The notes under the pieces were generated by a model, which saw only the letters and a program-made list of their open reading frames with translations, was not told the origin of the DNA and did no database searches. From Salinimicrobium sediminis (lineage in GTDB: Bacteria; Bacteroidota; Bacteroidia; Flavobacteriales; Flavobacteriaceae): a stretch of 64,000 bases of DNA. Positions within the stretch are counted from its first letter, which is position 1. Each line of letters starts with the position of its first letter. Location of the stretch: the NCBI RefSeq assembly GCF_900215295.1, contig NZ_OCMF01000005.1, positions 62,001 through 126,000 of the forward strand, in the 5' to 3' direction. This document shows positions 1 to 64,000 of this stretch, one piece after another. The translations under genes and the position numbers were made by a program.

Positions 1-533
1 TTTTAAATATTCTTCGATTTTTTTGGTTGCATGATGATAGGATGCTTTTAAAGCACCTTCAGATGTTCCCAAGATATCGGAAATTTCTTTGTATTTCAAT
101 TCCTGGAAATATTTCATATTAAAAACCTGCTGTTGCTTTTCCGGAAGGGCAGCGATGGCTTTCTGAAGTTTTAGCTGGATTTCATCCCCTTCAAAATACA
201 CGTCATTCTCCAGGTTGTCAATGATTTGCTGTTGAAGCTCTTCTGAACTTATACTCTGCTTTTTTGCCCGGTTATTTAAGTGGCTGATAGCTTCGTTGGT
301 GGCAATGCGGTACATCCATGAAAATAGCTGACTTTCTCCTTTGAACTTTTCTATGTTCCTGAAGATCTTAATAAAGGTATTCTGCAACACGTCATCGGCA
401 TCTTCGTGATTTTTAACAATGTTTCTTATTTGCCAGTAAAGACGTTCCTGATAAAGTTTTAAAAGCTCCCTGAATGCCTCATTGCGGGATGCAGGATCCT
501 GTAGCTGAAGCACTAATTTTTCTTCGGAAGCAT
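1..533 (-). CDS. ECF RNA polymerase sigma factor, 3' end cut by window edge
   Basis: The minus-strand frame is open from an ATG at 533 (a TGA sits immediately upstream in frame) to the left edge, giving 177 residues. It reads as a sigma-70 family ECF factor. Region 2 is near residues 20-85 (NHEDADDVLQNTFIKIF, then FSWMYRIATNEA) and region 4 near 130-175 (ALPEKQQQVFNMKYFQ, then YKEISDILGTSEGALKASYHH). Such factors direct RNA polymerase to a small regulon, usually under an anti-sigma factor. The partner gene would lie off the left edge. The true C-terminus is not visible, so the exact subgroup cannot be given. Confidence 0.9.
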
Positions 534-670
534 TCACAATAGTTCTGTGGAATTTTAAAGCCGATAAAGATAAAAGGATTTCCTTAGAAATTACAGAAGT
601 GATTATGACGCCTTATTCAGGGCAAAACATCGATGAAATACACAAAATTAGGATAAAATACACAAAAAAT

Positions 671-700
671 TTGGTAGTGATGTTTTTTGTAGTATCTTCA
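671..700 (+). promoter_or_regulatory. Possible Bacteroidota-type promoter
   Basis: TTG at 671-673 is followed after 19 bp by TATCTTCA at 693-700, a near match to the TANNTTTG -7 box of Bacteroidota. It points at a short transcription unit ending at the hairpin at 780-816. The -7 box is imperfect, so this is tentative. Confidence 0.35.
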
Positions 701-704
701 CATT

Positions 705-816
705 GTGAAAAAGATATCTTTTTTGCTCCAAATGAGAATGTCTTTCCGCCGTTGCCCCAAAGTGGCGTTAAGATCAGGAAAAATGGATGGACCTACTTCA
801 TCCATTTTTTTCTTTT
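705..816 (+). ncRNA. Candidate small RNA of about 110 nt in the 541-1010 intergenic gap
   Basis: This 470-bp gap has no convincing protein gene. It holds a promoter-like pair (671-700), then an AAAAAGATATCTTTTT palindrome, then a CGCC...GGCG hairpin near 748-769, then a strong terminator (780-816). That arrangement fits a free-standing small RNA. A 35-codon frame starting at the ATG at 733 (MRMSFRRC...) runs through the terminator and is less likely to be translated. I do not recognise the RNA as tmRNA, SRP RNA or RNase P. It could also be the leader of a lost gene. Confidence 0.35.
780..816 (+). terminator. Intrinsic terminator of the candidate small RNA
   Basis: A perfect 10-bp stem (AAAATGGATG at 780-789 with CATCCATTTT at 799-808) encloses a 9-nt loop and runs into a T-rich tract. 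No plus-strand gene upstream obviously needs it. Confidence 0.6.
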
Positions 817-963
817 ACAGCCTTCCCACGAATTTTTAATTTCTTTTGTAGTCTCCTTGTCGAAAAGAAGAATAACTACCACTCATAACTCAATTAATTT
901 CCGCAGCTCCCGCAGATAAATTTTAAAAACAATATCAGGTGGATCCTCATTAAAATTCCTCTG

Positions 964-1012
964 TTCTAAATCGTCCTTCTAATTTCGTACTTCTGACTTC
1001 GTACTTCAAATT
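964..1012. repeat. Heptamer-phased repeat, TTCGTAC type
   Basis: Seven consecutive 7-bp units starting at 964 share a TCNNANT-like pattern (TCTAATT, TCGTACT, TCTGACT, TCGTACT, TCAAATT). The run ends inside the stop codon of the ABC exporter gene (stop at 1011-1013). Nearly the same words recur inside the cobalamin riboswitch at 25363-25397. Confidence 0.6.
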
Positions 1013-2837
1013 AGCTTTCGAATGACTGCATTTCTACCAGTTTTTGGTAAACGGATCTTTTGGCTAAAAGTTCTTCGTGTTTTCCCTGTTCCACGATCTC
1101 ACCTTTTTGCATCACTATAATTTTGTCTGCATTTTGAATGGTAGACAACCTGTGGGCTATTACAATGGAAGTTCTGTTTTTCATCATGTTTTCCAGTGCC
1201 TTTTGCACAAGTCTTTCACTTTCGGTATCCAGGGCAGATGTGGCTTCGTCCAGGATCATGATCGGTGGATTTTTAAGAACTGCACGGGCAATGGAAAGGC
1301 GTTGCTTTTGACCGCCGCTTAATTTATTTCCGCTATCCCCGATGTTGGTGTCAAGACCTTGCGGCAGATCTTTAACGAATTCCCAGGCATTGGCGATCTT
1401 TAATGCCTCGATCACCTCATCATCTGAAGCGCCATCTTTACCGAGGCTTACATTGTTCTTAATGGTGTCATTGAAAAGAATCGAATCCTGGGTCACTAAT
1501 CCCATGAGATTGCGCAGGGACTTCTTTGTCATTTGCCTGATGTCGATGCCATCGATTTTTATAGAACCTTCGTTCACATCATAGAACCGGGTGACGAGAT
1601 TGGCTATGGTTGATTTTCCACTGCCCGATTGTCCCACCAGTGCTACCGTAGAACCTTTTGGTACTGTTATGCTGAAATTCTTCAGCACATTTTCGTCTTC
1701 ATACCTAAAGTTGATGTTCTCAATTTCTATTGCCTCTTCAAAATGCTCTTTTTTAACTGCATTTTCAGCATCTGTGATATTGCTTTCAGTTTCAAGCACC
1801 TGGAAGATCCTTTCTGCTGCGGCATCTCCTTTTTTGACGCTGTAGGTAGCCTTGCTTATCTGTTTTGCCGGGGTAAGAATGTTATAGGCTAATCCCATAA
1901 AGGCGATAAAAGTAGCCCCATCTAAAGTTCCCTCTACCAATACCATGTTGCCTCCAAACCAAAGAATGATTACAATAACGAAGATCCCAAGGAATTCACT
2001 TGTAGGAGAGGCGAGGTTTTGACGATTTATAAGGCTGTCAAGAATTCTTTTTAACCTGCTTGTAGAATCGTGAAATCTATCCCTGAATTTATCTTCGGCA
2101 TTAAACCCTTTAACGATCTTTAAACTGGAAAGTGTTTCTTCCACTAAGGACAGGAAATGCCCGTTTTCCTGCTGCGCCTGGTCACTCTGGCTTTTAAGTT
2201 TTTTACCTATAAGGGAAATAATAAATCCCGAAATAGGCAAAAAGACAAATACAAACAGGGTAAGTGTGGGGCTCATGATGAGCATCGCCGTAATTGTAAA
2301 AATGATTGTCAACGGCTCCCTTACGATCAATTCCAGGATCGACAGAAAGGAATATTGCACCTCATTAACATCGGCCGTAATACGGGATATAGTATCTCCT
2401 TTCCGTTTTTCAGAAAAATAGGAAACCGGAAGAGATAGGATCTTATCATAAATTGCATTTCGAACATCCTTTAGAACTCCATTCCGCAGAAAGGTGATAA
2501 AGAAAGCAGCCAGGTAGCCGAAAAGATTTTTCAGGAAGAATAATAGCACAACAATTCCGCAGACGAAGAGGAGTGCAGAAACTTCATCCTCGTTCACCCT
2601 TTGAGTGACCTGGTAGTTGAAAGAATCTATTACGTAATCTTTTAAGCTTCCAAAACCATCGTAACGCGGTTCTACTGCCACCCGTTTGGTCTTATCAAAC
2701 AGGATCTGGATCACCGGAATGAGCGCGAGGAACGACAGCGTACTAAAGAGCGCGTAAAAAACGTTGCAAATAATATTGAGGATCGCGAACCTCTTGTATG
2801 GGATCGCGAATTGAAGGATCTTCTTAAAATAATTCAT
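1011..2837 (-). CDS. MsbA-like ABC exporter (lipid/multidrug type)
   Basis: A 608-residue half-transporter with fused membrane and ATPase domains. Six membrane helices occupy roughly residues 15-330. The nucleotide-binding domain follows, with Walker A GQSGSGKST near residue 400, the signature LSGGQKQR, and Walker B IMILDEATSALD followed by the switch histidine in IAHRLST. Family members such as MsbA flip lipid A or other lipids across the inner membrane as homodimers. The substrate cannot be read from sequence. It is 9 bp downstream of the phosphohexomutase gene and probably cotranscribed with it. ATG at 2837 is the only sensible start. Confidence 0.9.
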   Translation of the reverse strand: MNYFKKILQFAIPYKRFAILNIICNVFYALFSTLSFLALIPVIQILFDKTKRVAVEPRYDGFGSLKDYVIDSFNYQVTQRVNEDEVSALLFVCGIVVLLFFLKNLFGYLAAFFITFLRNGVLKDVRNAIYDKILSLPVSYFSEKRKGDTISRITADVNEVQYSFLSILELIVREPLTIIFTITAMLIMSPTLTLFVFVFLPISGFIISLIGKKLKSQSDQAQQENGHFLSLVEETLSSLKIVKGFNAEDKFRDRFHDSTSRLKRILDSLINRQNLASPTSEFLGIFVIVIILWFGGNMVLVEGTLDGATFIAFMGLAYNILTPAKQISKATYSVKKGDAAAERIFQVLETESNITDAENAVKKEHFEEAIEIENINFRYEDENVLKNFSITVPKGSTVALVGQSGSGKSTIANLVTRFYDVNEGSIKIDGIDIRQMTKKSLRNLMGLVTQDSILFNDTIKNNVSLGKDGASDDEVIEALKIANAWEFVKDLPQGLDTNIGDSGNKLSGGQKQRLSIARAVLKNPPIMILDEATSALDTESERLVQKALENMMKNRTSIVIAHRLSTIQNADKIIVMQKGEIVEQGKHEELLAKRSVYQKLVEMQSFES

Positions 2838-2846
2838 TCAAATGGC

Positions 2847-4577
2847 TTATGCCAGATTTAGATCGGTTTTTATACCGGCAATTTTATCTGAAAGTTCCTG
2901 ATCAACTTTCTCGTAATCTTCTACATTCTCCAGCGTGGTATTGACGCTAATGTAGAATTTAATTTTAGGTTCGGTTCCACTTGGCCTGGCTGCGACCTTT
3001 GTGCCGTTCTCGGTGTAGTAGATCAAAACATTCGATTTTGGCACATCGAGGGTCTGCACTTCCTGAGAGTTGGAGTTGAAATTTATTGCTTCAGATTTCT
3101 GATAATCTTCGACTAAAACCACGTGTTCTCCGGCTATTTCTTTCAGAGGATTTTCTCTTAAGCTAATCATCATATTTTTGATCTGTGCTTCGCCGTCTAT
3201 ACCTTTTTTGACCAGGGAGATCAACTCTTCCCGGTACAACCCGAATTCGCTGTAAAGTTCAATTAGCTTTTCATAGACCGAACTGCCCTTAACTTTCATT
3301 TGAGCGGCTATTTCGCAGGCAAGTAGGGTAGAGGTGACTGCATCTTTATCCCGTACAAAATCTCCTACCATAAAGCCAAAACTTTCTTCACCACCACCAA
3401 CAAAATCTAATTCAGGGTGATCTTTGATCATTTTTGCAATCCATTTAAAACCGGTAAGGCCTTCTTTATATTGAACGCCATAAGCTTCAGTAACTACCCG
3501 TATCATGGGAGTGGAAACTATGGTAGATCCTACGAATTCTTTACCGTTGATCTTGCCTTGTTTTTTCCACTGTTCCAATAAAAACCAGGTCATGATGAGC
3601 ATGGTCTGATTTCCATTAAGGAGCACCATTTTACCGGAATTATCTCTAACTGCCACTCCGAGCCTGTCGCAATCGGGATCTGTTCCAATAACAATATCGG
3701 CATCGATCTTTTCTGCTAACTCCAATGCCATTTTAAGAGCTGCAGGTTCTTCGGGATTAGGAGATTCTACTGTGGGGAAGTTTCCGTTAGGCTCAGATTG
3801 TTCCTCTACCAGGTGAAGGTTTGAATACCCTGCTTTTTCCAGCACTTTTGGGACCATGGTAATGGAAGTTCCGTGAAGGGAGGTAAAAACGATCTTCAGG
3901 TTTTTCTTTGCTTCCGCAGAAGTATCAAAACTGCCGTTAGATATAGAAGCTGAGGCGAAAGCTTCGTCAACTTCGGTATCGATTATTTTTATTAGGTCTT
4001 TATTGGCTTCAAATTTCACCTCATTATAGTCAAGGCTATTGATCTCAGTCACGATCTCCTTATCCTGGGGAGGCACCAATTGTCCTCCATCCTGCCAGTA
4101 AACTTTGTAGCCATTATATTCGGGTGGGTTGTGGCTGGCGGTGAGTACAATTCCGCAGTGACAATTGAGGTATTTGACGGCAAAGGAAAGTTCAGGCGTT
4201 GGACGAAGTTCAGAGAACAGGTACACCTGGATTCCATTTGCCGAGAAAACTTCGGCCACTATATGAGCAAGTTCTTTTGAGTTATTGCGGCAATCATAAG
4301 CGATCACCACTTTAATATCTTCATTGGGAAATTGCCTTTTCAGGTAGTTTGAAAGCCCCTGGGTGTTTTTACCAAGGGTATATTTATTGATCCTGTTTGT
4401 TCCGGGACCCATAATACCGCGCATTCCGCCGGTACCAAATTCCAGGTCCTTATAAAAACTCTCTTTTAATTCTTCGGGTTTATTCTCAAGAAGTTCCTTT
4501 ACTTCTCTTTGGGTTTGTTCGTCAAAAACAGGTTTTAACCAATTTTCTGCTCTTGACTTTATGTCGTAATAGCTCAT
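2847..4577 (-). CDS. Phosphoglucomutase/phosphomannomutase family protein
   Basis: A 576-residue alpha-D-phosphohexomutase. The phosphoserine loop TASHNPPEYNGYKVYW places the catalytic Ser near residue 148. The Mg-binding loop DPDCDRLG is near 300-306, the sugar-specificity loop GGGEESFGF near 385, and the phosphate-binding RPSGTEPKIKFY near 535. The enzyme interconverts hexose 1- and 6-phosphates in the cytoplasm, feeding sugar-nucleotide and glycogen pathways. Length and layout match the long PGM2-like type common in Bacteroidota. Whether glucose or mannose phosphate is preferred cannot be decided here. It lies between a glycosyltransferase and an ABC exporter, which suggests but does not prove a cell-envelope role. 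Confidence 0.9.
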   Translation of the reverse strand: MSYYDIKSRAENWLKPVFDEQTQREVKELLENKPEELKESFYKDLEFGTGGMRGIMGPGTNRINKYTLGKNTQGLSNYLKRQFPNEDIKVVIAYDCRNNSKELAHIVAEVFSANGIQVYLFSELRPTPELSFAVKYLNCHCGIVLTASHNPPEYNGYKVYWQDGGQLVPPQDKEIVTEINSLDYNEVKFEANKDLIKIIDTEVDEAFASASISNGSFDTSAEAKKNLKIVFTSLHGTSITMVPKVLEKAGYSNLHLVEEQSEPNGNFPTVESPNPEEPAALKMALELAEKIDADIVIGTDPDCDRLGVAVRDNSGKMVLLNGNQTMLIMTWFLLEQWKKQGKINGKEFVGSTIVSTPMIRVVTEAYGVQYKEGLTGFKWIAKMIKDHPELDFVGGGEESFGFMVGDFVRDKDAVTSTLLACEIAAQMKVKGSSVYEKLIELYSEFGLYREELISLVKKGIDGEAQIKNMMISLRENPLKEIAGEHVVLVEDYQKSEAINFNSNSQEVQTLDVPKSNVLIYYTENGTKVAARPSGTEPKIKFYISVNTTLENVEDYEKVDQELSDKIAGIKTDLNLA

Positions 4578-4630
4578 GCCAATATTTTATTTTCAGCAAC
4601 AAAAATAAGGATTTATGTGGTAAAGGCCCG

Positions 4631-5590
4631 TTAAAACTCTCCTGTAGTTTCGCTGATGCGGTAGCGGTCTTTCTCCCTGCTGCTGCGCAGGATGAGTTCT
4701 CCAAGGAATCCGGTGAGGAATAATAATGTCCCCAGTATCATGGTGGTTAGCGCGATATAAAACCACGGATTATCTGTCACCAATATATTGGGCATCCCAT
4801 GGTAAAGCTTATAGAGCTTGGAAGCGCCAATCCAAACAGTAAAAAGGAAGCCGAAAAAGAACATGAGGATCCCGAGAGCTCCAAAAAGGTGCATAGGGCG
4901 CTTGCCGAACTTCGACAGGAACCAGATTGTGATTAGGTCCAGAAAGCCATTGATAAAGCGTTCTGCACCAAACTTGGTCTTTCCATACTTGCGGGCCTGG
5001 TGCTGAACTATCTTCTCATCGATCTTTGAGTATCCGGCATTCTTTGCTAAAACGGGAATATACCTGTGCATCTCCCCATAAACATCTATATTTTTCACCA
5101 CCGCTTTGCGGTAGGCTTTGAGTCCGCAGTTAAAATCATGCAACTTAAGTCCGGAAGTTTTTCTGGCTGCAGCATTAAATAATTTTGAAGGCAGGTTCTT
5201 TGAAAGCACAGAGTCGTAGCGCTTCTTTTTCCAGCCCGAAATAAGATCGTAACCTTCTTTAGATACCAGATGGTACAGGTCCGGAATTTCTTCGGGATTA
5301 TCCTGCAGGTCGGCATCCATGGTAATGATCACATCACCTTCAGCTTTGTCAAAACCAACATGCAATGCCTGGGATTTTCCGTAGTTGCGATTAAATTTAA
5401 TGCCTTTAACAGAAGGGTCTTCCGCAGAAATTTGTTTGATGATCTTCCAGGAATCGTCTGTACTGCCATCATCTATAAAGATGATCTCGTAAGAAAAAGA
5501 ATTGGACCGCATCACCGATGCGATCCAATTATGTAGTTCTTTTAAAGATTCGGCTTCATTAAGAAGGGGGATGACAATAGATAACTGCAT
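4631..5590 (-). CDS. Family 2 glycosyltransferase with two C-terminal membrane helices (polyprenyl-phosphate glycosyltransferase type)
   Basis: A 319-residue GT-A fold enzyme. The N-terminal strand is LSIVIPLLNEAESL, the nucleotide-binding DDG lies at about residues 40-42 and the metal-binding DAD at about 92-94 (ITMDADLQDNPEEIP). Two hydrophobic segments near 235-260 and 275-300 anchor it in the membrane, as in dolichyl- or undecaprenyl-phosphate mannosyl/glucosyltransferases (DPM1/GtrB type). Such enzymes load a sugar onto a lipid carrier on the cytoplasmic face. The sugar is not evident. The next gene in the run (DUF4199) starts 10 bp upstream, so they are likely cotranscribed. Confidence 0.87.
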   Translation of the reverse strand: MQLSIVIPLLNEAESLKELHNWIASVMRSNSFSYEIIFIDDGSTDDSWKIIKQISAEDPSVKGIKFNRNYGKSQALHVGFDKAEGDVIITMDADLQDNPEEIPDLYHLVSKEGYDLISGWKKKRYDSVLSKNLPSKLFNAAARKTSGLKLHDFNCGLKAYRKAVVKNIDVYGEMHRYIPVLAKNAGYSKIDEKIVQHQARKYGKTKFGAERFINGFLDLITIWFLSKFGKRPMHLFGALGILMFFFGFLFTVWIGASKLYKLYHGMPNILVTDNPWFYIALTTMILGTLLFLTGFLGELILRSSREKDRYRISETTGEF

Positions 5591-5600
5591 TAAAATACTT

Positions 5601-6131
5601 TTATACCTCGTATGGACGGTTTTGTTTCATTACCGCTCCGGCGATCAAACCTATGACTAAAGCCAATAACATATACATAACCAGGGTAGATGCAAAGGTA
5701 ATCCATGGACTGCTAAACCCGGCACTAAATTCGAGTGCCTGATTAATTTGTTCTTCGCTCATTTCAGGATAGGATTCAATCATTTTTTCTCTTTGTACTT
5801 CAGCCATTTGATCTGCATAGTCGGGTTCAATAACTGTGGTAAGAACCAGGCTCCAGATTCCGCTGATGATAGCTGCAATAAGGCCAATCCCTACCGAAAC
5901 CTTCAACGCCTCGCCAAAACTTAGAAATCCGCCGTTATCACCTTTAAAAGCTTTAATACCGTATACAATTACTGCAATAAAAATTGCCAGGGTAATAAGG
6001 ATAAAGCTCCAATGTGGATCCAAATGTAGATCCATAACATACATAATGACCCCAAGGATCACCATTAAAATTCCTAAAAGTAAACCGTAATTGAGCACTG
6101 TCTTGCGTGCTTTAGCTTTTTGAGCTTCCAT
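5601..6131 (-). CDS. DUF4199 domain membrane protein
   Basis: A 176-residue protein with four predicted membrane helices (near 15-35, 40-60, 78-102 and 145-168) and a hydrophilic, acidic stretch between the third and fourth (DYADQMAEVQREKMIESYPEMSEEQ). This layout and the FLSFGEALKVSVGIGLIAAIISG segment match the DUF4199 family, which is widespread in Bacteroidota and of unknown function. It is the first gene of the leftward run with the glycosyltransferase 10 bp downstream. No enzymatic motif is visible. Confidence 0.8.
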   Translation of the reverse strand: MEAQKAKARKTVLNYGLLLGILMVILGVIMYVMDLHLDPHWSFILITLAIFIAVIVYGIKAFKGDNGGFLSFGEALKVSVGIGLIAAIISGIWSLVLTTVIEPDYADQMAEVQREKMIESYPEMSEEQINQALEFSAGFSSPWITFASTLVMYMLLALVIGLIAGAVMKQNRPYEV

Positions 6132-6232
6132 AAATAACTATTTTGGTTGATATTACAGTTAGTAAGCAAATATAACAAAACGTTACACAGCGGGAGAGAG
6201 TTTGTAAAGAGTGAAATTTTAATTTATATTGC

Positions 6233-6262
6233 TTGTTGATTTACAAAATTTATTTAAATTTG
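6233..6262 (+). promoter_or_regulatory. Promoter of the L31 gene
   Basis: TTG at 6233-6235, a 19-bp spacer and a perfect TANNTTTG box (TAAATTTG, 6255-6262) match the Bacteroidota housekeeping promoter. Transcription would start near 6268, leaving a leader of about 30 nt before the ATG at 6301. Confidence 0.7.
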
Positions 6263-6300
6263 CAGCTCGAAAAAATTACAAGATTTTAAAGAATAAAGAG

Positions 6301-6552
6301 ATGAAGCAGGGAATCCATCCGGAAAATTATAGATTGGTAGCGTTTAAAGACATGTCTAACGAAGAGGTGTTTCTTACCAAATCTACCGCAAACACAAAAG
6401 AAACTATTGAAGTTGATGGTGAGGAATATCCTTTAGTGAAGTTGGAGATCTCCAGAACTTCTCACCCATTCTACACCGGAAAAGCCAAATTATTGGATAC
6501 TGCCGGTCGTATTGACAAGTTCAAGAACAAATACGCGAAATTCAAGAAGTAA
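6301..6552 (+). CDS. rpmE2: 50S ribosomal protein L31 type B
   Basis: An 83-residue ribosomal protein starting [19 protein letters not shown] and containing the family-typical SHPFYTGK stretch and a lysine-rich C-terminus ([11 protein letters not shown]). It lacks the CxxC pair of zinc-type L31, so it is the C-minus, type B form, the usual form in this phylum. The frame is open further upstream to 6229, but the ATG at 6301 follows the promoter and matches the family N-terminus. A strong terminator follows, so it is monocistronic. Confidence 0.95.
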
Positions 6553-6574
6553 TTTCCGCTATTACCATAGAATT

Positions 6575-6607
6575 AAAGCCTCTTTTAAAAAAGAGGCTTT
6601 TTTTGTG
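6575..6607 (+). terminator. Intrinsic terminator of the L31 gene
   Basis: The arms AAAGCCTCTT and AAGAGGCTTT form a 10-bp stem followed by a run of T. Confidence 0.85.
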
Positions 6608-6672
6608 GCTTACTTTCTAAAAAATAAGCGGGTTTTTTTAAAAAACTGTACTTTTATCCCAAAAGAGACTGC

Positions 6673-7845
6673 ATGAACTATATTTTGTTCGATGGCACTG
6701 TGCGTTCACAACTTCTGCCATTTACTTTTACCCGACCGGTAGCCGATCTAAGAGCCGGGATCCTGACCATCCGTGAAAAATGGGAAAAATACCTTAACAC
6801 TACTACCTCGACCATTACCGAAGATTATCTTTCAGAAAAATGGCCTATGGTCGAAATGGAAGAAAATGTGATGATCAATGCTTCCTTTCTGCCAAGTGCC
6901 GAACTTGTAGAGCAAATTATGGGGCTTCAGCCCGGAGAGGCAATTTTTCACGAAGAAGATGTGGTGGCTTTTCATGCCTATGAAGAACAGGAGGTGAATT
7001 TTGCCGACTGTAGCAGTATTGAAATGGAAGGTAAGGCTATCACCATTGAACATCCCTGGGATATTTTTTTAAAGAACGGGGAAGCGATCGCTGCCGATTT
7101 CGATCTGCTTACCAGAGATAGGAAAAGCGAAGCTTTATCTGCAACCAATAATGTAATAGCACCCGAAAATATATTTTTAGAAAAGGGGGCTAAAGTAGAA
7201 TGTGCGACTTTAAATGCATCTACCGGTCCCATTTATATAGCTGCCGATGCCGAGATCATGGAAGGAAGCATGATCCGCGGACCTTTTTCAATAGGAGAGG
7301 AGTCCACTTTGAAAATGGGAACCAGGATCTATGGGCCTACCACTGTTGGGCCTTACTGCAAAGTGGGAGGAGAGGTTACAAATTCTGTGATTTTTGCTTA
7401 TTCCAATAAAAGCCATGATGGCTACCTGGGGAATTCGGTTATAGGAGAATGGTGTAACCTGGGAGCAGATACCAATACTTCGAATCTTAAGAATGACTAT
7501 TCAGACGTGCGGCTGTGGAATTATGCTTCGGAAAGGTTTTCTCCTACCGGTTTGCAGTTTTGCGGACTCATGATGGGAGATCACAGTAAATGTGCTATCA
7601 ATACCATGTTCAACACGGGAACAGTGGTGGGCGTAAGCGCCAATATCTTCGGAGCCGGATTCCCGCGGAATTTTATTCCAAGCTTTAGCTGGGGCGGAAG
7701 TGGAGGAACAACTACCTATAAGACTGTAAAAGCCTTTGAGGTTGCCGAAAAAGTGATGTCCAGAAGAAAAGTGGAATTTTCTGAAGAAGAGAAAGCGATC
7801 CTTGAGCATGTTTTTGAGGAAACAAAAAAGTGGAGGAAGGATTAA
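6673..7845 (+). CDS. GlmU-family putative sugar nucleotidyltransferase with left-handed beta-helix domain
   Basis: A 390-residue protein. The N-terminal half resembles a nucleotidyltransferase (MNYILFDGTVRSQLLPFTFTRP), but the expected glycine-rich loop with the GTR motif is not present. Residues about 160-340 form hexapeptide-type repeats (VIAPENIFLEKGAKVE, GPIYIAADAEIMEG, GPFSIGEESTLKMG), diagnostic of a left-handed beta-helix acyl- or nucleotidyltransferase. This is the Bacteroidota protein commonly called putative GlmU-like sugar nucleotidyl transferase. The reaction is unproven. It stands alone after the L31 terminator, and a lipoprotein gene follows 39 bp later. Confidence 0.75.
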   Translation: MNYILFDGTVRSQLLPFTFTRPVADLRAGILTIREKWEKYLNTTTSTITEDYLSEKWPMVEMEENVMINASFLPSAELVEQIMGLQPGEAIFHEEDVVAFHAYEEQEVNFADCSSIEMEGKAITIEHPWDIFLKNGEAIAADFDLLTRDRKSEALSATNNVIAPENIFLEKGAKVECATLNASTGPIYIAADAEIMEGSMIRGPFSIGEESTLKMGTRIYGPTTVGPYCKVGGEVTNSVIFAYSNKSHDGYLGNSVIGEWCNLGADTNTSNLKNDYSDVRLWNYASERFSPTGLQFCGLMMGDHSKCAINTMFNTGTVVGVSANIFGAGFPRNFIPSFSWGGSGGTTTYKTVKAFEVAEKVMSRRKVEFSEEEKAILEHVFEETKKWRKD

Positions 7846-7884
7846 TCTACGGTTCAGTTCAGGAATAATTCTGGAAATTTAGTC

Positions 7885-8337
7885 ATGAGAATATTTTTCC
7901 TATTCATAATAACAGCGGTTGTTTTTTCTTCCTGCTCCACCCAGTCGGCAGACGCTGATGGAAAGGTAGGATCGGATATTAAAGTGATCCTTCAGGAAGA
8001 GATTTCAGAAGAGGGTTCAAAGCTTGTGATTAGATCAGAAACCTTCGAGATCTTCAGCTGTTATAATTTTTCCATTGTAACTCAACAACAATTCAGGAAT
8101 AATGAAATTACAATCACCTATTCGGGGATAGTAAAACCGGAACTCTGTTTGACTGCCTTGGGTCCGGCACAGTCCCTGGAGTTGTTTGGTCTCAAAAATG
8201 GCATTTATAAAATTGTTTTTGTAAACGACGGAGTAAAAAATGAAGGAGAATTAACTGTTGATGACGAAAAATATGTTCTCGAAATAGAAGATCCAAAGAA
8301 TGTATTTGTTGAAACCGGGGTCTTAAACAGAAGCTGA
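7885..8337 (+). CDS. Small lipoprotein of unknown function
   Basis: 150 residues. A lipoprotein signal peptide is clear: MRIFFLFIITAVVFSSC with the lipid-modified Cys near residue 17, followed by STQSADADGK. The mature part is beta-rich with no motif I recognise. It has no acidic cluster directly after the Cys, so there is no hint of surface export. The neighbours (the GlmU-like gene upstream, mtaB downstream) do not suggest a role. Confidence 0.75.
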   Translation: MRIFFLFIITAVVFSSCSTQSADADGKVGSDIKVILQEEISEEGSKLVIRSETFEIFSCYNFSIVTQQQFRNNEITITYSGIVKPELCLTALGPAQSLELFGLKNGIYKIVFVNDGVKNEGELTVDDEKYVLEIEDPKNVFVETGVLNRS

Positions 8338-8449
8338 AATTTTTTCTTTGCCCGGGTGAAGGATTAGGATTGTTTGAGGAAAACTTCCGATGCCAATTTA
8401 AATCCTTTTTCCTCTGTTTCGTACCCTTTTATAACCTGATTATAGTTAG

Positions 8450-8457
8450 TATCTTTG
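8450..8457 (+). promoter_or_regulatory. -7 box upstream of mtaB
   Basis: TATCTTTG is an exact TANNTTTG match. The -33 position (8428-8430) is TTT rather than TTG. The next bases fold into the hairpin at 8461-8490, so a transcript from here would begin almost directly with a terminator-like hairpin. Confidence 0.5.
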
Positions 8458-8459
8458 CA

Positions 8460-8492
8460 GCCTCTAAAATGACATTTTTAGAGGTTTTTATA
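8460..8492 (+). terminator. Terminator-like hairpin between promoter and mtaB
   Basis: CCTCTAAAA and TTTTTAGAGG pair around a short loop and are followed by TTTTTA. It may end transcription from the lipoprotein gene at 7885, or act as an attenuator at the very start of the mtaB transcript. Confidence 0.55.
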
Positions 8493-8542
8493 TTTAACTG
8501 AATTCCTGAAGGTTAGCTTTGGAATTCCCCGAAGGAGAAGAA

Positions 8543-9877
8543 ATGGAAGAACCTAAAAAAGTTGCTTTTTACACCCTTGGATGTAAACTTAATTTTTCTG
8601 AAACCTCTACAATTGCCCGTTCGTTTAAAGATGAGGGTTTTTTAAGAGTGGATTTTTCTGAAGCAGCAGATATTTACGTGATCAACACCTGTTCGGTCAC
8701 AGACAATGCCGACAAACGCTTTAAAACCATAGTAAAGCAGGCACAAAAGGCTAATGAAAACGCTTTTGTTATCGCTGTTGGTTGCTATGCACAATTAAAA
8801 CCCGAAGAATTGGCGGCGGTAGATGGGGTGGACCTTGTTCTTGGAGCTACCGAAAAATTCAAGATCACCAATTACCTTAATGACCTCACCAAAAATGATA
8901 TGGGAGAGGTGCATTCCTGTGAGATCGAAGAGGCAGACTTCTATGTTGGTTCTTATTCCTTTGGCGATCGCACAAGAGCTTTTTTGAAAGTGCAGGATGG
9001 TTGTGATTATAAATGTACGTATTGTACCATTCCGCTGGCGAGAGGAATTTCCAGAAGTGATACTCTGGAAAATGTTCTGGAGAATGGGAGAAAGATCAGC
9101 GAAAAAGGCATCAAGGAGATTGTGCTCACCGGGGTAAATATAGGAGATTACGGGAAAGGAGAGTTTGGGAATAAAAAGCATGAGCATACTTTTCTGGACC
9201 TTGTTAAAGCATTGGATACTGTGGAAGGAATCGAGAGGCTAAGGATTTCTTCTATTGAACCTAACCTTCTGAAAAATGAAACTATAGATTTTGTTGCTCA
9301 AAGCAATGCCTTTGTGCCCCATTTTCATATCCCGCTGCAAAGCGGAAGCAACGCTGTCTTAAAAGCCATGCGTCGCCGGTACCTTAGGGAACTTTACGTT
9401 GACAGGGTTCATAAGATCAAAGAGACCATGCCAGATGCCTGTATTGGAGTCGATGTAATAGTTGGTTTTCCGGGAGAGACAGATGAACATTTCCTGGAGA
9501 CCTATAACTTCCTGAATGAACTTGATGTATCCTATCTTCATGTATTTACCTATTCTGAAAGAGATAATACTCTCGCGTCAGAAATGGAAGAGGTGGTGCC
9601 ATTAAAAGTAAGAAAGAAACGCAGTAAGATGTTGCGCGGACTTTCAGCCAAAAAGAGAAGGGCGTTCTACGAATCTCAATTGGGAAAACAAAAAACGGTT
9701 TTATTCGAAGGGGAAAATAAAGAAGGCTATATCCATGGTTTTACAGAGAACTATGTCAAGGTGAAAACTCCCTGGGATCCTGCCCTGGTCAATACCCTTC
9801 ATGAAATTGAACTACAAAAAATAGGGGAAGACGGTCTGGTTAGGTTTACATATGTTGAAGAAAAGCTTCCGGTTTAG
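8543..9877 (+). CDS. mtaB: tRNA (N6-L-threonylcarbamoyladenosine37-C2)-methylthiotransferase
   Basis: A radical SAM methylthiotransferase of 444 residues. The N-terminal UPF0004 domain has three Cys for one iron-sulfur cluster (LGCKLNFSE, NTCSVTDNADKR, VGCYAQLKPEE). The radical SAM motif is CDYKCTYC in QDGCDYKCTYCTIPLARG, and a C-terminal TRAM-like domain binds tRNA. MtaB turns t6A37 into ms2t6A37 in ANN-decoding tRNAs. I chose the ATG at 8543, behind GAAGGAGAAG, over the in-frame TTG at 8519. The 3' end overlaps the convergent GNAT gene by 4 bp. Confidence 0.92.
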   Translation: MEEPKKVAFYTLGCKLNFSETSTIARSFKDEGFLRVDFSEAADIYVINTCSVTDNADKRFKTIVKQAQKANENAFVIAVGCYAQLKPEELAAVDGVDLVLGATEKFKITNYLNDLTKNDMGEVHSCEIEEADFYVGSYSFGDRTRAFLKVQDGCDYKCTYCTIPLARGISRSDTLENVLENGRKISEKGIKEIVLTGVNIGDYGKGEFGNKKHEHTFLDLVKALDTVEGIERLRISSIEPNLLKNETIDFVAQSNAFVPHFHIPLQSGSNAVLKAMRRRYLRELYVDRVHKIKETMPDACIGVDVIVGFPGETDEHFLETYNFLNELDVSYLHVFTYSERDNTLASEMEEVVPLKVRKKRSKMLRGLSAKKRRAFYESQLGKQKTVLFEGENKEGYIHGFTENYVKVKTPWDPALVNTLHEIELQKIGEDGLVRFTYVEEKLPV

Positions 9878-10173
9878 ATATTTATTCCCACGGGTAGCAG
9901 ATCCTTATATTTACGGCGATTCTTCCGCATAAATTTCGCAATCACAGGACTGGTAGGCATTACTCTTATCTCCCTATCCTTAATTAGTTGAAGAACTTCT
10001 TCAATAAAAGGCTCCAGGTATCCTTTTTCTTTTAGTTCTTCACTCATATCCAGGCGCGTTAAAAAGATCTTTCGGTCCTGGCTGGAGTATTCGATCCTGG
10101 CCAGATCTCCATCAATCTCACATTCAAACTGGCGCAGGAATTCATTATCATTAACTGTAAGTGGAGGGTTCAT
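9874..10173 (-). CDS. Small GNAT-like N-acetyltransferase (YjdJ/COG2388 type)
   Basis: 99 residues, matching the minimal GNAT family. The sequence DGDLARIEYS is followed by IFLTRLDMSEELKEKGY and the C-terminal IRVMPTSPVIAKFMRKNRRKYKDLL, the usual positions of the beta hairpin, the acetyl-CoA-binding strand and the last helix. The family's typical G-x-G/A acetyl-CoA loop is degenerate here (ELKEKGYLEPFIEEVL). Substrates are unknown for this family. It is a single gene, convergent with mtaB. Confidence 0.65.
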   Translation of the reverse strand: MNPPLTVNDNEFLRQFECEIDGDLARIEYSSQDRKIFLTRLDMSEELKEKGYLEPFIEEVLQLIKDREIRVMPTSPVIAKFMRKNRRKYKDLLPVGINI

Positions 10174-10380
10174 GTGTATAAGTATTTGGTTTCTATTCTA
10201 TTATCAAAAAATTGGCCACTGTTGAAATTACTTACTAATTATTCCATGAGTCGAAGTCTGCTCTATGGCCAGGGGAAATTTTTTAGGATTAAAAGTTATC
10301 GGAAGCCGTGAATTTCCCTTAAATTTGAAGATAAAGTTAAGAAATTTTGAGCAATTTGGAGCTGTAGAAGCTGCTAATTA

Positions 10381-11088
10381 ATGATGAAGGACCCTCTTAT
10401 TCACGTGTATTGCATGCCCGGTTTGGCAGCGAATTCCACGATTTTCGAAAATATTGATCTTCCCACGGAAAAATTTATGATCCACTGGCTGGATTGGTTG
10501 TTGCCAAAGCACAAAGAGAGCCTTGTGGATTATGCAGGACGCATGTGTAAATTGGTGAAACATGAGAAGCCGGTCCTTATGGGAGTATCTTTTGGCGGGA
10601 TAATTGTTCAGGAAATGGCTCAGATTATCGATGTGCAAAGGCTTATTATAATCTCCAGTGTCAAAACAGAGAATGAACTGCCGCGCAGGATGAAATTTGC
10701 AAGGTGTACAAAAGTATTCAAAGTTTTGCCTACCTCTTTGGCCCGGCACGTAGACACTTTTGAAAAGCTTGCGGTAGGAGATTTTGCAAAAAAACGGGCT
10801 GTTTTGTATAAAAAGTATTTGTCTATAACAGATACGCGGTACTTGGATTGGGCAATTGAACAAATGGTTTGCTGGGAAAGAAAAGAACCTTATAAAAACG
10901 TGATCCACATTCATGGGGATAAAGACGAAATTTTCCCTTACAAGTACATAAAAGACTGTATTACGGTACCGGGAGGAACTCATGTAATGATCATAAACAG
11001 GTTTAGGTGGTTCAATGAACACCTGGAGGAAATAATCCTTACGGGAAAACTAAAAAAGGAAAAAGTAAAAAACGAAATTATAAATTGA
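10381..11088 (+). CDS. Alpha/beta hydrolase family protein
   Basis: 235 residues. The nucleophile elbow GVSFGGIIVQE (G-x-S-x-G) lies near residues 63-73, and the late HGDKDEIFP followed by GGTHVMI supplies the likely Asp and His of the triad. There is no signal peptide, so it acts in the cytoplasm. The start is ATG at 10381 or the next ATG at 10384. The stop overlaps the leader of the following lytic transglycosylase gene with only 1 bp between them, so the two are an operon. The substrate is unknown. Confidence 0.8.
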   Translation: MMKDPLIHVYCMPGLAANSTIFENIDLPTEKFMIHWLDWLLPKHKESLVDYAGRMCKLVKHEKPVLMGVSFGGIIVQEMAQIIDVQRLIIISSVKTENELPRRMKFARCTKVFKVLPTSLARHVDTFEKLAVGDFAKKRAVLYKKYLSITDTRYLDWAIEQMVCWERKEPYKNVIHIHGDKDEIFPYKYIKDCITVPGGTHVMIINRFRWFNEHLEEIILTGKLKKEKVKNEIIN

Positions 11089-11089
11089 G

Positions 11090-12016
11090 ATGAAGATTAA
11101 GAACATACTTATTGGAGGAAGCGCGCTGGTAGTTTTGGGATTAGGTATAAATGCTGTGCAGGATGCTCCCAGTGACGAGAACCAGGAGCAAAAAATGATC
11201 AATGATTATAATGTGTATGCCTTACCCATGCCCGAGGAACTTGAATTTGCAGAAGAACCTGTGCCTCTGGAAATTCCTGATGTTTATGAAAGAATGGATA
11301 GGGAGCTGCTGGTTAACACTTACTGGCAATCCAATACCTTACTTCTAATAAAACGGGCAAATAAGTATTTTCCTGTAATAGAGCCCATTTTAGCTAAAAA
11401 TGGGGTGCCGGATGATTTTAAGTATCTGGCGGTGATCGAAAGCAGCCTTACCAATGCCGTCTCTCCTGCCGGAGCCAGAGGTTTTTGGCAGATCATGGAA
11501 TCAACCGGGAAAGAGTATGGTTTAGAGATCAATGACAATGTTGACGAAAGATATAATCTGGAAAAATCTACCCAGGTTGCTGCGGAATATTTCAAAAAGT
11601 CCAAAGAACGCTTCGGAAGCTGGACCCTGGCGGCAGCTGCATATAATGCCGGAAATTACGGAGTAGATAAGCAAAGAGACAGGCAGGATGTTCGGGATTA
11701 TTATGACCTGTTGTTAGGAGAAGAGACAGGAAGATATGTTTTCCGCATTCTGGCGCTAAAGGAGATCATGGAAAATCCCGATAAATATGGATTTAATTTC
11801 AGGACAAAGGATCTTTACAAACAGATTCCCTCACGTAAGGTAAAGGTAGATTCCTCTGTGACCGATTTTGCTGCGTTTGCAAAAAACTTCGGGATCAACT
11901 ATAAAATTTTAAAGCTGCATAATCCGTGGTTGAGGGAAACAGATCTTAAAAACAAGTCCCGTAAAGAATATTTGATCGAGTTGCCCGAACCGGAATATTA
12001 TAGTGTAGCACCTTAA
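11090..12016 (+). CDS. Lytic transglycosylase (SLT domain, MltD-like)
   Basis: 308 residues. A hydrophobic N-terminus (IGGSALVVLGLGINAV) serves as signal or anchor. The SLT domain is near 105-230, with the catalytic Glu in LAVIESSLTNAVSP, the conserved GARGFWQIM and AAAAYNAGNYG. A C-terminal stretch near 265-305 (VDSSVTDFAAFAKNFGINYKIL) resembles a LysM-type carbohydrate-binding fold. These enzymes cleave peptidoglycan glycan strands with formation of 1,6-anhydro-MurNAc in the periplasm. It is translated just after the alpha/beta hydrolase. Confidence 0.85.
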   Translation: MKIKNILIGGSALVVLGLGINAVQDAPSDENQEQKMINDYNVYALPMPEELEFAEEPVPLEIPDVYERMDRELLVNTYWQSNTLLLIKRANKYFPVIEPILAKNGVPDDFKYLAVIESSLTNAVSPAGARGFWQIMESTGKEYGLEINDNVDERYNLEKSTQVAAEYFKKSKERFGSWTLAAAAYNAGNYGVDKQRDRQDVRDYYDLLLGEETGRYVFRILALKEIMENPDKYGFNFRTKDLYKQIPSRKVKVDSSVTDFAAFAKNFGINYKILKLHNPWLRETDLKNKSRKEYLIELPEPEYYSVAP

Positions 12017-12059
12017 AAAAAGGCAAAATATGAAAGACTGCTTTTATTAAGATCGGCTG

Positions 12060-12761
12060 CTAAGGAGTGAGAGTTTTTTCTGCCTGTGAATATTGACTGC
12101 TGTCATTAATAAGGAGAAGGGAAATGGCACTGGTAAAGGAATCGTAGTTAAGGTCAAAGGATTTTTCAAACTCTATCCCGAAGGGATGAGACACTTTTCG
12201 TCTAATATCAATAATATTTTTGTCCTTGTTGAGTAGAAATGAAGTAGGGAACCCAAGAGAGTGTTTCATCATTTTAATGACGTAAGGGCTGTCATTTTTC
12301 ATTTCATCAACATAAAGTACGGTAATATTCTTATTATATTTTTTTGCAAGTTCCTTGGTCGTGGAGTGGCTGTCCCAAAACAGCATTACAAAATCGACTT
12401 GGTCGCCATATTTTTCTGATAATTTATTTAATGCCGGGATCTCTCCTTCTGTGGGAACGATCCACGAGGCATAAGTGGTCAAATAAACGGGTTTTTGGAA
12501 TTCGTCAAGAGCTACAGGTTTCTTTTTAAGGTCCTGTACTTTAAAATTATCCATTTTGCTGCCCTTAAGTCCGTATTTAACCAGGGAATCAAAAAGAAAA
12601 TCGGCACGTTTTAGGTTCTCGGTGCGGTAAGCTTTATCTGCTTGTTTTTTGTATTTCGGCAGATGGGTGGTTAAAGCTTCAGAAAAAGAAATTTGATCTT
12701 GTTGGGCGAAAAGGGGGACTACTAAAATTTGTGTAAGAAAGAAGAGTAATATTTTCCGCAT
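12060..12761 (-). CDS. Exported thioredoxin-fold (TlpA/AhpC-TSA-like) protein lacking the CxxC motif
   Basis: About 233 residues with a cleavable signal (MRKILLFFLTQILVVPLFAQ). The fold of TlpA-like periplasmic thioredoxins is recognisable: VYLTTYASWIVPTEGEIPALNKL, then QVDFVMLFWDS, then the cis-Pro region GFPTSFLLN. Where redox members have WCxPC, this protein has WIVPT, so both catalytic Cys are missing and the protein contains no cysteine there at all. It is probably not a disulfide oxidoreductase. I chose the second ATG, at 12761, because it starts the signal peptide. Its role is unknown. Confidence 0.7.
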   Translation of the reverse strand: MRKILLFFLTQILVVPLFAQQDQISFSEALTTHLPKYKKQADKAYRTENLKRADFLFDSLVKYGLKGSKMDNFKVQDLKKKPVALDEFQKPVYLTTYASWIVPTEGEIPALNKLSEKYGDQVDFVMLFWDSHSTTKELAKKYNKNITVLYVDEMKNDSPYVIKMMKHSLGFPTSFLLNKDKNIIDIRRKVSHPFGIEFEKSFDLNYDSFTSAISLLLINDSSQYSQAEKTLTP

Positions 12762-12888
12762 CAGGATGATTTCCAAATTCAGGACAAAAGTACTGAGAAG
12801 GTAGCTTCCGCAGAAATTTACTCGTTAAAATACAGGGATATTAGATGAACTACAGCAGCAATATTTCCTACAAATGAAATCTTAAAAA

Positions 12889-13404
12889 TTAGATCTTTTT
12901 CATTTGTTGTTTCATCATCTTGATCTGCTCATCAAGCATGTTGTGCTTATCAAGTTTTTTAGCTTCCTGCAGCAAGATTTGAGCTTCTCTTTTTCTTCGT
13001 TTGGTCATGGCAATTCCTGCAAGGTTAAGTTTGGCCATAGCCAAATCCTGCTTCATTGAAAGTCCCATCTTAACTGCTCTTTTAAAGAACTTTTCTGCTT
13101 GGGTGATATTGGTTTGGGAAACCATTAGTCCGTGAAGGTACCAGTAGTAACCCTGTTGTTTTTGGGTAAGAGCTTTTTCAGGATCTTTGATCTTATCAAG
13201 CCATTTTTTGGCTCCGGGGAAATCCTGCTTTCTAAGTCTCAGGAAAGCCATTAATATCATCTCATTTTTGTAATATAGAAAGACAAAGATTCCCGAAAGA
13301 AGCAAAATGAAGATGCCGTTCCCTATATTACCTTCAAAAAATTGCCAGATGGCCAGGATCACGAGGAGACCTGCGATGATTAATTTATAGACTTTATTGA
13401 ACAT
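12889..13404 (-). CDS. TPR-like membrane-anchored protein
   Basis: 171 residues. Two hydrophobic helices (about 7-22 and 28-45) are followed by a cytoplasmic basic domain with helical repeats (AFLRLRKQDFPGAKKWLDKI, GYYWYLHGLMVSQTNITQAEKFFKRAVKMG, LNLAGIAMTKRRKREAQILLQEAKKL), which reads as two to three TPR-like hairpins. The function is unknown. It is divergent from the L34 gene and is a common neighbour type in this family. Confidence is good for being a gene and modest for the fold. Confidence 0.7.
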   Translation of the reverse strand: MFNKVYKLIIAGLLVILAIWQFFEGNIGNGIFILLLSGIFVFLYYKNEMILMAFLRLRKQDFPGAKKWLDKIKDPEKALTQKQQGYYWYLHGLMVSQTNITQAEKFFKRAVKMGLSMKQDLAMAKLNLAGIAMTKRRKREAQILLQEAKKLDKHNMLDEQIKMMKQQMKKI

Positions 13405-13467
13405 TTGCTGTGAAATTTAAAGGCCGCAAAGGTAAGAAAAACAATTGGAAATTATTTCAAAAATGGG

Positions 13468-13498
13468 TTTGTGCAAGTAAAAACTCTTTGTATATTTG
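13468..13498 (+). promoter_or_regulatory. Promoter of the L34 gene
   Basis: TTTG at 13468-13471, a 19-bp spacer and TATATTTG at 13491-13498 fit the Bacteroidota promoter exactly. The leader to the ATG at 13570 is about 65 nt. Confidence 0.75.
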
Positions 13499-13569
13499 CC
13501 CGCAGTTTTAGGAGGAGGTCTTAGAACAATTTTTCAAAGCGATTTCAAAGAAGATTAAAGATAATTATC

Positions 13570-13728
13570 ATGAAAAGAACGTTTCAACCATCAAAGAGGA
13601 AAAGAAAAAACAAGCACGGTTTCAGAGAACGTATGGCAAGTGTTAACGGAAGAAAAGTGCTGGCTCGTAGAAGAGCTAAAGGAAGAAAGAAGTTATCAGT
13701 TTCCTCTGAGAACAGGCATAAACACTAG
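13570..13728 (+). CDS. rpmH: 50S ribosomal protein L34
   Basis: A 52-residue, very basic protein: [18 protein letters not shown], then [25 protein letters not shown]. This is the universally conserved L34 signature. It lies between its own promoter and terminator. In many bacteria rpmH sits beside dnaA and the origin; here it is followed by carB, and no origin features are seen. Confidence 0.97.
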
Positions 13729-13750
13729 ATGATAATTCCCGAAAATATTA

Positions 13751-13787
13751 AAGGTGTTACTTTTTCAAGTAACGCCTTTTTTTATAC
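13751..13787 (+). terminator. Intrinsic terminator after rpmH
   Basis: AAGGTGTTACTT and AAGTAACGCCTT pair over 12 bp (one G-T wobble) with a 4-nt loop, followed by seven T. Confidence 0.85.
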
Positions 13788-13831
13788 CCTATAGGTTCCT
13801 ATTTTTACAAACACCACGCAAATTTTTCCCA

Positions 13832-16684
13832 ATGCCAAAGAATAAAGACCTTAAAAGCATTTTAATTATTGGATCGGGGCCCATCATTATTGGGCAGGCC
13901 TGTGAATTTGACTATTCCGGAACTCAGGCACTACGATCCCTACGAGAAGACGGCATCGAGACCATTCTTATTAACTCCAACCCTGCAACGATCATGACCG
14001 ATCCTTCGATGGCCGATCATGTGTACTTAAAGCCGCTCAATACTAAATCGATCATCGAGATCCTTAAGAAACATCCGCAGATAGATGCCGTTCTCCCAAC
14101 TATGGGTGGGCAAACTGCTCTTAACCTCTGTATTGAAGCCGACGAAAAAGGAATCTGGAAAGATTTTGATGTGAAGATCATCGGGGTGGATATAGATGCT
14201 ATTAATATTACCGAAGACAGAGAAAAGTTCAAACAATTAATGGGACGAATCAATGTTCCCGTAGCCCCTGCACAAACAGCAACTTCTTTCCTTGAAGGTA
14301 AGGAGATCGCGCAGGAGTTTGGTTTTCCACTTGTAATTCGGGCTTCATTTACTCTTGGAGGTACAGGTGCTTCTTTTGTACATACTGAAGATCAATTCGA
14401 TGAGATGCTTCAATACGGTCTGGAAGTCTCTCCTATTCACGAAGTACTTATCGATAAGGCTTTACTGGGGTGGAAGGAGTATGAATTAGAACTTTTACGG
14501 GATAAGAATGACAACGTTGTTATTATTTGTTCCATTGAAAATATGGATCCAATGGGGATCCACACCGGTGACTCCATTACAGTTGCGCCGGCAATGACCT
14601 TGAGCGATGTCACCTTCCAGAAAATGCGTGACCTGGCCATTAAGATGATGCGAAGCATTGGAGATTTTGCCGGGGGATGTAACGTGCAGTTCGCGGTGAG
14701 CCCAGATGATCAGGAAGACATTATTGCCGTAGAGATCAATCCAAGGGTTTCCCGTTCTTCGGCACTGGCATCTAAAGCAACCGGATATCCTATTGCTAAG
14801 ATCGCTGCAAAACTGGCAATTGGCTATACTTTAGATGAGCTACATAACCAGATCACAAAATCTACTTCCGCGTTATTTGAGCCGACTCTTGATTACGTAA
14901 TCGTTAAAATTCCGCGCTGGAACTTCGATAAATTTGAAGGCAGCGACCGTACTCTGGGTCTGCAGATGAAATCTGTAGGAGAGGTAATGGGAATTGGACG
15001 TTCTTTCCAGGAGGCACTTCACAAAGCCACCCAATCGCTGGAGATCAAAAGAAATGGACTTGGAGCCGATGGAAAAGGTTACACCAATTATGATGTGATC
15101 CTCGATAAATTGAAACATGCCAGCTGGGACAGGGTGTTTGTAATCTATGATGCCATTCAGTTAGGTATACCTCTGGCCAGAATTCACGAGATCACCAAGA
15201 TTGACATGTGGTTCCTTAAGCAATATGAGGAACTGTATGCTCTGGAAGTTGAGATCTCCAAATACAATATTGATTCCCTGCCTAAAGATTTGCTTCTGGA
15301 GGCAAAGCAGAAAGGTTTCGCCGACAGGCAAATAGCTTATATGGTAGGTTGTCTGGAAAGCCAGGTGTACAAAAAAAGAGAAGAATTAGGCATTAACAGA
15401 ATATACAAACTTGTAGATACCTGTGCCGCCGAATTTAAAGCGGAAACTCCTTATTACTATTCCACTTTTGAGGCCGATATTGAAACCAAAGAAGGGGTGA
15501 GGTATGTGGAGAATGACAGCAAGGTTTCAGATAAGAGGAAAATTGTAGTCCTGGGTTCCGGGCCTAACAGAATTGGACAGGGAATTGAATTCGATTACTG
15601 TTGTGTTCATGGGGTTCTTGCTGCCAAGGAGTGTGGTTATGAAACCATCATGATCAACTGTAATCCCGAAACGGTTTCAACTGATTTTGATGTTTCAGAT
15701 AAACTTTATTTTGAACCTGTTTTTTGGGAGCATATTTATGACATCATTCGTCATGAAAAGCCCGAAGGAGTGATCGTGCAGCTGGGGGGACAAACCGCTC
15801 TTAAACTTGCTGAAAAACTTGATCGCTACGGAATTAAGATCCTCGGTACCAGCTATAAAGCTTTAGACCTTGCCGAAGATAGGGGTAGCTTCTCCAGATT
15901 GCTCCAGGAAAATGATATTCCTTATCCGGAATTCGGTGTGGCCGAAACCGCCGATGAAGCCCTGGCACTTGCCGATGAACTTGATTTTCCAATTCTGGTA
16001 AGGCCGTCTTATGTCTTAGGTGGACAGGGTATGAAGATCGTGATCAACAAAAAGGATCTGGAAGCCACTGTTGTTGATTTGCTTCGAAAGATCCCAAACA
16101 ATAAACTGCTGCTTGACCATTATCTTGATGGAGCCATAGAGGCTGAAGCGGATGCAATCTGTGACGGGGAGAACGTTCAGATCATTGGGATCATGGAACA
16201 CATAGAACCCTGCGGAATTCATTCCGGAGATTCTAATGCAGTATTGCCGCCATTCAACCTGGGAGACCTGGTGATGCAGCAAATAAAGGACCACACAAAA
16301 AAGATTGCTTTGGCCCTTAATACTGTTGGTCTGATCAATATTCAATTTGCCATCAAGGATGATAAAGTGTATATCATAGAAGCCAATCCGCGGGCTTCCA
16401 GAACAGTCCCTTTTATTGCTAAAGCGTACGGAGAGCCTTATGTTAATTATGCAACTAAGGTAATGCTTAGGGAAAAGAAAGTGACCGACTTTAAATTTAA
16501 TCCGCAGCTTGAGGGTTATGCTATTAAACAGCCTGTCTTCTCCTTCAACAAATTTCCGAAGGTTAATAAACAGCTTGGTCCTGAAATGAAAAGTACGGGG
16601 GAAAGTATCTTGTTTATTGACAGCCTAAGAGATGATACCTTTTACGAGTTGTATTCCAGAAGGAAAATGTACCTGAGTAAATAG
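13832..16684 (+). CDS. carB: Carbamoyl-phosphate synthase large subunit, without the allosteric domain
   Basis: 950 residues. Two ATP-grasp halves are evident: the first begins ILIIGSGPIIIGQACEFDYSG, the second near residue 550 with IVVLGSGPNRIGQGIEFDYCC. Each carries the metal/ATP residues in AVEINPRVSRSSALASKATGYP and IIEANPRASRTVPFIAKAYG. CarB makes carbamoyl phosphate from ammonia, bicarbonate and two ATP for pyrimidine and arginine synthesis. The protein stops about 30 residues after LGPEMKSTGES, so the C-terminal MGS-like regulatory domain of E. coli CarB (residues about 937-1073) is absent. The start is the ATG at 13832; the frame upstream runs through the rpmH terminator. carA is not in the window. 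Confidence 0.95.
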   Translation: MPKNKDLKSILIIGSGPIIIGQACEFDYSGTQALRSLREDGIETILINSNPATIMTDPSMADHVYLKPLNTKSIIEILKKHPQIDAVLPTMGGQTALNLCIEADEKGIWKDFDVKIIGVDIDAINITEDREKFKQLMGRINVPVAPAQTATSFLEGKEIAQEFGFPLVIRASFTLGGTGASFVHTEDQFDEMLQYGLEVSPIHEVLIDKALLGWKEYELELLRDKNDNVVIICSIENMDPMGIHTGDSITVAPAMTLSDVTFQKMRDLAIKMMRSIGDFAGGCNVQFAVSPDDQEDIIAVEINPRVSRSSALASKATGYPIAKIAAKLAIGYTLDELHNQITKSTSALFEPTLDYVIVKIPRWNFDKFEGSDRTLGLQMKSVGEVMGIGRSFQEALHKATQSLEIKRNGLGADGKGYTNYDVILDKLKHASWDRVFVIYDAIQLGIPLARIHEITKIDMWFLKQYEELYALEVEISKYNIDSLPKDLLLEAKQKGFADRQIAYMVGCLESQVYKKREELGINRIYKLVDTCAAEFKAETPYYYSTFEADIETKEGVRYVENDSKVSDKRKIVVLGSGPNRIGQGIEFDYCCVHGVLAAKECGYETIMINCNPETVSTDFDVSDKLYFEPVFWEHIYDIIRHEKPEGVIVQLGGQTALKLAEKLDRYGIKILGTSYKALDLAEDRGSFSRLLQENDIPYPEFGVAETADEALALADELDFPILVRPSYVLGGQGMKIVINKKDLEATVVDLLRKIPNNKLLLDHYLDGAIEAEADAICDGENVQIIGIMEHIEPCGIHSGDSNAVLPPFNLGDLVMQQIKDHTKKIALALNTVGLINIQFAIKDDKVYIIEANPRASRTVPFIAKAYGEPYVNYATKVMLREKKVTDFKFNPQLEGYAIKQPVFSFNKFPKVNKQLGPEMKSTGESILFIDSLRDDTFYELYSRRKMYLSK

Positions 16685-16704
16685 GTTCCAAAAAAGCTAT
16701 ATTT

Positions 16705-16741
16705 GAATGCCATCTGTTTAAGGTGGCATTCTTCTTTTAAC
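16705..16741 (+). terminator. Intrinsic terminator after carB
   Basis: GAATGCCA (16705-16712) pairs with TGGCATTC (16724-16731) across an 11-nt loop, followed by TTCTTTT. A TATATTTG box (16698-16705) directly abuts its 5' arm. Confidence 0.65.
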
Positions 16742-16759
16742 AGAGAAAAAGTTGATCAA

Positions 16760-17152
16760 ATGAAAGAATTCATCCTCATCATGGGCGGAGTATATGGTGC
16801 CCTCGCAGTAATTTTTGGTGCTTTTGGTGCTCACGCTCTTAAAAAGGTTCTTGATGTGGAGCAGCTGAAAAGTTTTGAGACCGGTGTAAAATACCAGATG
16901 TATCACGCTCTGCTGCTCATTCTGGTAGGAATTATTTTTCCTTTTACAGGGTTTTCTCAGAACCTCATGGGATGGTTTCTTTTGCTCGGAGTATTCTTCT
17001 TTTCCTTCAGCATCTATGGATTGGTTCTGAGTTCGGCAAAAGGTCGAAAAATGTCATTTTTGGGACCTGTTACTCCGTTGGGAGGATTGCTTCTGGTTAT
17101 GGGCTGGATTCTGTTTGCAATTAATGTAGCTGCAATTGCTGAATTTCTTTGA
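16760..17152 (+). CDS. DUF423 family small membrane protein
   Basis: 130 residues with four membrane helices. The N-terminal GVYGALAVIFGAFGAHALKK, with its small-residue G/A pattern, and the internal KYQMYHALLLI are diagnostic for DUF423 (YgdD-like) inner-membrane proteins, whose function is unknown. The start at the ATG at 16760 agrees with the family; the frame upstream of it crosses the carB terminator and is not coding. The gene ends just 6 bp before the first palindrome of the REP island. Confidence 0.85.
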   Translation: MKEFILIMGGVYGALAVIFGAFGAHALKKVLDVEQLKSFETGVKYQMYHALLLILVGIIFPFTGFSQNLMGWFLLLGVFFFSFSIYGLVLSSAKGRKMSFLGPVTPLGGLLLVMGWILFAINVAAIAEFL

Positions 17153-17158
17153 AAAGAT

Positions 17159-17427
17159 AAACCGTTAAAACGGTTTTTTGATATTACGTAAATTCTCTAT
17201 ACCCCGGGTTGAAACCCGGGGCTAAATTATCCTAAATAATTCGTTGAATATTTATATTCTAATTTAAATTTTTATGATGAAATAATAGAATTCATTTTTA
17301 TTTCTCCGGCCCAAGGATCCTGCCTAATGTCCTGTTTTCAAGTCATAAAATCGGGAAATGATAATAGCCCCGGGTTTCAACCCGGGGACATCGAAGAGTA
17401 TTATTTCATAATCGGTTTTAACCGATT
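17159..17427. repeat. REP-like unit A (four palindromes, inverted-repeat layout)
   Basis: In order: AAACCGTTAAAACGGTTT (17159-17176), CCCCGGGTTGAAACCCGGGG (17202-17221), a spacer of about 145 bp, the exact reverse complement of the GC-rich palindrome (17368-17387), and AATCGGTTTTAACCGATT (17410-17427). The last one overlaps the RAYT stop codon (17426-17428). Left and right halves mirror each other, with spacings of 25 and 22 bp. Confidence 0.8.
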
Positions 17428-17869
17428 ATTCTTCCGGTTGTTGCTCGATTTTGTACAATTTTAAAAATTCTTTGTATTCCTCCTGAAAGGTCTTTTTCCT
17501 ATGATGTTCTTTTTGGTTTTGGATATAGAGAAACACCTTCTCTACGGCAGATTCAGACACAGAGAATGCCGCATAACCTGTTTGGCAGGCGAACTTATCA
17601 TTAGTTAAGTCGTTACTATTGATGTAATGGGAACTACTGCCTTTAATTTGTTTTATAACTTCAGCAATAGATTTTTGAGGACTTAGAAGGAATAGACAAT
17701 GAATATGATCGGGCATCCCATTGACCATTTTTACCCTGCACCCTATTTCCTGAAATTCTTTTTTAATATAGTTATAAATCTCGGCCTCCACCGATTTTTC
17801 AATTAAAGGCCTTCGATCCTTTGTTGACCAGATTGCGTGGATCCAAATTTTGTTATAGGAATGAGGCAT
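17426..17869 (-). CDS. REP-associated tyrosine transposase (RAYT, IS200/IS605-like Y1 family)
   Basis: 147 residues of the Y1 transposase fold. The HUH metal-binding motif is in GMPDHIHCLFLLSP (HIH). The candidate nucleophilic Tyr lies in EKVFLYIQNQKEHHRKKTF near residue 117, followed by the conserved EEYKEFLKLY tail. N-terminal IWIHAIWSTKDRRPLI is typical. The enzyme cuts and joins single-stranded DNA at hairpins. No orfB/TnpB is present. The gene looks intact, and its stop lies inside a palindrome of unit A. Confidence 0.88.
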   Translation of the reverse strand: MPHSYNKIWIHAIWSTKDRRPLIEKSVEAEIYNYIKKEFQEIGCRVKMVNGMPDHIHCLFLLSPQKSIAEVIKQIKGSSSHYINSNDLTNDKFACQTGYAAFSVSESAVEKVFLYIQNQKEHHRKKTFQEEYKEFLKLYKIEQQPEE

Positions 17870-17885
17870 AGAATCTTGAAAATTA

Positions 17886-18204
17886 AAACCGTTAAAACGG
17901 TTTTTTATAATACATAAAATTACAACACCCCGGGTTGAAACCCGGGGCTAAAAAAACGTTATTATTTAATTCATTGAAAATAAATATAATATTCTGAATT
18001 TTCGATCAGACTCACCTCATTATCTAGTATGATTTACTCATTTTAGATGATAGCTTCTAAGGCAAGTTTAACCTACTCATATCAATTTGGTTTTTAACCA
18101 AATCAATAGTCCTAATTAGAAAATCATGAGAGAGAAAATAGCCCTGGGTTTTAACCCGGGGAGAAAAGTAGGCACGGCAGAACTGAAATGGTTTTAACCA
18201 TTTC
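17886..18204. repeat. REP-like unit B (five palindromes)
   Basis: AAACCGTTAAAACGGTTT (17886-17903) and CCCCGGGTTGAAACCCGGGG (17928-17947) repeat unit A exactly. An extra palindrome ATTTGGTTTTTAACCAAAT (18085-18103) lies in the spacer. The right half has a mismatched GC palindrome, CCCTGGGTTTTAACCCGGGG (18142-18161), and GAAATGGTTTTAACCATTTC (18185-18204). The unit ends at the stop codon of the symporter gene (18205-18207). No gene is seen in this 335-bp stretch. Confidence 0.78.
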
Positions 18205-19155
18205 CTATTCAACCGGTCTGTTCCTGTATTTCTCCGCAAAAACAGCAACTACCAGCAACTGTAAGATGTGGTAAAGCATTATAGGTAGAAGGTATAATGC
18301 ATTCGCCGCACTATTTCCGAAGATCACTTTCACCATCACCGACCCATGGACCAATGATTTCTTGGTGCCGCAAAATTTCGCTGCGATCTCGTCCTCTGTG
18401 TTCAGACCGATCAATTTAGAGGCAAATCCCAATCCAAAATAAATTACAAAGAAAAGCATAGAGACCATCAGCATTAATTTCAGCATGTCAGCAACTCCCA
18501 CGCTGCTAAATAACTGTGTTGAAAAAGCTGTGCTGAAGCTGGAGTAAACAATGAGGATGATCACTGATTTATCGAAAAAGCTGATCTTTTTACTATGTTT
18601 CCGCGCGAGGTTACCCAGCCACCTTTGAAGAAACAGACCAATGATCAACGGCAAAATGATCTGTAGCATTAGCTTTTGCACAACGGCACCAAATTCAAAA
18701 TCTGAAGTTGCAGCCATAAACATGCTCATCCATAGCGGTGTCGCCACAATTCCAATTAGTCCCGAAAGACTGGCATTAAAGATGGCAGTAGGTAAATTAC
18801 CTCTTGCTAATGACACCATAACAACAGACGAACTCACTGTTGACGGCAAGGCTCCAAGGAAAAAAAGAGCCAGCCAGAGATTGGATGCTGTACCGGCTTC
18901 GAAAAATGGCAAAAAAGCGAGAGCCAGCAAAGGAAAAACCACAAAAGTGGTCAACTGAATGAGAATGTGAACCCGGTAATTATATAAACCTGCTTTAAAT
19001 TCAGTCGGAGAAAGTTTTAATCCGTAGAAGAAAAAGATGAAGCCGATTCCTATATCAGTGATTGTTTTTAACGGCAGGACCTCCGGCCCTTGTGGAAAAA
19101 ACCAGGCGACCAGGATCGAGAAAAGGAGTGCGGCTATAAATCCGTTAAATTTCAC
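18205..19155 (-). CDS. Bile acid:sodium symporter (BASS) family transporter
   Basis: 316 residues with about nine to ten membrane helices. The YfeH-like type is suggested by LPLKTITDIGIGFIFFFYGLKLSP, GALPSTVSSSVVMVSLARGNLP and the later FCGTKKSLVHGSVMV. Members move organic anions with sodium; the substrate is unknown. The start is a GTG at 19155, directly adjacent to the TAG of the thioesterase, which argues for translational coupling at the end of a seven-gene run. The stop sits against the last REP palindrome. Confidence 0.85.
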   Translation of the reverse strand: MKFNGFIAALLFSILVAWFFPQGPEVLPLKTITDIGIGFIFFFYGLKLSPTEFKAGLYNYRVHILIQLTTFVVFPLLALAFLPFFEAGTASNLWLALFFLGALPSTVSSSVVMVSLARGNLPTAIFNASLSGLIGIVATPLWMSMFMAATSDFEFGAVVQKLMLQIILPLIIGLFLQRWLGNLARKHSKKISFFDKSVIILIVYSSFSTAFSTQLFSSVGVADMLKLMLMVSMLFFVIYFGLGFASKLIGLNTEDEIAAKFCGTKKSLVHGSVMVKVIFGNSAANALYLLPIMLYHILQLLVVAVFAEKYRNRPVE

Positions 19156-19701
19156 CTATTGCTCGATCTTTACGTTATCCAGTTCCTGTATGTGCAGGTA
19201 TTCTTCATGAATAAAATCTGTCTCATTGAACTCTTTTTTACGCTTTGCTTTGTTCTCGTACCTCTTTATGCTTTTTGCAAAACGTCTTATCTCATCTTTA
19301 GATCTCAGAATAAGACCGGGTACTTTTAAAGATTTTCCTGTGGAGTCTTTTGCAACCATAGTGAAATAAGAGGAATTGCAGTGTTTGCAGGCCCCGGTCT
19401 GGATGTTTTCGGCTTCAACACGAATTCCAATGACCATGGAGCTGTTCCCAATATAATTTACAGAGGCTTTCATGGTCACCAGTTCTCCTATTTCTATGGG
19501 ATTTAAAAAATCTACTGTGTCCACACTTGCTGTCACACAATAAACACCGGAATGCTTTGAGGCGCAGGCAAAGGCGATCTGGTCCAGCAGGGACAAAATA
19601 TAACCTCCGTGAATTTTTCCATTGAAGTTTGAATGGGAGGGAAGCATGAGTTCAGAAATGGTAACCTGAGAATCGGCTACGGTTTTAAACTTGTCGGTCA
19701 T
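19156..19701 (-). CDS. Acyl-CoA thioesterase, hotdog fold
   Basis: 181 residues. The YciA/BACH-type hotdog signature HSNFNGKIHGGYILSLLDQIAF gives the HGG segment and the catalytic-helix Asp. TASVDTVDFLNPIEIGELVTMKASV follows as the core strand. It hydrolyses acyl-CoA to free acid and CoA in the cytoplasm. It lies 1 bp after the serine hydrolase and abuts the BASS gene. Chain-length preference cannot be predicted. Confidence 0.87.
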   Translation of the reverse strand: MTDKFKTVADSQVTISELMLPSHSNFNGKIHGGYILSLLDQIAFACASKHSGVYCVTASVDTVDFLNPIEIGELVTMKASVNYIGNSSMVIGIRVEAENIQTGACKHCNSSYFTMVAKDSTGKSLKVPGLILRSKDEIRRFAKSIKRYENKAKRKKEFNETDFIHEEYLHIQELDNVKIEQ

Positions 19702-19702
19702 T

Positions 19703-20845
19703 TTATAAATTTTGGTAAAGTAGGTTCATAAATTGTTCAATTTTGGAAGGTTCCAGCCAGCGCGTCACCACGACGAGGTTCTTTTTGCGATCAATGACTA
19801 TAAAATTGCCCCCGAATCCCGCTGCATAGAATACATGGTCGGGAACATTTTCCCATTTCCGGTTCCCACGATTGAGCCACCACATATATCCGTAAGATGG
19901 ATTAGCTTCTGAAGATTCCAATGCTTTTGCAATAATTTGAGAGGAAAGTAACTGTTCCCCGTCCCATTTCCCGGCATTCATGTACAGTAAACCAAATCTT
20001 GCCATATCTTCTGTACTGATGAACAAACCTCCACCCGAATGCCCGCCGCCACTTACTGACTGCATTTTAAGGCCATCAATGGTGACCCAGGAATTCTCAT
20101 ATCCATACCAGCGCCAGGTGGGCGAAGCATCAATAGGATCCATGATCTTCTCCTTAAGGACCTGAGGTAAAGGTTTTCTGAAGACGTTGAGCAGGGAATA
20201 TGCCAGTACATTTACCCGCACATCATTGTATTCAAAGGAAGTGCCCGGCTCCTTTAATGCTCTGGCTCTCCATTGATCTATGTTCTGCTGCGAAGAAGGC
20301 CTGTCTGCCCAGTCAAAGCCACCCCACAATTGTCCGCTCCAGTCCGAGGTTTGATGCAGCAAATGTTCCCAGGTGATCTTGCTGTTATGGGGCCCCTCAA
20401 AAGTGCCATCCCAAACATATTTTTCTACCGGGTCTTCTACATCGGTTATAAAGCCGGCGTCCAGGGCCAGAAGGGCAGTGGTAGCAAGGAAGCTTTTGGT
20501 CACGCTAAAGGTCATGTCCACCCGTTTTGTGTCTCCCCATTGCGCTATGATATATCCATCTTTGAGGACTATTCCGGCAGGGCCGCCACGTCGTTTTGTG
20601 GGACCGAGGAGCTCGTGGTAAGGTTCGTGTTCAAAACCTTTTAAAACTGCCTGTCGCAGGTCTTTAGATTCTGAATACTCATTATTTTGTGCAAATTCGA
20701 CCGCTTTAGAGACATCAATATTATATTCAGAAGCAGGTTTTTCTGCCCATGTTCCTGCCTCCGGGAAGTAAATTTCCTGTGCGGCAGCCGGAGTAAATAA
20801 AAAGCTGGAAAAATAGAAAAAACCTAAAGTGTAAATTTTCTTCAT
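19703..20845 (-). CDS. Exported serine hydrolase of the beta-lactamase/PBP4* class C type
   Basis: 380 residues with a signal peptide (YTLGFFYFSSFLFTPAAAQ). The S-x-x-K nucleophile motif is SVTK in DMTFSVTKSFLATTALL, and the second motif Tyr is in SFEYNDVRVNVLAY. GGGHSGGGLFIS stands in for the third. Family members range from esterases to D-aminopeptidases and need not be beta-lactamases. It is predicted periplasmic. It lies 1 bp from rmuC and from the thioesterase, within the long leftward run. Confidence 0.82.
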   Translation of the reverse strand: MKKIYTLGFFYFSSFLFTPAAAQEIYFPEAGTWAEKPASEYNIDVSKAVEFAQNNEYSESKDLRQAVLKGFEHEPYHELLGPTKRRGGPAGIVLKDGYIIAQWGDTKRVDMTFSVTKSFLATTALLALDAGFITDVEDPVEKYVWDGTFEGPHNSKITWEHLLHQTSDWSGQLWGGFDWADRPSSQQNIDQWRARALKEPGTSFEYNDVRVNVLAYSLLNVFRKPLPQVLKEKIMDPIDASPTWRWYGYENSWVTIDGLKMQSVSGGGHSGGGLFISTEDMARFGLLYMNAGKWDGEQLLSSQIIAKALESSEANPSYGYMWWLNRGNRKWENVPDHVFYAAGFGGNFIVIDRKKNLVVVTRWLEPSKIEQFMNLLYQNL

Positions 20846-20846
20846 T

Positions 20847-22154
20847 CTAATTCAATTGATTTTCCTCCCCATTTGCCTGGGAAAGCCATTTTTGCGAAAG
20901 TTTTTGTTTGGGAGAGATCCCGAGTGCTTCCAGTTGGTCAATATCCTTGATAAGATTTTGTTGCCCCGTAAGCTTTTTCATTGCCCCATCGTAAGCTGAG
21001 GTGGTTGATTTCAGCCTGTTCCCTACAATTTCCAGTTCGTCCAGCAGTAATTTGAACTTATGATAAAGCGAAGCCGCATGATTTGCGATCTCCAGGGCAT
21101 TTTGCTGTTGTTTTTCATTGCTCCATAAGGTATCTATAGTTCTCAGAACAGATAGCAAGGTGGTGGGGCTTACCAGTAAAATATTCTTTTGAAAGGCGGT
21201 ATAGAAAAAGGAGTTATCAAGATTTTGCGCCAGGTATAGAGCGGGTTCTACGGGTATGAACATCAGAACAAAATCCGGAGATTGCATTTTATAGAGGTCC
21301 TCATATTTCTTCGAACTCAAATCCTGAATATGTGAATTAAGCGAGCGCAGATGCTCCTTTAAAAATTTTTGACGCTGGTCTTCATTTTCTTCGTTAATAT
21401 ATTTTTCATATGCCACGAGTGACACCTTGGAATCAATGACCATGCGCTTATCTCCGGGGAGATGCAGCACCACATCTGGCAGGAGTTTTTTTCCATCTTC
21501 AGTTTGATGAGACTGCTGTACAAAATATTCCCTGTCTTTGGCCAACCCCGATTTCTCCAGCACGCGCTCCAGGATCAATTCTCCCCAGTTTCCCTGGGTC
21601 TTATTTTCCCCTTTTAGCGCTCTGGTAAGGTTATTGGCCTCTTCACTTATTTTGATATTTTGCTCATGCAAATGCTGAAGTTGTTGTCCTAAAGCCGCAT
21701 GCCGCTCGATAAAATCATTGGAATTCTTCTCCACCTTCTCCTCAAAAGTCTTTATTTTCTCCTGAAGCGGGTGCAGGATCTGTGCAATATTCTCTTTGTT
21801 TATGGAGGTGAATTTTTCCGATTTCTGCTCTAAAATTCTATTTGCGAGGTTTTCAAATTCCTTGCTGAATTTCTCCTGAAGTCTCTCCAGATCCAATTTT
21901 TGTTCTTCGAGCTTTTGCTGAAGATTTTTGTATTCTAAATTTCGTTCGGTTAATTGGGTGCTTAAAAGGTCTTTTGTATTCCTTATTTCCTCACGCTCTT
22001 TACAGGCATCCAAAAATTGCTGATTGAGCTGATTATTTTTTTCTGAAAGCAGATTCTGAAGGCTTTTACTTCTAAGGCCCGAAAGAAAATATCCCAAGAA
22101 GCCGCCAAATATCAGAATAGAGAAGGAGAGGGCGATGAGGCTAAATTCGGTCAT
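20847..22154 (-). CDS. rmuC: DNA recombination protein RmuC
   Basis: 435 residues. An N-terminal membrane helix (LIALSFSILIFGGFLGYFLSG) is followed by a long coiled coil (about 25-180), then the RmuC nuclease-like core with GNWGELILERVLEKSGL, LPDVVLHLPGDKRMVIDSKVSL and SPDFVLMFIPVEPALYLA. RmuC limits inversions at short repeats in E. coli, but its biochemistry is poorly known. It follows btuD by 30 bp, an unusual association that may only reflect read-through. Confidence 0.92.
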   Translation of the reverse strand: MTEFSLIALSFSILIFGGFLGYFLSGLRSKSLQNLLSEKNNQLNQQFLDACKEREEIRNTKDLLSTQLTERNLEYKNLQQKLEEQKLDLERLQEKFSKEFENLANRILEQKSEKFTSINKENIAQILHPLQEKIKTFEEKVEKNSNDFIERHAALGQQLQHLHEQNIKISEEANNLTRALKGENKTQGNWGELILERVLEKSGLAKDREYFVQQSHQTEDGKKLLPDVVLHLPGDKRMVIDSKVSLVAYEKYINEENEDQRQKFLKEHLRSLNSHIQDLSSKKYEDLYKMQSPDFVLMFIPVEPALYLAQNLDNSFFYTAFQKNILLVSPTTLLSVLRTIDTLWSNEKQQQNALEIANHAASLYHKFKLLLDELEIVGNRLKSTTSAYDGAMKKLTGQQNLIKDIDQLEALGISPKQKLSQKWLSQANGEENQLN

Positions 22155-22184
22155 GAGCAGGAGGTTTGCTCAAAGATAGTATTT

Positions 22185-22901
22185 TCAGGTTTTTATTCTG
22201 AAGGTTTCCGTCACGGGATCGAAAACAATAAGGTCTGAAGGAAAGATGCTCTCAAAATGGCCTTTTTGAATGAGCTGTTTCGGCACATCCTGAATCACTT
22301 GTGAGGGTTTCATAAGAATGATCTTATCACAAAGCTGTAAGGCCAGATTGATCTCATGAGTGGCAAAAATAATGGCTTTCCCGGTCTGTTGGCTAAGTTG
22401 CTTTAAAAGTTTTAGCACCTGCGCCTTGTGGTACATATCCAGGTGGGAGGTGGGTTCATCAAGGATCATCATTTTGGTGTCCTGTGCCAGAGCCCGGGCA
22501 ATAAGTACTTTTTGCAGCTGACCGTCACTAAGTTCATAACACTTTTTGTTATGCAGGTCTTCAATGTTCACTAGAGCCAGCGCCTTTTTTACCATTTTTC
22601 GATCTTCAGCACTCAATGTACCTATCCAGTTGGTATAAGGCTGTCTTCCAAGAGCTACCAATTCGGCTACGCTGAGGTTCTTGGATAAAGGCTGTTCTGT
22701 AAGCACCAGGCTTATGAGCCTGGCCAGCTGTTGCGGCCGAATATCTTCACGAGCTTCAGTGTTTATAAGGATCTTTCCCAAAAGCGCAGGTTGTATTCCT
22801 GAAATGGTTCTCAAAAAAGTGGATTTTCCCACCCCGTTAATTCCAATCACAGCAGTGAGTTCCCCTTCAGCAACATCAATATCAATACCTGAAGCTACCA
22901 C
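22185..22901 (-). CDS. btuD: ABC transporter ATPase for cobalamin/siderophore uptake (BtuD/FecE type)
   Basis: 238 residues from a GTG at 22901. Walker A is GINGVGKST, the signature LSDGQLQK and Walker B MMILDEPTSHLDMYHK, with ATHEINLALQLCDKI carrying the switch His. The frame stays open upstream, and its translation there (ILKTESLRIGYRKKQLETV) looks like the missing first strand of such ATPases, yet no ATG or TTG is present in that stretch. The true start is therefore uncertain and may be a rare codon near 22955-22970. It energises BtuC and follows btuC closely. Confidence 0.85.
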   Translation of the reverse strand: MVASGIDIDVAEGELTAVIGINGVGKSTFLRTISGIQPALLGKILINTEAREDIRPQQLARLISLVLTEQPLSKNLSVAELVALGRQPYTNWIGTLSAEDRKMVKKALALVNIEDLHNKKCYELSDGQLQKVLIARALAQDTKMMILDEPTSHLDMYHKAQVLKLLKQLSQQTGKAIIFATHEINLALQLCDKIILMKPSQVIQDVPKQLIQKGHFESIFPSDLIVFDPVTETFRIKT

Positions 22902-22981
22902 TGTTTCCAGTTGCTTTTTCCTGTACCCGATCCTGAGAGATTCGGTCTTTAGAATGATATTTTTTATTGTTGTTCCTATGG

Positions 22982-24013
22982 CTAAAAGATGAATTTCCGT
23001 TTCCTTACCAGCAGCCAGATCACTACCGGCGCTCCTATTAGGGAAGTTATGGCATTTATAGGTAAGGTATGTTCGCTACCGGGTAATTGAGCAACAATAT
23101 CGCAGAGCAGCATCAAAATTGCTCCGCCAAAAATGACTGCAGGAAGAAGGATCTTGTGATCGTTTCCCGGCACCACCTGTCTTATCAAATGTGGAACTGC
23201 CAGGCCCACAAAAGCAATGGGGCCGGCAAACGCGGTGATGCTTCCGGCCAGGAGGCTCGTAGAAATGATCAACAGCGCCCGGTTATGGCCAATGTTCATG
23301 CCAAGGCTTCGGGCGTATTGCTCCCCCAACAGGAGAGAATTCAGATTTTTAATGCTGAAAAGTGCAATGGCAATTCCGGAGGTCCAGAAAATACTAAGTA
23401 CCCCCAGCTCAGTCCAGGAAAGATCGCCCACACTTCCGTAGGACCAGAAGACATATTGCTGCAGTTGTGCCGCCGGACTGAAATATGCCAGTACACTTAC
23501 CACCGCCGAACTCAAACTGGCAAACATTAACCCAATGATAAGAATGGCCATGGTGTCTTTTAATCTAACTGAAGCCAGCATCACGGCCAGGAGTACCAGT
23601 AGACTTCCCAAACTTGAAGCCAATACCAATCCCCAGCTTGAAAAAAGCACGCTACCTGCGAGTCCGCCGAAAAGAGAGGCACCCATAAGCACTAAAGCCA
23701 CACCCAGACTGGCGCCACTGCTTAAACCCAGAACATAAGGTCCTGCCAATGGATTTCGAAACATGGTTTGCATCAGCATTCCGCTAACCGCCAGGCCCGA
23801 ACCTGCCAAAACCGATGTAAGCGCCTTAGGGATCCTGTATTCCATAATGATATATTGCCAGTTGCTATTTTCGGCTTCCGAGGAAAAAAGAACTGTAAGC
23901 ACTTCCATGAATGGAATATTCACCGATCCCAGACTTATATTCAAAAACCAGGCGGCTACTGTACAAAGCAACAGTACGAGGAGGCTGATGATATAAGGAC
24001 GGGAGTTTTGCAA
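22982..24013 (-). CDS. btuC: FecCD/BtuC family permease
   Basis: 343 residues with about ten membrane helices. Family hallmarks include GLAVSGMLMQTMFRNPLAGPY near 78-98, ALLIISTSLLAGSITAFAGPIAFVGLAVPHLIRQ and the C-terminal LPINAITSLIGAPVVIWLL. It forms the inner-membrane channel for cobalamin or siderophores. Its TTG start at 24013 directly follows the btuF stop (TAG at 24014-24016), suggesting coupled translation. The cobalamin riboswitch and btuB next door favour vitamin B12 as the substrate. Confidence 0.88.
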   Translation of the reverse strand: MQNSRPYIISLLVLLLCTVAAWFLNISLGSVNIPFMEVLTVLFSSEAENSNWQYIIMEYRIPKALTSVLAGSGLAVSGMLMQTMFRNPLAGPYVLGLSSGASLGVALVLMGASLFGGLAGSVLFSSWGLVLASSLGSLLVLLAVMLASVRLKDTMAILIIGLMFASLSSAVVSVLAYFSPAAQLQQYVFWSYGSVGDLSWTELGVLSIFWTSGIAIALFSIKNLNSLLLGEQYARSLGMNIGHNRALLIISTSLLAGSITAFAGPIAFVGLAVPHLIRQVVPGNDHKILLPAVIFGGAILMLLCDIVAQLPGSEHTLPINAITSLIGAPVVIWLLVRKRKFIF

Positions 24014-25159
24014 CTATTCGAGGGGTTTGTAAAAGGTGGTTTTATAGTCGGGGAGCAGTTGAGGATGAAAAATGGAAATTAGATCCTTCAACACAAGATC
24101 GGGCCGGTTAGGAGCGAGTTCATAGAAAATAACTCCGCCGGTTTCCCCTTTTTCGCTGGCAAAGGTGAAAATATTCTGATCCTGAAATGCCTGGAACTGC
24201 CGGTAATGAGGAGAAGCCTCCTGCAATTCTTGATAAGCCGTGAACTGTGCCGGTCCTACCCAAAAATCGGCTTTTGCGGCTTCGGCCAACACTGCTTCAA
24301 GAGATAACGAAAGGCTTCCGGTGCCTTCGGTATCCTCAAAAAGGTAATCTGCATTGGCATCTTCAATAAAAATGGCCTGCCAGGAATTCCCTGCCGGTAA
24401 ATACCATTGATCCTTGTACATGGCGCCGGCCATAACCGTTGGTCGTTTATCTGCTTTTGCCGCCAAAGATTTTGCTTTGAGATACTCCTGTTCTACCTCT
24501 TCGAAAAAGGCATTTGCAGCCTCCATTTTTCCGAAGAAGGCGCCAAAGAATTTGATCCACTCCACTTTTCCTAAAGGAGAACTTTCGGTCCAGTCTGCAT
24601 TGAAGACAACAGGAATTCCGCTTTTTTGGAGGGTGTTGAGGCTTTTGTTGCTGCCATCAATGGAGAAACCAATCACCACATCTGGCCGGAGGTTCAAAAG
24701 AGTCTCTGTATTCAAAGCTTCATTTTTGCCGAGTTCTTTGATCTTGCCGTCCGCGATCAGGTTTCGGGTTTTTTCTGAAGAAATGTAGTCCAGGCCTGGA
24801 AAACCAATGAGGGTACTTTCCACACCGAGAATTTCCAAAGAGGGAATATGAGTGGTGGAGGTAACAACAACATGTTCCACCGGCACCTGGATCTTTTGAT
24901 CGAATTTTACATTTTCCGGCACTTCTGCATCTGCTTCAGCGAGTAAATATCTGTAGGAACGATCGGCATTAGGCCATGGGTTTTCAACGGTGACAATGGA
25001 ATAGTCACCGAAATCCACAATGGAAAGTCCGCTGGCATATTTGATCTCAATTTCTTTTCCGCCAGAGATCACCAATGGTTTTTTTCGTTTTTCATCGGTC
25101 TTACAACCAAGCAGGTGAAAAGCGAGCAGAAGGAAAAGGATGTGAGAGAAATGTTTCAT
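24014..25159 (-). CDS. btuF: Periplasmic-binding-protein lipoprotein for cobalamin/iron complex (BtuF type)
   Basis: 381 residues with a lipoprotein signal (FLLLAFHLLGCKTDEKR). The class III binding-protein layout is visible: VVVTSTTHIPSLEILGVESTLIGFPGLDYI, then LLNLRPDVVIGFS, a linker helix, then MYKDQWYLPAGNSWQAIFIEDANADYLF. It delivers ligand to BtuCD. It heads the leftward seven-gene run (btuF-btuC-btuD-rmuC-hydrolase-thioesterase-BASS). No riboswitch is seen in the short gap on this strand. Iron-siderophore is the alternative substrate. Confidence 0.85.
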   Translation of the reverse strand: MKHFSHILFLLLAFHLLGCKTDEKRKKPLVISGGKEIEIKYASGLSIVDFGDYSIVTVENPWPNADRSYRYLLAEADAEVPENVKFDQKIQVPVEHVVVTSTTHIPSLEILGVESTLIGFPGLDYISSEKTRNLIADGKIKELGKNEALNTETLLNLRPDVVIGFSIDGSNKSLNTLQKSGIPVVFNADWTESSPLGKVEWIKFFGAFFGKMEAANAFFEEVEQEYLKAKSLAAKADKRPTVMAGAMYKDQWYLPAGNSWQAIFIEDANADYLFEDTEGTGSLSLSLEAVLAEAAKADFWVGPAQFTAYQELQEASPHYRQFQAFQDQNIFTFASEKGETGGVIFYELAPNRPDLVLKDLISIFHPQLLPDYKTTFYKPLE

Positions 25160-25231
25160 TGCCGAATCAAAAGTAAGATTATTTAAATTTTTGGGAGTGG
25201 GATTAATTGAAATTGTTACTTTCGTATTGAA

Positions 25232-25525
25232 ATTTTGGTTCGAGTTTTTCTGAAATATCTTCAGAATTAAACAGCTCGATTAAAAGGGAATCAGGGGAAG
25301 TTAGAAATAAGAAGTACGAAGTACGAATTATTTTAACTTCCGAAGCGATCTCAAAGTGCAATTTCTAATTTCGTACTTCTAAGATCATACTTCAAACAAG
25401 CCTGAGCTGTTCCCGCAACTGTAAGCTTAGTCCGCCGCGGCGGATGCCTTTTGTACACTTCATACCACTGTTCTGTTAAGGATGGGAAGGTTAACAAAAG
25501 GACGCAAGCCAGGAGACCTGCCAAT
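25232..25525 (+). promoter_or_regulatory. Cobalamin riboswitch with an expanded P4
   Basis: The conserved parts are all present in order: AAAAGGGAA (25282-25290), P4 arms TCAGG (25291-25295) and CCTGA (25401-25405), GCTGTTCCCGCAACTGTAAGC (25406-25426, the P5 core), GGGAAGG (25484-25490) and a perfect B12 box, AAGCCAGGAGACCTGCC (25506-25522). It senses adenosyl- or related cobalamin and shuts down btuB when the ligand is plentiful. P4 carries about 105 nt instead of the usual small loop, and a 14-nt palindrome (25431-25444) extends another arm. Confidence 0.88.
25297..25397. repeat. Two opposed heptamer blocks inside riboswitch P4
   Basis: Left block 25297-25331: five units beginning GAA (GAAGTTA, GAAATAA, GAAGTAC, GAAGTAC, GAATTAT). 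Right block 25363-25397: TTCTAAT, TTCGTAC, TTCTAAG, ATCATAC, TTCAAAC. The blocks are roughly reverse complements and can pair, for example AGAAGTACGAA with TTCGTACTTCT. The right block closely matches the repeat at 978-1012. Confidence 0.75.
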
Positions 25526-25546
25526 TTTCTATCAATTAAAACCTTT

Positions 25547-25567
25547 AGGCTTTCGGGAAAAAAGCCT
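25547..25567 (+). promoter_or_regulatory. Hairpin just before the btuB start, possible translation switch
   Basis: AGGCTTT (25547-25553) pairs with AAAGCCT (25561-25567) around CGGGAAA, ending 4 nt before the ATG at 25572. It lies between the B12 box and the start codon, where an initiation-blocking expression platform would be expected. Confidence 0.5.
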
Positions 25568-25571
25568 GCGG

Positions 25572-27404
25572 ATGATGAAAAAAAACGTCTATTACCTATT
25601 AGTTTTTGTACTGCTGCAGGCCTTCCCGGCTCATGCACAACTAGAATCCCTGCAACAATTGCCCGAGGTGATCTTAAGTGATATTCATCTTCACCGCAGC
25701 TCTTCTACCAATCATGTGCAGGTGCTAAAGGATTCTGTGCTGGATCAAAATCAGCCGGCATTGACATCGGTTCTAAAATTCAATTCTCCGCTTTACTTTA
25801 GAGAAAATGGTCCGGGAATGGTGGCATCGGCATCTTTTCGGGGCACAACTGCTTCTCAAACAGCTGTGATCTGGAATGGGATCAATATCAATTCGCAGTT
25901 TAACGGGCAAACAGATTTTAATACGGTACTCACTTCGGGCTTTGATGAAGTAGCGATAAGATCGGGTGGAGGGAGCGTACTCTATGGAAGTGGCGCCATT
26001 GGAGGAAGTATACATCTCAACAACCGCTTTAGGTTCAATCGCGGACTTCAGAATAAAATTCAGTTAAGATATGGCAGTTTTGACACCCGTTACGGCAGCC
26101 TCGATTCGGAATATTCAAATGAAGATCTCAGCTTGCAGCTTGCTGTGGCGCGACATCAAAGCGATAATGATTTTCCTTATCCTGAATCTGATAAGATCAA
26201 TGACAATGGAGATTTTAGCAATGATCAGCTCTCTCTATCTATTGGGTACTTAATTGATCAAAACAATACTCTTAAATTCTACACCAACTATTTTGATGGA
26301 GACCGCGGTTTTTCAGGAACTCTGACTGCAGGTTCAAAGTCGAAATATGAAGACAGGAACTCCCGTAATCTGGTGGAGTGGAATAGCTATTTTAGAAACT
26401 TTAAATCGAATGTTCGCCTCGCTTACCTGGATGAACATTACAAGTATTTTGAAAACCGGGAAAGAGATAACTTCAGCTACGGAAGAGCTAAAACCGGTAT
26501 AATAAAATATGACCTCAGGTATAATTTGTCTTCAAAGGCAGGGATCACCGGAATTTTGGAATACCAGAATTCGAGAGGGGAAGGCAGTAATTTTTCCGGG
26601 ATCAACGAACGGAATATGGGTTCTGCGGGATTGCTTTTTATCCACGACCTTTCTCCGCTGAAGTATGAAATAAGCGCAAGAGCAGAATTTTCAGATAAAT
26701 ACAATTCTCCTTTGTTGTTTTCGGCAGGGGCAACTTATTCTTTTACCGATTTTTATTCAGTAAAGCTGAATGTCTCCCGCAATTACCGCATCCCCACTTT
26801 TAATGATCTCTTTTGGTATTCCGGAGGGAATCTGGACCTTAAACCGGAAAAATCCCTGCAGGCAGAGCTAGGTCAAAATCTGCATTTTTCAAATCTTAAT
26901 TTCAGTCTTACGGGATTTATTATCAACACCCGGGATCTCTTGCGCTGGGTGCCTTCTTCGGGAGGACTCTGGCTTCCCGAAAACACTAAAAAAGCCCTGA
27001 ATTACGGGTTTGAATCAACAGCCGACTGGCAGATAAAAATTCAAGAGCATAAGATCAGTTTTTCAGGAACTTACGCTTTTACAAAAGCCATGGACCAAAG
27101 CTCAGACAAGACCTTGATCTATGTGCCTATGCACAAGGGCACTGCATCTGCAGGTTATGAGATCAAAAACTTTTCCACCTACCTGCAAATCCTGTATAAC
27201 GGAGAGGTTTTTACCTCCTCGGATAATCACTATACCCTTCCCGGTTATACCCTGAGCAATCTCGGTTTCAATTATAATTTTTTGAAGGACCGGGTGCAGC
27301 TGGGATTGGTCGTTCAAAACATATTTGACCAAGAATATCAAAGTATGCCGTCCCGACCTATGCCGGGACGCTCCATTCAAAGTTCACTAACCTTTAATTT
27401 TTAA
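25572..27404 (+). CDS. btuB: TonB-dependent outer-membrane receptor, vitamin B12 type
   Basis: About 611 residues: signal peptide (YYLLVFVLLQAFPAHAQ), plug domain with SFRGTTASQTAVIWNGININ, SGGGSVLYGSGAIGGSIHLNN, then a 22-strand-type barrel ending GLVVQNIFDQEYQSMPSRPMPGRSIQSSLTFNF with terminal Phe. It imports cobalamin across the outer membrane using TonB energy. The cobalamin riboswitch directly upstream gives the substrate. I use the ATG at 25572 (25575 is possible); the longer frame from 25482 starts inside the riboswitch. The btuG-like gene follows 2 bp later. Confidence 0.92.
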   Translation: MMKKNVYYLLVFVLLQAFPAHAQLESLQQLPEVILSDIHLHRSSSTNHVQVLKDSVLDQNQPALTSVLKFNSPLYFRENGPGMVASASFRGTTASQTAVIWNGININSQFNGQTDFNTVLTSGFDEVAIRSGGGSVLYGSGAIGGSIHLNNRFRFNRGLQNKIQLRYGSFDTRYGSLDSEYSNEDLSLQLAVARHQSDNDFPYPESDKINDNGDFSNDQLSLSIGYLIDQNNTLKFYTNYFDGDRGFSGTLTAGSKSKYEDRNSRNLVEWNSYFRNFKSNVRLAYLDEHYKYFENRERDNFSYGRAKTGIIKYDLRYNLSSKAGITGILEYQNSRGEGSNFSGINERNMGSAGLLFIHDLSPLKYEISARAEFSDKYNSPLLFSAGATYSFTDFYSVKLNVSRNYRIPTFNDLFWYSGGNLDLKPEKSLQAELGQNLHFSNLNFSLTGFIINTRDLLRWVPSSGGLWLPENTKKALNYGFESTADWQIKIQEHKISFSGTYAFTKAMDQSSDKTLIYVPMHKGTASAGYEIKNFSTYLQILYNGEVFTSSDNHYTLPGYTLSNLGFNYNFLKDRVQLGLVVQNIFDQEYQSMPSRPMPGRSIQSSLTFNF

Positions 27405-27406
27405 TT

Positions 27407-28474
27407 ATGCATTCCAAACATTTAATTTACTTCTGCCTCTGTGCTCTGTTATTTAGCGCCTGCGATAACAATGATGATTCACTTCCGGATCCTGAAGGTC
27501 CCGTTACCTTTGAAAATGGGATCTTTGTGCTTAATGAGGGAAATTTTCAACAGGGAAATTCCTCTGTAACCTATGTAGATCCTGCTGCGGGAGTGGTGTC
27601 TCACAATATCTTTGAAGGTGTAAACAAAGTTCCCATGGGAGACACCGCAACAGATTTAGCCTTTTTTGAAGATCACGGCTTTATAGTATTAAACGTATCG
27701 AATACGATCGAGATCGTGGATCCTGTTACTTTTGAAAGTATAGCTACAATTGATTCTGACTTACATAACCCACGAAAAATAGCATTTTCTGAGAGAATGC
27801 TGTACGTGACCAATTGGGGAGAAGGTAGCGATACCACAGATGATTATGTGGCTGTATTTGACACACAAAATTTTGAACTTCTCACTAAAATTCCTGTAGC
27901 TGAAGGGCCTGAGGATATTTTATCCTTCAACGGCAATATTTTTGTCGCTCACGGCGGAGGCTGGAATTTCAATAACAAGATTAGTGTCATCACCGGAACT
28001 GAAGTTAACAAGGTGATTGAGGTGGGAGAGGTGCCAAACGGTATCGCAGCTGCAGATGGATCATTGTGGGTTTCTTCTGCCGGTCTTCCAGACTATGCCG
28101 GAGAAACCGCTGGTAGCATTAGCAAAATTGACTTGGGCTCACTAACGGTAGAAAAAACCTTTAGTTTTCCGGATGCCGGTCAACATCCTGCTAACATGAG
28201 CCACTACAATGGAGATATTTATTTTACACTGAGGGATGAGGTTTTCAGTTTTTCTACTTCTGCCTCAGAACTACCGACTATTTCAGCTTTTCCAATAGAA
28301 GAGGTGGCATATCTTTATGGTTTCAATATTCATGAGGGCAAAGCTTATGCGGCCTCAGCAAGTCCCGACTTCACCGGTAACGGAAAGCTATTTATCTACG
28401 ACCTTGCAGGTGGAAATCTTGTTGGCCAGTATGATACAGGAATAAACCCTAACGGAATTTTCTTCAACGACTAG
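27407..28474 (+). CDS. btuG: BtuG-like surface lipoprotein, YncE/DUF5074 beta-propeller
   Basis: 355 residues. A lipoprotein signal ends LLFSACDNNDDSLPD; the acidic run just after the Cys resembles the Bacteroidota export signal that sends lipoproteins to the cell surface. The mature part has YncE-like propeller repeats (FENGIFVLNEGNFQQGNSSVTYVDP, VTNWGEGSDTTDDYVAVFDTQNFELLTKIPVAEGPEDI, VIEVGEVPNGIAAADGSLWVSSAG). In Bacteroides, BtuG is such a propeller that binds B12 very tightly and sits on BtuB. The position 2 bp after btuB supports the same role here. Confidence 0.82.
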   Translation: MHSKHLIYFCLCALLFSACDNNDDSLPDPEGPVTFENGIFVLNEGNFQQGNSSVTYVDPAAGVVSHNIFEGVNKVPMGDTATDLAFFEDHGFIVLNVSNTIEIVDPVTFESIATIDSDLHNPRKIAFSERMLYVTNWGEGSDTTDDYVAVFDTQNFELLTKIPVAEGPEDILSFNGNIFVAHGGGWNFNNKISVITGTEVNKVIEVGEVPNGIAAADGSLWVSSAGLPDYAGETAGSISKIDLGSLTVEKTFSFPDAGQHPANMSHYNGDIYFTLRDEVFSFSTSASELPTISAFPIEEVAYLYGFNIHEGKAYAASASPDFTGNGKLFIYDLAGGNLVGQYDTGINPNGIFFND

Positions 28475-28486
28475 CACAAGCAATCT

Positions 28487-28532
28487 TTAAAAATAAAAAA
28501 TCCCGCAATTGCGGGATTTTTTATTTTTAAAA
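28487..28532. terminator. Bidirectional terminator between btuG and S41 peptidase gene
   Basis: A near-perfect palindrome centred on CCCGCAATTGCGGG with A-rich and T-rich flanks. It serves the convergent genes on both strands. Confidence 0.85.
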
Positions 28533-28543
28533 TTTTGAACAAT

Positions 28544-30052
28544 TTAATTTTGAGGGAAAGAAAGCGGCACATTCTTAAGTCCCTCATTTTGGGTGATGAA
28601 CCAACCTTTTTCATCTTGCTTAGCTATTTTACGGAAATTTAAACCTGAATCTGTCGGCTGTTTTTTAACCGCCGAAGATTGAGGGGCAACTCCTGTAATT
28701 GCCTGGATAGTTCTGGCAAGAAGAGGTTCATCCAATTCTCCTAATTGTCCCAGGTTACCGATGCTTTCATCTTTTTCTATATCCGGAGTAAGTCCTCCAA
28801 CGAAATCGGTAAAGCCTACAGCATTTGCATACTTATAGATCAAAGGTTGTATGGCGTATTTATGATTTGGGTTGATACCTTCCTTATTGAAAAAACCATT
28901 GGAATCATAAACAGTAACCGAACCCTGGAATTTTCCTCCCGTGTTTTGCCCCACATGAATAACATCTATGTAAGGTTCTAAAGCAATGAGGAAACTTTCA
29001 CTTGCAGAATAGCTCCTGTCAGTTTCAATCACATAAACTCTATCAAGATATAAGCTGTTAATAGCCTGCTCGGTACTAACTTCTGCATCAAAACGGTTGT
29101 ATATGGCTTCCGGGTCATTCTTTTTCCAGTAATCCATCCAGTTGTCGTTCCATAACTGCTGAGTTAAAATTTGTCCTTCAAACTGCCCGGTTACCATACT
29201 GGCCAAATCGGCTGAGAATTCAGAATATCCCCCGCTGTTATACCGCAGGTCTACGATTAATTCATCAATGTTTTCTGATTTGAACTTTGCGAAGACGTCG
29301 TTTAATTTTACGTCATCAACACCAAATTCACCCAGGAAAGTAGAAAGGTATAAATACCCGATTTTCACTCCGTTTACGGTAAATACTTTATCAACTGCTA
29401 TGGGTTTTTCCTTAAAGACTGTTTTAGTAACATTAATTGGATCTCCGTTAGCTACCAAAGCACCATCCTTTATGGTTGATCTTCCCAATTCTAACATTTC
29501 GGAATTAAAAATGGACTGGTAATTACTGACAGTCATTTCTGTTCCATTCACTTTGGAAATAAGATCTCCTCGTTTTAAACCTGCAATGTCGGCAGGCCCT
29601 TCGGGAGAAACAAATATGACATATGCCAGTACTTTTGTATCACTGTTAGGGGCATAGACGAAGCCATATTTAAAACCTGCAGATTTACTGGAACCCGCCA
29701 GGTAACTTTCCAGCTCTGAATAATCATCTACAATCCAGCTAAATTTGTCTAAATTTTTATAGACCAAACCATTGTAAAAAAGGTCTTCAGGATCATCCCA
29801 TTTTAAGAGATAATCATTTAGCTCTGTTTGGGTACTGAAATAGTCGTCAGCAAGCTGTGGGATATTGGATTTATACAGGTAAATGTCGTTCATGCCTTTC
29901 CAGATAAAATCATTTATCTCAAGCATTTTCTTTTCCTCGGCGGTCTGCTCTACTACAACTTCTACTTCTTCAACTTCATTGATATCATCATCCTTGGAAC
30001 AGGATGTCAACATCACTCCTAAAAGGAGCACCGGCATAAAAAATTTCTTCAT
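28544..30052 (-). CDS. S41 family peptidase lipoprotein (C-terminal processing protease type), copy 1
   Basis: 502 residues. The lipoprotein signal MPVLLLGVMLTSCSKDDDINEVEE has an acidic cluster after the Cys, suggesting surface display. An N-terminal helical region (NDFIWKGMNDIYLYK) precedes a PDZ domain (near 130-215, SPEGPADIAGLKRGDLISKVNG) and the S41 core (LIVDLRYNSGGYSEFSADLASM). The Ser is in DRSYSASESFLIAL and the Lys in GQNTGGKFQGS. It is a serine protease of the Ser-Lys dyad type. Substrates are unknown. It is paralogous to the next gene in tandem. Confidence 0.9.
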   Translation of the reverse strand: MKKFFMPVLLLGVMLTSCSKDDDINEVEEVEVVVEQTAEEKKMLEINDFIWKGMNDIYLYKSNIPQLADDYFSTQTELNDYLLKWDDPEDLFYNGLVYKNLDKFSWIVDDYSELESYLAGSSKSAGFKYGFVYAPNSDTKVLAYVIFVSPEGPADIAGLKRGDLISKVNGTEMTVSNYQSIFNSEMLELGRSTIKDGALVANGDPINVTKTVFKEKPIAVDKVFTVNGVKIGYLYLSTFLGEFGVDDVKLNDVFAKFKSENIDELIVDLRYNSGGYSEFSADLASMVTGQFEGQILTQQLWNDNWMDYWKKNDPEAIYNRFDAEVSTEQAINSLYLDRVYVIETDRSYSASESFLIALEPYIDVIHVGQNTGGKFQGSVTVYDSNGFFNKEGINPNHKYAIQPLIYKYANAVGFTDFVGGLTPDIEKDESIGNLGQLGELDEPLLARTIQAITGVAPQSSAVKKQPTDSGLNFRKIAKQDEKGWFITQNEGLKNVPLSFPQN

Positions 30053-30128
30053 TTCAAAAATTTATTTTTAATAGGTTCTAAATCTACTGTAAACCAAGTT
30101 TATGGCAAAACCTTTTCTTAAATAATTG

Positions 30129-31580
30129 TTAATCGACTACAGGTTGTGTGTTTTTTGGTAAATGATCACTTGTGTACATTTTTTGATAGAGTGCATCATC
30201 CATACCACTTTCTCCAAAAATGATAAATAACTTATTTTTAACTCTTGTATCTAAGGGTTGAGTTCCTGCTATTATAGCAAGAGCTGCAGCCAATAAGGGT
30301 TCGTTTGGATCTCCAAGAACTCCCAGATCACTTATATTTTCACTTATTTCAACATCAGGAATAAGTCCCTCGCTATAATCGGTCACCCCATCGGCATTTG
30401 CTGTTTTATAAATAAGGGGTTGCACTGCGTAGGTATGGCCGGTGTTGACCTTGTTTCTTCGGAAGGTGGGAGAGTCATAAAGAGTGGTAGAGGCCTGGAA
30501 TTTGCCTGTGGTGTTTTCTCCTACTTGTACTACTTCTATATAAGGTTTTAGTCCATTGATAAGCAACTCACTGGCCGATGCAGTACGTAAAGTTGTAATG
30601 AAATATACTTTATTTAAATTCAGGCTGTTGATCAGTGCACCTGAATTAGTGCGATCGTTAAAACGGTTGACCAGGCTTTCAGGATCTGTGGTCTCTAAGT
30701 AGGTCTGCAGCTCTTCATTCCACAGCTCTTTATAAAATACTTCTCCCTTAAACTGGCCCGTGATCATGCTGGCAAGGTCGCTGGCGCTTTCAACAGATCC
30801 GCCGCTGTTGTAACGCAGATCGACAATAAGATGGGTAATTCCTTCAGATTTAAACATCGAAAAGGTTTCATTAAGTACATCATCAAAAGTGCCGGTAAAA
30901 CCGTTATACATCAAATAGCCCACTTTCCCTGAAGCCGTGGGAATAGTGGTCGCTATATAGACAGGATTACTAGTATATTCTACTTTTTTTAAAGTAACGG
31001 TTTCCCCGGTTGAGCTTATTACATCGCCGTTAATTTCTGCCAGGCCTATAGTGTATGTGGCAGGTTCCAGCAAGCGGGAGAAATTTTCAGCAGTTAATTG
31101 TTCTCCATCGACGGTATTGAAAAGATCACCTCTTTTTATACCCTGTGCTTCAGCCGAAGTGTTTGGCATAACATACCTCACATATCCCAGAACTTCCTGC
31201 GAAGTGGAAGTATATCTTAACAGGCCAAATTGCATTCCGTTGGAAAGAGTGATCCCGTCAAGAGATCGTTCCAAAGCATGATAATCTTCGACTAAAAAGC
31301 TGAATTCATCATGAGGGGCCACCAGGCCATTATAAAAAAGATCCCGGGGCGAGGAAAAACTATTCAGGAATTCATTTAGTTCCGACTGATTAGCAAAGCG
31401 ATCATTGGCCAGTGCGGGCACATCTGCCTTATAGAGATAGGTGTCATTCATAGCTCTCCAGATAAAATTCTTTATATCCAGGTCGGTGCTGGGGCGGATT
31501 ACATCATCAAGATCATCCTGGCAGCCGGTGAAAAAGAAGAGCAGGAGGAGGCCGAAGATCAGTTTGTGGGCAGATTTCAT
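30129..31580 (-). CDS. S41 family peptidase lipoprotein, copy 2
   Basis: 483 residues from the ATG at 31580, which begins the lipoprotein signal MKSAHKLIFGLLLLFFFTGCQDDLDD; the frame upstream of it is not coding-like. Domain order matches copy 1: FIWRAMNDTYLYKADVPAL, PDZ with GIKRGDLFNTVDGE, LIVDLRYNSGGSVESASDLASM, Ser in LRTASASELLINGL and Lys in NTTGKFQAS. Acidic residues after the Cys again suggest surface export. It is divergent from the ECF sigma gene (start at 31714) with 133 bp between, so shared regulation is possible. Confidence 0.88.
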   Translation of the reverse strand: MKSAHKLIFGLLLLFFFTGCQDDLDDVIRPSTDLDIKNFIWRAMNDTYLYKADVPALANDRFANQSELNEFLNSFSSPRDLFYNGLVAPHDEFSFLVEDYHALERSLDGITLSNGMQFGLLRYTSTSQEVLGYVRYVMPNTSAEAQGIKRGDLFNTVDGEQLTAENFSRLLEPATYTIGLAEINGDVISSTGETVTLKKVEYTSNPVYIATTIPTASGKVGYLMYNGFTGTFDDVLNETFSMFKSEGITHLIVDLRYNSGGSVESASDLASMITGQFKGEVFYKELWNEELQTYLETTDPESLVNRFNDRTNSGALINSLNLNKVYFITTLRTASASELLINGLKPYIEVVQVGENTTGKFQASTTLYDSPTFRRNKVNTGHTYAVQPLIYKTANADGVTDYSEGLIPDVEISENISDLGVLGDPNEPLLAAALAIIAGTQPLDTRVKNKLFIIFGESGMDDALYQKMYTSDHLPKNTQPVVD

Positions 31581-31713
31581 AGCTTTACAGGGTTTTGAAA
31601 TCACTAAATTTAGGTGGAATAAAGAAATTTTGAAATTAATTGGTAACAAAATTGATTTACATCCGTCGTAAGGGTAAGAGGCAGTAAAAAACCTCCCGCT
31701 AACCAACAATCAA

Positions 31714-32229
31714 ATGAAACAGCATACTTTCATAAGCCTTATGAAACCGGTGCAGGACAAGATGTACAGACTTGCATTACGTCTCCTGGTTTCGAAAGAG
31801 GCGGCCGAAGATGCAACGCAGGAAGTGATGCTCAAATTGTGGAGCCGAAAGGAACAGTTGAGTTCTTATAATAATGTTGAGGCTTTTGCCATGACCGTTA
31901 CCAAGAACCACTGTCTTGATCAACTTAAGCTCAAGCAGAACAACAATCTGAGGATCGTGCACAACAATTACGAGTGTGGGGAATCTTCGTTGCAGCACAA
32001 GGTTGAGGTGCAGGATGATCTTAACTGGGTACAGAAGATCATTGCAGGGCTGCCCGAGCAACAGAAAATATTAATACAACTTAGGGAAGTGGAGCAGTAC
32101 GAGTATGAAGAAATTGCCAAGATGACCCAAATGAATGAAACGGCTATACGGGTTGCTTTGAGCCGGGCCCGAAAAAAAATAAGAGAAGAAATGACTAAAA
32201 GACATCGCTATGGAATCACGAGTAATTGA
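31714..32229 (+). CDS. ECF RNA polymerase sigma factor
   Basis: 171 residues. Region 2 contains DKMYRLALRLLVSKEAAEDATQEVMLKLWSR, and region 4 contains AGLPEQQKILIQLREVEQYEYEEIAKMTQMNETAIRVALSRARKKI. It is the first gene of a four-gene cassette; its last 20 bp overlap the next gene, the usual sign of a sigma/anti-sigma pair. The divergent S41 peptidase genes are candidates for its regulon. Confidence 0.92.
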   Translation: MKQHTFISLMKPVQDKMYRLALRLLVSKEAAEDATQEVMLKLWSRKEQLSSYNNVEAFAMTVTKNHCLDQLKLKQNNNLRIVHNNYECGESSLQHKVEVQDDLNWVQKIIAGLPEQQKILIQLREVEQYEYEEIAKMTQMNETAIRVALSRARKKIREEMTKRHRYGITSN

Positions 32230-32659
32230 ATCCCTTCTGGATAAGTATTTTGAGGCAGAAACCTCGGGAGCAGAAGAAGCTCAACTAAAAACCTACTTCA
32301 CCTCGGGAGAAGTGGCACCTCACCTGCAGCAGTATATTCCAGTATTCTGCTACTTTGAGCAGGCAGGGAAAGAAAATTTGACCAAAGAAGTAACCTATGC
32401 CCCTAAAAATATATTTGAGGAAAGTCGTAGAAAGGTTTATTCCTGGGTGGCTATAGCGGCCTCCATAGTGATCCTTCTCGGGGTAGTAGTTCAGCAGGAG
32501 AACCAGGTAAGTGAATATGGCACTTATGAAGATCCTGAACTGGCCATGCAAAAAACCATGGAAGCCCTTGAAATGATGTCTGTTTATATGAATTCAGGCA
32601 CCGATGAGCTTGGATACATCGAAGAATTTAATAGTACCAAAGATAAAATTGTTAAGTAA
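32210..32659 (+). CDS. Putative anti-sigma factor (single-pass membrane protein)
   Basis: 149 residues. A cytoplasmic N-terminus (VIESLLDKYFEAETSGAEEAQLKTYF) is a helical segment seen in Bacteroidota anti-sigma-like proteins. One membrane helix follows near 77-93 (VYSWVAIAASIVILLGVVVQ), then a short acidic periplasmic tail. It overlaps the sigma gene by 20 bp. No ZAS zinc motif is present. Its role is inferred from context and layout. Confidence 0.7.
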   Translation: MESRVIESLLDKYFEAETSGAEEAQLKTYFTSGEVAPHLQQYIPVFCYFEQAGKENLTKEVTYAPKNIFEESRRKVYSWVAIAASIVILLGVVVQQENQVSEYGTYEDPELAMQKTMEALEMMSVYMNSGTDELGYIEEFNSTKDKIVK

Positions 32660-32679
32660 AATCAAAAAATAAAGAACCC

Positions 32680-33207
32680 ATGAAAAAATTGACCTTAGCC
32701 TTACTGGCATTAATATTACCCTTTCTTGCATCTGCACAGAATTTCGATAAATATGAGAACATGAAAGAGGTAGACGCAGTAGTAGTCACGAGCAAAATGT
32801 TCAAGCTACTTACCAAAATAGATCTAAATGCAGATGATCCGGAAACTCAGGCCTATATTGATCTTATTGAAAATCTGCAGGAAATGAGAGTACTGTCTTC
32901 CACACAGGACGGGGTGCGTAAACAAATGGCAACAGATGTGGCCGCATACCTTAAAACCGGAAAAATGGAAGAGCTTATGAGAGTTTCTGAAGGCGACAAG
33001 ACAGTGAAGTTCTACTACAAACCCGGCAAAAATGATGATTATGTGAGCCAGTTGTTCATGTTTATGGAAGGCCGGGAGAAGAACAAGCCTCTATCTGTGA
33101 TCCTAAATATAACCGGGGAGATCAATCTTGCACAGGTTTCTAAACTCGCCAATGATTTTAAGATCCCGGGGGGAAATGAATTGAAGAATGTTGAAACCAA
33201 ACAGTGA
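32680..33207 (+). CDS. DUF4252 exported protein
   Basis: 175 residues with a cleavable signal (LTLALLALILPFLASAQ). The mature part matches DUF4252 (MKEVDAVVVTSKMFKLLTKID, then MRVLSSTQDGVRKQMATDVAAYL, then SVILNITGEINLAQVSKLANDF). The function is unknown; in flavobacteria it typically accompanies an ECF sigma/anti-sigma pair. It is 20 bp after the anti-sigma-like gene and its stop overlaps the next start by 1 nt. Confidence 0.85.
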   Translation: MKKLTLALLALILPFLASAQNFDKYENMKEVDAVVVTSKMFKLLTKIDLNADDPETQAYIDLIENLQEMRVLSSTQDGVRKQMATDVAAYLKTGKMEELMRVSEGDKTVKFYYKPGKNDDYVSQLFMFMEGREKNKPLSVILNITGEINLAQVSKLANDFKIPGGNELKNVETKQ

Positions 33208-33740
33208 TGAAAAAAGCAGTTTTAATGCTGGTACTAATAGCTCTTGGGGTTGTTTCCTGTAAAAATGAAACAACCCTTCAGGAGTATTATGTAGAGAACC
33301 AGAACAGTCAGCAGTATTTAGCTTTTGACCTGCCTGCCAGTTTGTTGACCGGGGATAACTCAAAACTGAATGCTGAACAGAAAGCTACCCTTGAAACCAT
33401 TAAAAAGGTGAATGTACTTGGATTTCCTTTAAAAGACGGGAACAAGGAGTTTTATGAAGCTGAAAAAGCTAAATTGACCGAGATCCTTAAATCTGATAAA
33501 TATCAGCAGCTTATGCGCTATGGCGGCGGAAACCGAAAAGCCGAGTTGTACTATTTAGGTGAGGAAGACGCCATAGATGAATTGATTATTTTTGGCAGTG
33601 ATGATGAAAAAGGCTTCGGAATTGCCCGCGTAACCGGAAATGACATGAATCCTGAAGCTATGATAAGACTGCTTAAGTCTTTCGAAAAAGGAGAATTGGA
33701 TGTAGCAGGTTTACCGGACCTGGATGGTTTTCTGGATTAA
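33207..33740 (+). CDS. DUF4252 lipoprotein
   Basis: 177 residues. A lipoprotein signal ends LIALGVVSCKNE. It is a paralogue of the preceding gene in its fold (LASSL-like start, KYQQLMRYGGGNRKAELYYLGEEDAIDELIIFGSD). I use the ATG at 33207, which overlaps the upstream TGA by one nucleotide, instead of the GTG at 33204. Function unknown; probably an outer-membrane or periplasmic component of the ECF-linked cassette. Confidence 0.82.
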   Translation: MKKAVLMLVLIALGVVSCKNETTLQEYYVENQNSQQYLAFDLPASLLTGDNSKLNAEQKATLETIKKVNVLGFPLKDGNKEFYEAEKAKLTEILKSDKYQQLMRYGGGNRKAELYYLGEEDAIDELIIFGSDDEKGFGIARVTGNDMNPEAMIRLLKSFEKGELDVAGLPDLDGFLD

Positions 33741-33783
33741 AAATAAAGAGGCTCAAAAATGATGTTTTTGAGCCTCTTTATTT
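33741..33783. terminator. Strong hairpin terminator after the DUF4252 genes
   Basis: A perfect 19-bp stem (33741-33759 with 33765-33783) around TGATG, rich in A at one end and T at the other, so it can work in both directions. The ATTCAAG repeats begin 2 bp after it. Confidence 0.85.
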
Positions 33784-33784
33784 T

Positions 33785-33868
33785 ATTCAAGATTCAAGAT
33801 TCAAGATTCAAGATTCAAGATTCAAGATTCAAGATTCAAGATTCAAGATTCAAGATTCAGAATTCAGA
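33785..33868. repeat. Heptamer tandem repeat, ATTCAAG
   Basis: Ten perfect copies of ATTCAAG (33785-33854), then two ATTCAGA copies (33855-33868). It lies between a terminator and the end of purB. There are no spacers, so it is not a CRISPR array. Confidence 0.9.
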
Positions 33869-33893
33869 ATTTTTCCCACACATTCATATCAAC

Positions 33894-33935
33894 TTACTAC
33901 TCATTACTGATCACTGACCACTGAATACTTGATTA
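33894..33935. repeat. Heptamer-phased run with AC ending, reaching the purB stop
   Basis: TTACTAC, TCATTAC, TGATCAC, TGACCAC, TGAATAC, TTGATTA. Six 7-bp units run without a break into the purB stop codon (33933-33935). Confidence 0.6.
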
Positions 33936-35270
33936 TATTCCCGTATAATTCTGCGGACTAATTTGCCTGAGTTCTTCCTTTATTTCTTCTGAAACTTCCA
34001 AGCTTCCAATAAATTCTGATATGCTGTCACGATTTATTTTCTCGTTGGTACGGGTAAGGCCTTTTAAAGCTTCATACGGGTTTGGATAACCTTCGCGTCT
34101 AAGAATGGTTTGAATGGCTTCGGCCACTACCGCCCAGTTATCTTCAAGATCGGCATCGAGTTTGGCTTCATTCAGTAACAGCTTATTAAGGCCTTTAAGG
34201 GTAGATGAAAATCCGATCAAGGTATGACCAAAAGGCACCCCTATAGTTCTTAGGACTGTACTGTCTGTTAGATCCCGTTGTAACCTACTAACCGGTAATT
34301 TAGCCGAAAGGTGCTCAAAAAGGGCATTTGCTATGCCCAGGTTCCCTTCACTGTTCTCAAAATCGATGGGATTCACCTTGTGGGGCATCGCCGAGGATCC
34401 CACTTCTCCTTTTTTGATCTTTTGCTTGAAATAATCCATGGAGACGTAAGACCAAATGTCTCTATCCAGGTCAAGAATTATAGTGTTAATACGTTTTAGA
34501 GCATCAAAAAGCGAAGCCATATGGTCATAGTGTTCAATTTGGGTAGTAGGAAAAGAATGATAAAGTCCTAGAGAACCCTCAACAAAATCCTTTCCGAAGA
34601 GCTTCCAGTTTACCTTGGGATATGCTACTTTATGAGCATTGAAATTACCTGTTGCGCCACCAAATTTAGCTGCATTGGGAATATCCTGCAGGTATTTTAA
34701 CTGTTCCTTTAATCTTACTACAAAGACTTTGATCTCTTTTCCCAAACGGGTAGGGGAGGCAGGCTGGCCATGTGTTCTGGCCAGCATAGGGATTTCCTTC
34801 CAGTCGGTGGCCAATTGTTCCAGCTTTTCCAAAAGGTCATTCAATGCAGGATTATAAACATCTTCCAGAGCTTCTTTTATACTTAAAGGAACTGCCGTAT
34901 TATTGATATCCTGTGAGGTAAGGCCAAAATGAATGAATTCCTTGAATTGCGACAGGTTTAACTTGTCGAACCTGTCTTTGATAAAATATTCAACAGCCTT
35001 AACGTCGTGATTTGTGGTTTTTTCGATCTCTTTAATTTCCAAAGCATCCTCTGTGGAAAAGTTGCTGTAGATCTTACGCAGTTCAGCAAACTTGGATTCC
35101 TGCATTTGTTTTAGCTGTGGTAGGCCGAGCTCACAAAGAGAAATGAAATATTCTATTTCTACCCGCACCCTGTATTTTATAAGGGCTTGTTCGCTAAAGT
35201 ATTCGGCAAGCTGCCGGGTCTTGGAAATATATCTACCGTCAATGGGCGAAATTGCCTGGAGAGAAGTCAT
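33933..35270 (-). CDS. purB: Adenylosuccinate lyase
   Basis: 445 residues of the fumarase/aspartase superfamily. The signature loop GEVGSSAMPHKVNPIDFENSEGN near 290-312 carries the catalytic Ser. HFGLTSQDINNTA near 110-125 and ARTHGQPASPTRLGKE near 158-173 complete the active site. It catalyses two steps of purine synthesis (SAICAR to AICAR, and adenylosuccinate to AMP), releasing fumarate. It is a stand-alone gene here. Confidence 0.96.
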   Translation of the reverse strand: MTSLQAISPIDGRYISKTRQLAEYFSEQALIKYRVRVEIEYFISLCELGLPQLKQMQESKFAELRKIYSNFSTEDALEIKEIEKTTNHDVKAVEYFIKDRFDKLNLSQFKEFIHFGLTSQDINNTAVPLSIKEALEDVYNPALNDLLEKLEQLATDWKEIPMLARTHGQPASPTRLGKEIKVFVVRLKEQLKYLQDIPNAAKFGGATGNFNAHKVAYPKVNWKLFGKDFVEGSLGLYHSFPTTQIEHYDHMASLFDALKRINTIILDLDRDIWSYVSMDYFKQKIKKGEVGSSAMPHKVNPIDFENSEGNLGIANALFEHLSAKLPVSRLQRDLTDSTVLRTIGVPFGHTLIGFSSTLKGLNKLLLNEAKLDADLEDNWAVVAEAIQTILRREGYPNPYEALKGLTRTNEKINRDSISEFIGSLEVSEEIKEELRQISPQNYTGI

Positions 35271-35348
35271 GAAAATCTGTTTCAGAAATTAAAGGCTAAA
35301 GATACATTTTTCAGGGGTACTCAAAAAGGCATTTTTTCCTGAAGTTTT

Positions 35349-36032
35349 TCAGGCTTTTTCGAGCAACTCCTGCACCACCCGCGGCACACCTACTGATGCT
35401 TTTTCAGCATAAATCTTTAGATTTTTAGATTCAGCGACAGAGGGTTTGGGGTCGATAAAATAAATAGGAATCCCTTCAGGAGCAAGGTCCAGTAGTCCGG
35501 CGGCGGGATAAACCTGCATGGAGGTGCCAATGATCATAAGGACATCTGCCTGGAAAGTAATGTCCATGGCGGGCTCCATCATAGGAACAGCCTCTCCAAA
35601 CCACACCACATGTGGCCTAAGCTGGAAATTGTTTTCGCAAAAATCTCCGGGATTCAGGTCATCCTCCCAATCCATAATAAGCTCACCGTTAAAAGTACTG
35701 CGGACTTTCTTAAGCTCCCCGTGAAGGTGGATTACATTGCTGCTGCCTGCTTTTTCATGTAGATCATCAACATTTTGGGTAATGATATAAACTTCATATT
35801 TTTCCTCAAGATCTTTTAAAGCCTTATGTGCATCATTGGGAGAAACCTCCTTTAACTGTCTTCGGCGTTTGTTGTAAAAATCAAGTACCAGTTCCATATT
35901 GCGTTCCCAACCCATTGGAGAAGCAACTTCCATCACATCATGTCCTTCCCAGAGGCCATCGGCATCCCTAAAGGTGCTAATTCCGCTTTCTGCACTAATA
36001 CCTGCTCCCGTAAGTACAACAACTTTTTTCAT
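35349..36032 (-). CDS. cobB: Sir2-family NAD-dependent protein deacylase
   Basis: 227 residues from the ATG at 36032. NAD-binding motifs: GAGISAESGISTFRD near 9-23, TQNVDDLHEKAG and the catalytic His in IHLHGEL. LDFYNKRRRQL matches the YxxR pair that fits succinyl-lysine in SIRT5/CobB-type enzymes. The zinc-ribbon cysteines normally seen after LHGE are missing: only one Cys (GDFCENN) is present. It probably removes acyl groups from lysines using NAD, in the cytoplasm. Confidence 0.87.
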   Translation of the reverse strand: MKKVVVLTGAGISAESGISTFRDADGLWEGHDVMEVASPMGWERNMELVLDFYNKRRRQLKEVSPNDAHKALKDLEEKYEVYIITQNVDDLHEKAGSSNVIHLHGELKKVRSTFNGELIMDWEDDLNPGDFCENNFQLRPHVVWFGEAVPMMEPAMDITFQADVLMIIGTSMQVYPAAGLLDLAPEGIPIYFIDPKPSVAESKNLKIYAEKASVGVPRVVQELLEKA

Positions 36033-36124
36033 ACATGTCAATTTGATGCATAAAATAAGTAGTTTTTACGGAATTTCATAGGCCTCATTGAATTGTTATC
36101 GGGAGGATTGTCTAATTTCGCCAC

Positions 36125-36781
36125 ATGAATGAGAACCGGAAATTACTCGAGTACCTCGAATCATTTCTTACCGAAAGCAGAAAGGAACTTTTTAAAATAG
36201 TCCTCTCCCAGCGCACAAATCACTTTACGGTGGCCACCCAGGATGTTTATCAATTACATAATACCAGTGCGGTGATTCGCAGTTGTGATGTTTTTGGCGT
36301 TCAGAATGTACATGTGGTGGAAGAGGTGAATCTCAAGAAGATCGACAGGGAAATCGCAATGGGTGCTCAAAAATGGGTGGATATTAACCGGTATACTTCA
36401 ACAGAAGATTGTATTGACACATTGAGAAATGAAGGCTATAGGATCATAGCGACCTCGCCTCATAAAGGAATCATGCTTCAGGATTTCGATATTTCCAGGC
36501 CTGCAGCCCTGTTCTTTGGTAGGGAAACTGAAGGTCTTTCAGAAGAAGTACTGGAAGAGGCGGATGAATTTTTGCAGATTCCCATGGTGGGATTTACCGA
36601 AAGTTTGAATATCTCGGTTTCTGCAGCTATTATTCTTCAGGATGTAACTGCCCGATTACGAAGGAGTGAGATCAACTGGCAGCTTTCCGAAGAAGAGCAA
36701 ATTTTTAAACGATTAGACTGGGCAAAGAAAAATTTAAAAAATTCCGCCGAAATCATCAGCCGTTTTGAGGCATCACGATAA
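36125..36781 (+). CDS. trmH: SpoU-family tRNA (guanosine-2'-O)-methyltransferase
   Basis: 218 residues of the SPOUT class. Motif 1 is HNTSAVIRSCDVFGV (Asn and catalytic Arg), motif 2 ALFFGRETEGLSEEV, motif 3 IPMVGFTESLNISVSAAI. The C-terminal helical tail LSEEEQIFKRLDWAKKNLKNS resembles TrmH. It would methylate G18 in the D-loop. Specificity against rRNA paralogues is inferred from length and tail. It is divergent from the sirtuin gene. Confidence 0.85.
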   Translation: MNENRKLLEYLESFLTESRKELFKIVLSQRTNHFTVATQDVYQLHNTSAVIRSCDVFGVQNVHVVEEVNLKKIDREIAMGAQKWVDINRYTSTEDCIDTLRNEGYRIIATSPHKGIMLQDFDISRPAALFFGRETEGLSEEVLEEADEFLQIPMVGFTESLNISVSAAIILQDVTARLRRSEINWQLSEEEQIFKRLDWAKKNLKNSAEIISRFEASR

Positions 36782-36817
36782 AATTATTTACATTTAGGTC
36801 CCCTATGTGAAATTTGC

Positions 36818-37345
36818 ATGACACTTTTCTTTTACATCATTATTGGCCTCATCACTTTTGTTGCGTTCCTCCATGCCTGGGCAAAAAAGGAATATAACTT
36901 TAGCAGAACCGTGGTCATAAACAGGCCTAAGGCTGAAGTTTATGCTTTTATAAGACAGTTGAAAAAACAACCTCTCTGGATGCCGTGGTTCTTAAATGAT
37001 CCCGGGGTGGTTTTAAAATTTAAGGGAGAAGACGGTAAAGTTGGCGCTTCTGCTTATTGGAAAGGTAGCAACAACGTGGAGGGGATCGAGAAGATCGTAA
37101 AGGTAAAGGAAGGAAAAGTTTTTGAAACCCAGTTACTATTCATAAAACCCTATAAATCTCTTTCTCTTTGCTATATGGCGGTCAAGGAGGTGGAGCCTAA
37201 TCGCACAAAAATGGTATGGGGTGTAAAAGGAGTACATAAATTTCCTGCGTCGGTGCTGATGCTTTTTTACGGAATGGATCGCGCTTTGGGAAAAGACTTT
37301 GAAACAGGTTTGTACAACCTAAAAATTCACCTGGAGAGAAAATAA
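36818..37345 (+). CDS. SRPBCC-fold protein with N-terminal membrane helix
   Basis: 175 residues. One membrane helix (LFFYIIIGLITFVAFLHAWA) leads to a START/polyketide-cyclase-like domain starting YNFSRTVVINRPKAEVYAFIRQLKKQPLWMPW and continuing through GEDGKVGASAYWKGSNNVEG. Such domains bind hydrophobic ligands. The ligand is unknown. It lies 36 bp after trmH and may be cotranscribed. Confidence 0.75.
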   Translation: MTLFFYIIIGLITFVAFLHAWAKKEYNFSRTVVINRPKAEVYAFIRQLKKQPLWMPWFLNDPGVVLKFKGEDGKVGASAYWKGSNNVEGIEKIVKVKEGKVFETQLLFIKPYKSLSLCYMAVKEVEPNRTKMVWGVKGVHKFPASVLMLFYGMDRALGKDFETGLYNLKIHLERK

Positions 37346-37362
37346 CTCATTAAAGCACCAAA

Positions 37363-37404
37363 TCAAAAATTCCAAATTCCAACTTTTCAATTACAAATTC
37401 CGGG
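37363..37404. repeat. Heptamer-phased run, TTCCAAA type
   Basis: TCAAAAA, TTCCAAA, TTCCAAC, TTTTCAA, TTACAAA, TTCCGGG. Six 7-bp units downstream of the SRPBCC gene. Confidence 0.55.
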
Positions 37405-37492
37405 AAGGTCTGGATAAAAGTTATTTAAATTCTATCTGTTGACGTCACTTTAACCACTTTCAGGGTAGAAAATTAATAGCTGGTAAATAGTC

Positions 37493-37524
37493 AAAAAAAA
37501 AGCCGAAAATTCACATTTTCGGCT
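37493..37524 (-). terminator. Terminator of the carboxypeptidase-regulatory-like gene
   Basis: On the minus strand, AGCCGAAAAT and ATTTTCGGCT pair with a 4-nt loop and are followed by eight T. Confidence 0.85.
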
Positions 37525-37551
37525 CCTGTAAATTTCAAAGTTCTTTCTGCT

Positions 37552-38310
37552 TTACCTGTTCAGAACCTTGTATTCCTCATAGCAACCACTCATGGCGTCC
37601 AGTATCTGCAGGTCGTTAGCCGTTTTTATGAAATCGGTTGAATAATCACACCTGCGAAGCACTTCATCGATATCCATCCTGTTTATACCAAGCACAGCCA
37701 TTAAGGTTTGCCTGTCGAACTTAGTAGCCAGCAGGCGGCGTATCTCGTCATCCTGTTTCATCTCCCTAAGCTTTTTCATTTGTTGAGGTTGCTTTCCGAA
37801 AATATTATACAAAGCGTCTGCCGGATTAAAAACAGCCCCCAATACTCTCGAAACCGCATTAGGACTGTAATCTCCACCTTCATAGCCTTGATTCAATCCG
37901 GAAATACTGTAGCGGTAATTCTCATAAATAGGAATATTCTTGGCATCGATCTCCAGATATCCTGTCAACTGAACGGGACTCACAGTAACTTCTTCCAGGG
38001 CAATCCCGAGTTCGGTCATTTTTACTTTTACCTCTCCAAACTTAAGCCAGTCATTGGTGACTCTTACCCGTATGGATTTAAAACCCAGGTAAGAAAAATA
38101 AAGGGTGTCATTGACCTGCGCCTTAATTTCGAAATCTCCTGTCGCAGAGGACACCGCACCAATCACCTGGTTGAGGTTCACAATGTGAGCATTCTCAATG
38201 GGAAGGTCATTCGCGGCGTTAAGTACCTTTCCTTTTACTACAGTAGGTTGTTCCTGGCTAAATGCCATAAAACCCAGGAGTAGGAAAAGGGGAGCTAAAA
38301 GTTTTTTCAT
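37552..38310 (-). CDS. Exported protein with CarboxypepD_reg-like (CnaB-type) domain
   Basis: 252 residues with a signal peptide (LLAPLFLLLGFMAFSQ). Residues about 22-100 form the carboxypeptidase regulatory-like beta sandwich common at the N-terminus of TonB-dependent receptors (VVKGKVLNAANDLPIENAHIV, VSSATGDFEIKAQVNDTLYFSYLGFKS). A C-terminal helical part carries no motif I know. No barrel follows, so it is not a receptor. It may be a periplasmic or surface accessory. Confidence 0.78.
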   Translation of the reverse strand: MKKLLAPLFLLLGFMAFSQEQPTVVKGKVLNAANDLPIENAHIVNLNQVIGAVSSATGDFEIKAQVNDTLYFSYLGFKSIRVRVTNDWLKFGEVKVKMTELGIALEEVTVSPVQLTGYLEIDAKNIPIYENYRYSISGLNQGYEGGDYSPNAVSRVLGAVFNPADALYNIFGKQPQQMKKLREMKQDDEIRRLLATKFDRQTLMAVLGINRMDIDEVLRRCDYSTDFIKTANDLQILDAMSGCYEEYKVLNR

Positions 38311-38367
38311 GCTGTGATCTAAGCTATTTACGTACTAGGAAAAATTGTACCAAAAGCTTTCCAAAAA

Positions 38368-40203
38368 TTACTTTTTTGATCTTCTTCTTTTAATGGAGCT
38401 TTCAATGCTGCTGCTGCGGCCACCGCTCTTCTTTCCCTGGCGTCCGCCGGATCCTGCGTCAGATGACCTTCTTCTACCACCCGTAGGTGCATCAGATGAA
38501 CGTCTGCGGCCTTTATCTCCACTTCTGGAGGGCTTGTCAAAACTGCGTTCGCCTTTGTCTCTACCTTTAAAGCCACCCCCGCCTTTGCGGCCGCCACTGC
38601 GTTCCTTGCCGGCGCTTTTCTTGGTGATCTCCACATTGATGTGACGACCATTGTGTTTAAAATCCTGGAAAATTTTAATCACTTCTTCCGCTTTTGAACT
38701 GTCTACGTTAAAAAAGGAGAAGCTGTCTTTTACTTCAACACGATTTACATCATCTCTTCCAAGATCTAAAGTAGCCTTAAGGAAATCCTTGAGGCTCATC
38801 CAGTCAAAATCATCTTTTGCTCCTACGTTAATAAAGAACCTGGTGCTGTCACCTTCGTCCTCATAAACTTCCGTAGAACCTTTTGCATTAAGATCCTGTG
38901 CGTTGTTGTAGTAATTAAAGAATCTGGTGAATTCTACCGAAAAGAATTTTTTAAGGAGTTCTTCTTTTGTAAGGCCTTCAAAAAGTTCGGCTATACTCGG
39001 TAAATATTTATCGATCTCATGATTGATCTCTGTCTTACTTATTTCATTGGCAAGGTGGAATAGCTGCACTTCGCAGATCTCTCTGCCATCGGGAATATCC
39101 TTTCTTTCAAAAGCCTGCCCTATGATTCGCTCAATACCTTTGATCTTCCTTGCTTCACTCTTGGAAACAATTACCATAGAAACTCCGCTTTTTCCGGCTC
39201 TTCCGGTACGACCGCTTCGGTGAGTATAAGTTTCTATTTCATCTGGAAGCTGGTAGTTGATCACGTGAGTAATATCGTCAACGTCAATTCCGCGGGCAGC
39301 AACATCTGTAGCTACCAGCATCTGGATCTGTCTTGCTCTAAAACTTTTCATCACCAGGTCACGTTGATTTTGACTCAAGTCTCCATGAAGAGCAGCAGCG
39401 TTATACCCATCTTCGATAAGCTGTTCGGCTACTTTTTGAGTGTCACGTTTGGTGCGACAAAAAACAACAGAAAAAATATCCGGGTTTGCGTCTGAAAGTC
39501 TTTTTAAGGCTGCATAACGGTCACGGGCATTAACCACATAATACTCGTGGGAAACATTTGAGGTTCCCATGTTCTTTGTACCCACAGTAATCTCTACCGG
39601 GGTGCGCATAAACTTTTTAGCAATAGTAGAAACCTCCTTAGGCATTGTAGCCGAGAACAACCAGGTGCTCTTTTCTTTTGGAGTATGGGAGAGGATCTCT
39701 GTAATGTCCTCATAAAAGCCCATGTTCAGCATCTCATCTGCTTCATCAAGGATGCAATACTGGATGGCAGAAATATCTACCAGCCTTCTGTTCACCATGT
39801 CCTGCATACGGCCGGGAGTGGCAACAATGATCTGGGCTCCTTTCTTGATCTGCGCAGCCTGATCTGTAATACTTGCGCCTCCATAGATAGCTACGGTATT
39901 CAGGCCCTTGAAATATTTTGAGTAATTCTTTAATTCGTTTGTAATTTGTAAACACAACTCACGGGTTGGAGAAAGAATAAGGCCCTGCGTCTTTCTACTG
40001 TTTACATCAATTTTTTGGATAAGCGGAAAGCCAAATGCTGCGGTCTTTCCCGTTCCGGTTTGTGCAAGAGCCACCATATCTGTGTCTTCCTGCAATAAAA
40101 TTGGGATTGCTTTTTCCTGTACTTCGCTAGGGCTTTCAAAACCCATGTCTTTAATTGCCTGTAACAGGGCGTCATTCAATCCTAATAATTCAAATTTATT
40201 CAT
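38368..40203 (-). CDS. DEAD-box RNA helicase with DbpA-like RNA-binding domain and basic tail
   Basis: 611 residues. All DEAD-box motifs are present: Q motif, AQTGTGKTA, PTRELCLQ, TPGRM, DEAD, SAT, FCRTKRDT, ATDVAARGIDV, HRSGRTGRAG. A DbpA/CsdA RNA-binding domain follows near 455-530 (FFINVGAKDDFDWMSLKDFLKAT). The last 75 residues are repetitive Gly/Arg/Ser (GGRKGGGGFKG, GGRRRSSDAPTGGRRRSSDAGSGG). It probably unwinds RNA in ribosome assembly or at low temperature. Confidence 0.95.
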   Translation of the reverse strand: MNKFELLGLNDALLQAIKDMGFESPSEVQEKAIPILLQEDTDMVALAQTGTGKTAAFGFPLIQKIDVNSRKTQGLILSPTRELCLQITNELKNYSKYFKGLNTVAIYGGASITDQAAQIKKGAQIIVATPGRMQDMVNRRLVDISAIQYCILDEADEMLNMGFYEDITEILSHTPKEKSTWLFSATMPKEVSTIAKKFMRTPVEITVGTKNMGTSNVSHEYYVVNARDRYAALKRLSDANPDIFSVVFCRTKRDTQKVAEQLIEDGYNAAALHGDLSQNQRDLVMKSFRARQIQMLVATDVAARGIDVDDITHVINYQLPDEIETYTHRSGRTGRAGKSGVSMVIVSKSEARKIKGIERIIGQAFERKDIPDGREICEVQLFHLANEISKTEINHEIDKYLPSIAELFEGLTKEELLKKFFSVEFTRFFNYYNNAQDLNAKGSTEVYEDEGDSTRFFINVGAKDDFDWMSLKDFLKATLDLGRDDVNRVEVKDSFSFFNVDSSKAEEVIKIFQDFKHNGRHINVEITKKSAGKERSGGRKGGGGFKGRDKGERSFDKPSRSGDKGRRRSSDAPTGGRRRSSDAGSGGRQGKKSGGRSSSIESSIKRRRSKK

Positions 40204-40259
40204 ACATATCTAATAAGCGGCAAAGGTACGGATTAGTTAGCAGCTTATTACATTAATAT

Positions 40260-40841
40260 TTAACTGTTCAAATGATCAAGAAAGTCAATCAATTTGCGGA
40301 TTGCACGCCCACGGTGACTGATTTTGGATTTTTCTGAAAGGTTCATTTCGGCGAATGTTTCCGATTTTCCTTCGGGTTGAAACACAGGATCATAGCCGAA
40401 ACCTTGTAAGCCTTTCCTTTCAAAAATGATATTTCCGGCACAAATTCCTTCGAAAGTGTGGAACTTTCCTTTAAGATGCAGTGCAATTACTGTCTTAAAA
40501 CGGGCACTGCGATCTTCTTTTCCTTCCAATTCGTTCAATAGCTTTCCAATATTGGCATCGCTGCTTTTTTCTTCCCCCGCATACCTGGCAGAGTAAACTC
40601 CGGGCGCGCCATTTAAGGCTGCGACCTCCAGACCGGTGTCATCGGCAAAGCAATCATATCCGTATTTTTCCTTTACATATTCAGCTTTTTGAATAGCATT
40701 GCCTTCAATGGTGGGCGAGGTTTCAGGAATATCTTCATGGCAACCAATTTCTTCCAGAGAAAGCAGGTGGATACCTTCAGGCATCAAGGATTGTACTTCT
40801 TTTATCTTGTTCTTGTTATTCGTGGCGAAAACCAATTTCAT
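40260..40841 (-). CDS. rdgB: Non-canonical purine NTP pyrophosphatase (RdgB/HAM1)
   Basis: 193 residues. FATNNKNKIKEVQSLMP, the central FADDTGLEVAALNGAPGVYSARYAG and GFGYDPVFQPEGKSETFAEM are family signatures. It hydrolyses ITP, XTP and dITP to keep them out of nucleic acids. It is 6 bp from rlmH, so the two form a small operon. Confidence 0.95.
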   Translation of the reverse strand: MKLVFATNNKNKIKEVQSLMPEGIHLLSLEEIGCHEDIPETSPTIEGNAIQKAEYVKEKYGYDCFADDTGLEVAALNGAPGVYSARYAGEEKSSDANIGKLLNELEGKEDRSARFKTVIALHLKGKFHTFEGICAGNIIFERKGLQGFGYDPVFQPEGKSETFAEMNLSEKSKISHRGRAIRKLIDFLDHLNS

Positions 40842-40847
40842 AGCAGA

Positions 40848-41321
40848 TTATTTGTGATGGTAGGGTTCATTCCGAAGGATAGTAAAGGCGCGATACAGCT
40901 GTTCGACAAAGAACAGTCTTACCATTTGGTGCGAAAAAGTCATTTTTGAGAGGGAAATTTTTCCGTCGGCACGGGAGTAGACTTCTTCAGAAAAGCCATA
41001 AGGGCCTCCAATGATAAAGATGAGCTGTTTCATGCCGCTGTTCAACCGCTTCTGAATGTATTCTGAAAAACCTTCCGAAGAAAATTGCTTTCCGTTCTCA
41101 TCGAGCAGCACAACAAAGTCGGAAGTATTTATTCTCTCGAGGATCAGTTTTCCTTCTGCAGCCTTTTGCTGCTCTACAGAAAGGTTCTTTGTCTTCCTTA
41201 GATCGGGGATGATCTCCAGTTCAAATTTGTTGTAGTGGCCCAACCTGTTGACATAGGTTCCGATGAGGTTTTGCAGTGCATTATCATCAGTTTTTCCTAT
41301 TGTCAGCAATTTTATGGTCAT
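40848..41321 (-). CDS. rlmH: 23S rRNA (pseudouridine1915-N3)-methyltransferase
   Basis: 157 residues, the normal size. The SPOUT knot is clear in FIIGGPYGFSEEVYSRADGKISLSKMTFSHQMVRLFFVEQLYRAFTI, ending in the conserved NEPYHHK tail. It methylates a pseudouridine in helix 69. It is divergent from nadC with a 50-bp gap. Confidence 0.97.
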   Translation of the reverse strand: MTIKLLTIGKTDDNALQNLIGTYVNRLGHYNKFELEIIPDLRKTKNLSVEQQKAAEGKLILERINTSDFVVLLDENGKQFSSEGFSEYIQKRLNSGMKQLIFIIGGPYGFSEEVYSRADGKISLSKMTFSHQMVRLFFVEQLYRAFTILRNEPYHHK

Positions 41322-41371
41322 GGTAAAATTTTAGTGTTTACTTTGTAACTTTAGCAAAAATAGGCACTGCA

Positions 41372-42229
41372 ATGATTTCAAAAGAACAATTTGAAAAGGA
41401 AATTGAAATAATAATTGAAAATGCTTTAAGGGAAGACGTGGGAGACGGGGATCACAGTTCCCTGGCTTGTATCCCGGCAGATGCCCGGGGAAAAGCAAAA
41501 TTGCTGGTAAAAGACACCGGAATTCTGGCAGGAGTCGAGTTTGCCCGCAGGGTTTTTGAAAAAGTAGATCCACAATTAAAGATAGAAGTCCAAATGGAAG
41601 ACGGTAGCCGCATCAAGCCCCGGGACATTGTATTTTATGTGGAAGGAGCTTCCCGTTCCATTTTAAAGGCAGAACGCCTGGTGCTTAACGCGATGCAGAG
41701 AATGAGTGCCATCGCCACCAAAACCCGCACCTTCGTCGATAAACTGGAAGGCACTAATACCCACATTTTAGATACCCGTAAAACTACTCCCGGAATCAGA
41801 GCTCTGGAAAAGTGGGCGGTTAAAATTGGAGGAGGAGAAAACCATCGCTTCGGACTTTTTGATATGATCATGCTTAAAGACAATCATATTGACTATGCCG
41901 GAGGAATAGATACTGCAATTACAAAGACCAAGACTTACTTAAAGGAAAACAACATGGATCTTAAGATCATTGTGGAAGCAAGAAATTTGAACGAGATTAA
42001 ACAGATCCTTAAAGCCGGGGGTGTTAACCGTATCCTTCTTGATAACTTCAACTATGATGAAACAAAAGAAGCGGTAGCTTTGATCAACGGCAGGTGCGAA
42101 ACTGAATCCAGCGGAGGCATTACTCCCGAAACTGCCAGGAAATATGCCGAATGTGGAGTGGACTTTATTTCAAGTGGCGCATTAACCCACTCGGTGTATA
42201 ATCTTGACCTGAGTTTAAAGGCGGTTTAA
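41372..42229 (+). CDS. nadC: Nicotinate-nucleotide pyrophosphorylase (carboxylating)
   Basis: 285 residues of the quinolinate phosphoribosyltransferase family. DTRKTTPGIRALEKWAVKIGGGENHRFGLFDMIMLKDNHI near 130-170 gives the substrate-binding Arg/Lys/His set; EARNLNEIKQILKAGGVNRILLDNF near 205-230 is the second barrel signature. It makes nicotinate mononucleotide for NAD synthesis. The YihY gene follows after 3 bp. Confidence 0.96.
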   Translation: MISKEQFEKEIEIIIENALREDVGDGDHSSLACIPADARGKAKLLVKDTGILAGVEFARRVFEKVDPQLKIEVQMEDGSRIKPRDIVFYVEGASRSILKAERLVLNAMQRMSAIATKTRTFVDKLEGTNTHILDTRKTTPGIRALEKWAVKIGGGENHRFGLFDMIMLKDNHIDYAGGIDTAITKTKTYLKENNMDLKIIVEARNLNEIKQILKAGGVNRILLDNFNYDETKEAVALINGRCETESSGGITPETARKYAECGVDFISSGALTHSVYNLDLSLKAV

Positions 42230-42232
42230 TGC

Positions 42233-43159
42233 ATGACTAACGGCAAGGCAAAAAGTGCTAAAAAGAAAGAAGGTTTTACCTACTGGTGGACCAGCCGGGC
42301 AAAAAAGATCATTCTTCCGGGGCTGGAAGGACTTTCTCTTTTTGACCTTTACATTATTTTTTATGCAGGAATTGTCAAGGGTACTTTTTCGGCAAGGGCA
42401 AGTGCTATCTCTTTTAGTTTTGTACTGGCCCTGTTCCCTTTTTTGCTGTTTATATTAAACCTCATTCCCTTTATTGACTTTATTGATGATTTCCAGATCC
42501 TGTTCCTGGATTTTATCGATTCGCTGCTGCCCCCGGGAACAAGCGCATTTTTTGACGATATTTTTTACGATATCGCAGCCCGCAAAAGGGGAGGACTTTT
42601 ATCTTTTGTTTTTTTGCTTTCCATTGCTTTAATGGCAAACGGCGTTAATGCAGTGTTTACCGGCTTTGAATTCTCCTATCACACCAAAATAAACCGTTCA
42701 ATTATAAGACAATATTTCATTGCAGTAGGGGTTTCATTAATTATGGCCCTTTTATTGCTAACTACTGTAGTAGTAACTGTTTATTTGACATTCTTAACAG
42801 AAGACCTTAAAAGTCTGGGAGTCGTAGATGATACGGTAATGTGGATAAATGTGGGCAGGTATATAATATTTATATGTCTGGTATATATAGGAGTAGCGAT
42901 CCTTTATTATTTTGGAACCAAAGAAAGCAGATTGAGCCGCTTTTTTTCAATAGGAGCTTTTTTTGCTACTATTTTGATCATTCTGACAACTTATCTATTT
43001 GGGATTTACATTGAAAATTTTTCAAACTATAATGAGCTCTATGGTTCGATTGGAGCACTGTTGATTTTGATGGTGTATATCTGGATAAATTCTAATATAT
43101 TGTTGCTCGGTTTTGAACTAAATGCCTCTCTTATGAGATTAAAACGAAATAAAAAATAA
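42233..43159 (+). CDS. YihY/BrkB family inner-membrane protein
   Basis: 308 residues with six membrane helices. The N-terminal KGTFSARASAISFSFVLALFPFLLFILNLIPF and the later GSIGALLILMVYIWINSNILLLGFELNA are the family signatures. Its molecular role is unknown despite old annotation as RNase BN. It sits 3 bp after nadC and 21 bp before the chalcone-isomerase-like gene. Confidence 0.88.
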   Translation: MTNGKAKSAKKKEGFTYWWTSRAKKIILPGLEGLSLFDLYIIFYAGIVKGTFSARASAISFSFVLALFPFLLFILNLIPFIDFIDDFQILFLDFIDSLLPPGTSAFFDDIFYDIAARKRGGLLSFVFLLSIALMANGVNAVFTGFEFSYHTKINRSIIRQYFIAVGVSLIMALLLLTTVVVTVYLTFLTEDLKSLGVVDDTVMWINVGRYIIFICLVYIGVAILYYFGTKESRLSRFFSIGAFFATILIILTTYLFGIYIENFSNYNELYGSIGALLILMVYIWINSNILLLGFELNASLMRLKRNKK

Positions 43160-43180
43160 CTTTTTAACAAAAATTCAATT

Positions 43181-43744
43181 ATGAAAAATCTGCTTTTATT
43201 AATAATGGCCGTTGTGGTTTCATCTACCGCCGTAGCTCAAAAAGAGGTTGGAGGAGTAACTCTTCCTGCAACTCAAAAATTCAAAGAACATACGTTGCAT
43301 CTTAATGGAGCCGGGGTTCGGGAGAAGCTATGGATAGATCTTTATGCCGCCGGACTATATCTTGAGAAAAAAACTTCCAATGCAGACGAGGTGCTGAACT
43401 CTGATAAACCTATGGCCATAAAGCTTCATATCGTTTCTAAACTTATTACCAGTGACAAGATGGTGGAAGCGGTGACCGAAGGTTTTGAAAAAGCCACCAA
43501 TGGCAATACAGCTCCAATTCAGGATGAGATCAATACCATGTTAGGTTTCTTTAAAGAAGATATCAAAAAGAATGACGTTTTTGATCTTGTTTATGTTCCT
43601 TCTAAAGGAGTTATTGCGCACAAGAACGGTAAAGAAAGGGGTGTAGTCGAAGGGAAAGAGTTTAAAAAAGCGCTTTTTGGAATCTGGCTTTCTAACAGGC
43701 CTGCAGACGATGATCTTAAGAAAGAACTTCTTTCCGGAAAATAA
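43181..43744 (+). CDS. Chalcone isomerase-like exported protein
   Basis: 187 residues with a signal peptide (LLLIMAVVVSSTAVAQ). The chalcone-isomerase-like fold is recognisable from LPATQKFKEHTLHLNGAGVREKLWIDLYAAGLYLE and the C-terminal KALFGIWLSNRPADDDLKKELL. Bacterial members probably bind fatty acids or similar ligands in the periplasm; no flavonoid activity is implied. A terminator follows. Confidence 0.85.
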   Translation: MKNLLLLIMAVVVSSTAVAQKEVGGVTLPATQKFKEHTLHLNGAGVREKLWIDLYAAGLYLEKKTSNADEVLNSDKPMAIKLHIVSKLITSDKMVEAVTEGFEKATNGNTAPIQDEINTMLGFFKEDIKKNDVFDLVYVPSKGVIAHKNGKERGVVEGKEFKKALFGIWLSNRPADDDLKKELLSGK

Positions 43745-43766
43745 TCCGGAAACAATCTTTAATCAT

Positions 43767-43798
43767 AAACCATTCTTTTTAGGATGGTTTATTTTTTT
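43767..43798 (+). terminator. Terminator after the chalcone isomerase-like gene
   Basis: AAACCATTC and GGATGGTTT (one wobble) form a 9-bp stem followed by eight bases of A/T run ending in seven T. Confidence 0.8.
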
Positions 43799-43836
43799 GC
43801 ACCAAATTCCTTTTATTTTTGCTTAAAACCTACGGG

Positions 43837-46290
43837 ATGCCCTTCTTCATCAATGTAATTTTGCCGCTTCCGCTTGACAATCATTTTACATACAGCATTT
43901 CTGAAGCTGAAGCAAATTTTCTCAAGCCCGGCATGAGGGTAGCTGTTCCCTTCGGAAGATCAAAGGTTTATTCCGGAATTGTTTCTGAAGTACATCAAAA
44001 TGACCCGAAGATCTATGAAGCCAAACCTATAGAGCAAATATTGGATAAGAGTCCGGTGGTGACAGCAGCTCAAATGGAGTTTTGGAGTTGGATTGCTTCA
44101 TATTATATGTGTACTGAAGGAGAAGTGTTACGGGCAGCCATTCCAGGTGCTTTTCTTCTGGAAAGTGAAACTGTGGTGCAGCTTTTAAAAGGTGTGGAAG
44201 TGCAGGATGAGGAGCTCACAGATGATGAATTCGTCCTTTATGAAGCCCTGCAACAGCAATCTTTGCTCAAGATCAACGAGATCATCCAGCTGCTGGATAA
44301 GAAAACGGTGCTTCCGGTGATCAATTCCCTGGTTGAGAAAAAGGTGGTAGCGGTAAACCAGGAGATCTATGAACAATACAAGCCTAAGCTGGAGCGACAT
44401 GTGAGATTGCATGAGAAATATAAGGATGAAACGGCCATGCATCAGCTTCTCGATGATTTGAGCAGAGCGCCAAAACAAAGAGAGGTGATTTTTGCCCTTT
44501 TTGGAATGACAGCACAGGGCAAAGACCTTATTAAAATTTCAGAATTAACCAAAGAAAGTAAAGCTTCGGCAGCTGTTATTAAAGCTTTAATTGACAAAGA
44601 AGTGCTTGAGGAGGTGAAGGTTCGGGAGCAACGATTTCAATTTGAAGAAGGAGAGCTGGCTGGAAAGGTTGCACTTAATGAGCATCAGCAACAGGCTCTT
44701 CAGGAAATTCAAACTGCATTTGAAACTCAGGATATCTGTTTGCTTCACGGAATTACCTCTTCGGGTAAAACAGAGCTTTATGTAGAGCTAATAGAAAAAG
44801 CAGTTTCAGAAGGGCAACAGGTGCTTTATTTGCTTCCGGAAATTGCCCTTACTGCCCAATTGATTACCCGGCTTCAGAATTATTTTGGAGAAAAGGTGCT
44901 TATTTATCACAGTAAATATTCTGTAAATGAGCGGGTAGAGGTGTACCAGAACGTTTTAAATAATCATGACAATGCACGAATTGTAATAGGTGTGCGTTCC
45001 AGTATCTTTTTACCTTTTCACGACCTGGGGCTCATCATCGTTGATGAGGAACATGAATCTACTTTTAAACAGTATGATCCTGCACCAAGATATAACGCCC
45101 GGGATGCTGCAGTTGTGCTGGCGAAAATGAACGGAGCAAAGGTGCTTTTAGGATCGGCTACTCCGGCTTTGGAATCATATTTCAATGCCGAACACTCCAA
45201 ATATGGTTTAGTAAACCTCGACCGCAGGTATGGCAATGTACTGCAGCCAGAAATAGAGATCGTAGATATAAAGGAAAAGCACCGCAAGAAAAGAATGACC
45301 GGCCATTTTTCTGATAGACTGCTGGAAGAGATCAGGGAAACGCTGAGCAACAACGAGCAAGTCATTCTTTTTCAGAACAGGCGTGGGTTTAGTCCAATCC
45401 TGGAATGTAATACCTGCGGGCATTCCCCCCAATGCCCTAACTGCGATGTAAGCCTTACCTACCACAGTCATAACAATCAACTGCGATGTCATTACTGTGG
45501 CTATCATATAGCTTTACAAACAAAATGTATGGCGTGCGGCAGCATTGAATTATCCACCAAAGGTTTTGGGACAGAGAAAGTAGAGACCGAGTTAAAAGCT
45601 CTTTTTCCCGGACATCAAATTGGAAGAATGGATCTTGACACGACGCGCGGAAAGCATGGATATGAAAAGATCATTTCAGCTTTTGAGGAAGGAGAGATCG
45701 ATATTCTGGTTGGAACACAAATGCTCACCAAAGGTCTCGATTTTCGAAATGTACGGCTGGTGGGGATCATGAATGCCGATACGCTACTCAACTTTCCCGA
45801 TTTTAGGGCGCATGAGCGGAGTTTTCAATTGATGCTACAAGTTGCAGGGAGAGCGGGAAGGACAAAGAAACGCGGTCTTGTGCTTATCCAAACTTATAAT
45901 CCACATCACCAGATCGTGCAGCAGGTTTCTACCAACAATTACCTGGATATGTACAAAGAGCAGCTGGAGGAGCGAAGAAATTACAAATATCCACCTTTCT
46001 ACAGGCTCATCAGGATAACCCTTAAAGGCAGGGATTATTCCAGAGTAAATGAGGGTGCAGAATGGTTGGCGACATCACTTAAGAATTCCTTTTATGAGAA
46101 CGTGTTGGGGCCGGAATTTCCCCCAATCGCCAGGATAAGGAATGAGTACCATAAGAATATTCTCATAAAAATTCCGCAGAAGCAGTCACTTGCGAAAACA
46201 AAGGAGCTCGTAAGCAGAGTACTACAAAGTTTTAAAGCAATTGGCGCCTACAGGGGTGTGAAAACTGTAATTAATGTAGATCCTTATTGA
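43837..46290 (+). CDS. priA: Primosomal protein N' (replication restart helicase)
   Basis: 817 residues from the ATG at 43837 (a TATTTTTG -7-like box lies at 43814-43821). The N-terminal DNA-binding domain begins FINVILPLPLDNHFTY. The SF2 helicase has Walker A HGITSSGKTELY, DEEH box IIVDEEHESTFKQYD and motif VI QVAGRAGRTKKRG. Eight zinc-binding Cys occur in the insert (CNTCGHSPQCPNC, then CHYCGYH and CMACGS). It reloads the replisome at stalled forks. It overlaps the convergent LytTR gene by 7 bp. Confidence 0.96.
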   Translation: MPFFINVILPLPLDNHFTYSISEAEANFLKPGMRVAVPFGRSKVYSGIVSEVHQNDPKIYEAKPIEQILDKSPVVTAAQMEFWSWIASYYMCTEGEVLRAAIPGAFLLESETVVQLLKGVEVQDEELTDDEFVLYEALQQQSLLKINEIIQLLDKKTVLPVINSLVEKKVVAVNQEIYEQYKPKLERHVRLHEKYKDETAMHQLLDDLSRAPKQREVIFALFGMTAQGKDLIKISELTKESKASAAVIKALIDKEVLEEVKVREQRFQFEEGELAGKVALNEHQQQALQEIQTAFETQDICLLHGITSSGKTELYVELIEKAVSEGQQVLYLLPEIALTAQLITRLQNYFGEKVLIYHSKYSVNERVEVYQNVLNNHDNARIVIGVRSSIFLPFHDLGLIIVDEEHESTFKQYDPAPRYNARDAAVVLAKMNGAKVLLGSATPALESYFNAEHSKYGLVNLDRRYGNVLQPEIEIVDIKEKHRKKRMTGHFSDRLLEEIRETLSNNEQVILFQNRRGFSPILECNTCGHSPQCPNCDVSLTYHSHNNQLRCHYCGYHIALQTKCMACGSIELSTKGFGTEKVETELKALFPGHQIGRMDLDTTRGKHGYEKIISAFEEGEIDILVGTQMLTKGLDFRNVRLVGIMNADTLLNFPDFRAHERSFQLMLQVAGRAGRTKKRGLVLIQTYNPHHQIVQQVSTNNYLDMYKEQLEERRNYKYPPFYRLIRITLKGRDYSRVNEGAEWLATSLKNSFYENVLGPEFPPIARIRNEYHKNILIKIPQKQSLAKTKELVSRVLQSFKAIGAYRGVKTVINVDPY

Positions 46291-46994
46291 TTCGCAGCCA
46301 GTGCTTCAATAAGATTTGATTTTTTATGCCTGCTTAAAGGAATCTGTTGTTTGTCTATCTCAATGTTCCTGCTGTTGTAGCGTTCTATCTTGTCCAGGTT
46401 TACAATGTAGGATTTGTGGATCCTCAGGAATTTGTTGGATGGCAACTGGTTTTCAAAAGACTTCATGGTAGCAAGTACTATGAAATTATCTTTTTCGGTG
46501 ACAAATTTCACATAATCTCCTAAGGCTTCAATGTATTTAAGCTTATTAAGGAAAACTTTACGGTTCTTTAAATTGCTTTTTACAAAGATATAGTTATCAT
46601 CTTCTGGTGGGGCACCTTCATGTTTAAGCCGGTAAAGGTTGATTGCTTTGGATACCGCGTTAAGAAAACGTTCTTTGGAAATAGGTTTGTGTAGATAATC
46701 TACAGCATCGTAATCAAAAGCTTTAAAAGCATATTTGGTCTTTCCTGTGACGAAGATGATCTGAGGTTTGTTGGGAAGATCGTCCAGCAGGTCAAAACCT
46801 GATAGAATTGGCATTTCAATGTCAAGAAATATTAGGTCTACTTCTATGTCCAGTAAGCCATTTTTGGTTTCAATGGCATTGTTGTATTCTGCAACCAATT
46901 TAAGATTTGGGTGGTCTTTGATAAGCTTTACAATAGAAAGGCGTTGCAAGCTTGAATCATCTACTACTGCACATTTAAGTATAACTTCTTCCAC
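46284..46994 (-). CDS. LytTR-family response regulator
   Basis: 236 residues from a GTG at 46994. The receiver domain has the acidic pair near VVDDSS, the phospho-acceptor Asp in VDLIFLDIEMP near residue 55, and Lys in HKPISKERFL. The C-terminal LytTR DNA-binding domain has SNLKNRKVFLNKLKYIEALGDYVKF and FLRIHKSYIVNLDKIERYN. The cognate membrane histidine kinase is not adjacent. Its targets are unknown. Confidence 0.92.
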   Translation of the reverse strand: MEEVILKCAVVDDSSLQRLSIVKLIKDHPNLKLVAEYNNAIETKNGLLDIEVDLIFLDIEMPILSGFDLLDDLPNKPQIIFVTGKTKYAFKAFDYDAVDYLHKPISKERFLNAVSKAINLYRLKHEGAPPEDDNYIFVKSNLKNRKVFLNKLKYIEALGDYVKFVTEKDNFIVLATMKSFENQLPSNKFLRIHKSYIVNLDKIERYNSRNIEIDKQQIPLSRHKKSNLIEALAANQ

Positions 46995-47099
46995 TATAAA
47001 AAGGTTAGATCATAGCAATAATAAATAAAAAAAATCATAAAAAAAAGTAAAAGAGGAATTTCACCGATTAAAAAAGCAGTTTAGCCAGGCAGTTCTTGT

Positions 47100-47129
47100 T
47101 TGTAGAATAAAATAATAATGTTACTTTTG
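47100..47129 (+). promoter_or_regulatory. Promoter of the rpsF-rpsR-rplI operon
   Basis: TTG (47100-47102), a 19-bp spacer and TACTTTTG (47122-47129), an exact TANNTTTG. The predicted leader is only about 25 nt, too short to hold a large protein-binding leader structure. Confidence 0.75.
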
Positions 47130-47158
47130 CAGCCAATTTAATTTAAAGTAAATTTTTT

Positions 47159-47497
47159 ATGAATCATTATGAAACTGTTTTCATCTTGAATCCCGTTTTA
47201 TCTGATGACCAGATAAAGGAAACAGTTCAGAAATACGAAGATTTTCTTGTTTCTAACGGTGCCAAGATGATATCAAAAGAGAACTGGGGGCTAAAGAAAT
47301 TGGCTTACCCAATTCAGCACAAAAAGAGTGGTTTTTATCACTTGTTTGAGTTCACCGCTCCGGGTGAAGCAATCAATCCATTGGAGGTTGAATTTAGAAG
47401 AGATGAGCGTATGATGCGTTATCTTACTGTGAGCTTAGACAAACATGCAGTTGCCTGGGCAGAGAAGAGAAGGAATAGAAACAAAGAAAAAGCGTAG
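47159..47497 (+). CDS. rpsF: 30S ribosomal protein S6
   Basis: 112 residues. The core [30 protein letters not shown], with [24 protein letters not shown] and [15 protein letters not shown], matches S6. It forms the S6:S18 pair on the 30S platform. It is first in a three-gene operon, with rpsR 2 bp downstream and no ssb gene between, as is usual in Bacteroidota. Confidence 0.97.
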
Positions 47498-47499
47498 TT

Positions 47500-47796
47500 A
47501 TGTCATCTATAGAACAACAAGCTAAAGGAAAGAAAGACGGAGAGATCAGGTATCTTACCCCGTTGAATATTGAGACAAACAAGGCTAAGAAATACTGTCG
47601 TTTTAAAAGATCTGGTATTAAATATATCGATTATAAAGATCCGGATTTCTTAATGAGCTTCGTAAACGAGCAGGGGAAATTATTGCCTCGTCGTTTGACC
47701 GGTACTTCCTTGAAATATCAGAGAAAAGTGGCTGTAGCTGTTAAACGCGCACGTCATTTAGCATTAATGCCTTATGTTGGCGATTTACTAAAATAA
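47500..47796 (+). CDS. rpsR: 30S ribosomal protein S18
   Basis: 98 residues. [66 protein letters not shown] is unmistakable S18. The N-terminal 25 residues are a lineage-typical extension. Only one zinc-type Cys is present. Confidence 0.97.
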
Positions 47797-47808
47797 AAAG
47801 GGGCTATT

Positions 47809-48264
47809 ATGGATGTGATATTAAAGAAAGACGTAGAAAAGTTAGGATTTAAAGATGATGTGGTTTCGGTAAAACCGGGATATGGCCGCAACTTCCTTAT
47901 TCCTCAAGGTGCTGCTGTATTGGCAACCCCTTCTGCAAAAAAAGTTTTGGAAGAAACTTTAAAGCAGCGTTCTTACAAAGAGAAAAAGCAAATTGAAGAT
48001 GCAAAAGCTCAGGCTGCAAAACTTCAGAATTTGGATATTAAACTTACTGCAAAAGCAGGTGCCGGTGATAAGATCTTTGGATCTGTAACCGATGCAGATC
48101 TTGCTGATGCTCTTGCAAAAGAAGGAGTTGAGATCGAAAAGAAATACATTTCTATCGCTGGTGGAAACATCAAGCGTTTAGGACAGTATGATGCTACTTT
48201 GCGTTTTCACCGTGAGGTGGTTACTAACTTCAACTTTGAAGTGGTAGCAGAAGCACAAGCTTAA
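47809..48264 (+). CDS. rplI: 50S ribosomal protein L9
   Basis: 151 residues. The N-domain MDVILKKDVEKLGFKDDVVSVKPGYGRNFLIPQGAAVLAT, a long connecting helix and the C-domain (GAGDKIFGSVTDADLADAL) are the L9 dumbbell. It is the last gene of the operon, with a terminator 20 bp after it. Confidence 0.97.
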   Translation: MDVILKKDVEKLGFKDDVVSVKPGYGRNFLIPQGAAVLATPSAKKVLEETLKQRSYKEKKQIEDAKAQAAKLQNLDIKLTAKAGAGDKIFGSVTDADLADALAKEGVEIEKKYISIAGGNIKRLGQYDATLRFHREVVTNFNFEVVAEAQA

Positions 48265-48282
48265 TTGCTGATAAGATAACTT

Positions 48283-48317
48283 TAAAGCCTGCTTCTAACG
48301 GAGTGGGCTTTTTTATT
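48283..48317 (+). terminator. Terminator of the rpsF-rpsR-rplI operon
   Basis: AAGCCTGCTTC and GGAGTGGGCTT form an 11-bp stem with wobble pairs and a short loop, followed by TTTTTT. Confidence 0.75.
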
Positions 48318-48324
48318 TAGTATT

Positions 48325-48408
48325 GAGATGTGAGATGTGAGATTTGAAATGTGAAACTGTAAAACAGATTTTGAAAAACCTTGAACCTTAGACCTTAAAC
48401 TTTAAACC
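48325..48408. repeat. Heptamer-phased leader filling the gap to the DUF6495 gene
   Basis: Twelve successive 7-bp units: GAGATGT twice, GAGATTT, GAAATGT, GAAACTG, TAAAACA, GATTTTG, AAAAACC, TTGAACC, TTAGACC, TTAAACT, TTAAACC. Only TTTTT separates the last unit from the ATG at 48414. The words drift from GA-rich to TTAAACC while the phase is kept. Confidence 0.6.
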
Positions 48409-48413
48409 TTTTT

Positions 48414-48890
48414 ATGAAGTACGCCCGATTAACAAAAGAGCAGTTCGAGGAGCTGCACCAGGAATTCATTAATTTTCTTGCATCACAGTCGATAACCGGA
48501 GATGAGTGGGAGAGTATAAAAAAGAATAAACCCGAAGTTGCTGAGCAGGAACTGGATGTTTTTAGTGACCTGGTGTGGGAAGGAGTACTTAACCAGGCAA
48601 AATTCCTCGAGCATATTTCTCCTAACCAAATTTATCTATTTAAGATCACCGAATTTACCATAAATCTAATTGGGGTTAAAGTAGAATATGAAGCTATTGA
48701 TATTACCACCCGCCAGGGATATGCCTGGCTGCAACAAAATTTGATGGATAACCGGGTCTCGCTTTACACTTCATCAAAAAATATAAGTGATGATCGCAAT
48801 AAAGATATTTTTGCATTAATTCAGCAGGGAGCGGTGATCACCAAAGGAGATCTATATGAATTTTTTGAAAAGCACCTGAATCCGGAATAA
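48414..48890 (+). CDS. DUF6495 family protein
   Basis: 158 residues, acidic and cytoplasmic. MKYARLTKEQFEELHQEFINFLASQSI followed by VAEQELDVFSDLVWEGVLNQAKFLEHIS is the hallmark of this flavobacterial family of unknown function. It has no catalytic motif. It is convergent with the DUF721 gene at a 2-bp distance. Its entire upstream gap is heptamer-phased DNA. Confidence 0.85.
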   Translation: MKYARLTKEQFEELHQEFINFLASQSITGDEWESIKKNKPEVAEQELDVFSDLVWEGVLNQAKFLEHISPNQIYLFKITEFTINLIGVKVEYEAIDITTRQGYAWLQQNLMDNRVSLYTSSKNISDDRNKDIFALIQQGAVITKGDLYEFFEKHLNPE

Positions 48891-48892
48891 CT

Positions 48893-49189
48893 TCAGCGTA
48901 AAATGATCTTTTTGATCAGGTCTCTCCCCAGCTCTTCGTTGAGCATTTTTATAATCTTTTCTTTTCCGTAGCTGAGTTCTTCCCGTAGCACAGATGAACT
49001 TAACTGCACGTAAAGGGTATCGCGTTCCAGTTTAATGGAGGTTGTGTATTTCTCTATGGCAGGACCCATCTGGCTGTTCCAAACCTCCCGCACATGTACC
49101 TTATCCAGCCCTTTTTGCAATTTGTTATCGCTAACAAATTCTTTTAGTGCATCGCTAATACTTATGTGGTCATTAATTCTCTTCGCCAT
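48893..49189 (-). CDS. DUF721 protein, DciA-like
   Basis: 98 residues. DALKEFVSDNKLQKGLDKVHVREVWNSQMGPAIEKYTTSIKLERDTLYVQLSSSVLREELSYGKEKIIKMLNEELG is the DUF721 core, the KH-like domain of DciA. DciA loads the replicative helicase DnaB in bacteria lacking DnaC/DnaI. The next gene upstream overlaps its start by 17 bp, and recF lies before that, a linkage common in this phylum. Confidence 0.85.
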   Translation of the reverse strand: MAKRINDHISISDALKEFVSDNKLQKGLDKVHVREVWNSQMGPAIEKYTTSIKLERDTLYVQLSSSVLREELSYGKEKIIKMLNEELGRDLIKKIILR

Positions 49190-49607
49190 AGTTGCCGGAA
49201 TAGGGGGTGAAACGTCTATAGGTGTAAATAATGCCGTCCCGGTTTAGAACGACAAGTTCATCTTCTTCGGAAGAAAGTACGGTTTCCTTCCAGTTTGCGT
49301 AGGGAGTGGAATAGTACAAATTAATACTGTCATTTTCAACCTTTACCTTAAATTTCTCTGCATCATTGGTGGTAATAAAACTTCCGTCGATCTGAGGTTT
49401 AACCTTTTTTCTGAAGCCATTTGCGCTATCCACCTCAATATAATCTACCCATTCGCTAAAGCGGAATTCCTTAGAGATTCCTTCGGGTAGGTCTGCCTGT
49501 TCAATTTCCCAGTAACCGTTTAGGTTTTGTATTTTTTCTTCATGATCATTACTGCTGCAACTTATAAGCAGGCTTAAAAACAGAATTATGGAAATGCCTT
49601 TTTTCAC
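49173..49607 (-). CDS. Small lipoprotein between recF and the DUF721 gene
   Basis: 144 residues with a lipoprotein signal ([18 protein letters not shown]). The mature part ([20 protein letters not shown], then [26 protein letters not shown], then [19 protein letters not shown]) is a small beta-rich fold similar to lipocalin-like proteins. It overlaps recF by 4 bp and the DUF721 gene by 17 bp, so it is cotranscribed. Function unknown. Confidence 0.8.
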
Positions 49608-50683
49608 AGGTAAAACATTTTATAGGTTTGGCCGGTGCCTTTAACTACTTTTTCGGTGCGGTCACCATGAGTGTCGCTTATAAACAACTGCCCCAACTCA
49701 TCTGTCGCCACCAGGTCAACAATATGTGCCACCCGGTTCTCATCAAGCTTGTCAAATATATCATCCATGAGGAGAATCGGAGAAACTTTGCTTAGGTCTT
49801 TTATAAAGTCGAACTGTGCTAATTTTAAAGCGATCAGGAATGACTTTTGTTGCCCCTGGGAACCGAATTTTTTAATAGGATGCCCGGCTATTTCAAAAAT
49901 GAGATCATCCTTGTGTGTGCCCACTCCGGTATACTGCAGCGTCATATCTTTTTGAAGGCTGTTTTCCAATTGATCCTTAAAACTGCCATCATCCAACTGA
50001 CTTTTATAGGTGATAGTTACCTCTTCGCGCCCGTTGCTAATGGTATCATATCGCTTCTTAAAAATGGGAATAAATGTTTTAAGGAATTCTTTTCGCTTCA
50101 GGAAAAGATCATTTCCCAATTCCTCCAGCTGCATGTTGTAAACCGAAAGTGTTTCGCGGTCAAAGCTGTTGTTTGCAGCAAAATATTTCAGCAGGGAATT
50201 GCGTTGTGCAAGGATCTTTCCGTAGTTGATGAGGTTGTTCAGGTATTTATTGTCACTTTGGGAGATCACTCCATCCATGAATTTTCTTCTGGTCTCACTG
50301 CCCTCAATAATAAGATCTCTGTCTGCGGGTGAAATGATCACGGTGGGAATGAAGCCTATATGTTCACTAAATTTTTCATAAGGCTTATTATTTCTTTTGA
50401 TCACCTTTTTTTGCCCACGCTTGGCACTCACGATGATCTGCTCTTCCCGCTCTTTCTTTTCAAAGATCCCATCGATCACAAAAAAATCCGAATCATGATT
50501 TATGTTTTGGCTGGTGATGGGATTGAAGTAACTTTTTCCGAAGGAAAGATGATAGATGCTGTCGAGGATATTGGTTTTTCCAATCCCGTTATTCCCTACC
50601 ATGCAATTAATCTTTTGATCAAAATGAAATTCGGCCGTTGTAAAATTCTTATAATTGAGTAAGGAAAGGTTTTTTAAAAACAT
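49604..50683 (-). CDS. recF: DNA replication and repair protein RecF
   Basis: 359 residues. Walker [25 protein letters not shown] near residue 31, the ABC signature [18 protein letters not shown] and Walker [17 protein letters not shown] identify RecF. It loads RecA on gapped DNA with RecO and RecR. It begins a tight three-gene run with a lipoprotein and the DciA-like gene. Confidence 0.95.
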
Positions 50684-50792
50684 ATATAACTGATATTCAG
50701 AAGAATGAATTCCATAGGGAGCCTGGCCGGCAGGGCTTGCAAATTAGCATAAATAAACAATTTAATTCCCTTTAAGTTTTAAAGAAAAATTC

Positions 50793-50800
50793 TATTTTTG
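50793..50800 (+). promoter_or_regulatory. -7 box upstream of the TPR gene
   Basis: TATTTTTG matches TANNTTTG. The -33 position is TTT. The leader to the ATG at 50821 is short. Confidence 0.45.
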
Positions 50801-50820
50801 CGCTTCATTAACGTTTATTT

Positions 50821-51594
50821 ATGGCTACGTACAAGAAAAGAGGATATAAGCCCGGCACTAAAGAGGAGCAAAACACGGCTGTTGAAGATCATTCAACAAC
50901 TGCAGAAGTTTTTAATACCCTTGATGAGGGTGCTAACAAGACTGAAGAATGGGTTGCCCGCAACCAGAAATATATCTTTATCATAATAGGTGTTGCTGCC
51001 GTTGTTATTCTTGGATACCTTGGTTATGAGGAATTTATCCAGGAGCCAAAAGAGGCTGAAGCTGCCAATGAAATGTATATGGCCCAGCAATATTTTGACA
51101 ATGCACTTGATGCCCAGGGTGCGCAAAGTGATTCCCTGTACAATATGGCTTTGACCGGAGGTCAGGGTAAATTTGGTTTTGAAGACATTATAGAGAATTA
51201 TGGTTCTACCAAAGCCGGTAACCTTGCCCGTTACTATGCAGGTATGGCTTACCTAAGCACCAACCAGTATCAAAAAGCCATTGAGCACCTTGATGACTTT
51301 AAGAGTGACGATGAAATACTTGCTCCGCTTGCAAAAGGTGGAATTGGAGATGCTTTCCTTCAGCTGGATCAACCGGAAGAGGCTTTAAGTTATTATGAAG
51401 AGGCAGCTACCATGAGAGACAATAACTTTACTGCGCCAAAATTTCTTCTTAAGGCTGCGATGACAGCAATAAGTTTAGGAGATGGGGAAGCTGCTGAAGA
51501 GTATCTAACCAGGATCGAAAAAGAATATCCAGAATCTGCTGAAGCTAATAAAGTAGCAGCCTATATGGGTCAGGCTCAGGCAATGCAACAATAA
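50821..51594 (+). CDS. TPR membrane protein (YfgM-like)
   Basis: 257 residues. A hydrophilic N-terminus, one membrane helix near 57-75 (YIFIIIGVAAVVILGYLGY) and periplasmic TPR repeats (GNLARYYAGMAYLSTNQYQKAIEHLDDF, AKGGIGDAFLQLDQPEEALSYYEEAATM, PESAEANKVAAYMGQAQAM) match the YfgM/ancillary SecYEG chaperone-like type. ribH follows 3 bp later. Its partner is unknown. Confidence 0.82.
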   Translation: MATYKKRGYKPGTKEEQNTAVEDHSTTAEVFNTLDEGANKTEEWVARNQKYIFIIIGVAAVVILGYLGYEEFIQEPKEAEAANEMYMAQQYFDNALDAQGAQSDSLYNMALTGGQGKFGFEDIIENYGSTKAGNLARYYAGMAYLSTNQYQKAIEHLDDFKSDDEILAPLAKGGIGDAFLQLDQPEEALSYYEEAATMRDNNFTAPKFLLKAAMTAISLGDGEAAEEYLTRIEKEYPESAEANKVAAYMGQAQAMQQ

Positions 51595-51597
51595 TCT

Positions 51598-52095
51598 ATG
51601 GCTACCGAAGGAAAAAATCTTTCTGAATACGATAAGAATAAGATCCCAAACGCGAAGGAATTCAGGTTTGGGATCGTTGTTTCTGAATGGAACGATAATA
51701 TTACTGAGAATCTTGCACAGGGAGCGATAAAAGTACTTCTGGAGAATGACGTTCTGGAAAGAAAGATCGTTCGCTGGAATGTTCCCGGAAGTTTTGAATT
51801 GATCTACGGGTGTAAGAAAATGCAGGAGAGTTTTGATATGCTTGATGCTATTATTGCTATAGGTAGTGTTATCGAAGGAGAAACAAAACATTTTGACTTT
51901 GTGTGTCAGGCAGTTTCTCAAGGCATTAAGGATCTTAATGTTCAAAACGATATACCTGTTATCTTTTGTGTGCTTACAGATCAAAATGTGCAGCAGGCCA
52001 TTGACCGCTCTGGCGGTAAACATGGTAACAAAGGAGCAGAAGCGGCGGTTGCTGCAATAAAAATGGCACAGCTGCGCAAGGACTCGCGTATTTAA
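51598..52095 (+). CDS. ribH: 6,7-dimethyl-8-ribityllumazine synthase
   Basis: 165 residues. FGIVVSEWNDNITENLAQGAIKVL, VPGSFELIYGCKKM, IAIGSVIEGETKHFDFVC and IPVIFCVLTDQNVQQAIDRSGGKHGNKGAEAA are the classic signatures, including the catalytic His in TKHF. It makes the lumazine precursor of riboflavin as an icosahedral or pentameric shell. No FMN riboswitch precedes it, since it is directly behind the TPR gene. Confidence 0.97.
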   Translation: MATEGKNLSEYDKNKIPNAKEFRFGIVVSEWNDNITENLAQGAIKVLLENDVLERKIVRWNVPGSFELIYGCKKMQESFDMLDAIIAIGSVIEGETKHFDFVCQAVSQGIKDLNVQNDIPVIFCVLTDQNVQQAIDRSGGKHGNKGAEAAVAAIKMAQLRKDSRI

Positions 52096-52201
52096 TTTTC
52101 TACAATAGGCATTGTTTTTGTTGCTGTGAGTTTGCTCTCCTAAACTTCGGAATTCTTGAGCATTTTAAGTAAATTTGAAATTCCGGTAATAAAGAATTGT
52201 A

Positions 52202-52501
52202 ATGCTTAAACTCAACATCTTTCAGCCTAAAAAGAAAAACAACAGGTATAATTATACCCCACGTTACTATAAAGGCAAAGACACCGGAAATATGTACAAT
52301 TTCGATTCGAAATTCAACAAATACCGGGAAGCAACCAACGCAATTGATTTTGGCAGCCAATGGAAGCAGGCACGTGAAAGCAGCCGCAACCGTGGCAATC
52401 GTGAGATCAACCGCACAGTGCTGGTGATCATAGCTATCCTGGTGCTAATATTCTTGTGGATCATCGACTTTGATCTCTCCATCTTTAGCAATCCCTATTA
52501 A
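52202..52501 (+). CDS. Small basic single-pass membrane protein
   Basis: 99 residues. A positively charged, low-complexity N-terminus (LNIFQPKKKNNRYNYTPRYYKGKDTG, FDSKFNKYREATNAIDFGSQWKQARESS) leads to a single C-terminal helix (TVLVIIAILVLIFLWIIDFDL). Homologues are sometimes called riboflavin synthase subunit beta because of the neighbouring ribH, but nothing in the sequence supports that. The mutL start follows immediately after its stop. Confidence 0.75.
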   Translation: MLKLNIFQPKKKNNRYNYTPRYYKGKDTGNMYNFDSKFNKYREATNAIDFGSQWKQARESSRNRGNREINRTVLVIIAILVLIFLWIIDFDLSIFSNPY

Positions 52502-54352
52502 ATGACAGATGTTATTCATCTCTTACCAGACCATGTCGCCAATCAAATCGCAGCAGGGGAGGTGGTGCAGAGGCCGGCTTCCGTAATTAAGGAACTGCTG
52601 GAGAATTCTATTGATGCAGGTGGCACAAATATTAAGATATTAGTAAAAGAAGCAGGAAAGACCCTTATCCAGGTGACCGATAATGGAAAGGGGATGAGTG
52701 TAACTGATGCCCGCTTATGTTTTGAGCGGCATGCAACCTCCAAGATCAATTCGGCCGAAGACCTTTTCAGTTTAAAAACAAAAGGTTTCCGGGGGGAAGC
52801 GCTTGCATCTATTGCAGCTATCGCCCATGTGGAGCTTAAGACCAGGCAGGAAGATGATGAAGTAGGTACCTGCATCAGGATCGAAGGCAGTGAAGTGGTG
52901 TCACAGGAAGTTTGTGTTACCCCGCAAGGGAGCACGATCTGTGTAAAGAATCTTTTCTATAACATTCCTGCGCGCCGTAATTTCTTAAAAAGTGACACTG
53001 TAGAACTGCGTCACATCATCGATGAATTTCAGAGAGTAGCTTTAGCACATCCAATTATTCAGTTTTCACTATACCACAACGGGAGCGAATTATTTCAGCT
53101 TCCCGAAGCTAATTTCCGGCAAAGGATAGTCAATATCTTTGGTGGAAAGACCAATGAAAAACTGGTGCCTGTTCAGGAAGAGACAGGCATTGTGAAGATC
53201 CACGGTTTTGTTGGAAAACCTGAATTTGCCAAAAAGGGGAGGGGGGAGCAATTCTTTTTTGTTAATGACCGGTTCATTAAAAGTCCGTATTTAAATCATG
53301 CAGTTACCGCTGCTTTTGAAGGTCTGTTAAGGGATGGTGTTTATCCCAGTTATTTCCTGTTCTTACAGGTAGACCCAAAAAGTATTGATATCAATATCCA
53401 CCCCACCAAAACCGAAATAAAATTTGATGATGAACACGCACTATATACCATTTTGCGAAGTTCCATCAAGCATAGCCTTGGACAATTTAATGTAGCTCCC
53501 GTTCTGGATTTTGACCGGGATGCTACCCTGGATACTCCTTATGAATTTTCTAATAAAGCTGTGACCCCGCCTAAAGTGGAGGTGGATCACAATTTCAATC
53601 CTTTTAGAAATGAGGGTTCCGGAAAATCCGGTTTTTCGTACCCGAGGGAAAGGAGCAACAGCGGGAGCTGGGAAAGCCTTTACACTGGCCTTGGCGGCAA
53701 TGGGCAGGAAAAAATCTCCGGATTTGAACAGGTGGAGTTTGAAAGTGAGGAGGTAACGGGGAATTTGTTCGGTAGTTCCGATTCGGGCGAAAGCAGCACC
53801 ACCTTTCAGCTTAACAGGAAATATATCATCAGCACCCTTAAAAGCGGAATCCTGGTAATAGATCAGCATAGGGCCCATACAAGGATCCTGTATGAAGAAT
53901 TGCTAAAGAACATTACTATTACTTCGGCCGTGAGTCAACAATTATTATTTCCGCTATTGCTTCAGTTTTCAAAGCATGAGATTGAACTACTAAAAGAGAT
54001 CAAGGATTCCCTCGAACAAACCGGTTTTATATTTTCAGAGATCAGGAAAGATTCCGTGGAGATCTCAGGCATTCCTACTCTTATTTCAGAAAGTGAAGTG
54101 GCTATTCTGCTGGAGCAATTGTTGAGTGACCTGGAAAATGAAGTGCCCGGAACCGGCTTTTCACAGATCGATACGCTTTCAAAATCTCTTGCAAAAGGCA
54201 TGGCAGTAAAATCTGGCACTATATTGAATTCAGCCGAACAACAAAATATTGTTAATAGTTTATTTGCCTGCAAGGAAACCACTTTATCTCCAAATAATAA
54301 ACCTATTTTTACTACCTTAACTGTAGAAGAATTGGATAAAAAGTTCATGTAA
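52502..54352 (+). CDS. mutL: DNA mismatch repair protein MutL with degenerate endonuclease motif
   Basis: 616 residues. The GHKL ATPase is intact: ELLENSIDAGGTN, VTDNGKGM, TKGFRGEALASIAAI. A poorly conserved linker (about 335-440) is rich in Ser/Gly. In the C-terminal dimerisation domain the metal motif DQHAxxExxxxE reads DQHRAHTRILYE and the late CPHGRP-like region reads SPNNKPI, so the nicking activity seen in many bacterial MutL proteins is probably absent. It links MutS to downstream repair steps. It abuts the rhomboid gene with no gap. Confidence 0.94.
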   Translation: MTDVIHLLPDHVANQIAAGEVVQRPASVIKELLENSIDAGGTNIKILVKEAGKTLIQVTDNGKGMSVTDARLCFERHATSKINSAEDLFSLKTKGFRGEALASIAAIAHVELKTRQEDDEVGTCIRIEGSEVVSQEVCVTPQGSTICVKNLFYNIPARRNFLKSDTVELRHIIDEFQRVALAHPIIQFSLYHNGSELFQLPEANFRQRIVNIFGGKTNEKLVPVQEETGIVKIHGFVGKPEFAKKGRGEQFFFVNDRFIKSPYLNHAVTAAFEGLLRDGVYPSYFLFLQVDPKSIDINIHPTKTEIKFDDEHALYTILRSSIKHSLGQFNVAPVLDFDRDATLDTPYEFSNKAVTPPKVEVDHNFNPFRNEGSGKSGFSYPRERSNSGSWESLYTGLGGNGQEKISGFEQVEFESEEVTGNLFGSSDSGESSTTFQLNRKYIISTLKSGILVIDQHRAHTRILYEELLKNITITSAVSQQLLFPLLLQFSKHEIELLKEIKDSLEQTGFIFSEIRKDSVEISGIPTLISESEVAILLEQLLSDLENEVPGTGFSQIDTLSKSLAKGMAVKSGTILNSAEQQNIVNSLFACKETTLSPNNKPIFTTLTVEELDKKFM

Positions 54353-55102
54353 ATGGGAAGAATGACTGAAACCGTTAAGGTTCTTTTGATCATTAATGTT
54401 ATTGTCTATATAGGGAGCCAGGTTTTAGGAAATCAAGCCTACCAGTTATTTTCACTGTGGTTCGTGGAGAACGAAAATTTTGGATTTTGGCAGGTGATCA
54501 CGCATATGTTCATGCATGATCCTAACAGTATCTTTCACATTCTGTTCAACATGTATGCACTTTGGGCCTTTGGAAGCCCAATTGAACAGGTGCTGGGAAA
54601 GAACAGATTCCTGTTTTTCTATTTTTCGGCAGGGATAGGGGCTGCGATCATACACAGCCTGGTGAATTATTACCATTTCCAAAGCGGCTACAGCGAATTG
54701 CTGGAAGCGGGAATGACCCCCGGGGCGATTCAGAGCTTATTGGAAACAGGGCAGTATAACACTGCAATTTTAAATACAGTCTCGCAGGATATGCTGCGCG
54801 AATTCTTTGCATCCTATAATACACCTGCGGTAGGTGCATCGGGTGCAATATACGGGATCCTGGTAGCGTTTGGGATGTTGTTTCCCAATGTGGAGTTGTT
54901 CCTGTTGTTCGTTCCGGTGCCAATAAAGGCAAAATATTTTATACCGGCATTAATTGCAATTGACCTTTTTTCAGGGTTCACGGGATATTCTATATTTGGA
55001 GGAGGAATTGCTCATTTTGCACACGTAGGGGGAGCATTGTTTGGTTTCATCATGATGTGGTACTGGAAGAAAAATCAGTTTAATCAAAACCGCTGGGATT
55101 AA
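54353..55102 (+). CDS. Rhomboid intramembrane serine protease, copy 1
   Basis: 249 residues with six membrane helices. The catalytic Ser163 is in VGASGAIYG and the His224 in HFAHVGGALFGF; HILFNMYALW supplies the oxyanion-side His/Asn. An insertion of about 50 residues (107-156, SGYSELLEAGMTPGAIQSLL...) between helices lies just before the Ser. It cuts membrane proteins within or near the bilayer. mutL precedes with no gap, and copy 2 overlaps by 1 bp. Confidence 0.9.
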   Translation: MGRMTETVKVLLIINVIVYIGSQVLGNQAYQLFSLWFVENENFGFWQVITHMFMHDPNSIFHILFNMYALWAFGSPIEQVLGKNRFLFFYFSAGIGAAIIHSLVNYYHFQSGYSELLEAGMTPGAIQSLLETGQYNTAILNTVSQDMLREFFASYNTPAVGASGAIYGILVAFGMLFPNVELFLLFVPVPIKAKYFIPALIAIDLFSGFTGYSIFGGGIAHFAHVGGALFGFIMMWYWKKNQFNQNRWD

Positions 55103-56013
55103 TGAGGGGTAATAACAGGATAAGGTCCAAGATTCAAATGGCTACGGTTAGCGAAAAGTTGATCGCCGTGAATGTGGCTGTCTTTATCCTGATCTTCTTT
55201 TTTAAAACTCTTGCTTTTCTATTTAGCTTAAACTCAGATTTCCTGCTTGAGTGGCTGGTGTTTCCAAAGGAACTTGGAGAATTTATATTCAAACCCTGGT
55301 CTATCATCACCTATGCTTTTTTGCATAGCGGCATATGGCACCTTCTTTCGAACATGTTGATCCTTTATTTTTCCGGGGTTTATTTTTTGAACTATTTCTC
55401 TCCAAAAAAGCTGCTGAATTTCTACTTTTTGGGAGCCATATTTGGGGCCCTTGTTTATATGGCCAGTTATAATCTTTTTCCGGCCTTTCAGGGAACCGGC
55501 AGGTCATATCTTCTTGGAGCCTCGGCAGCGGTAATGTCTATACTTGTGGGAATCGCCACTCATATTCCACATATGAGGGTAAGACTAATCCTCCTTGGCA
55601 GTATCAAATTGTGGTGGATCGCTGCATTCCTGGTGGTCGTGGATATCATCCAAATCCCCATTTCCAATCCCGGAGGACATCTGGCCCATTTGGGAGGTGC
55701 AGCTTTTGGGTATTTGTACGCTAAGCAACTGGGGAGAGGAAACAACATCGCCAGTGGATTTGAAAAATTTCTTGACTGGTTTGGAGCTTTGTTTTCTTCC
55801 AGTCCTGCACCTCAAAAAAGGAGTAATTTAAAGACTGTTCATAAAAGAAAAAGCAGTCCCGGTACCCCTGCAGGAATTAATACCCGGGACCGGAATAAGA
55901 AAGAACAGCAGGAAAAGATCGATGCTATTCTTGACAAAATAAGTAAAAGCGGGTATGACAGCCTTACCAAACAGGAAAAGGATTATTTATTCAACGCGGG
56001 AAAAGAAGATTGA
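55102..56013 (+). CDS. Rhomboid family protein, copy 2 with basic cytoplasmic tail
   Basis: 303 residues. HSGIWHLLSNMLILYFSG, LLGASAAVMSILVG (the Ser is kept but the usual GxSG is GASA) and HLAHLGGAAFGYLYAK place the dyad. The last 90 residues are hydrophilic and basic (KTVHKRKSSPG, RDRNKKEQQEKIDAILDKISKSGYDSLTKQEKDYLF), a rhomboid-tail type. It overlaps copy 1 by 1 bp and the EEP gene by 1 bp. Confidence 0.87.
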   Translation: MRGNNRIRSKIQMATVSEKLIAVNVAVFILIFFFKTLAFLFSLNSDFLLEWLVFPKELGEFIFKPWSIITYAFLHSGIWHLLSNMLILYFSGVYFLNYFSPKKLLNFYFLGAIFGALVYMASYNLFPAFQGTGRSYLLGASAAVMSILVGIATHIPHMRVRLILLGSIKLWWIAAFLVVVDIIQIPISNPGGHLAHLGGAAFGYLYAKQLGRGNNIASGFEKFLDWFGALFSSSPAPQKRSNLKTVHKRKSSPGTPAGINTRDRNKKEQQEKIDAILDKISKSGYDSLTKQEKDYLFNAGKED

Positions 56014-57047
56014 TGAAAGGTCTCCACTGGTTTGATAAATTTCTGTTCTTCCTGAACATCCTGGCTGCACTGGTACTGCTTTTTTCCTATCTGTTGCCCT
56101 ACATACCTCCCAGTACTTTTGCCTTGCTCTCTGTCTTTAGTTTAGGGGTGCCTTTGCTTATTGTGGTCAATGTCATTTTTTTGTTATTCTGGCTCTTCAG
56201 ATTAAGAATACAGGCTTTACTGTCACTAATTGTTTTGTTGATCGGTTTTAATCATGTCACTTCAGTATATGAGATCTCTTCGGGAGAAGAAGAAATGCAG
56301 GGGGATAATGTGCTAAAAGTACTTACTTATAATGTGCGACAGTTCAACCAATACGGCTGGGCAGAAGACCGGGATATTCCGCAAAAGATTTCAGAATTCA
56401 TTAAAGAACAGGATGCCGATGTGGTTGCCATGCAGGAATACTACAACGGCGAACTCAATATTGCCCGGAGTTTTCCACATAAATACATAAAACTGAAAGA
56501 CAAAAATGCTGAGTTTGGCCTGGCAATTTTCTCCAAATATCCCATTATTGCAACAGGATCTCTTGATTTTCCAACCCAGAGTAACAATAATGCTATTTAT
56601 GCTGATATCTTTAAAGGGGGAGACACCATTAGAGTGATCAATGTGCACCTGCAGTCTTTTGGGATTAAACCCAATTTAAACAATATCGAAAAACAGCATA
56701 CCAAGCGGGTATTTCTGGGAATGGGTCAGACCTTTGTAAGGCAGGAACGACAAATGGACCTGGTGCGTGACCTGATTAAGAATACCGACCATCAATCAAT
56801 TGTCCTGGGTGATTTCAATAATACCGCCTATTCCTATGTCTACCGGGAGTTAAAGGCTCTTGGACTCAATGACGCCTATAAGGAAGCGGGCAATGGCTTC
56901 GGAAAGACCTTTGAGATCAAATACCTTCCCCTGCGTATAGATTTTATCCTCCCTCAGGATACTATGGAAATTCTGTCTTTTGAAAATTATGAAATCCCTT
57001 ATTCAGACCATTTTCCTATTACGGCAAGTTTAAGGATCGGGAAGTAA
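56013..57047 (+). CDS. Endonuclease/exonuclease/phosphatase family protein with N-terminal membrane helices
   Basis: 344 residues from the ATG at 56013. Two or three membrane helices occupy residues 10-85. The EEP domain follows: VLTYNVRQFNQYGW, ADVVAMQEYY (metal Glu), INVHLQSFG (His), ILGDFNNTAYSYVYRE (Asp/Asn) and YSDHFPITASL (Asp-His). It is a hydrolase of phosphodiesters, either nucleic acid or lipid. It ends the mutL-rhomboid-rhomboid run and overlaps the convergent WbqC-like gene by 18 bp. Confidence 0.87.
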   Translation: MKGLHWFDKFLFFLNILAALVLLFSYLLPYIPPSTFALLSVFSLGVPLLIVVNVIFLLFWLFRLRIQALLSLIVLLIGFNHVTSVYEISSGEEEMQGDNVLKVLTYNVRQFNQYGWAEDRDIPQKISEFIKEQDADVVAMQEYYNGELNIARSFPHKYIKLKDKNAEFGLAIFSKYPIIATGSLDFPTQSNNNAIYADIFKGGDTIRVINVHLQSFGIKPNLNNIEKQHTKRVFLGMGQTFVRQERQMDLVRDLIKNTDHQSIVLGDFNNTAYSYVYRELKALGLNDAYKEAGNGFGKTFEIKYLPLRIDFILPQDTMEILSFENYEIPYSDHFPITASLRIGK

Positions 57048-57668
57048 AACTTTTTGGTTTTTAAGGTAATTTATTGCGTTGGGGCCTTCATTGAAAAGCA
57101 AATCCACAATACTAAGGTCATTTAAAAACCCGAATTTTTCCTGAAACACCTGCGTATAGGGTTCTATAATTACCGGTTTCGAATTTTTTGCATTGATCAA
57201 ACTTCGACCATTGACCATGCCTTCAGGATTTAAAAAATATTCTGTCGTTTTCTCAAAGTTGATCTCTACCTGGAGACTTTCCTGTGCCAGTTCAAAACAT
57301 TTGTAATTAAAGTCGATCAGAAATTCGAAATTTTCGTCATAAAGCGGCTTGAAATCATCCTCATAAAATTCAAAGAAAGGCGAGGTGCGATATACGGTTT
57401 CCAGAGATCTCCAATGCTGTTTTTGCCATGGGAAATCATTTTCTATCCTTACATCCCGGTATTTTTGGTGATTGGATTTATTGCCGGTGTGCCTTATAGG
57501 AACGTTGAGAGATAACTTTCCGTTAGCTCCGTAAATATACATGCGGTTACGGTAGGTTTGTTTTTGATAATTATCTTCATTTTCAAAAACTACTTTTTCC
57601 GCCTTGATCATAGCCGCATATTGAGAAACAGGTCCAAAATATGCAGGATGTAACAGCAACTTGTGCAT
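57030..57668 (-). CDS. WbqC family protein
   Basis: 212 residues from the ATG at 57668. LLLHPAYFGPVSQYAAMIKAEKVVFENEDNYQKQTYRNRMYIYGANGKLSLNVPI is the WbqC-like core. Homologues are linked to sugar or lipid modification, but the reaction is not established. It follows lepB by 8 bp in a leftward run of lepB, dapB, DUF5683, parB and parA. Confidence 0.83.
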   Translation of the reverse strand: MHKLLLHPAYFGPVSQYAAMIKAEKVVFENEDNYQKQTYRNRMYIYGANGKLSLNVPIRHTGNKSNHQKYRDVRIENDFPWQKQHWRSLETVYRTSPFFEFYEDDFKPLYDENFEFLIDFNYKCFELAQESLQVEINFEKTTEYFLNPEGMVNGRSLINAKNSKPVIIEPYTQVFQEKFGFLNDLSIVDLLFNEGPNAINYLKNQKVLLPDP

Positions 57669-57676
57669 CAAAAATG

Positions 57677-59245
57677 CTATTTTTTAGGTTTCTTTTTTCT
57701 GAAGAAGCTATATCCAAAAACACCTACAAGGATTACCAAAAAGTACGGAAAATAGGATACCGGGTCTCCCTGTCCTCCTACAGTAGTGAACATTCGGTCC
57801 CATCTTATTTTGCTTAATCCTGAAGCATGTGGGTCTAAGCTAAGCCATATAAAAACAGGTTTTCCCACAATATGATTTTCAGCGACAAAGCCCCAGTAGC
57901 GGCTATCCTCACTGTTATGGCGGTTATCTCCCATCATAAAGTAGTAATCCTGTTGGAAAGTATAGGAATCTATGGGCTGCCCGTTCAATAGCACCTGATT
58001 CCCTTTTACGGAGAGATTCTGTTCTCTTCCCATTTCCAAGCCTTCATAGAACTCAATGATGAGCCTGTATAGGGCCATAGTTTCGGGTGTAATTTCTACA
58101 GTTGCTCCCTTCTTCGGCACGTAGACCGGTCCAAAATTGTCCCTGTTCCAATTCACCCTGTTGTTATTGGGGAAAATAGTAGCCTCTTTTTCTCCTTTGG
58201 GAGTGATGATCCTTTCAATGGATGCTACATTCGGATGATTCTTTAACCTTTGAAAATTTTCTTCGGTAAGCGACTGTATATAGAATTGGTTGGTATTGGG
58301 ATCATGATAAAAAGCGTCGGTAATATCATACATGCGGTAAAGTGTGTATGGATCAAATCCCTGGCCCTTTGTGGTTCCTGTATAGGAGTACTGAGGTTTA
58401 GCTCTTTCAGGTAACTGAAGCGGTTGATCATTAACAAAGATCTTGCCGTCGATGATCTCCAGAGAGTCTCCGGGAATACCTACCGCTCTTTTTACATAAT
58501 TGGATTTTTTGTCGATAGGTTTGTCATAACGTATTCCAGATCTATCTCTAAATTTCCTTACTGTATCAATGGGCCAATTAAAAACCACTATATCATTGCG
58601 GCTAACATTCTGGAACCCCGGAATTCTAAAGTATGGAATGCCCGGCTTATTGAGGTAAGATTTAATACCTATTCCCGGAATGGTATCATGAACCATGGGA
58701 AAAGCTATAGGAGTGATGGGAGTCCTTGCGCCATAATGGAACTTGCTTACAAAAAGAAAATCTCCTACCAACAACGTTTTTTCAAGAGAGGAGGTTGGTA
58801 TGGTAAAAGGCTGCATCACATAAGTATGTACAATGGTAGCGGCAACTATGGCAAAAAGAATAGAGCTTATCCACTCTCCGGCAGCACTGCCCGGATGAAG
58901 ACTTCTGTCCTCCCTGTGTTTTACCTCGGCAACATAGTTTAGATAGTAGATGTATAATCCGCAGGTAACCACTGCCAAAATAGTGTCTGTGGTTGAAGTG
59001 CGGCCAAAGCTTCTTACCGTTTCCACCCATACCACCGGGAACATGATAAGGTTCACAATGGGTATGAACAGGAGGATCACCCACCACCATGGGCGGTTGA
59101 TGATTTTCATTAAAATAACCGCGTTATAAATGGGAATAGCAGCTTCCCAGGCCTTACGTCCTGCTTTTTGATATAATCTCCAGGTTCCGAGGAAATGAAT
59201 GAGCTGAACGAGAAGAACAAACAGGATCCAGTTTGTAAATGTCAT
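57677..59245 (-). CDS. lepB: Signal peptidase I, long Bacteroidota form
   Basis: 522 residues. The N-terminal 120 residues are a DUF5684-type membrane domain (helices near 5-22, 45-75, 88-105). The S26 protease follows with Ser in MQPFTIPTSSLEKTLLVGDFLFVSKFHYG, Lys in KSNYVKRAVGIPGDSLEI and the box E GDNRHNSEDSRYWG. An insert of about 150 residues separates the last two boxes. It removes signal peptides on the periplasmic face. It lies between dapB and the WbqC gene. Confidence 0.92.
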   Translation of the reverse strand: MTFTNWILFVLLVQLIHFLGTWRLYQKAGRKAWEAAIPIYNAVILMKIINRPWWWVILLFIPIVNLIMFPVVWVETVRSFGRTSTTDTILAVVTCGLYIYYLNYVAEVKHREDRSLHPGSAAGEWISSILFAIVAATIVHTYVMQPFTIPTSSLEKTLLVGDFLFVSKFHYGARTPITPIAFPMVHDTIPGIGIKSYLNKPGIPYFRIPGFQNVSRNDIVVFNWPIDTVRKFRDRSGIRYDKPIDKKSNYVKRAVGIPGDSLEIIDGKIFVNDQPLQLPERAKPQYSYTGTTKGQGFDPYTLYRMYDITDAFYHDPNTNQFYIQSLTEENFQRLKNHPNVASIERIITPKGEKEATIFPNNNRVNWNRDNFGPVYVPKKGATVEITPETMALYRLIIEFYEGLEMGREQNLSVKGNQVLLNGQPIDSYTFQQDYYFMMGDNRHNSEDSRYWGFVAENHIVGKPVFIWLSLDPHASGLSKIRWDRMFTTVGGQGDPVSYFPYFLVILVGVFGYSFFRKKKPKK

Positions 59246-59289
59246 GATGTAATTTGTTTATAAGTATGTGCTGCTGCTCAATTGTTACA

Positions 59290-59985
59290 TTAGAACAGCA
59301 CATCCTTCATACTAAATATTCCTTTTTTATGCTGAAGCCATTCTGCTGCAACTATTGCTCCCAGGGCAAAACCATCCCTGGAATGAGCTATGTGTTCTAT
59401 TTTTATAGTGTCCACCGGAGAGTCATAGGAAATGATGTGTGTCCCGGGAACATTTTCAATCCTTTTAGCTGTAATACGCAATTCATCTTCGGCTACGGCA
59501 TCCAGTTTCCATGCTTTTTTTTCTGAAGTTTCAAGGATCTGTTCAGCAAGGGTGATCGCAGTTCCGCTTGGAGCATCTAATTTTTGAGTGTGATGGATCT
59601 CTTCTATCCCTACTTTATATTCCGGAAAATTCTTCATCATCTGCGCCAGCTGCTTGTTAAGCTCAAAAAACAAGGTTACACCAAGGCTGAAGTTTGAGGC
59701 GTAAATAAAAGCGGAATTGTTTTCTTCACAGATTTTTACAGCATCGTCATATTGCTGGAGCCATCCTGTGGTGCCCGAAACTACCGGGATTTGTTGCCTG
59801 AAACAGGTGGTGATATTATTAAAAGCAGCATCAGGTACACTAAAATCTATTGCCACATCGGCTTTTTGGAGGTCGTATTTTTCTATATCGTCGGTGATCC
59901 TAAAGATGATCTCATGGCCACGTCCTTCGGCTAATCTTTCTATGGTTTTGCCCATTTTTCCGTAACCTAAAAGAGCTATTTTCAT
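59290..59985 (-). CDS. dapB: 4-hydroxy-tetrahydrodipicolinate reductase
   Basis: 231 residues, slightly short for the family but complete. The nucleotide-binding start IALLGYGKMGKTIE, FSVPDAAFNN, TTGWLQQYD, NFSLGVTLFFELNK and EIHHTQKLDAPSGTAITLAE (substrate-binding His/Lys) are all present. It makes a lysine/diaminopimelate precursor. Its start overlaps the DUF5683 gene by 1 bp. Confidence 0.95.
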   Translation of the reverse strand: MKIALLGYGKMGKTIERLAEGRGHEIIFRITDDIEKYDLQKADVAIDFSVPDAAFNNITTCFRQQIPVVSGTTGWLQQYDDAVKICEENNSAFIYASNFSLGVTLFFELNKQLAQMMKNFPEYKVGIEEIHHTQKLDAPSGTAITLAEQILETSEKKAWKLDAVAEDELRITAKRIENVPGTHIISYDSPVDTIKIEHIAHSRDGFALGAIVAAEWLQHKKGIFSMKDVLF

Positions 59986-60566
59986 TAAAAATTAAAATTT
60001 AAGGTAAGTCCATAGCCGGCAGTGCCACTAAATCTGTCATAGTCAAGGCTGGGCCTTAGCGAAAGATCTTCGCTCACATTAAATTGTTGCAGGTGGGCAT
60101 CCACGTTGGCATCAATAATATTAAGAGCGTATAAACCAACAGTGACAAGAACAGAAATTTCCTTGTTTCTCTGGTAGAATCGCTGAGCTTCAATTAAAGC
60201 ATTGGTAGAAACGATAGGTTGCCCGTTTTCATTGCTGAATTCATCATCAGTTTTTCCTGCTATCCGGCTTTTATAAGCACTTCGGTAGCGGTCATACTGC
60301 CTGTCATTTTCCCTGTAGAAATAAACGCCCACTCCCAAAGCGGTGTAAACAATTGGAATTTTCCAGTACTTACCATTGTATGCCTGTCCCAATCCCGGAA
60401 GTACCGCAGAATAAAAAGCCGCACGGGCAGGAGATAGAGGGTCGTATGGCCGGTAAGCGGGTTCTTGTACAACTTCATCGGCTGCTATTGCCAGGGTATC
60501 TTCCTGTGCAGTAAGTTGCAGGGTAAAAAGGAGAAGTAGGGGTAGTATGAAAGATCTAATCTTCAC
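59985..60566 (-). CDS. DUF5683 exported protein
   Basis: 193 residues with a signal peptide (LPLLLLFTLQLTAQ) from a GTG start at 60566. DPLSPARAAFYSAVLPGLGQAYNGKYWKIPIVYTALGVGVYFY is the signature of this Bacteroidota family. A hydrophobic helix and a beta-rich C-terminus suggest an envelope role. It overlaps parB by 11 bp, so it is cotranscribed. Function unknown. Confidence 0.85.
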   Translation of the reverse strand: MKIRSFILPLLLLFTLQLTAQEDTLAIAADEVVQEPAYRPYDPLSPARAAFYSAVLPGLGQAYNGKYWKIPIVYTALGVGVYFYRENDRQYDRYRSAYKSRIAGKTDDEFSNENGQPIVSTNALIEAQRFYQRNKEISVLVTVGLYALNIIDANVDAHLQQFNVSEDLSLRPSLDYDRFSGTAGYGLTLNFNF

Positions 60567-61461
60567 CCTGAATTATTTTTTTCAGGCGGTTAAGATCATC
60601 TTCAGATTTAAACGGGATAATGAGTTTGCCATTTCCTTTTTTTGTCACCTTTACATCTACTTTTGCTCCAAGCCTATCAGAAAATTCTTTGATGCTTTTC
60701 TTGATATCTCTCGATACAGCAGGAGCAGATCCGGCAGATTTTTTTTCGGGCTTTCCTTCCTGCAGTTCTCTCACCAACTTCTCTGTGTCTCTAACAGACA
60801 GGGAATTAGCCAGGATCTTTTCATATATCTCAAGCTGTACCTGTGGATCTTCAACATTGATAAGCGCCCGTCCATGACCCATACTAAGAAAACCATCCCG
60901 CATCCCCGTTTGAATAATGGGATCCAGCTTTAATAATCTTAAATAATTGGCGATTGTTGACCTGTTTTTCCCTACGCGCTCACTTAGCTGCTCCTGGGTA
61001 AGGTTGATCTCATCAATAAGTCTTTGGTAGGAAAGAGAGATTTCAATAGGGTCAAGATCCTGTCTCTGGATATTTTCCACCAGGGCCATTTCCAAAGATT
61101 CCTGATCGTTGGCAATTCGAATATAGGCCGGAATGGTTTCCAAACCTACAAGTTTAGAAGCTCTGAACCTGCGTTCTCCCGAAACCAGCTGGTACTTGTT
61201 GTAATCCAGCTTCCTTACCGTTATCGGCTGGATCACGCCCAGTTCTCTAATTGAAGAAGCCAACTCTCTTAGCGACTCTTCATTAAAACTGGTTCGCGGT
61301 TGAAAAGGATTTACTTCTATGGCATTCAGCTCCAATTCTACAATATGCCCAACCAGCTTATCTGCATTCTTATCTTCGGCCGATTTGATGTCGTTCTGCG
61401 GATCTTTCAGCAGTGCCGAAAGCCCTCGTCCCAATGCCTGTTTCTTCGTCGCCTTAGCCAT
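60556..61461 (-). CDS. parB: Chromosome partitioning protein ParB
   Basis: 301 residues. ALGRGLSALLKDPQND at the N-terminus, the CTP-hydrolysing ParB/Srx fold (NPFQPRTSFNEESLRELASSIRELGVIQPITVRK, SGERRFRASKLVG), the helix-turn-helix (LTQEQLSERVGKNRSTIANYLRLL) and a C-terminal dimerisation domain are present. It binds parS and spreads to segregate the chromosome with ParA. It lies 6 bp after parA. No parS-like site was noticed in the window. Confidence 0.96.
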   Translation of the reverse strand: MAKATKKQALGRGLSALLKDPQNDIKSAEDKNADKLVGHIVELELNAIEVNPFQPRTSFNEESLRELASSIRELGVIQPITVRKLDYNKYQLVSGERRFRASKLVGLETIPAYIRIANDQESLEMALVENIQRQDLDPIEISLSYQRLIDEINLTQEQLSERVGKNRSTIANYLRLLKLDPIIQTGMRDGFLSMGHGRALINVEDPQVQLEIYEKILANSLSVRDTEKLVRELQEGKPEKKSAGSAPAVSRDIKKSIKEFSDRLGAKVDVKVTKKGNGKLIIPFKSEDDLNRLKKIIQGED

Positions 61462-61467
61462 CTTCTT

Positions 61468-62232
61468 CTATGAATTTTTCTTTATGATCTCGTGTGCCAG
61501 GCTTAGATAATTGCTTGCGCCCTTACTACCGGCATCGTAATTTATAATACTCTCCCCGTAACTGGGGGCTTCACTTAAACGCACATTACGCTGAATGATT
61601 GTCTTGAACACCATCTCATCAAAATGCTTTTGTACCTCTTCCACTACCTGATTTGACAGGCGTAGGCGCGAATCATACATGGTGAGCAACAAACCTTCAA
61701 TATCCAGTTTGTCATTATGAATTTTCTGAACGCTTTTAATAGTATTTAAAAGTTTCCCGAGGCCTTCAAGCGCAAAATACTCACACTGGATAGGAATAAT
61801 CACAGAGTCGGCAGCAGTTAACGCATTTAAGGTAAGCAGTCCCAGGGACGGGGCACAGTCAATGATCACATAATCATATTTTTCCCGCAGGTGTCCAATG
61901 GCTTTTTTAAGCATGTATTCCCGCTCTTCCTGGTCCACGAGTTCTATTTCGATAGCAACAAGGTCAATATGGGCAGGAATAATATCCAGGTTGGGAGATT
62001 CAGTTTTTAAAATTGCTTCTTCAGCTTTTATAGAATGCTCCAGCAACTGATAGGTGCCTAACTCCACACTTTCAACATCTATCCCAAGTCCCGAAGTAGC
62101 ATTCGCCTGCGGATCGGCATCGATAAGCAAAACTTTTTTTTCAAGCACCCCTAATGATGCTGCCAGGTTAACCGAAGTTGTAGTTTTACCTACTCCTCCT
62201 TTTTGATTTGCAACGGCAATGATCTTACCCAT
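61468..62232 (-). CDS. parA: Chromosome partitioning ATPase ParA (Soj)
   Basis: 254 residues. The deviant Walker A KGGVGKTTTSVNLA near residue 11, the Walker A' DADPQANATSGLG and Walker B YVIIDCAPSLGLLTLNAL define ParA. There is no HTH extension, so it is the chromosomal type. It heads the parA-parB-DUF5683-dapB-lepB-WbqC run. Confidence 0.96.
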   Translation of the reverse strand: MGKIIAVANQKGGVGKTTTSVNLAASLGVLEKKVLLIDADPQANATSGLGIDVESVELGTYQLLEHSIKAEEAILKTESPNLDIIPAHIDLVAIEIELVDQEEREYMLKKAIGHLREKYDYVIIDCAPSLGLLTLNALTAADSVIIPIQCEYFALEGLGKLLNTIKSVQKIHNDKLDIEGLLLTMYDSRLRLSNQVVEEVQKHFDEMVFKTIIQRNVRLSEAPSYGESIINYDAGSKGASNYLSLAHEIIKKNS

Positions 62233-62325
62233 TCAATTATTTTGAATTTAAAGGGTAAAAATACAATTTATTATAGGTTTACGAAAGGTAATTTGTTAAC
62301 AGGTTCTTAGCAGGTTCACATAGAA

Positions 62326-62362
62326 AAGACCCTTCAAAAATGCTATTTCTGAAGGGCCTTAA
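62326..62362 (-). terminator. Possible terminator of the SDR gene
   Basis: AAGACCCTTCA and TGAAGGGCCTT form an 11-bp stem with one wobble; on the minus strand it is followed by a short T-rich stretch. It stands 44 bp past the SDR stop. Confidence 0.5.
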
Positions 62363-62405
62363 AAAGGTGATTTTCAGCTGAAAAATTTCAGCGGGACTTA
62401 AAAGA

Positions 62406-63287
62406 TTAATTACTTTTTTTCGATTTGATCATTGCCTCCAGCTGGTCCCACATTTCCTCCGGAATGGCTTCCAAAAGATTGAATTGCCCGGCACCTTTTA
62501 GCCACTCTCCTCCATCGATAGTGATTACCTCCCCGTTTATGTAAGCCGAAAAATCTGAAACCAGGTAAGCCGCCAAATTTGCCAGTTCCTGATGCTCTCC
62601 CACCCTCTTTAAAGGCACTTTTTTGGCCAGATCAAATTTCTCTTTAAGATCTCCCGGAAGCAACCTGTCCCATGCTCCTTTGGTTGGGAAAGGACCGGGA
62701 GCGATCGCATTCATCCTGATGCCGTATTTTGCCCATTCCACGGCAAGCGAACGGGTCATGGCCAGCACTCCGGCTTTTGCAGTTGCACTTGGGACGACAT
62801 AGGCAGAACCGGTCCAGGCATAGGTGGTTACGATGTTTAGCACAGTTTTATTTTGCTCTTTTTTATCTATCCAGTGTTTACCAAAAGCCAGGGTGCAGTT
62901 TTTACTCCCTTTGAGTACAATGTCAATAATGGTATCAAATGCGTTGGCACTAAGGCGCTCGGTTGGAGAAATGAAATTTCCGGCTGCGTTATTCAGAAGG
63001 ATGTCCACCGGCCCAAATGCTTCCACGGTTTGCTGCAACATATTTTCCACCTGGTCATAATGCCTTACATCACACTGCAGGGCCAAACAGGTGCCTCCTG
63101 TTTCAGTCTCTAATTCCCGTGCAGTATTCTCCAGTTTTTCCAGATTTCTGGAAGTAATTGCCACTTTAGCTCCTAACTCCAAAAAGTATTTTGTCATTGC
63201 CTTTCCCAGTCCGCTTCCGCCTCCCGTGACCACAATATTTTTTCCTTTTAATGCATCGTCCCGTAACATTTTTTGTGTGTAGTTCAT
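62406..63287 (-). CDS. SDR-family oxidoreductase (2,4-dienoyl-CoA reductase-like)
   Basis: 293 residues. The Rossmann motif TGGGSGLGKAM near 22-32, NNAAG near 100, the catalytic Tyr/Lys in YAWTGSAYVVPSATAKAGVLAMTR and PGPFPTKGAW match the DECR-like classical SDRs. It probably uses NADPH on an enoyl- or dienoyl-CoA in fatty acid oxidation. The C-terminal AGQFNLLEAIPEEMWDQLEAMIKSKKSN is typical of this subgroup. It is a single gene between parA and the decayed lipoprotein locus. Confidence 0.85.
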   Translation of the reverse strand: MNYTQKMLRDDALKGKNIVVTGGGSGLGKAMTKYFLELGAKVAITSRNLEKLENTARELETETGGTCLALQCDVRHYDQVENMLQQTVEAFGPVDILLNNAAGNFISPTERLSANAFDTIIDIVLKGSKNCTLAFGKHWIDKKEQNKTVLNIVTTYAWTGSAYVVPSATAKAGVLAMTRSLAVEWAKYGIRMNAIAPGPFPTKGAWDRLLPGDLKEKFDLAKKVPLKRVGEHQELANLAAYLVSDFSAYINGEVITIDGGEWLKGAGQFNLLEAIPEEMWDQLEAMIKSKKSN

Positions 63288-63417
63288 ATGTTGTTTCCTT
63301 AAAAATATTAGGAATGATCCTTAATATTGGTTGAGTTTTTTTTAAAGCCTTAGAAAAAGGACAAATTTTAAATTATTCTTTTGAGACCTAAGATATAACC
63401 CTTTAATTTTTTTTCAT

Positions 63418-63712
63418 ATGAAAAGCATCAATTCTTTACATATTTTAATGCGGATTGTTTCAACTTTTATTTTTTCTTATCGTCTTTTCGGGCTGTAAAA
63501 TTAGAGCCGATGAAAAAGAAACCCGGTCTGCCTAAGAGATCGGGGTAACCCGAGGTTCCAGGACCTACGGCTGAGAGAGCTGCAAAGAGGAGTAGCAGCG
63601 GTGCTTATCTACATCTATAACAACTGCTAACGATAGAACAGAAGTCACAGAAGAATTGTCCAGGCTCAGAGAAGATCCAATTAGCAATGATCAATTAACA
63701 ATGATCAATTAA
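63418..63712 (+). pseudogene. Decayed lipoprotein gene
   Basis: ATG at 63418 opens a short frame (MKSINSLHILM), which must shift frame near 63450 to join GLFQLLFFLIVFSGCKIRADEKE, a clean lipoprotein signal. That second frame is interrupted by TAA (63533-63535), TGA (63572-63574) and TAG (63593-63595). It is otherwise readable to 63712 (TTANDRTEVTEELSRLREDP), ending inside the heptamer repeat. I do not recognise the parent family. The alternative is noncoding DNA with a chance signal-like stretch. The 63288-63894 gap otherwise holds only repeats. Confidence 0.5.
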
Positions 63713-63747
63713 CAATGATCAATTAACAATGATCAATTAACAAGGAT
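63678..63747. repeat. Heptamer tandem repeat, CAATTAA/CAATGAT alternating
   Basis: Ten 7-bp units: CAATTAG, then CAATGAT and CAATTAA alternating four times, then CAAGGAT. The two words alternate strictly, giving a 14-bp superperiod. Confidence 0.85.
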
Positions 63748-63844
63748 TGATCGAAAGGGAGCAATCATCAGATTATGTAGGTTGATGCTTTTTTAATTGA
63801 TTAAACCAAGAATAGACTTGTTTTTCTCACGGCTTGTGCAGATT

Positions 63845-63893
63845 TTTAAACTTTAAACTTTAAACTTTAAACCTTAAACCTTAAACCTTAAAC
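63845..63893. repeat. Heptamer tandem repeat, TTTAAAC/CTTAAAC
   Basis: Four copies of TTTAAAC followed by three of CTTAAAC. It ends 1 bp before the stop codon of the mutase gene (63895-63897). Confidence 0.9.
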
Positions 63894-63894
63894 A

Positions 63895-64000
63895 TTATTC
63901 TATGAGTATTTCCAGCAGTTGGATTGCAGCTTCGCTGATCTTTGTTCCGGGACCAAAAACTGCTACTGCACCGGCATCGAACAGGAACTGATAATCCTGT
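63895..64000 (-). CDS. Methylmalonyl-CoA mutase, C-terminal end (cobalamin-binding domain), cut by window edge
   Basis: The last 34 residues are visible: [20 protein letters not shown] followed by [23 protein letters not shown] is the end of the cobalamin-binding domain of methylmalonyl-CoA mutase large subunits and related B12-dependent acyl-CoA mutases. The enzyme interconverts methylmalonyl-CoA and succinyl-CoA using adenosylcobalamin. Isobutyryl-CoA mutase or a separate B12-domain subunit cannot be excluded from so short a piece. Confidence 0.75.

Follow-up and report, generated by a model that had tools for sequence, protein, structure and literature searches.

The window (the whole 64,000-nucleotide stretch of DNA analysed here) holds one RNA family that scores above its cut-off in cmscan, the cobalamin riboswitch RF00174. 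The match spans the full model (1-189) with 82 bits and an E value of 1.1e-18, for a curated cut-off of 31.5 bits, and the 3.48-Mb genome holds no other match to RF00174. A gene for a TonB-dependent receptor lies downstream of the riboswitch, and an ABC importer is encoded divergently:

22185-25159, minus strand: divergent ABC importer (Pfam)
22185-22901, minus strand: ATPase of the importer (Pfam)
22982-24013, minus strand: FecCD permease of the importer (Pfam)
24014-25159, minus strand: Peripla_BP_2 part of the importer (Pfam)
25219-25539, plus strand: cobalamin riboswitch aptamer (RF00174, cmscan)
25291-25295, plus strand: 5' strand of P4, TCAGG (cmscan alignment, sequence)
25401-25405, plus strand: 3' strand of P4, CCTGA (cmscan alignment, sequence)
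25431-25444, plus strand: perfect G+C-rich palindrome TCCGCCGCGGCGGA, another variable arm of the riboswitch
25507-25522, plus strand: B12 box AGCCAGGAGACCTGCC (cmscan, sequence)
25572-27404, plus strand: TonB-dependent receptor, BtuB-like (Pfam PF00593, PF07715)

The best NCBIfam match of the receptor is TonB-B12, with 121 bits where the cut-off is 600, and NCBIfam matches to BtuF and BtuC across the importer also fall below cut-off. Because the BtuB, BtuF and BtuC models match below their cut-offs only, the B12 role of these genes rests on the riboswitch together with the gene set. The TCCGCCGCGGCGGA palindrome is found once in the window at up to two mismatches (0.01 expected), and by eye the relatives have other hairpin-like letters at this spot.

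Heptamer repeats between the P4 strands

The P4 strands TCAGG and CCTGA are 105 nt apart, and the insert between them (25296-25400) carries two blocks of heptamers in opposite orientation:

25297-25331, plus strand: heptamer block 1, five units, GAAGTTA GAAATAA GAAGTAC GAAGTAC GAATTAT (sequence)
25363-25397, minus strand: heptamer block 2, five units, the block 1 family on the minus strand (sequence)

Read in sevens on the plus strand, block 2 is TTCTAAT TTCGTAC TTCTAAG ATCATAC TTCAAAC. The autocorrelation of the insert at lag 7 has a z of 4.9, a value reached by none of 500 dinucleotide shuffles; the next lag is 14, with 3.2. The sequence-only reading had placed heptamers in the P4 loop of a cobalamin riboswitch, and the RF00174 score, the distance between the P4 strands and the cmscan alignment, which does put P4 at TCAGG/CCTGA and the long insertion in its loop, all agree with this. 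The same reading took the rest of the core to be intact, which holds for the B12 box but not for L4, where the usual loop letters are missing. By model score the element is a member of RF00174, one with an altered L4.

At E<=0.1 the genome contains 21 places that match the insert, the insert itself among them. GAAGTTA- and GAAGTAC-like units are mixed in the matching arrays, mostly in one orientation by eye. Fourteen of the 15 distinct arrays lie outside any ORF of at least 100 aa, with one of them just reaching an ORF's final base; the fifteenth (L016) is inside a 107-aa ORF. A three-unit heptamer pattern with one mismatch allowed gave 55 matches in the genome, a count that includes overlapping matches and the riboswitch, compared to 7 for the reversed control.

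When 12 genomes of 12 genera were searched at E<=0.01, with the riboswitches themselves included in the counts, the window insert matched its genome of origin 17 times, G134 twice and the remaining 10 genomes not at all. The insert of G110 matched G110 itself 9 times and each other genome 0-3 times. That of G133, a less clean case, had more matches in G134 (9) than in G133 (3), with 0-3 in each of the others. Two of the three tested inserts are therefore clearly like the repeats of their own genome, and the 17 matches of the window insert back the view that the genome's dispersed kind of heptamer sits inside P4.

Other heptamer arrays of the window are found at 964-1012, 33785-33871, 48324-48410, 63678-63747 and 63845-63897. 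Their units are mostly different (ATTCAAG, TGAGATG, AAACCTT, CAATTAACAATGAT and TTTAAAC), and several heptamer families coexist in the window, at times abutting.

P4 length, phasing and loop letters in relatives

RF00174 is present in all 12 Salinimicrobium genomes. Eleven of them have one riboswitch with a 7-periodic P4 of 114-164 nt (lag-7 z 3.1-6.7), while the P4 of the twelfth (G155, 74% complete) is 27 nt long; dispersed heptamers are few in G155, with 4 pattern matches vs 2 for the reversed control. Nine further RF00174 matches, from 6 of the 12 genomes and three of them below cut-off, have a short P4 by eye. Relatives with an equally long P4 but no heptamer phasing would speak against the sequence-only reading; within the genus the long P4 is heptamer-phased in 11/12 genomes. 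Aligned with L056, L061 has a gap of 14 nt, the length of two heptamers, which indicates that gain and loss of units take place within the insert.

Nine Salegentibacter riboswitches, upstream of the same receptor type as in the window, have a P4 of 36-111 nt. The lag-7 z is at least 3 in five of the nine, 2.6 in L080 and 1.8 in L076 and L077; L081 is too short for this test.

Across Flavobacteriaceae, RF00174 was found in 132 of 149 genomes (148 genera, Salinimicrobium being represented by two genomes). The P4 survey comprised 147 loci among the matches listed, own genus excluded, of which 141 were parsed and L042, L154, L162, L174, L195 and L239 left out. Of these parsed loci, again among the matches listed, 103 have a P4 plus loop shorter than 24 nt, 22 one of 24-44 nt and 16 one of at least 45 nt. 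Adding the best match from each of six weak-scoring genomes brought the number of parsed P4s to 147, of which 20 are at least 45 nt long, four of the six weak-scoring ones among them (among the matches listed).

In a scan of the family for P4 length and 7-nt phasing, as the sequence-only reading had suggested, 13 of these 20 long P4s, among the matches listed, have a lag-7 z of at least 3, compared to 1 of 232 flanking 100-nt controls. At lags 5, 6, 8 and 9 this level is reached by 0 of the 20 P4s and by 0, 4, 1 and 1 controls, respectively. The long P4s that fail the lag-7 test are L172, L200, L212, L214, L235, L240 and L259. The heptamers themselves vary across the family, from GATTAAC-like and GATTTAC-like to CGTACTT-like (L206).

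We also mapped the heptamer label on a tree of the downstream receptors (125 rows, quick LG+G4 search, long branches flagged), which excludes 7 of the 132 downstream proteins as unlike either receptor type. The label changes 18 times. We reject this number as a count of heptamer gains, since riboswitch and receptor have separate histories: L062 and L063 share 93% of the riboswitch DNA and 50% aa in the receptor, and L058 and L062 share 82% and 94%, respectively. These pairs suggest that a surface receptor may have been exchanged beneath a resident riboswitch. A second, distinct type of TonB receptor follows RF00174 riboswitches at L267, L268, L275, L277, L280 and others. Heptamer P4s occur in 11 of 47 cases of this second type vs 19 of 78 of the window's type, in what is a non-random set.

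The insertion site is of structural interest. As described in the excerpted text of PMC10907184, L4 and L6 interact through a conserved T-loop, and this contact organises the four-way junction of cobalamin riboswitches. Among the matches listed, T is the first letter of the loop in 100 of the 103 short P4s. This leading T is found in none of the 19 Salinimicrobium and Salegentibacter P4s and both edges are gone in all 19, as judged from letters and not from structure. The window's own L4 loop begins with GGAA and ends with CAAG. The 3' joint ends with AAG in 18 of the 19, and with AAGG in L078. Of the 16 P4s of at least 45 nt in other genera (among the matches listed), 15 keep the TG at the 5' edge and 14 the T at the 3' edge, L200 lacking both, so the insert of these P4s seems to be placed within the T-loop. 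The earlier idea that the repeats entered at a tolerated tip is accordingly doubtful, L4 being the site of the contact described in that text and its signature being lost in 19/19 P4s of the clade.

Fold of the arm and alternative explanations

The minimum-energy fold of the window RNA consists of P4 and two side-by-side hairpins, which we call A and B:

25296-25341, plus strand: hairpin A, closed by 25296-25304 / 25333-25341 (minimum-energy fold, compensatory changes, swap tests)
25342-25393, plus strand: hairpin B, its 3' arm in heptamer block 2 (minimum-energy fold, swap tests)
25394-25400, plus strand: 3' junction linker AAACAAG, its final AAG common to 11/11 Salinimicrobium inserts

The 5' arm of hairpin A belongs to heptamer block 1. 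In a swap test on the 11 Salinimicrobium inserts (20000 permutations), we compared the pairing energy of each insert's own strands with that of strands exchanged between species. Helix A (outer 12 nt) averages -9.00 kcal/mol with its own strands vs -4.25 when swapped, and helix B -8.17 vs -5.98, with 0 of 20000 permutations in either case; with the 8 less-related inserts p is 2e-4 for each. The junction between A and B was placed by eye in this test, and we repeated it without a chosen junction. The result is p<5e-5 for A and p=0.007 for B with 11 inserts, and p=3e-4 and p=0.0016 with the 8 less-related ones, relatedness among inserts being only partly removed in all these permutation tests.

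All nine pairs of helix A are kept in 9 of the 11 inserts and seven of nine in L059 and L070. At 8 of the 9 pair positions more than one standard pair type occurs, with compensatory changes. Between the window and its near relative L060 (riboswitch DNA 93%), for example, two neighbouring pairs have switched from G-C to A-U by compensated changes. The co-evolving parts are thus hairpins A and B, each with one heptamer arm and predicted to form a three-way junction with P4; the stem of repeat to repeat does not co-evolve.

Co-evolution of the arms is weaker outside the genus. Twelve inserts gave p=0.009 for halves and p=0.003 for the outer 15 nt, with 0.06, 0.19 and 0.10 for the outer 20, 25 and 35 nt; eight GATT-type inserts gave p=0.003 for halves. 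The Salegentibacter inserts (8 of 9 folded) have one stem each, not two hairpins, so the three-way junction is a genus-level trait. Some of them, when folded alone, form stepped hairpins in which short helices and small internal loops recur at 7-nt intervals, L079 being the most regular.

We then compared the folding of the inserts with that of the dispersed arrays, after dropping five overlapping hits and the riboswitch. Relative to shuffles, the 15 distinct arrays have a mean fold z of -0.2, with none at -3 or below, and the 11 riboswitch inserts a mean of -4.5 (range -2.2 to -6.0), a comparison not quite like with like because the dispersed 105-nt windows carry flanking DNA. The heptamers are thus not foldable by nature and fold where they are in the riboswitch. 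That the repeats were selected because they fold was already suggested from the letters; the swap tests, the compensatory changes and the fold z values all favour it. Folding appears to be under selection in the riboswitch, and selection is a simpler reason than template switching within the insert.

Taken together, we consider it likely, with a probability of about two-thirds, that dispersed intergenic heptamers of the lineage make up a peripheral RNA domain of the riboswitch, the 105-nt insert, which takes over the position of L4 and folds as hairpins A and B in a three-way junction with P4.

The repeats could instead be a neutral passenger that slipped into a tolerant loop, their complementarity resulting from template switching on imperfect palindromes and not from selection. 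P4 extensions do vary among near relatives, and the label changes on the receptor tree point the same way, separate histories notwithstanding; so does the gain and loss of units in 7-nt steps, as in L061, and short compensated tracts could still arise by template switching. However, dispersed arrays of the same family fail to fold, and the pairing of helix A has been kept through several changes, which makes this explanation unlikely.

A different fold would be one long hairpin atop P4, formed by pairing of the two oppositely oriented blocks, as the sequence-only reading proposed. The orientation stands and the arms 25297-25327 and 25363-25393 are 74% complementary. The long helix is also the minimum-energy fold in 5 of the 11 inserts (L055-L059), where it is better by 1.2-5.5 kcal/mol than the fold with helix A enforced, and it is the RNAalifold consensus on a MAFFT alignment, an alignment that lines up heptamers and not helix ends; 3 of its 19 pairs are changed on both sides in some sequence. 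Nevertheless, the swap test finds no co-evolution between block 1 and block 2: own strands give -21.25 kcal/mol vs -23.23 for swapped ones (p=0.96, 11 inserts; p=0.81, 8 less-related inserts). In the window sequence, whose minimum-energy fold is the two hairpins, the expected number of block 1 to block 2 pairs is 0.0. We therefore reject the long hairpin as the selected fold, despite the energies and the RNAalifold consensus, and regard it as improbable; in our view the long helix arises as a side effect of one repeat family being used in two orientations.

It is rather improbable, too, that the arm is bistable, with A plus B and the long helix alternating and so aiding switching or slowing the folding of the riboswitch. 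In the five inserts where the long helix wins, folding with helix A costs at most 5.5 kcal/mol, but the long helix does not co-evolve, and P4 has a pair probability of about 0.9 in 10 of the 11 inserts whichever fold wins, leaving no clear link to an expression platform. Finally, we set aside as very improbable a discrete mobile element (REP or MITE-like) that inserted with its heptamers, because the heptamers are indeed dispersed but by eye their copies share no common ends, are mostly single-orientation arrays and vary in length.

A proposed history of the arm and its precedents

For the peripheral domain with hairpins A and B, we propose the following history. Before the split of Salinimicrobium and Salegentibacter, heptamers would have entered L4 or expanded there, and their units would have turned over afterwards. 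Selection may have kept pairing confined to the insert, which would spare the aptamer core from mispairing with heptamers and let P4 stay formed. The joints of the predicted junction are 0 nt between P4 and A, 0 nt between A and B, and the 7-nt AAACAAG back to P4. The arm, or the AAG-ended joint, might make up for the loss of the contact between L4 and L6. Cobalamin binding presumably still makes the riboswitch repress synthesis of the receptor, and the role of the arm in it is putative.

Extended to Flavobacteriaceae, this leads to a more tentative proposal, for which the odds are slightly less than even: lineage-specific dispersed heptamers would recurrently build RNA arms, repeatedly entering or being renewed in L4, usually between the T-loop edges. 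The arm of Salinimicrobium and Salegentibacter would have replaced the T-loop, resulting in a four-way junction without the canonical L4-L6 contact.

The closest precedent, by analogy, is stem P6b in the group I intron of Nostoc tRNA-Leu(UAA). As far as the excerpted text of PMC4476775 goes, P6b is a stem-loop based on 7-nt motifs (TDNGATT or NNTGAGT), in which the motifs make the arms pair, the length shifts in repeat steps, side stem-loops appear, and one motif was repeatedly replaced by the other, by lineage. Both are peripheral stems of structured RNAs built on 7-nt repeats, as the periodicity of our insert indicates. Unlike the cyanobacterial intron described there, the present case is a cobalamin riboswitch of Flavobacteriaceae, with the arm in loop L4 and other heptamers.

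Dispersed heptamers are also known in the phylum. Direct repeats of TAACTGA are described in Beggiatoaceae, cyanobacteria and five Bacteroidetes including Gramella, according to excerpts of PMC4679880. They resemble ours as intergenic dispersed heptamer arrays, in Gramella beside other heptamers, and differ in the unit; the main text of PMC4679880 does not contain the word 'riboswitch'. Among the matches listed from open-licence PMC text, we found no description of heptamers within a riboswitch. Heptamer-built RNA stems and dispersed Bacteroidetes heptamers are thus already known, and what appears to be new, as far as these matches go, is their presence within a riboswitch. The element resembles other RF00174 members in score, B12 box and receptor context, the B12 substrate of the receptor being putative, and differs from the usual ones by its 105-nt two-hairpin arm in place of L4.

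This is a natural, many-times-sampled case of simple repeats becoming a component that folds, apparently under selection, within a regulatory RNA. The fold of the arm is kept in relatives while the letters change, suggesting that heptamers can be raw material for RNA parts. A tertiary contact described as organising cobalamin riboswitches seems dispensable or replaceable.

Vioque (1997) reportedly described STRR sequences, which are heptamers, within the RNase P RNA genes of heterocyst-forming cyanobacteria. Those are likewise short tandem repeats in a structured RNA gene, although in another RNA and another phylum. GAAGT-type heptamers were found in none of 11 Salinimicrobium RNase P RNA sequences (L305-L315); a weak second RNase P match (L316, G000:C4:333342-333405) has 20.7 bits, below cut-off. 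A different repeat, the palindrome TCCCGATAGCTATCGGGA, occurs at 52 places in the 12 genomes at up to one mismatch vs 0 for the reversed control. It lies within the RNase P RNA in 6 of the 11 Salinimicrobium genomes, in three different variable regions, and the sole copy of G149 is in its RNase P RNA. The palindrome constitutes a second case of repeats at the variable arms of a structured RNA.
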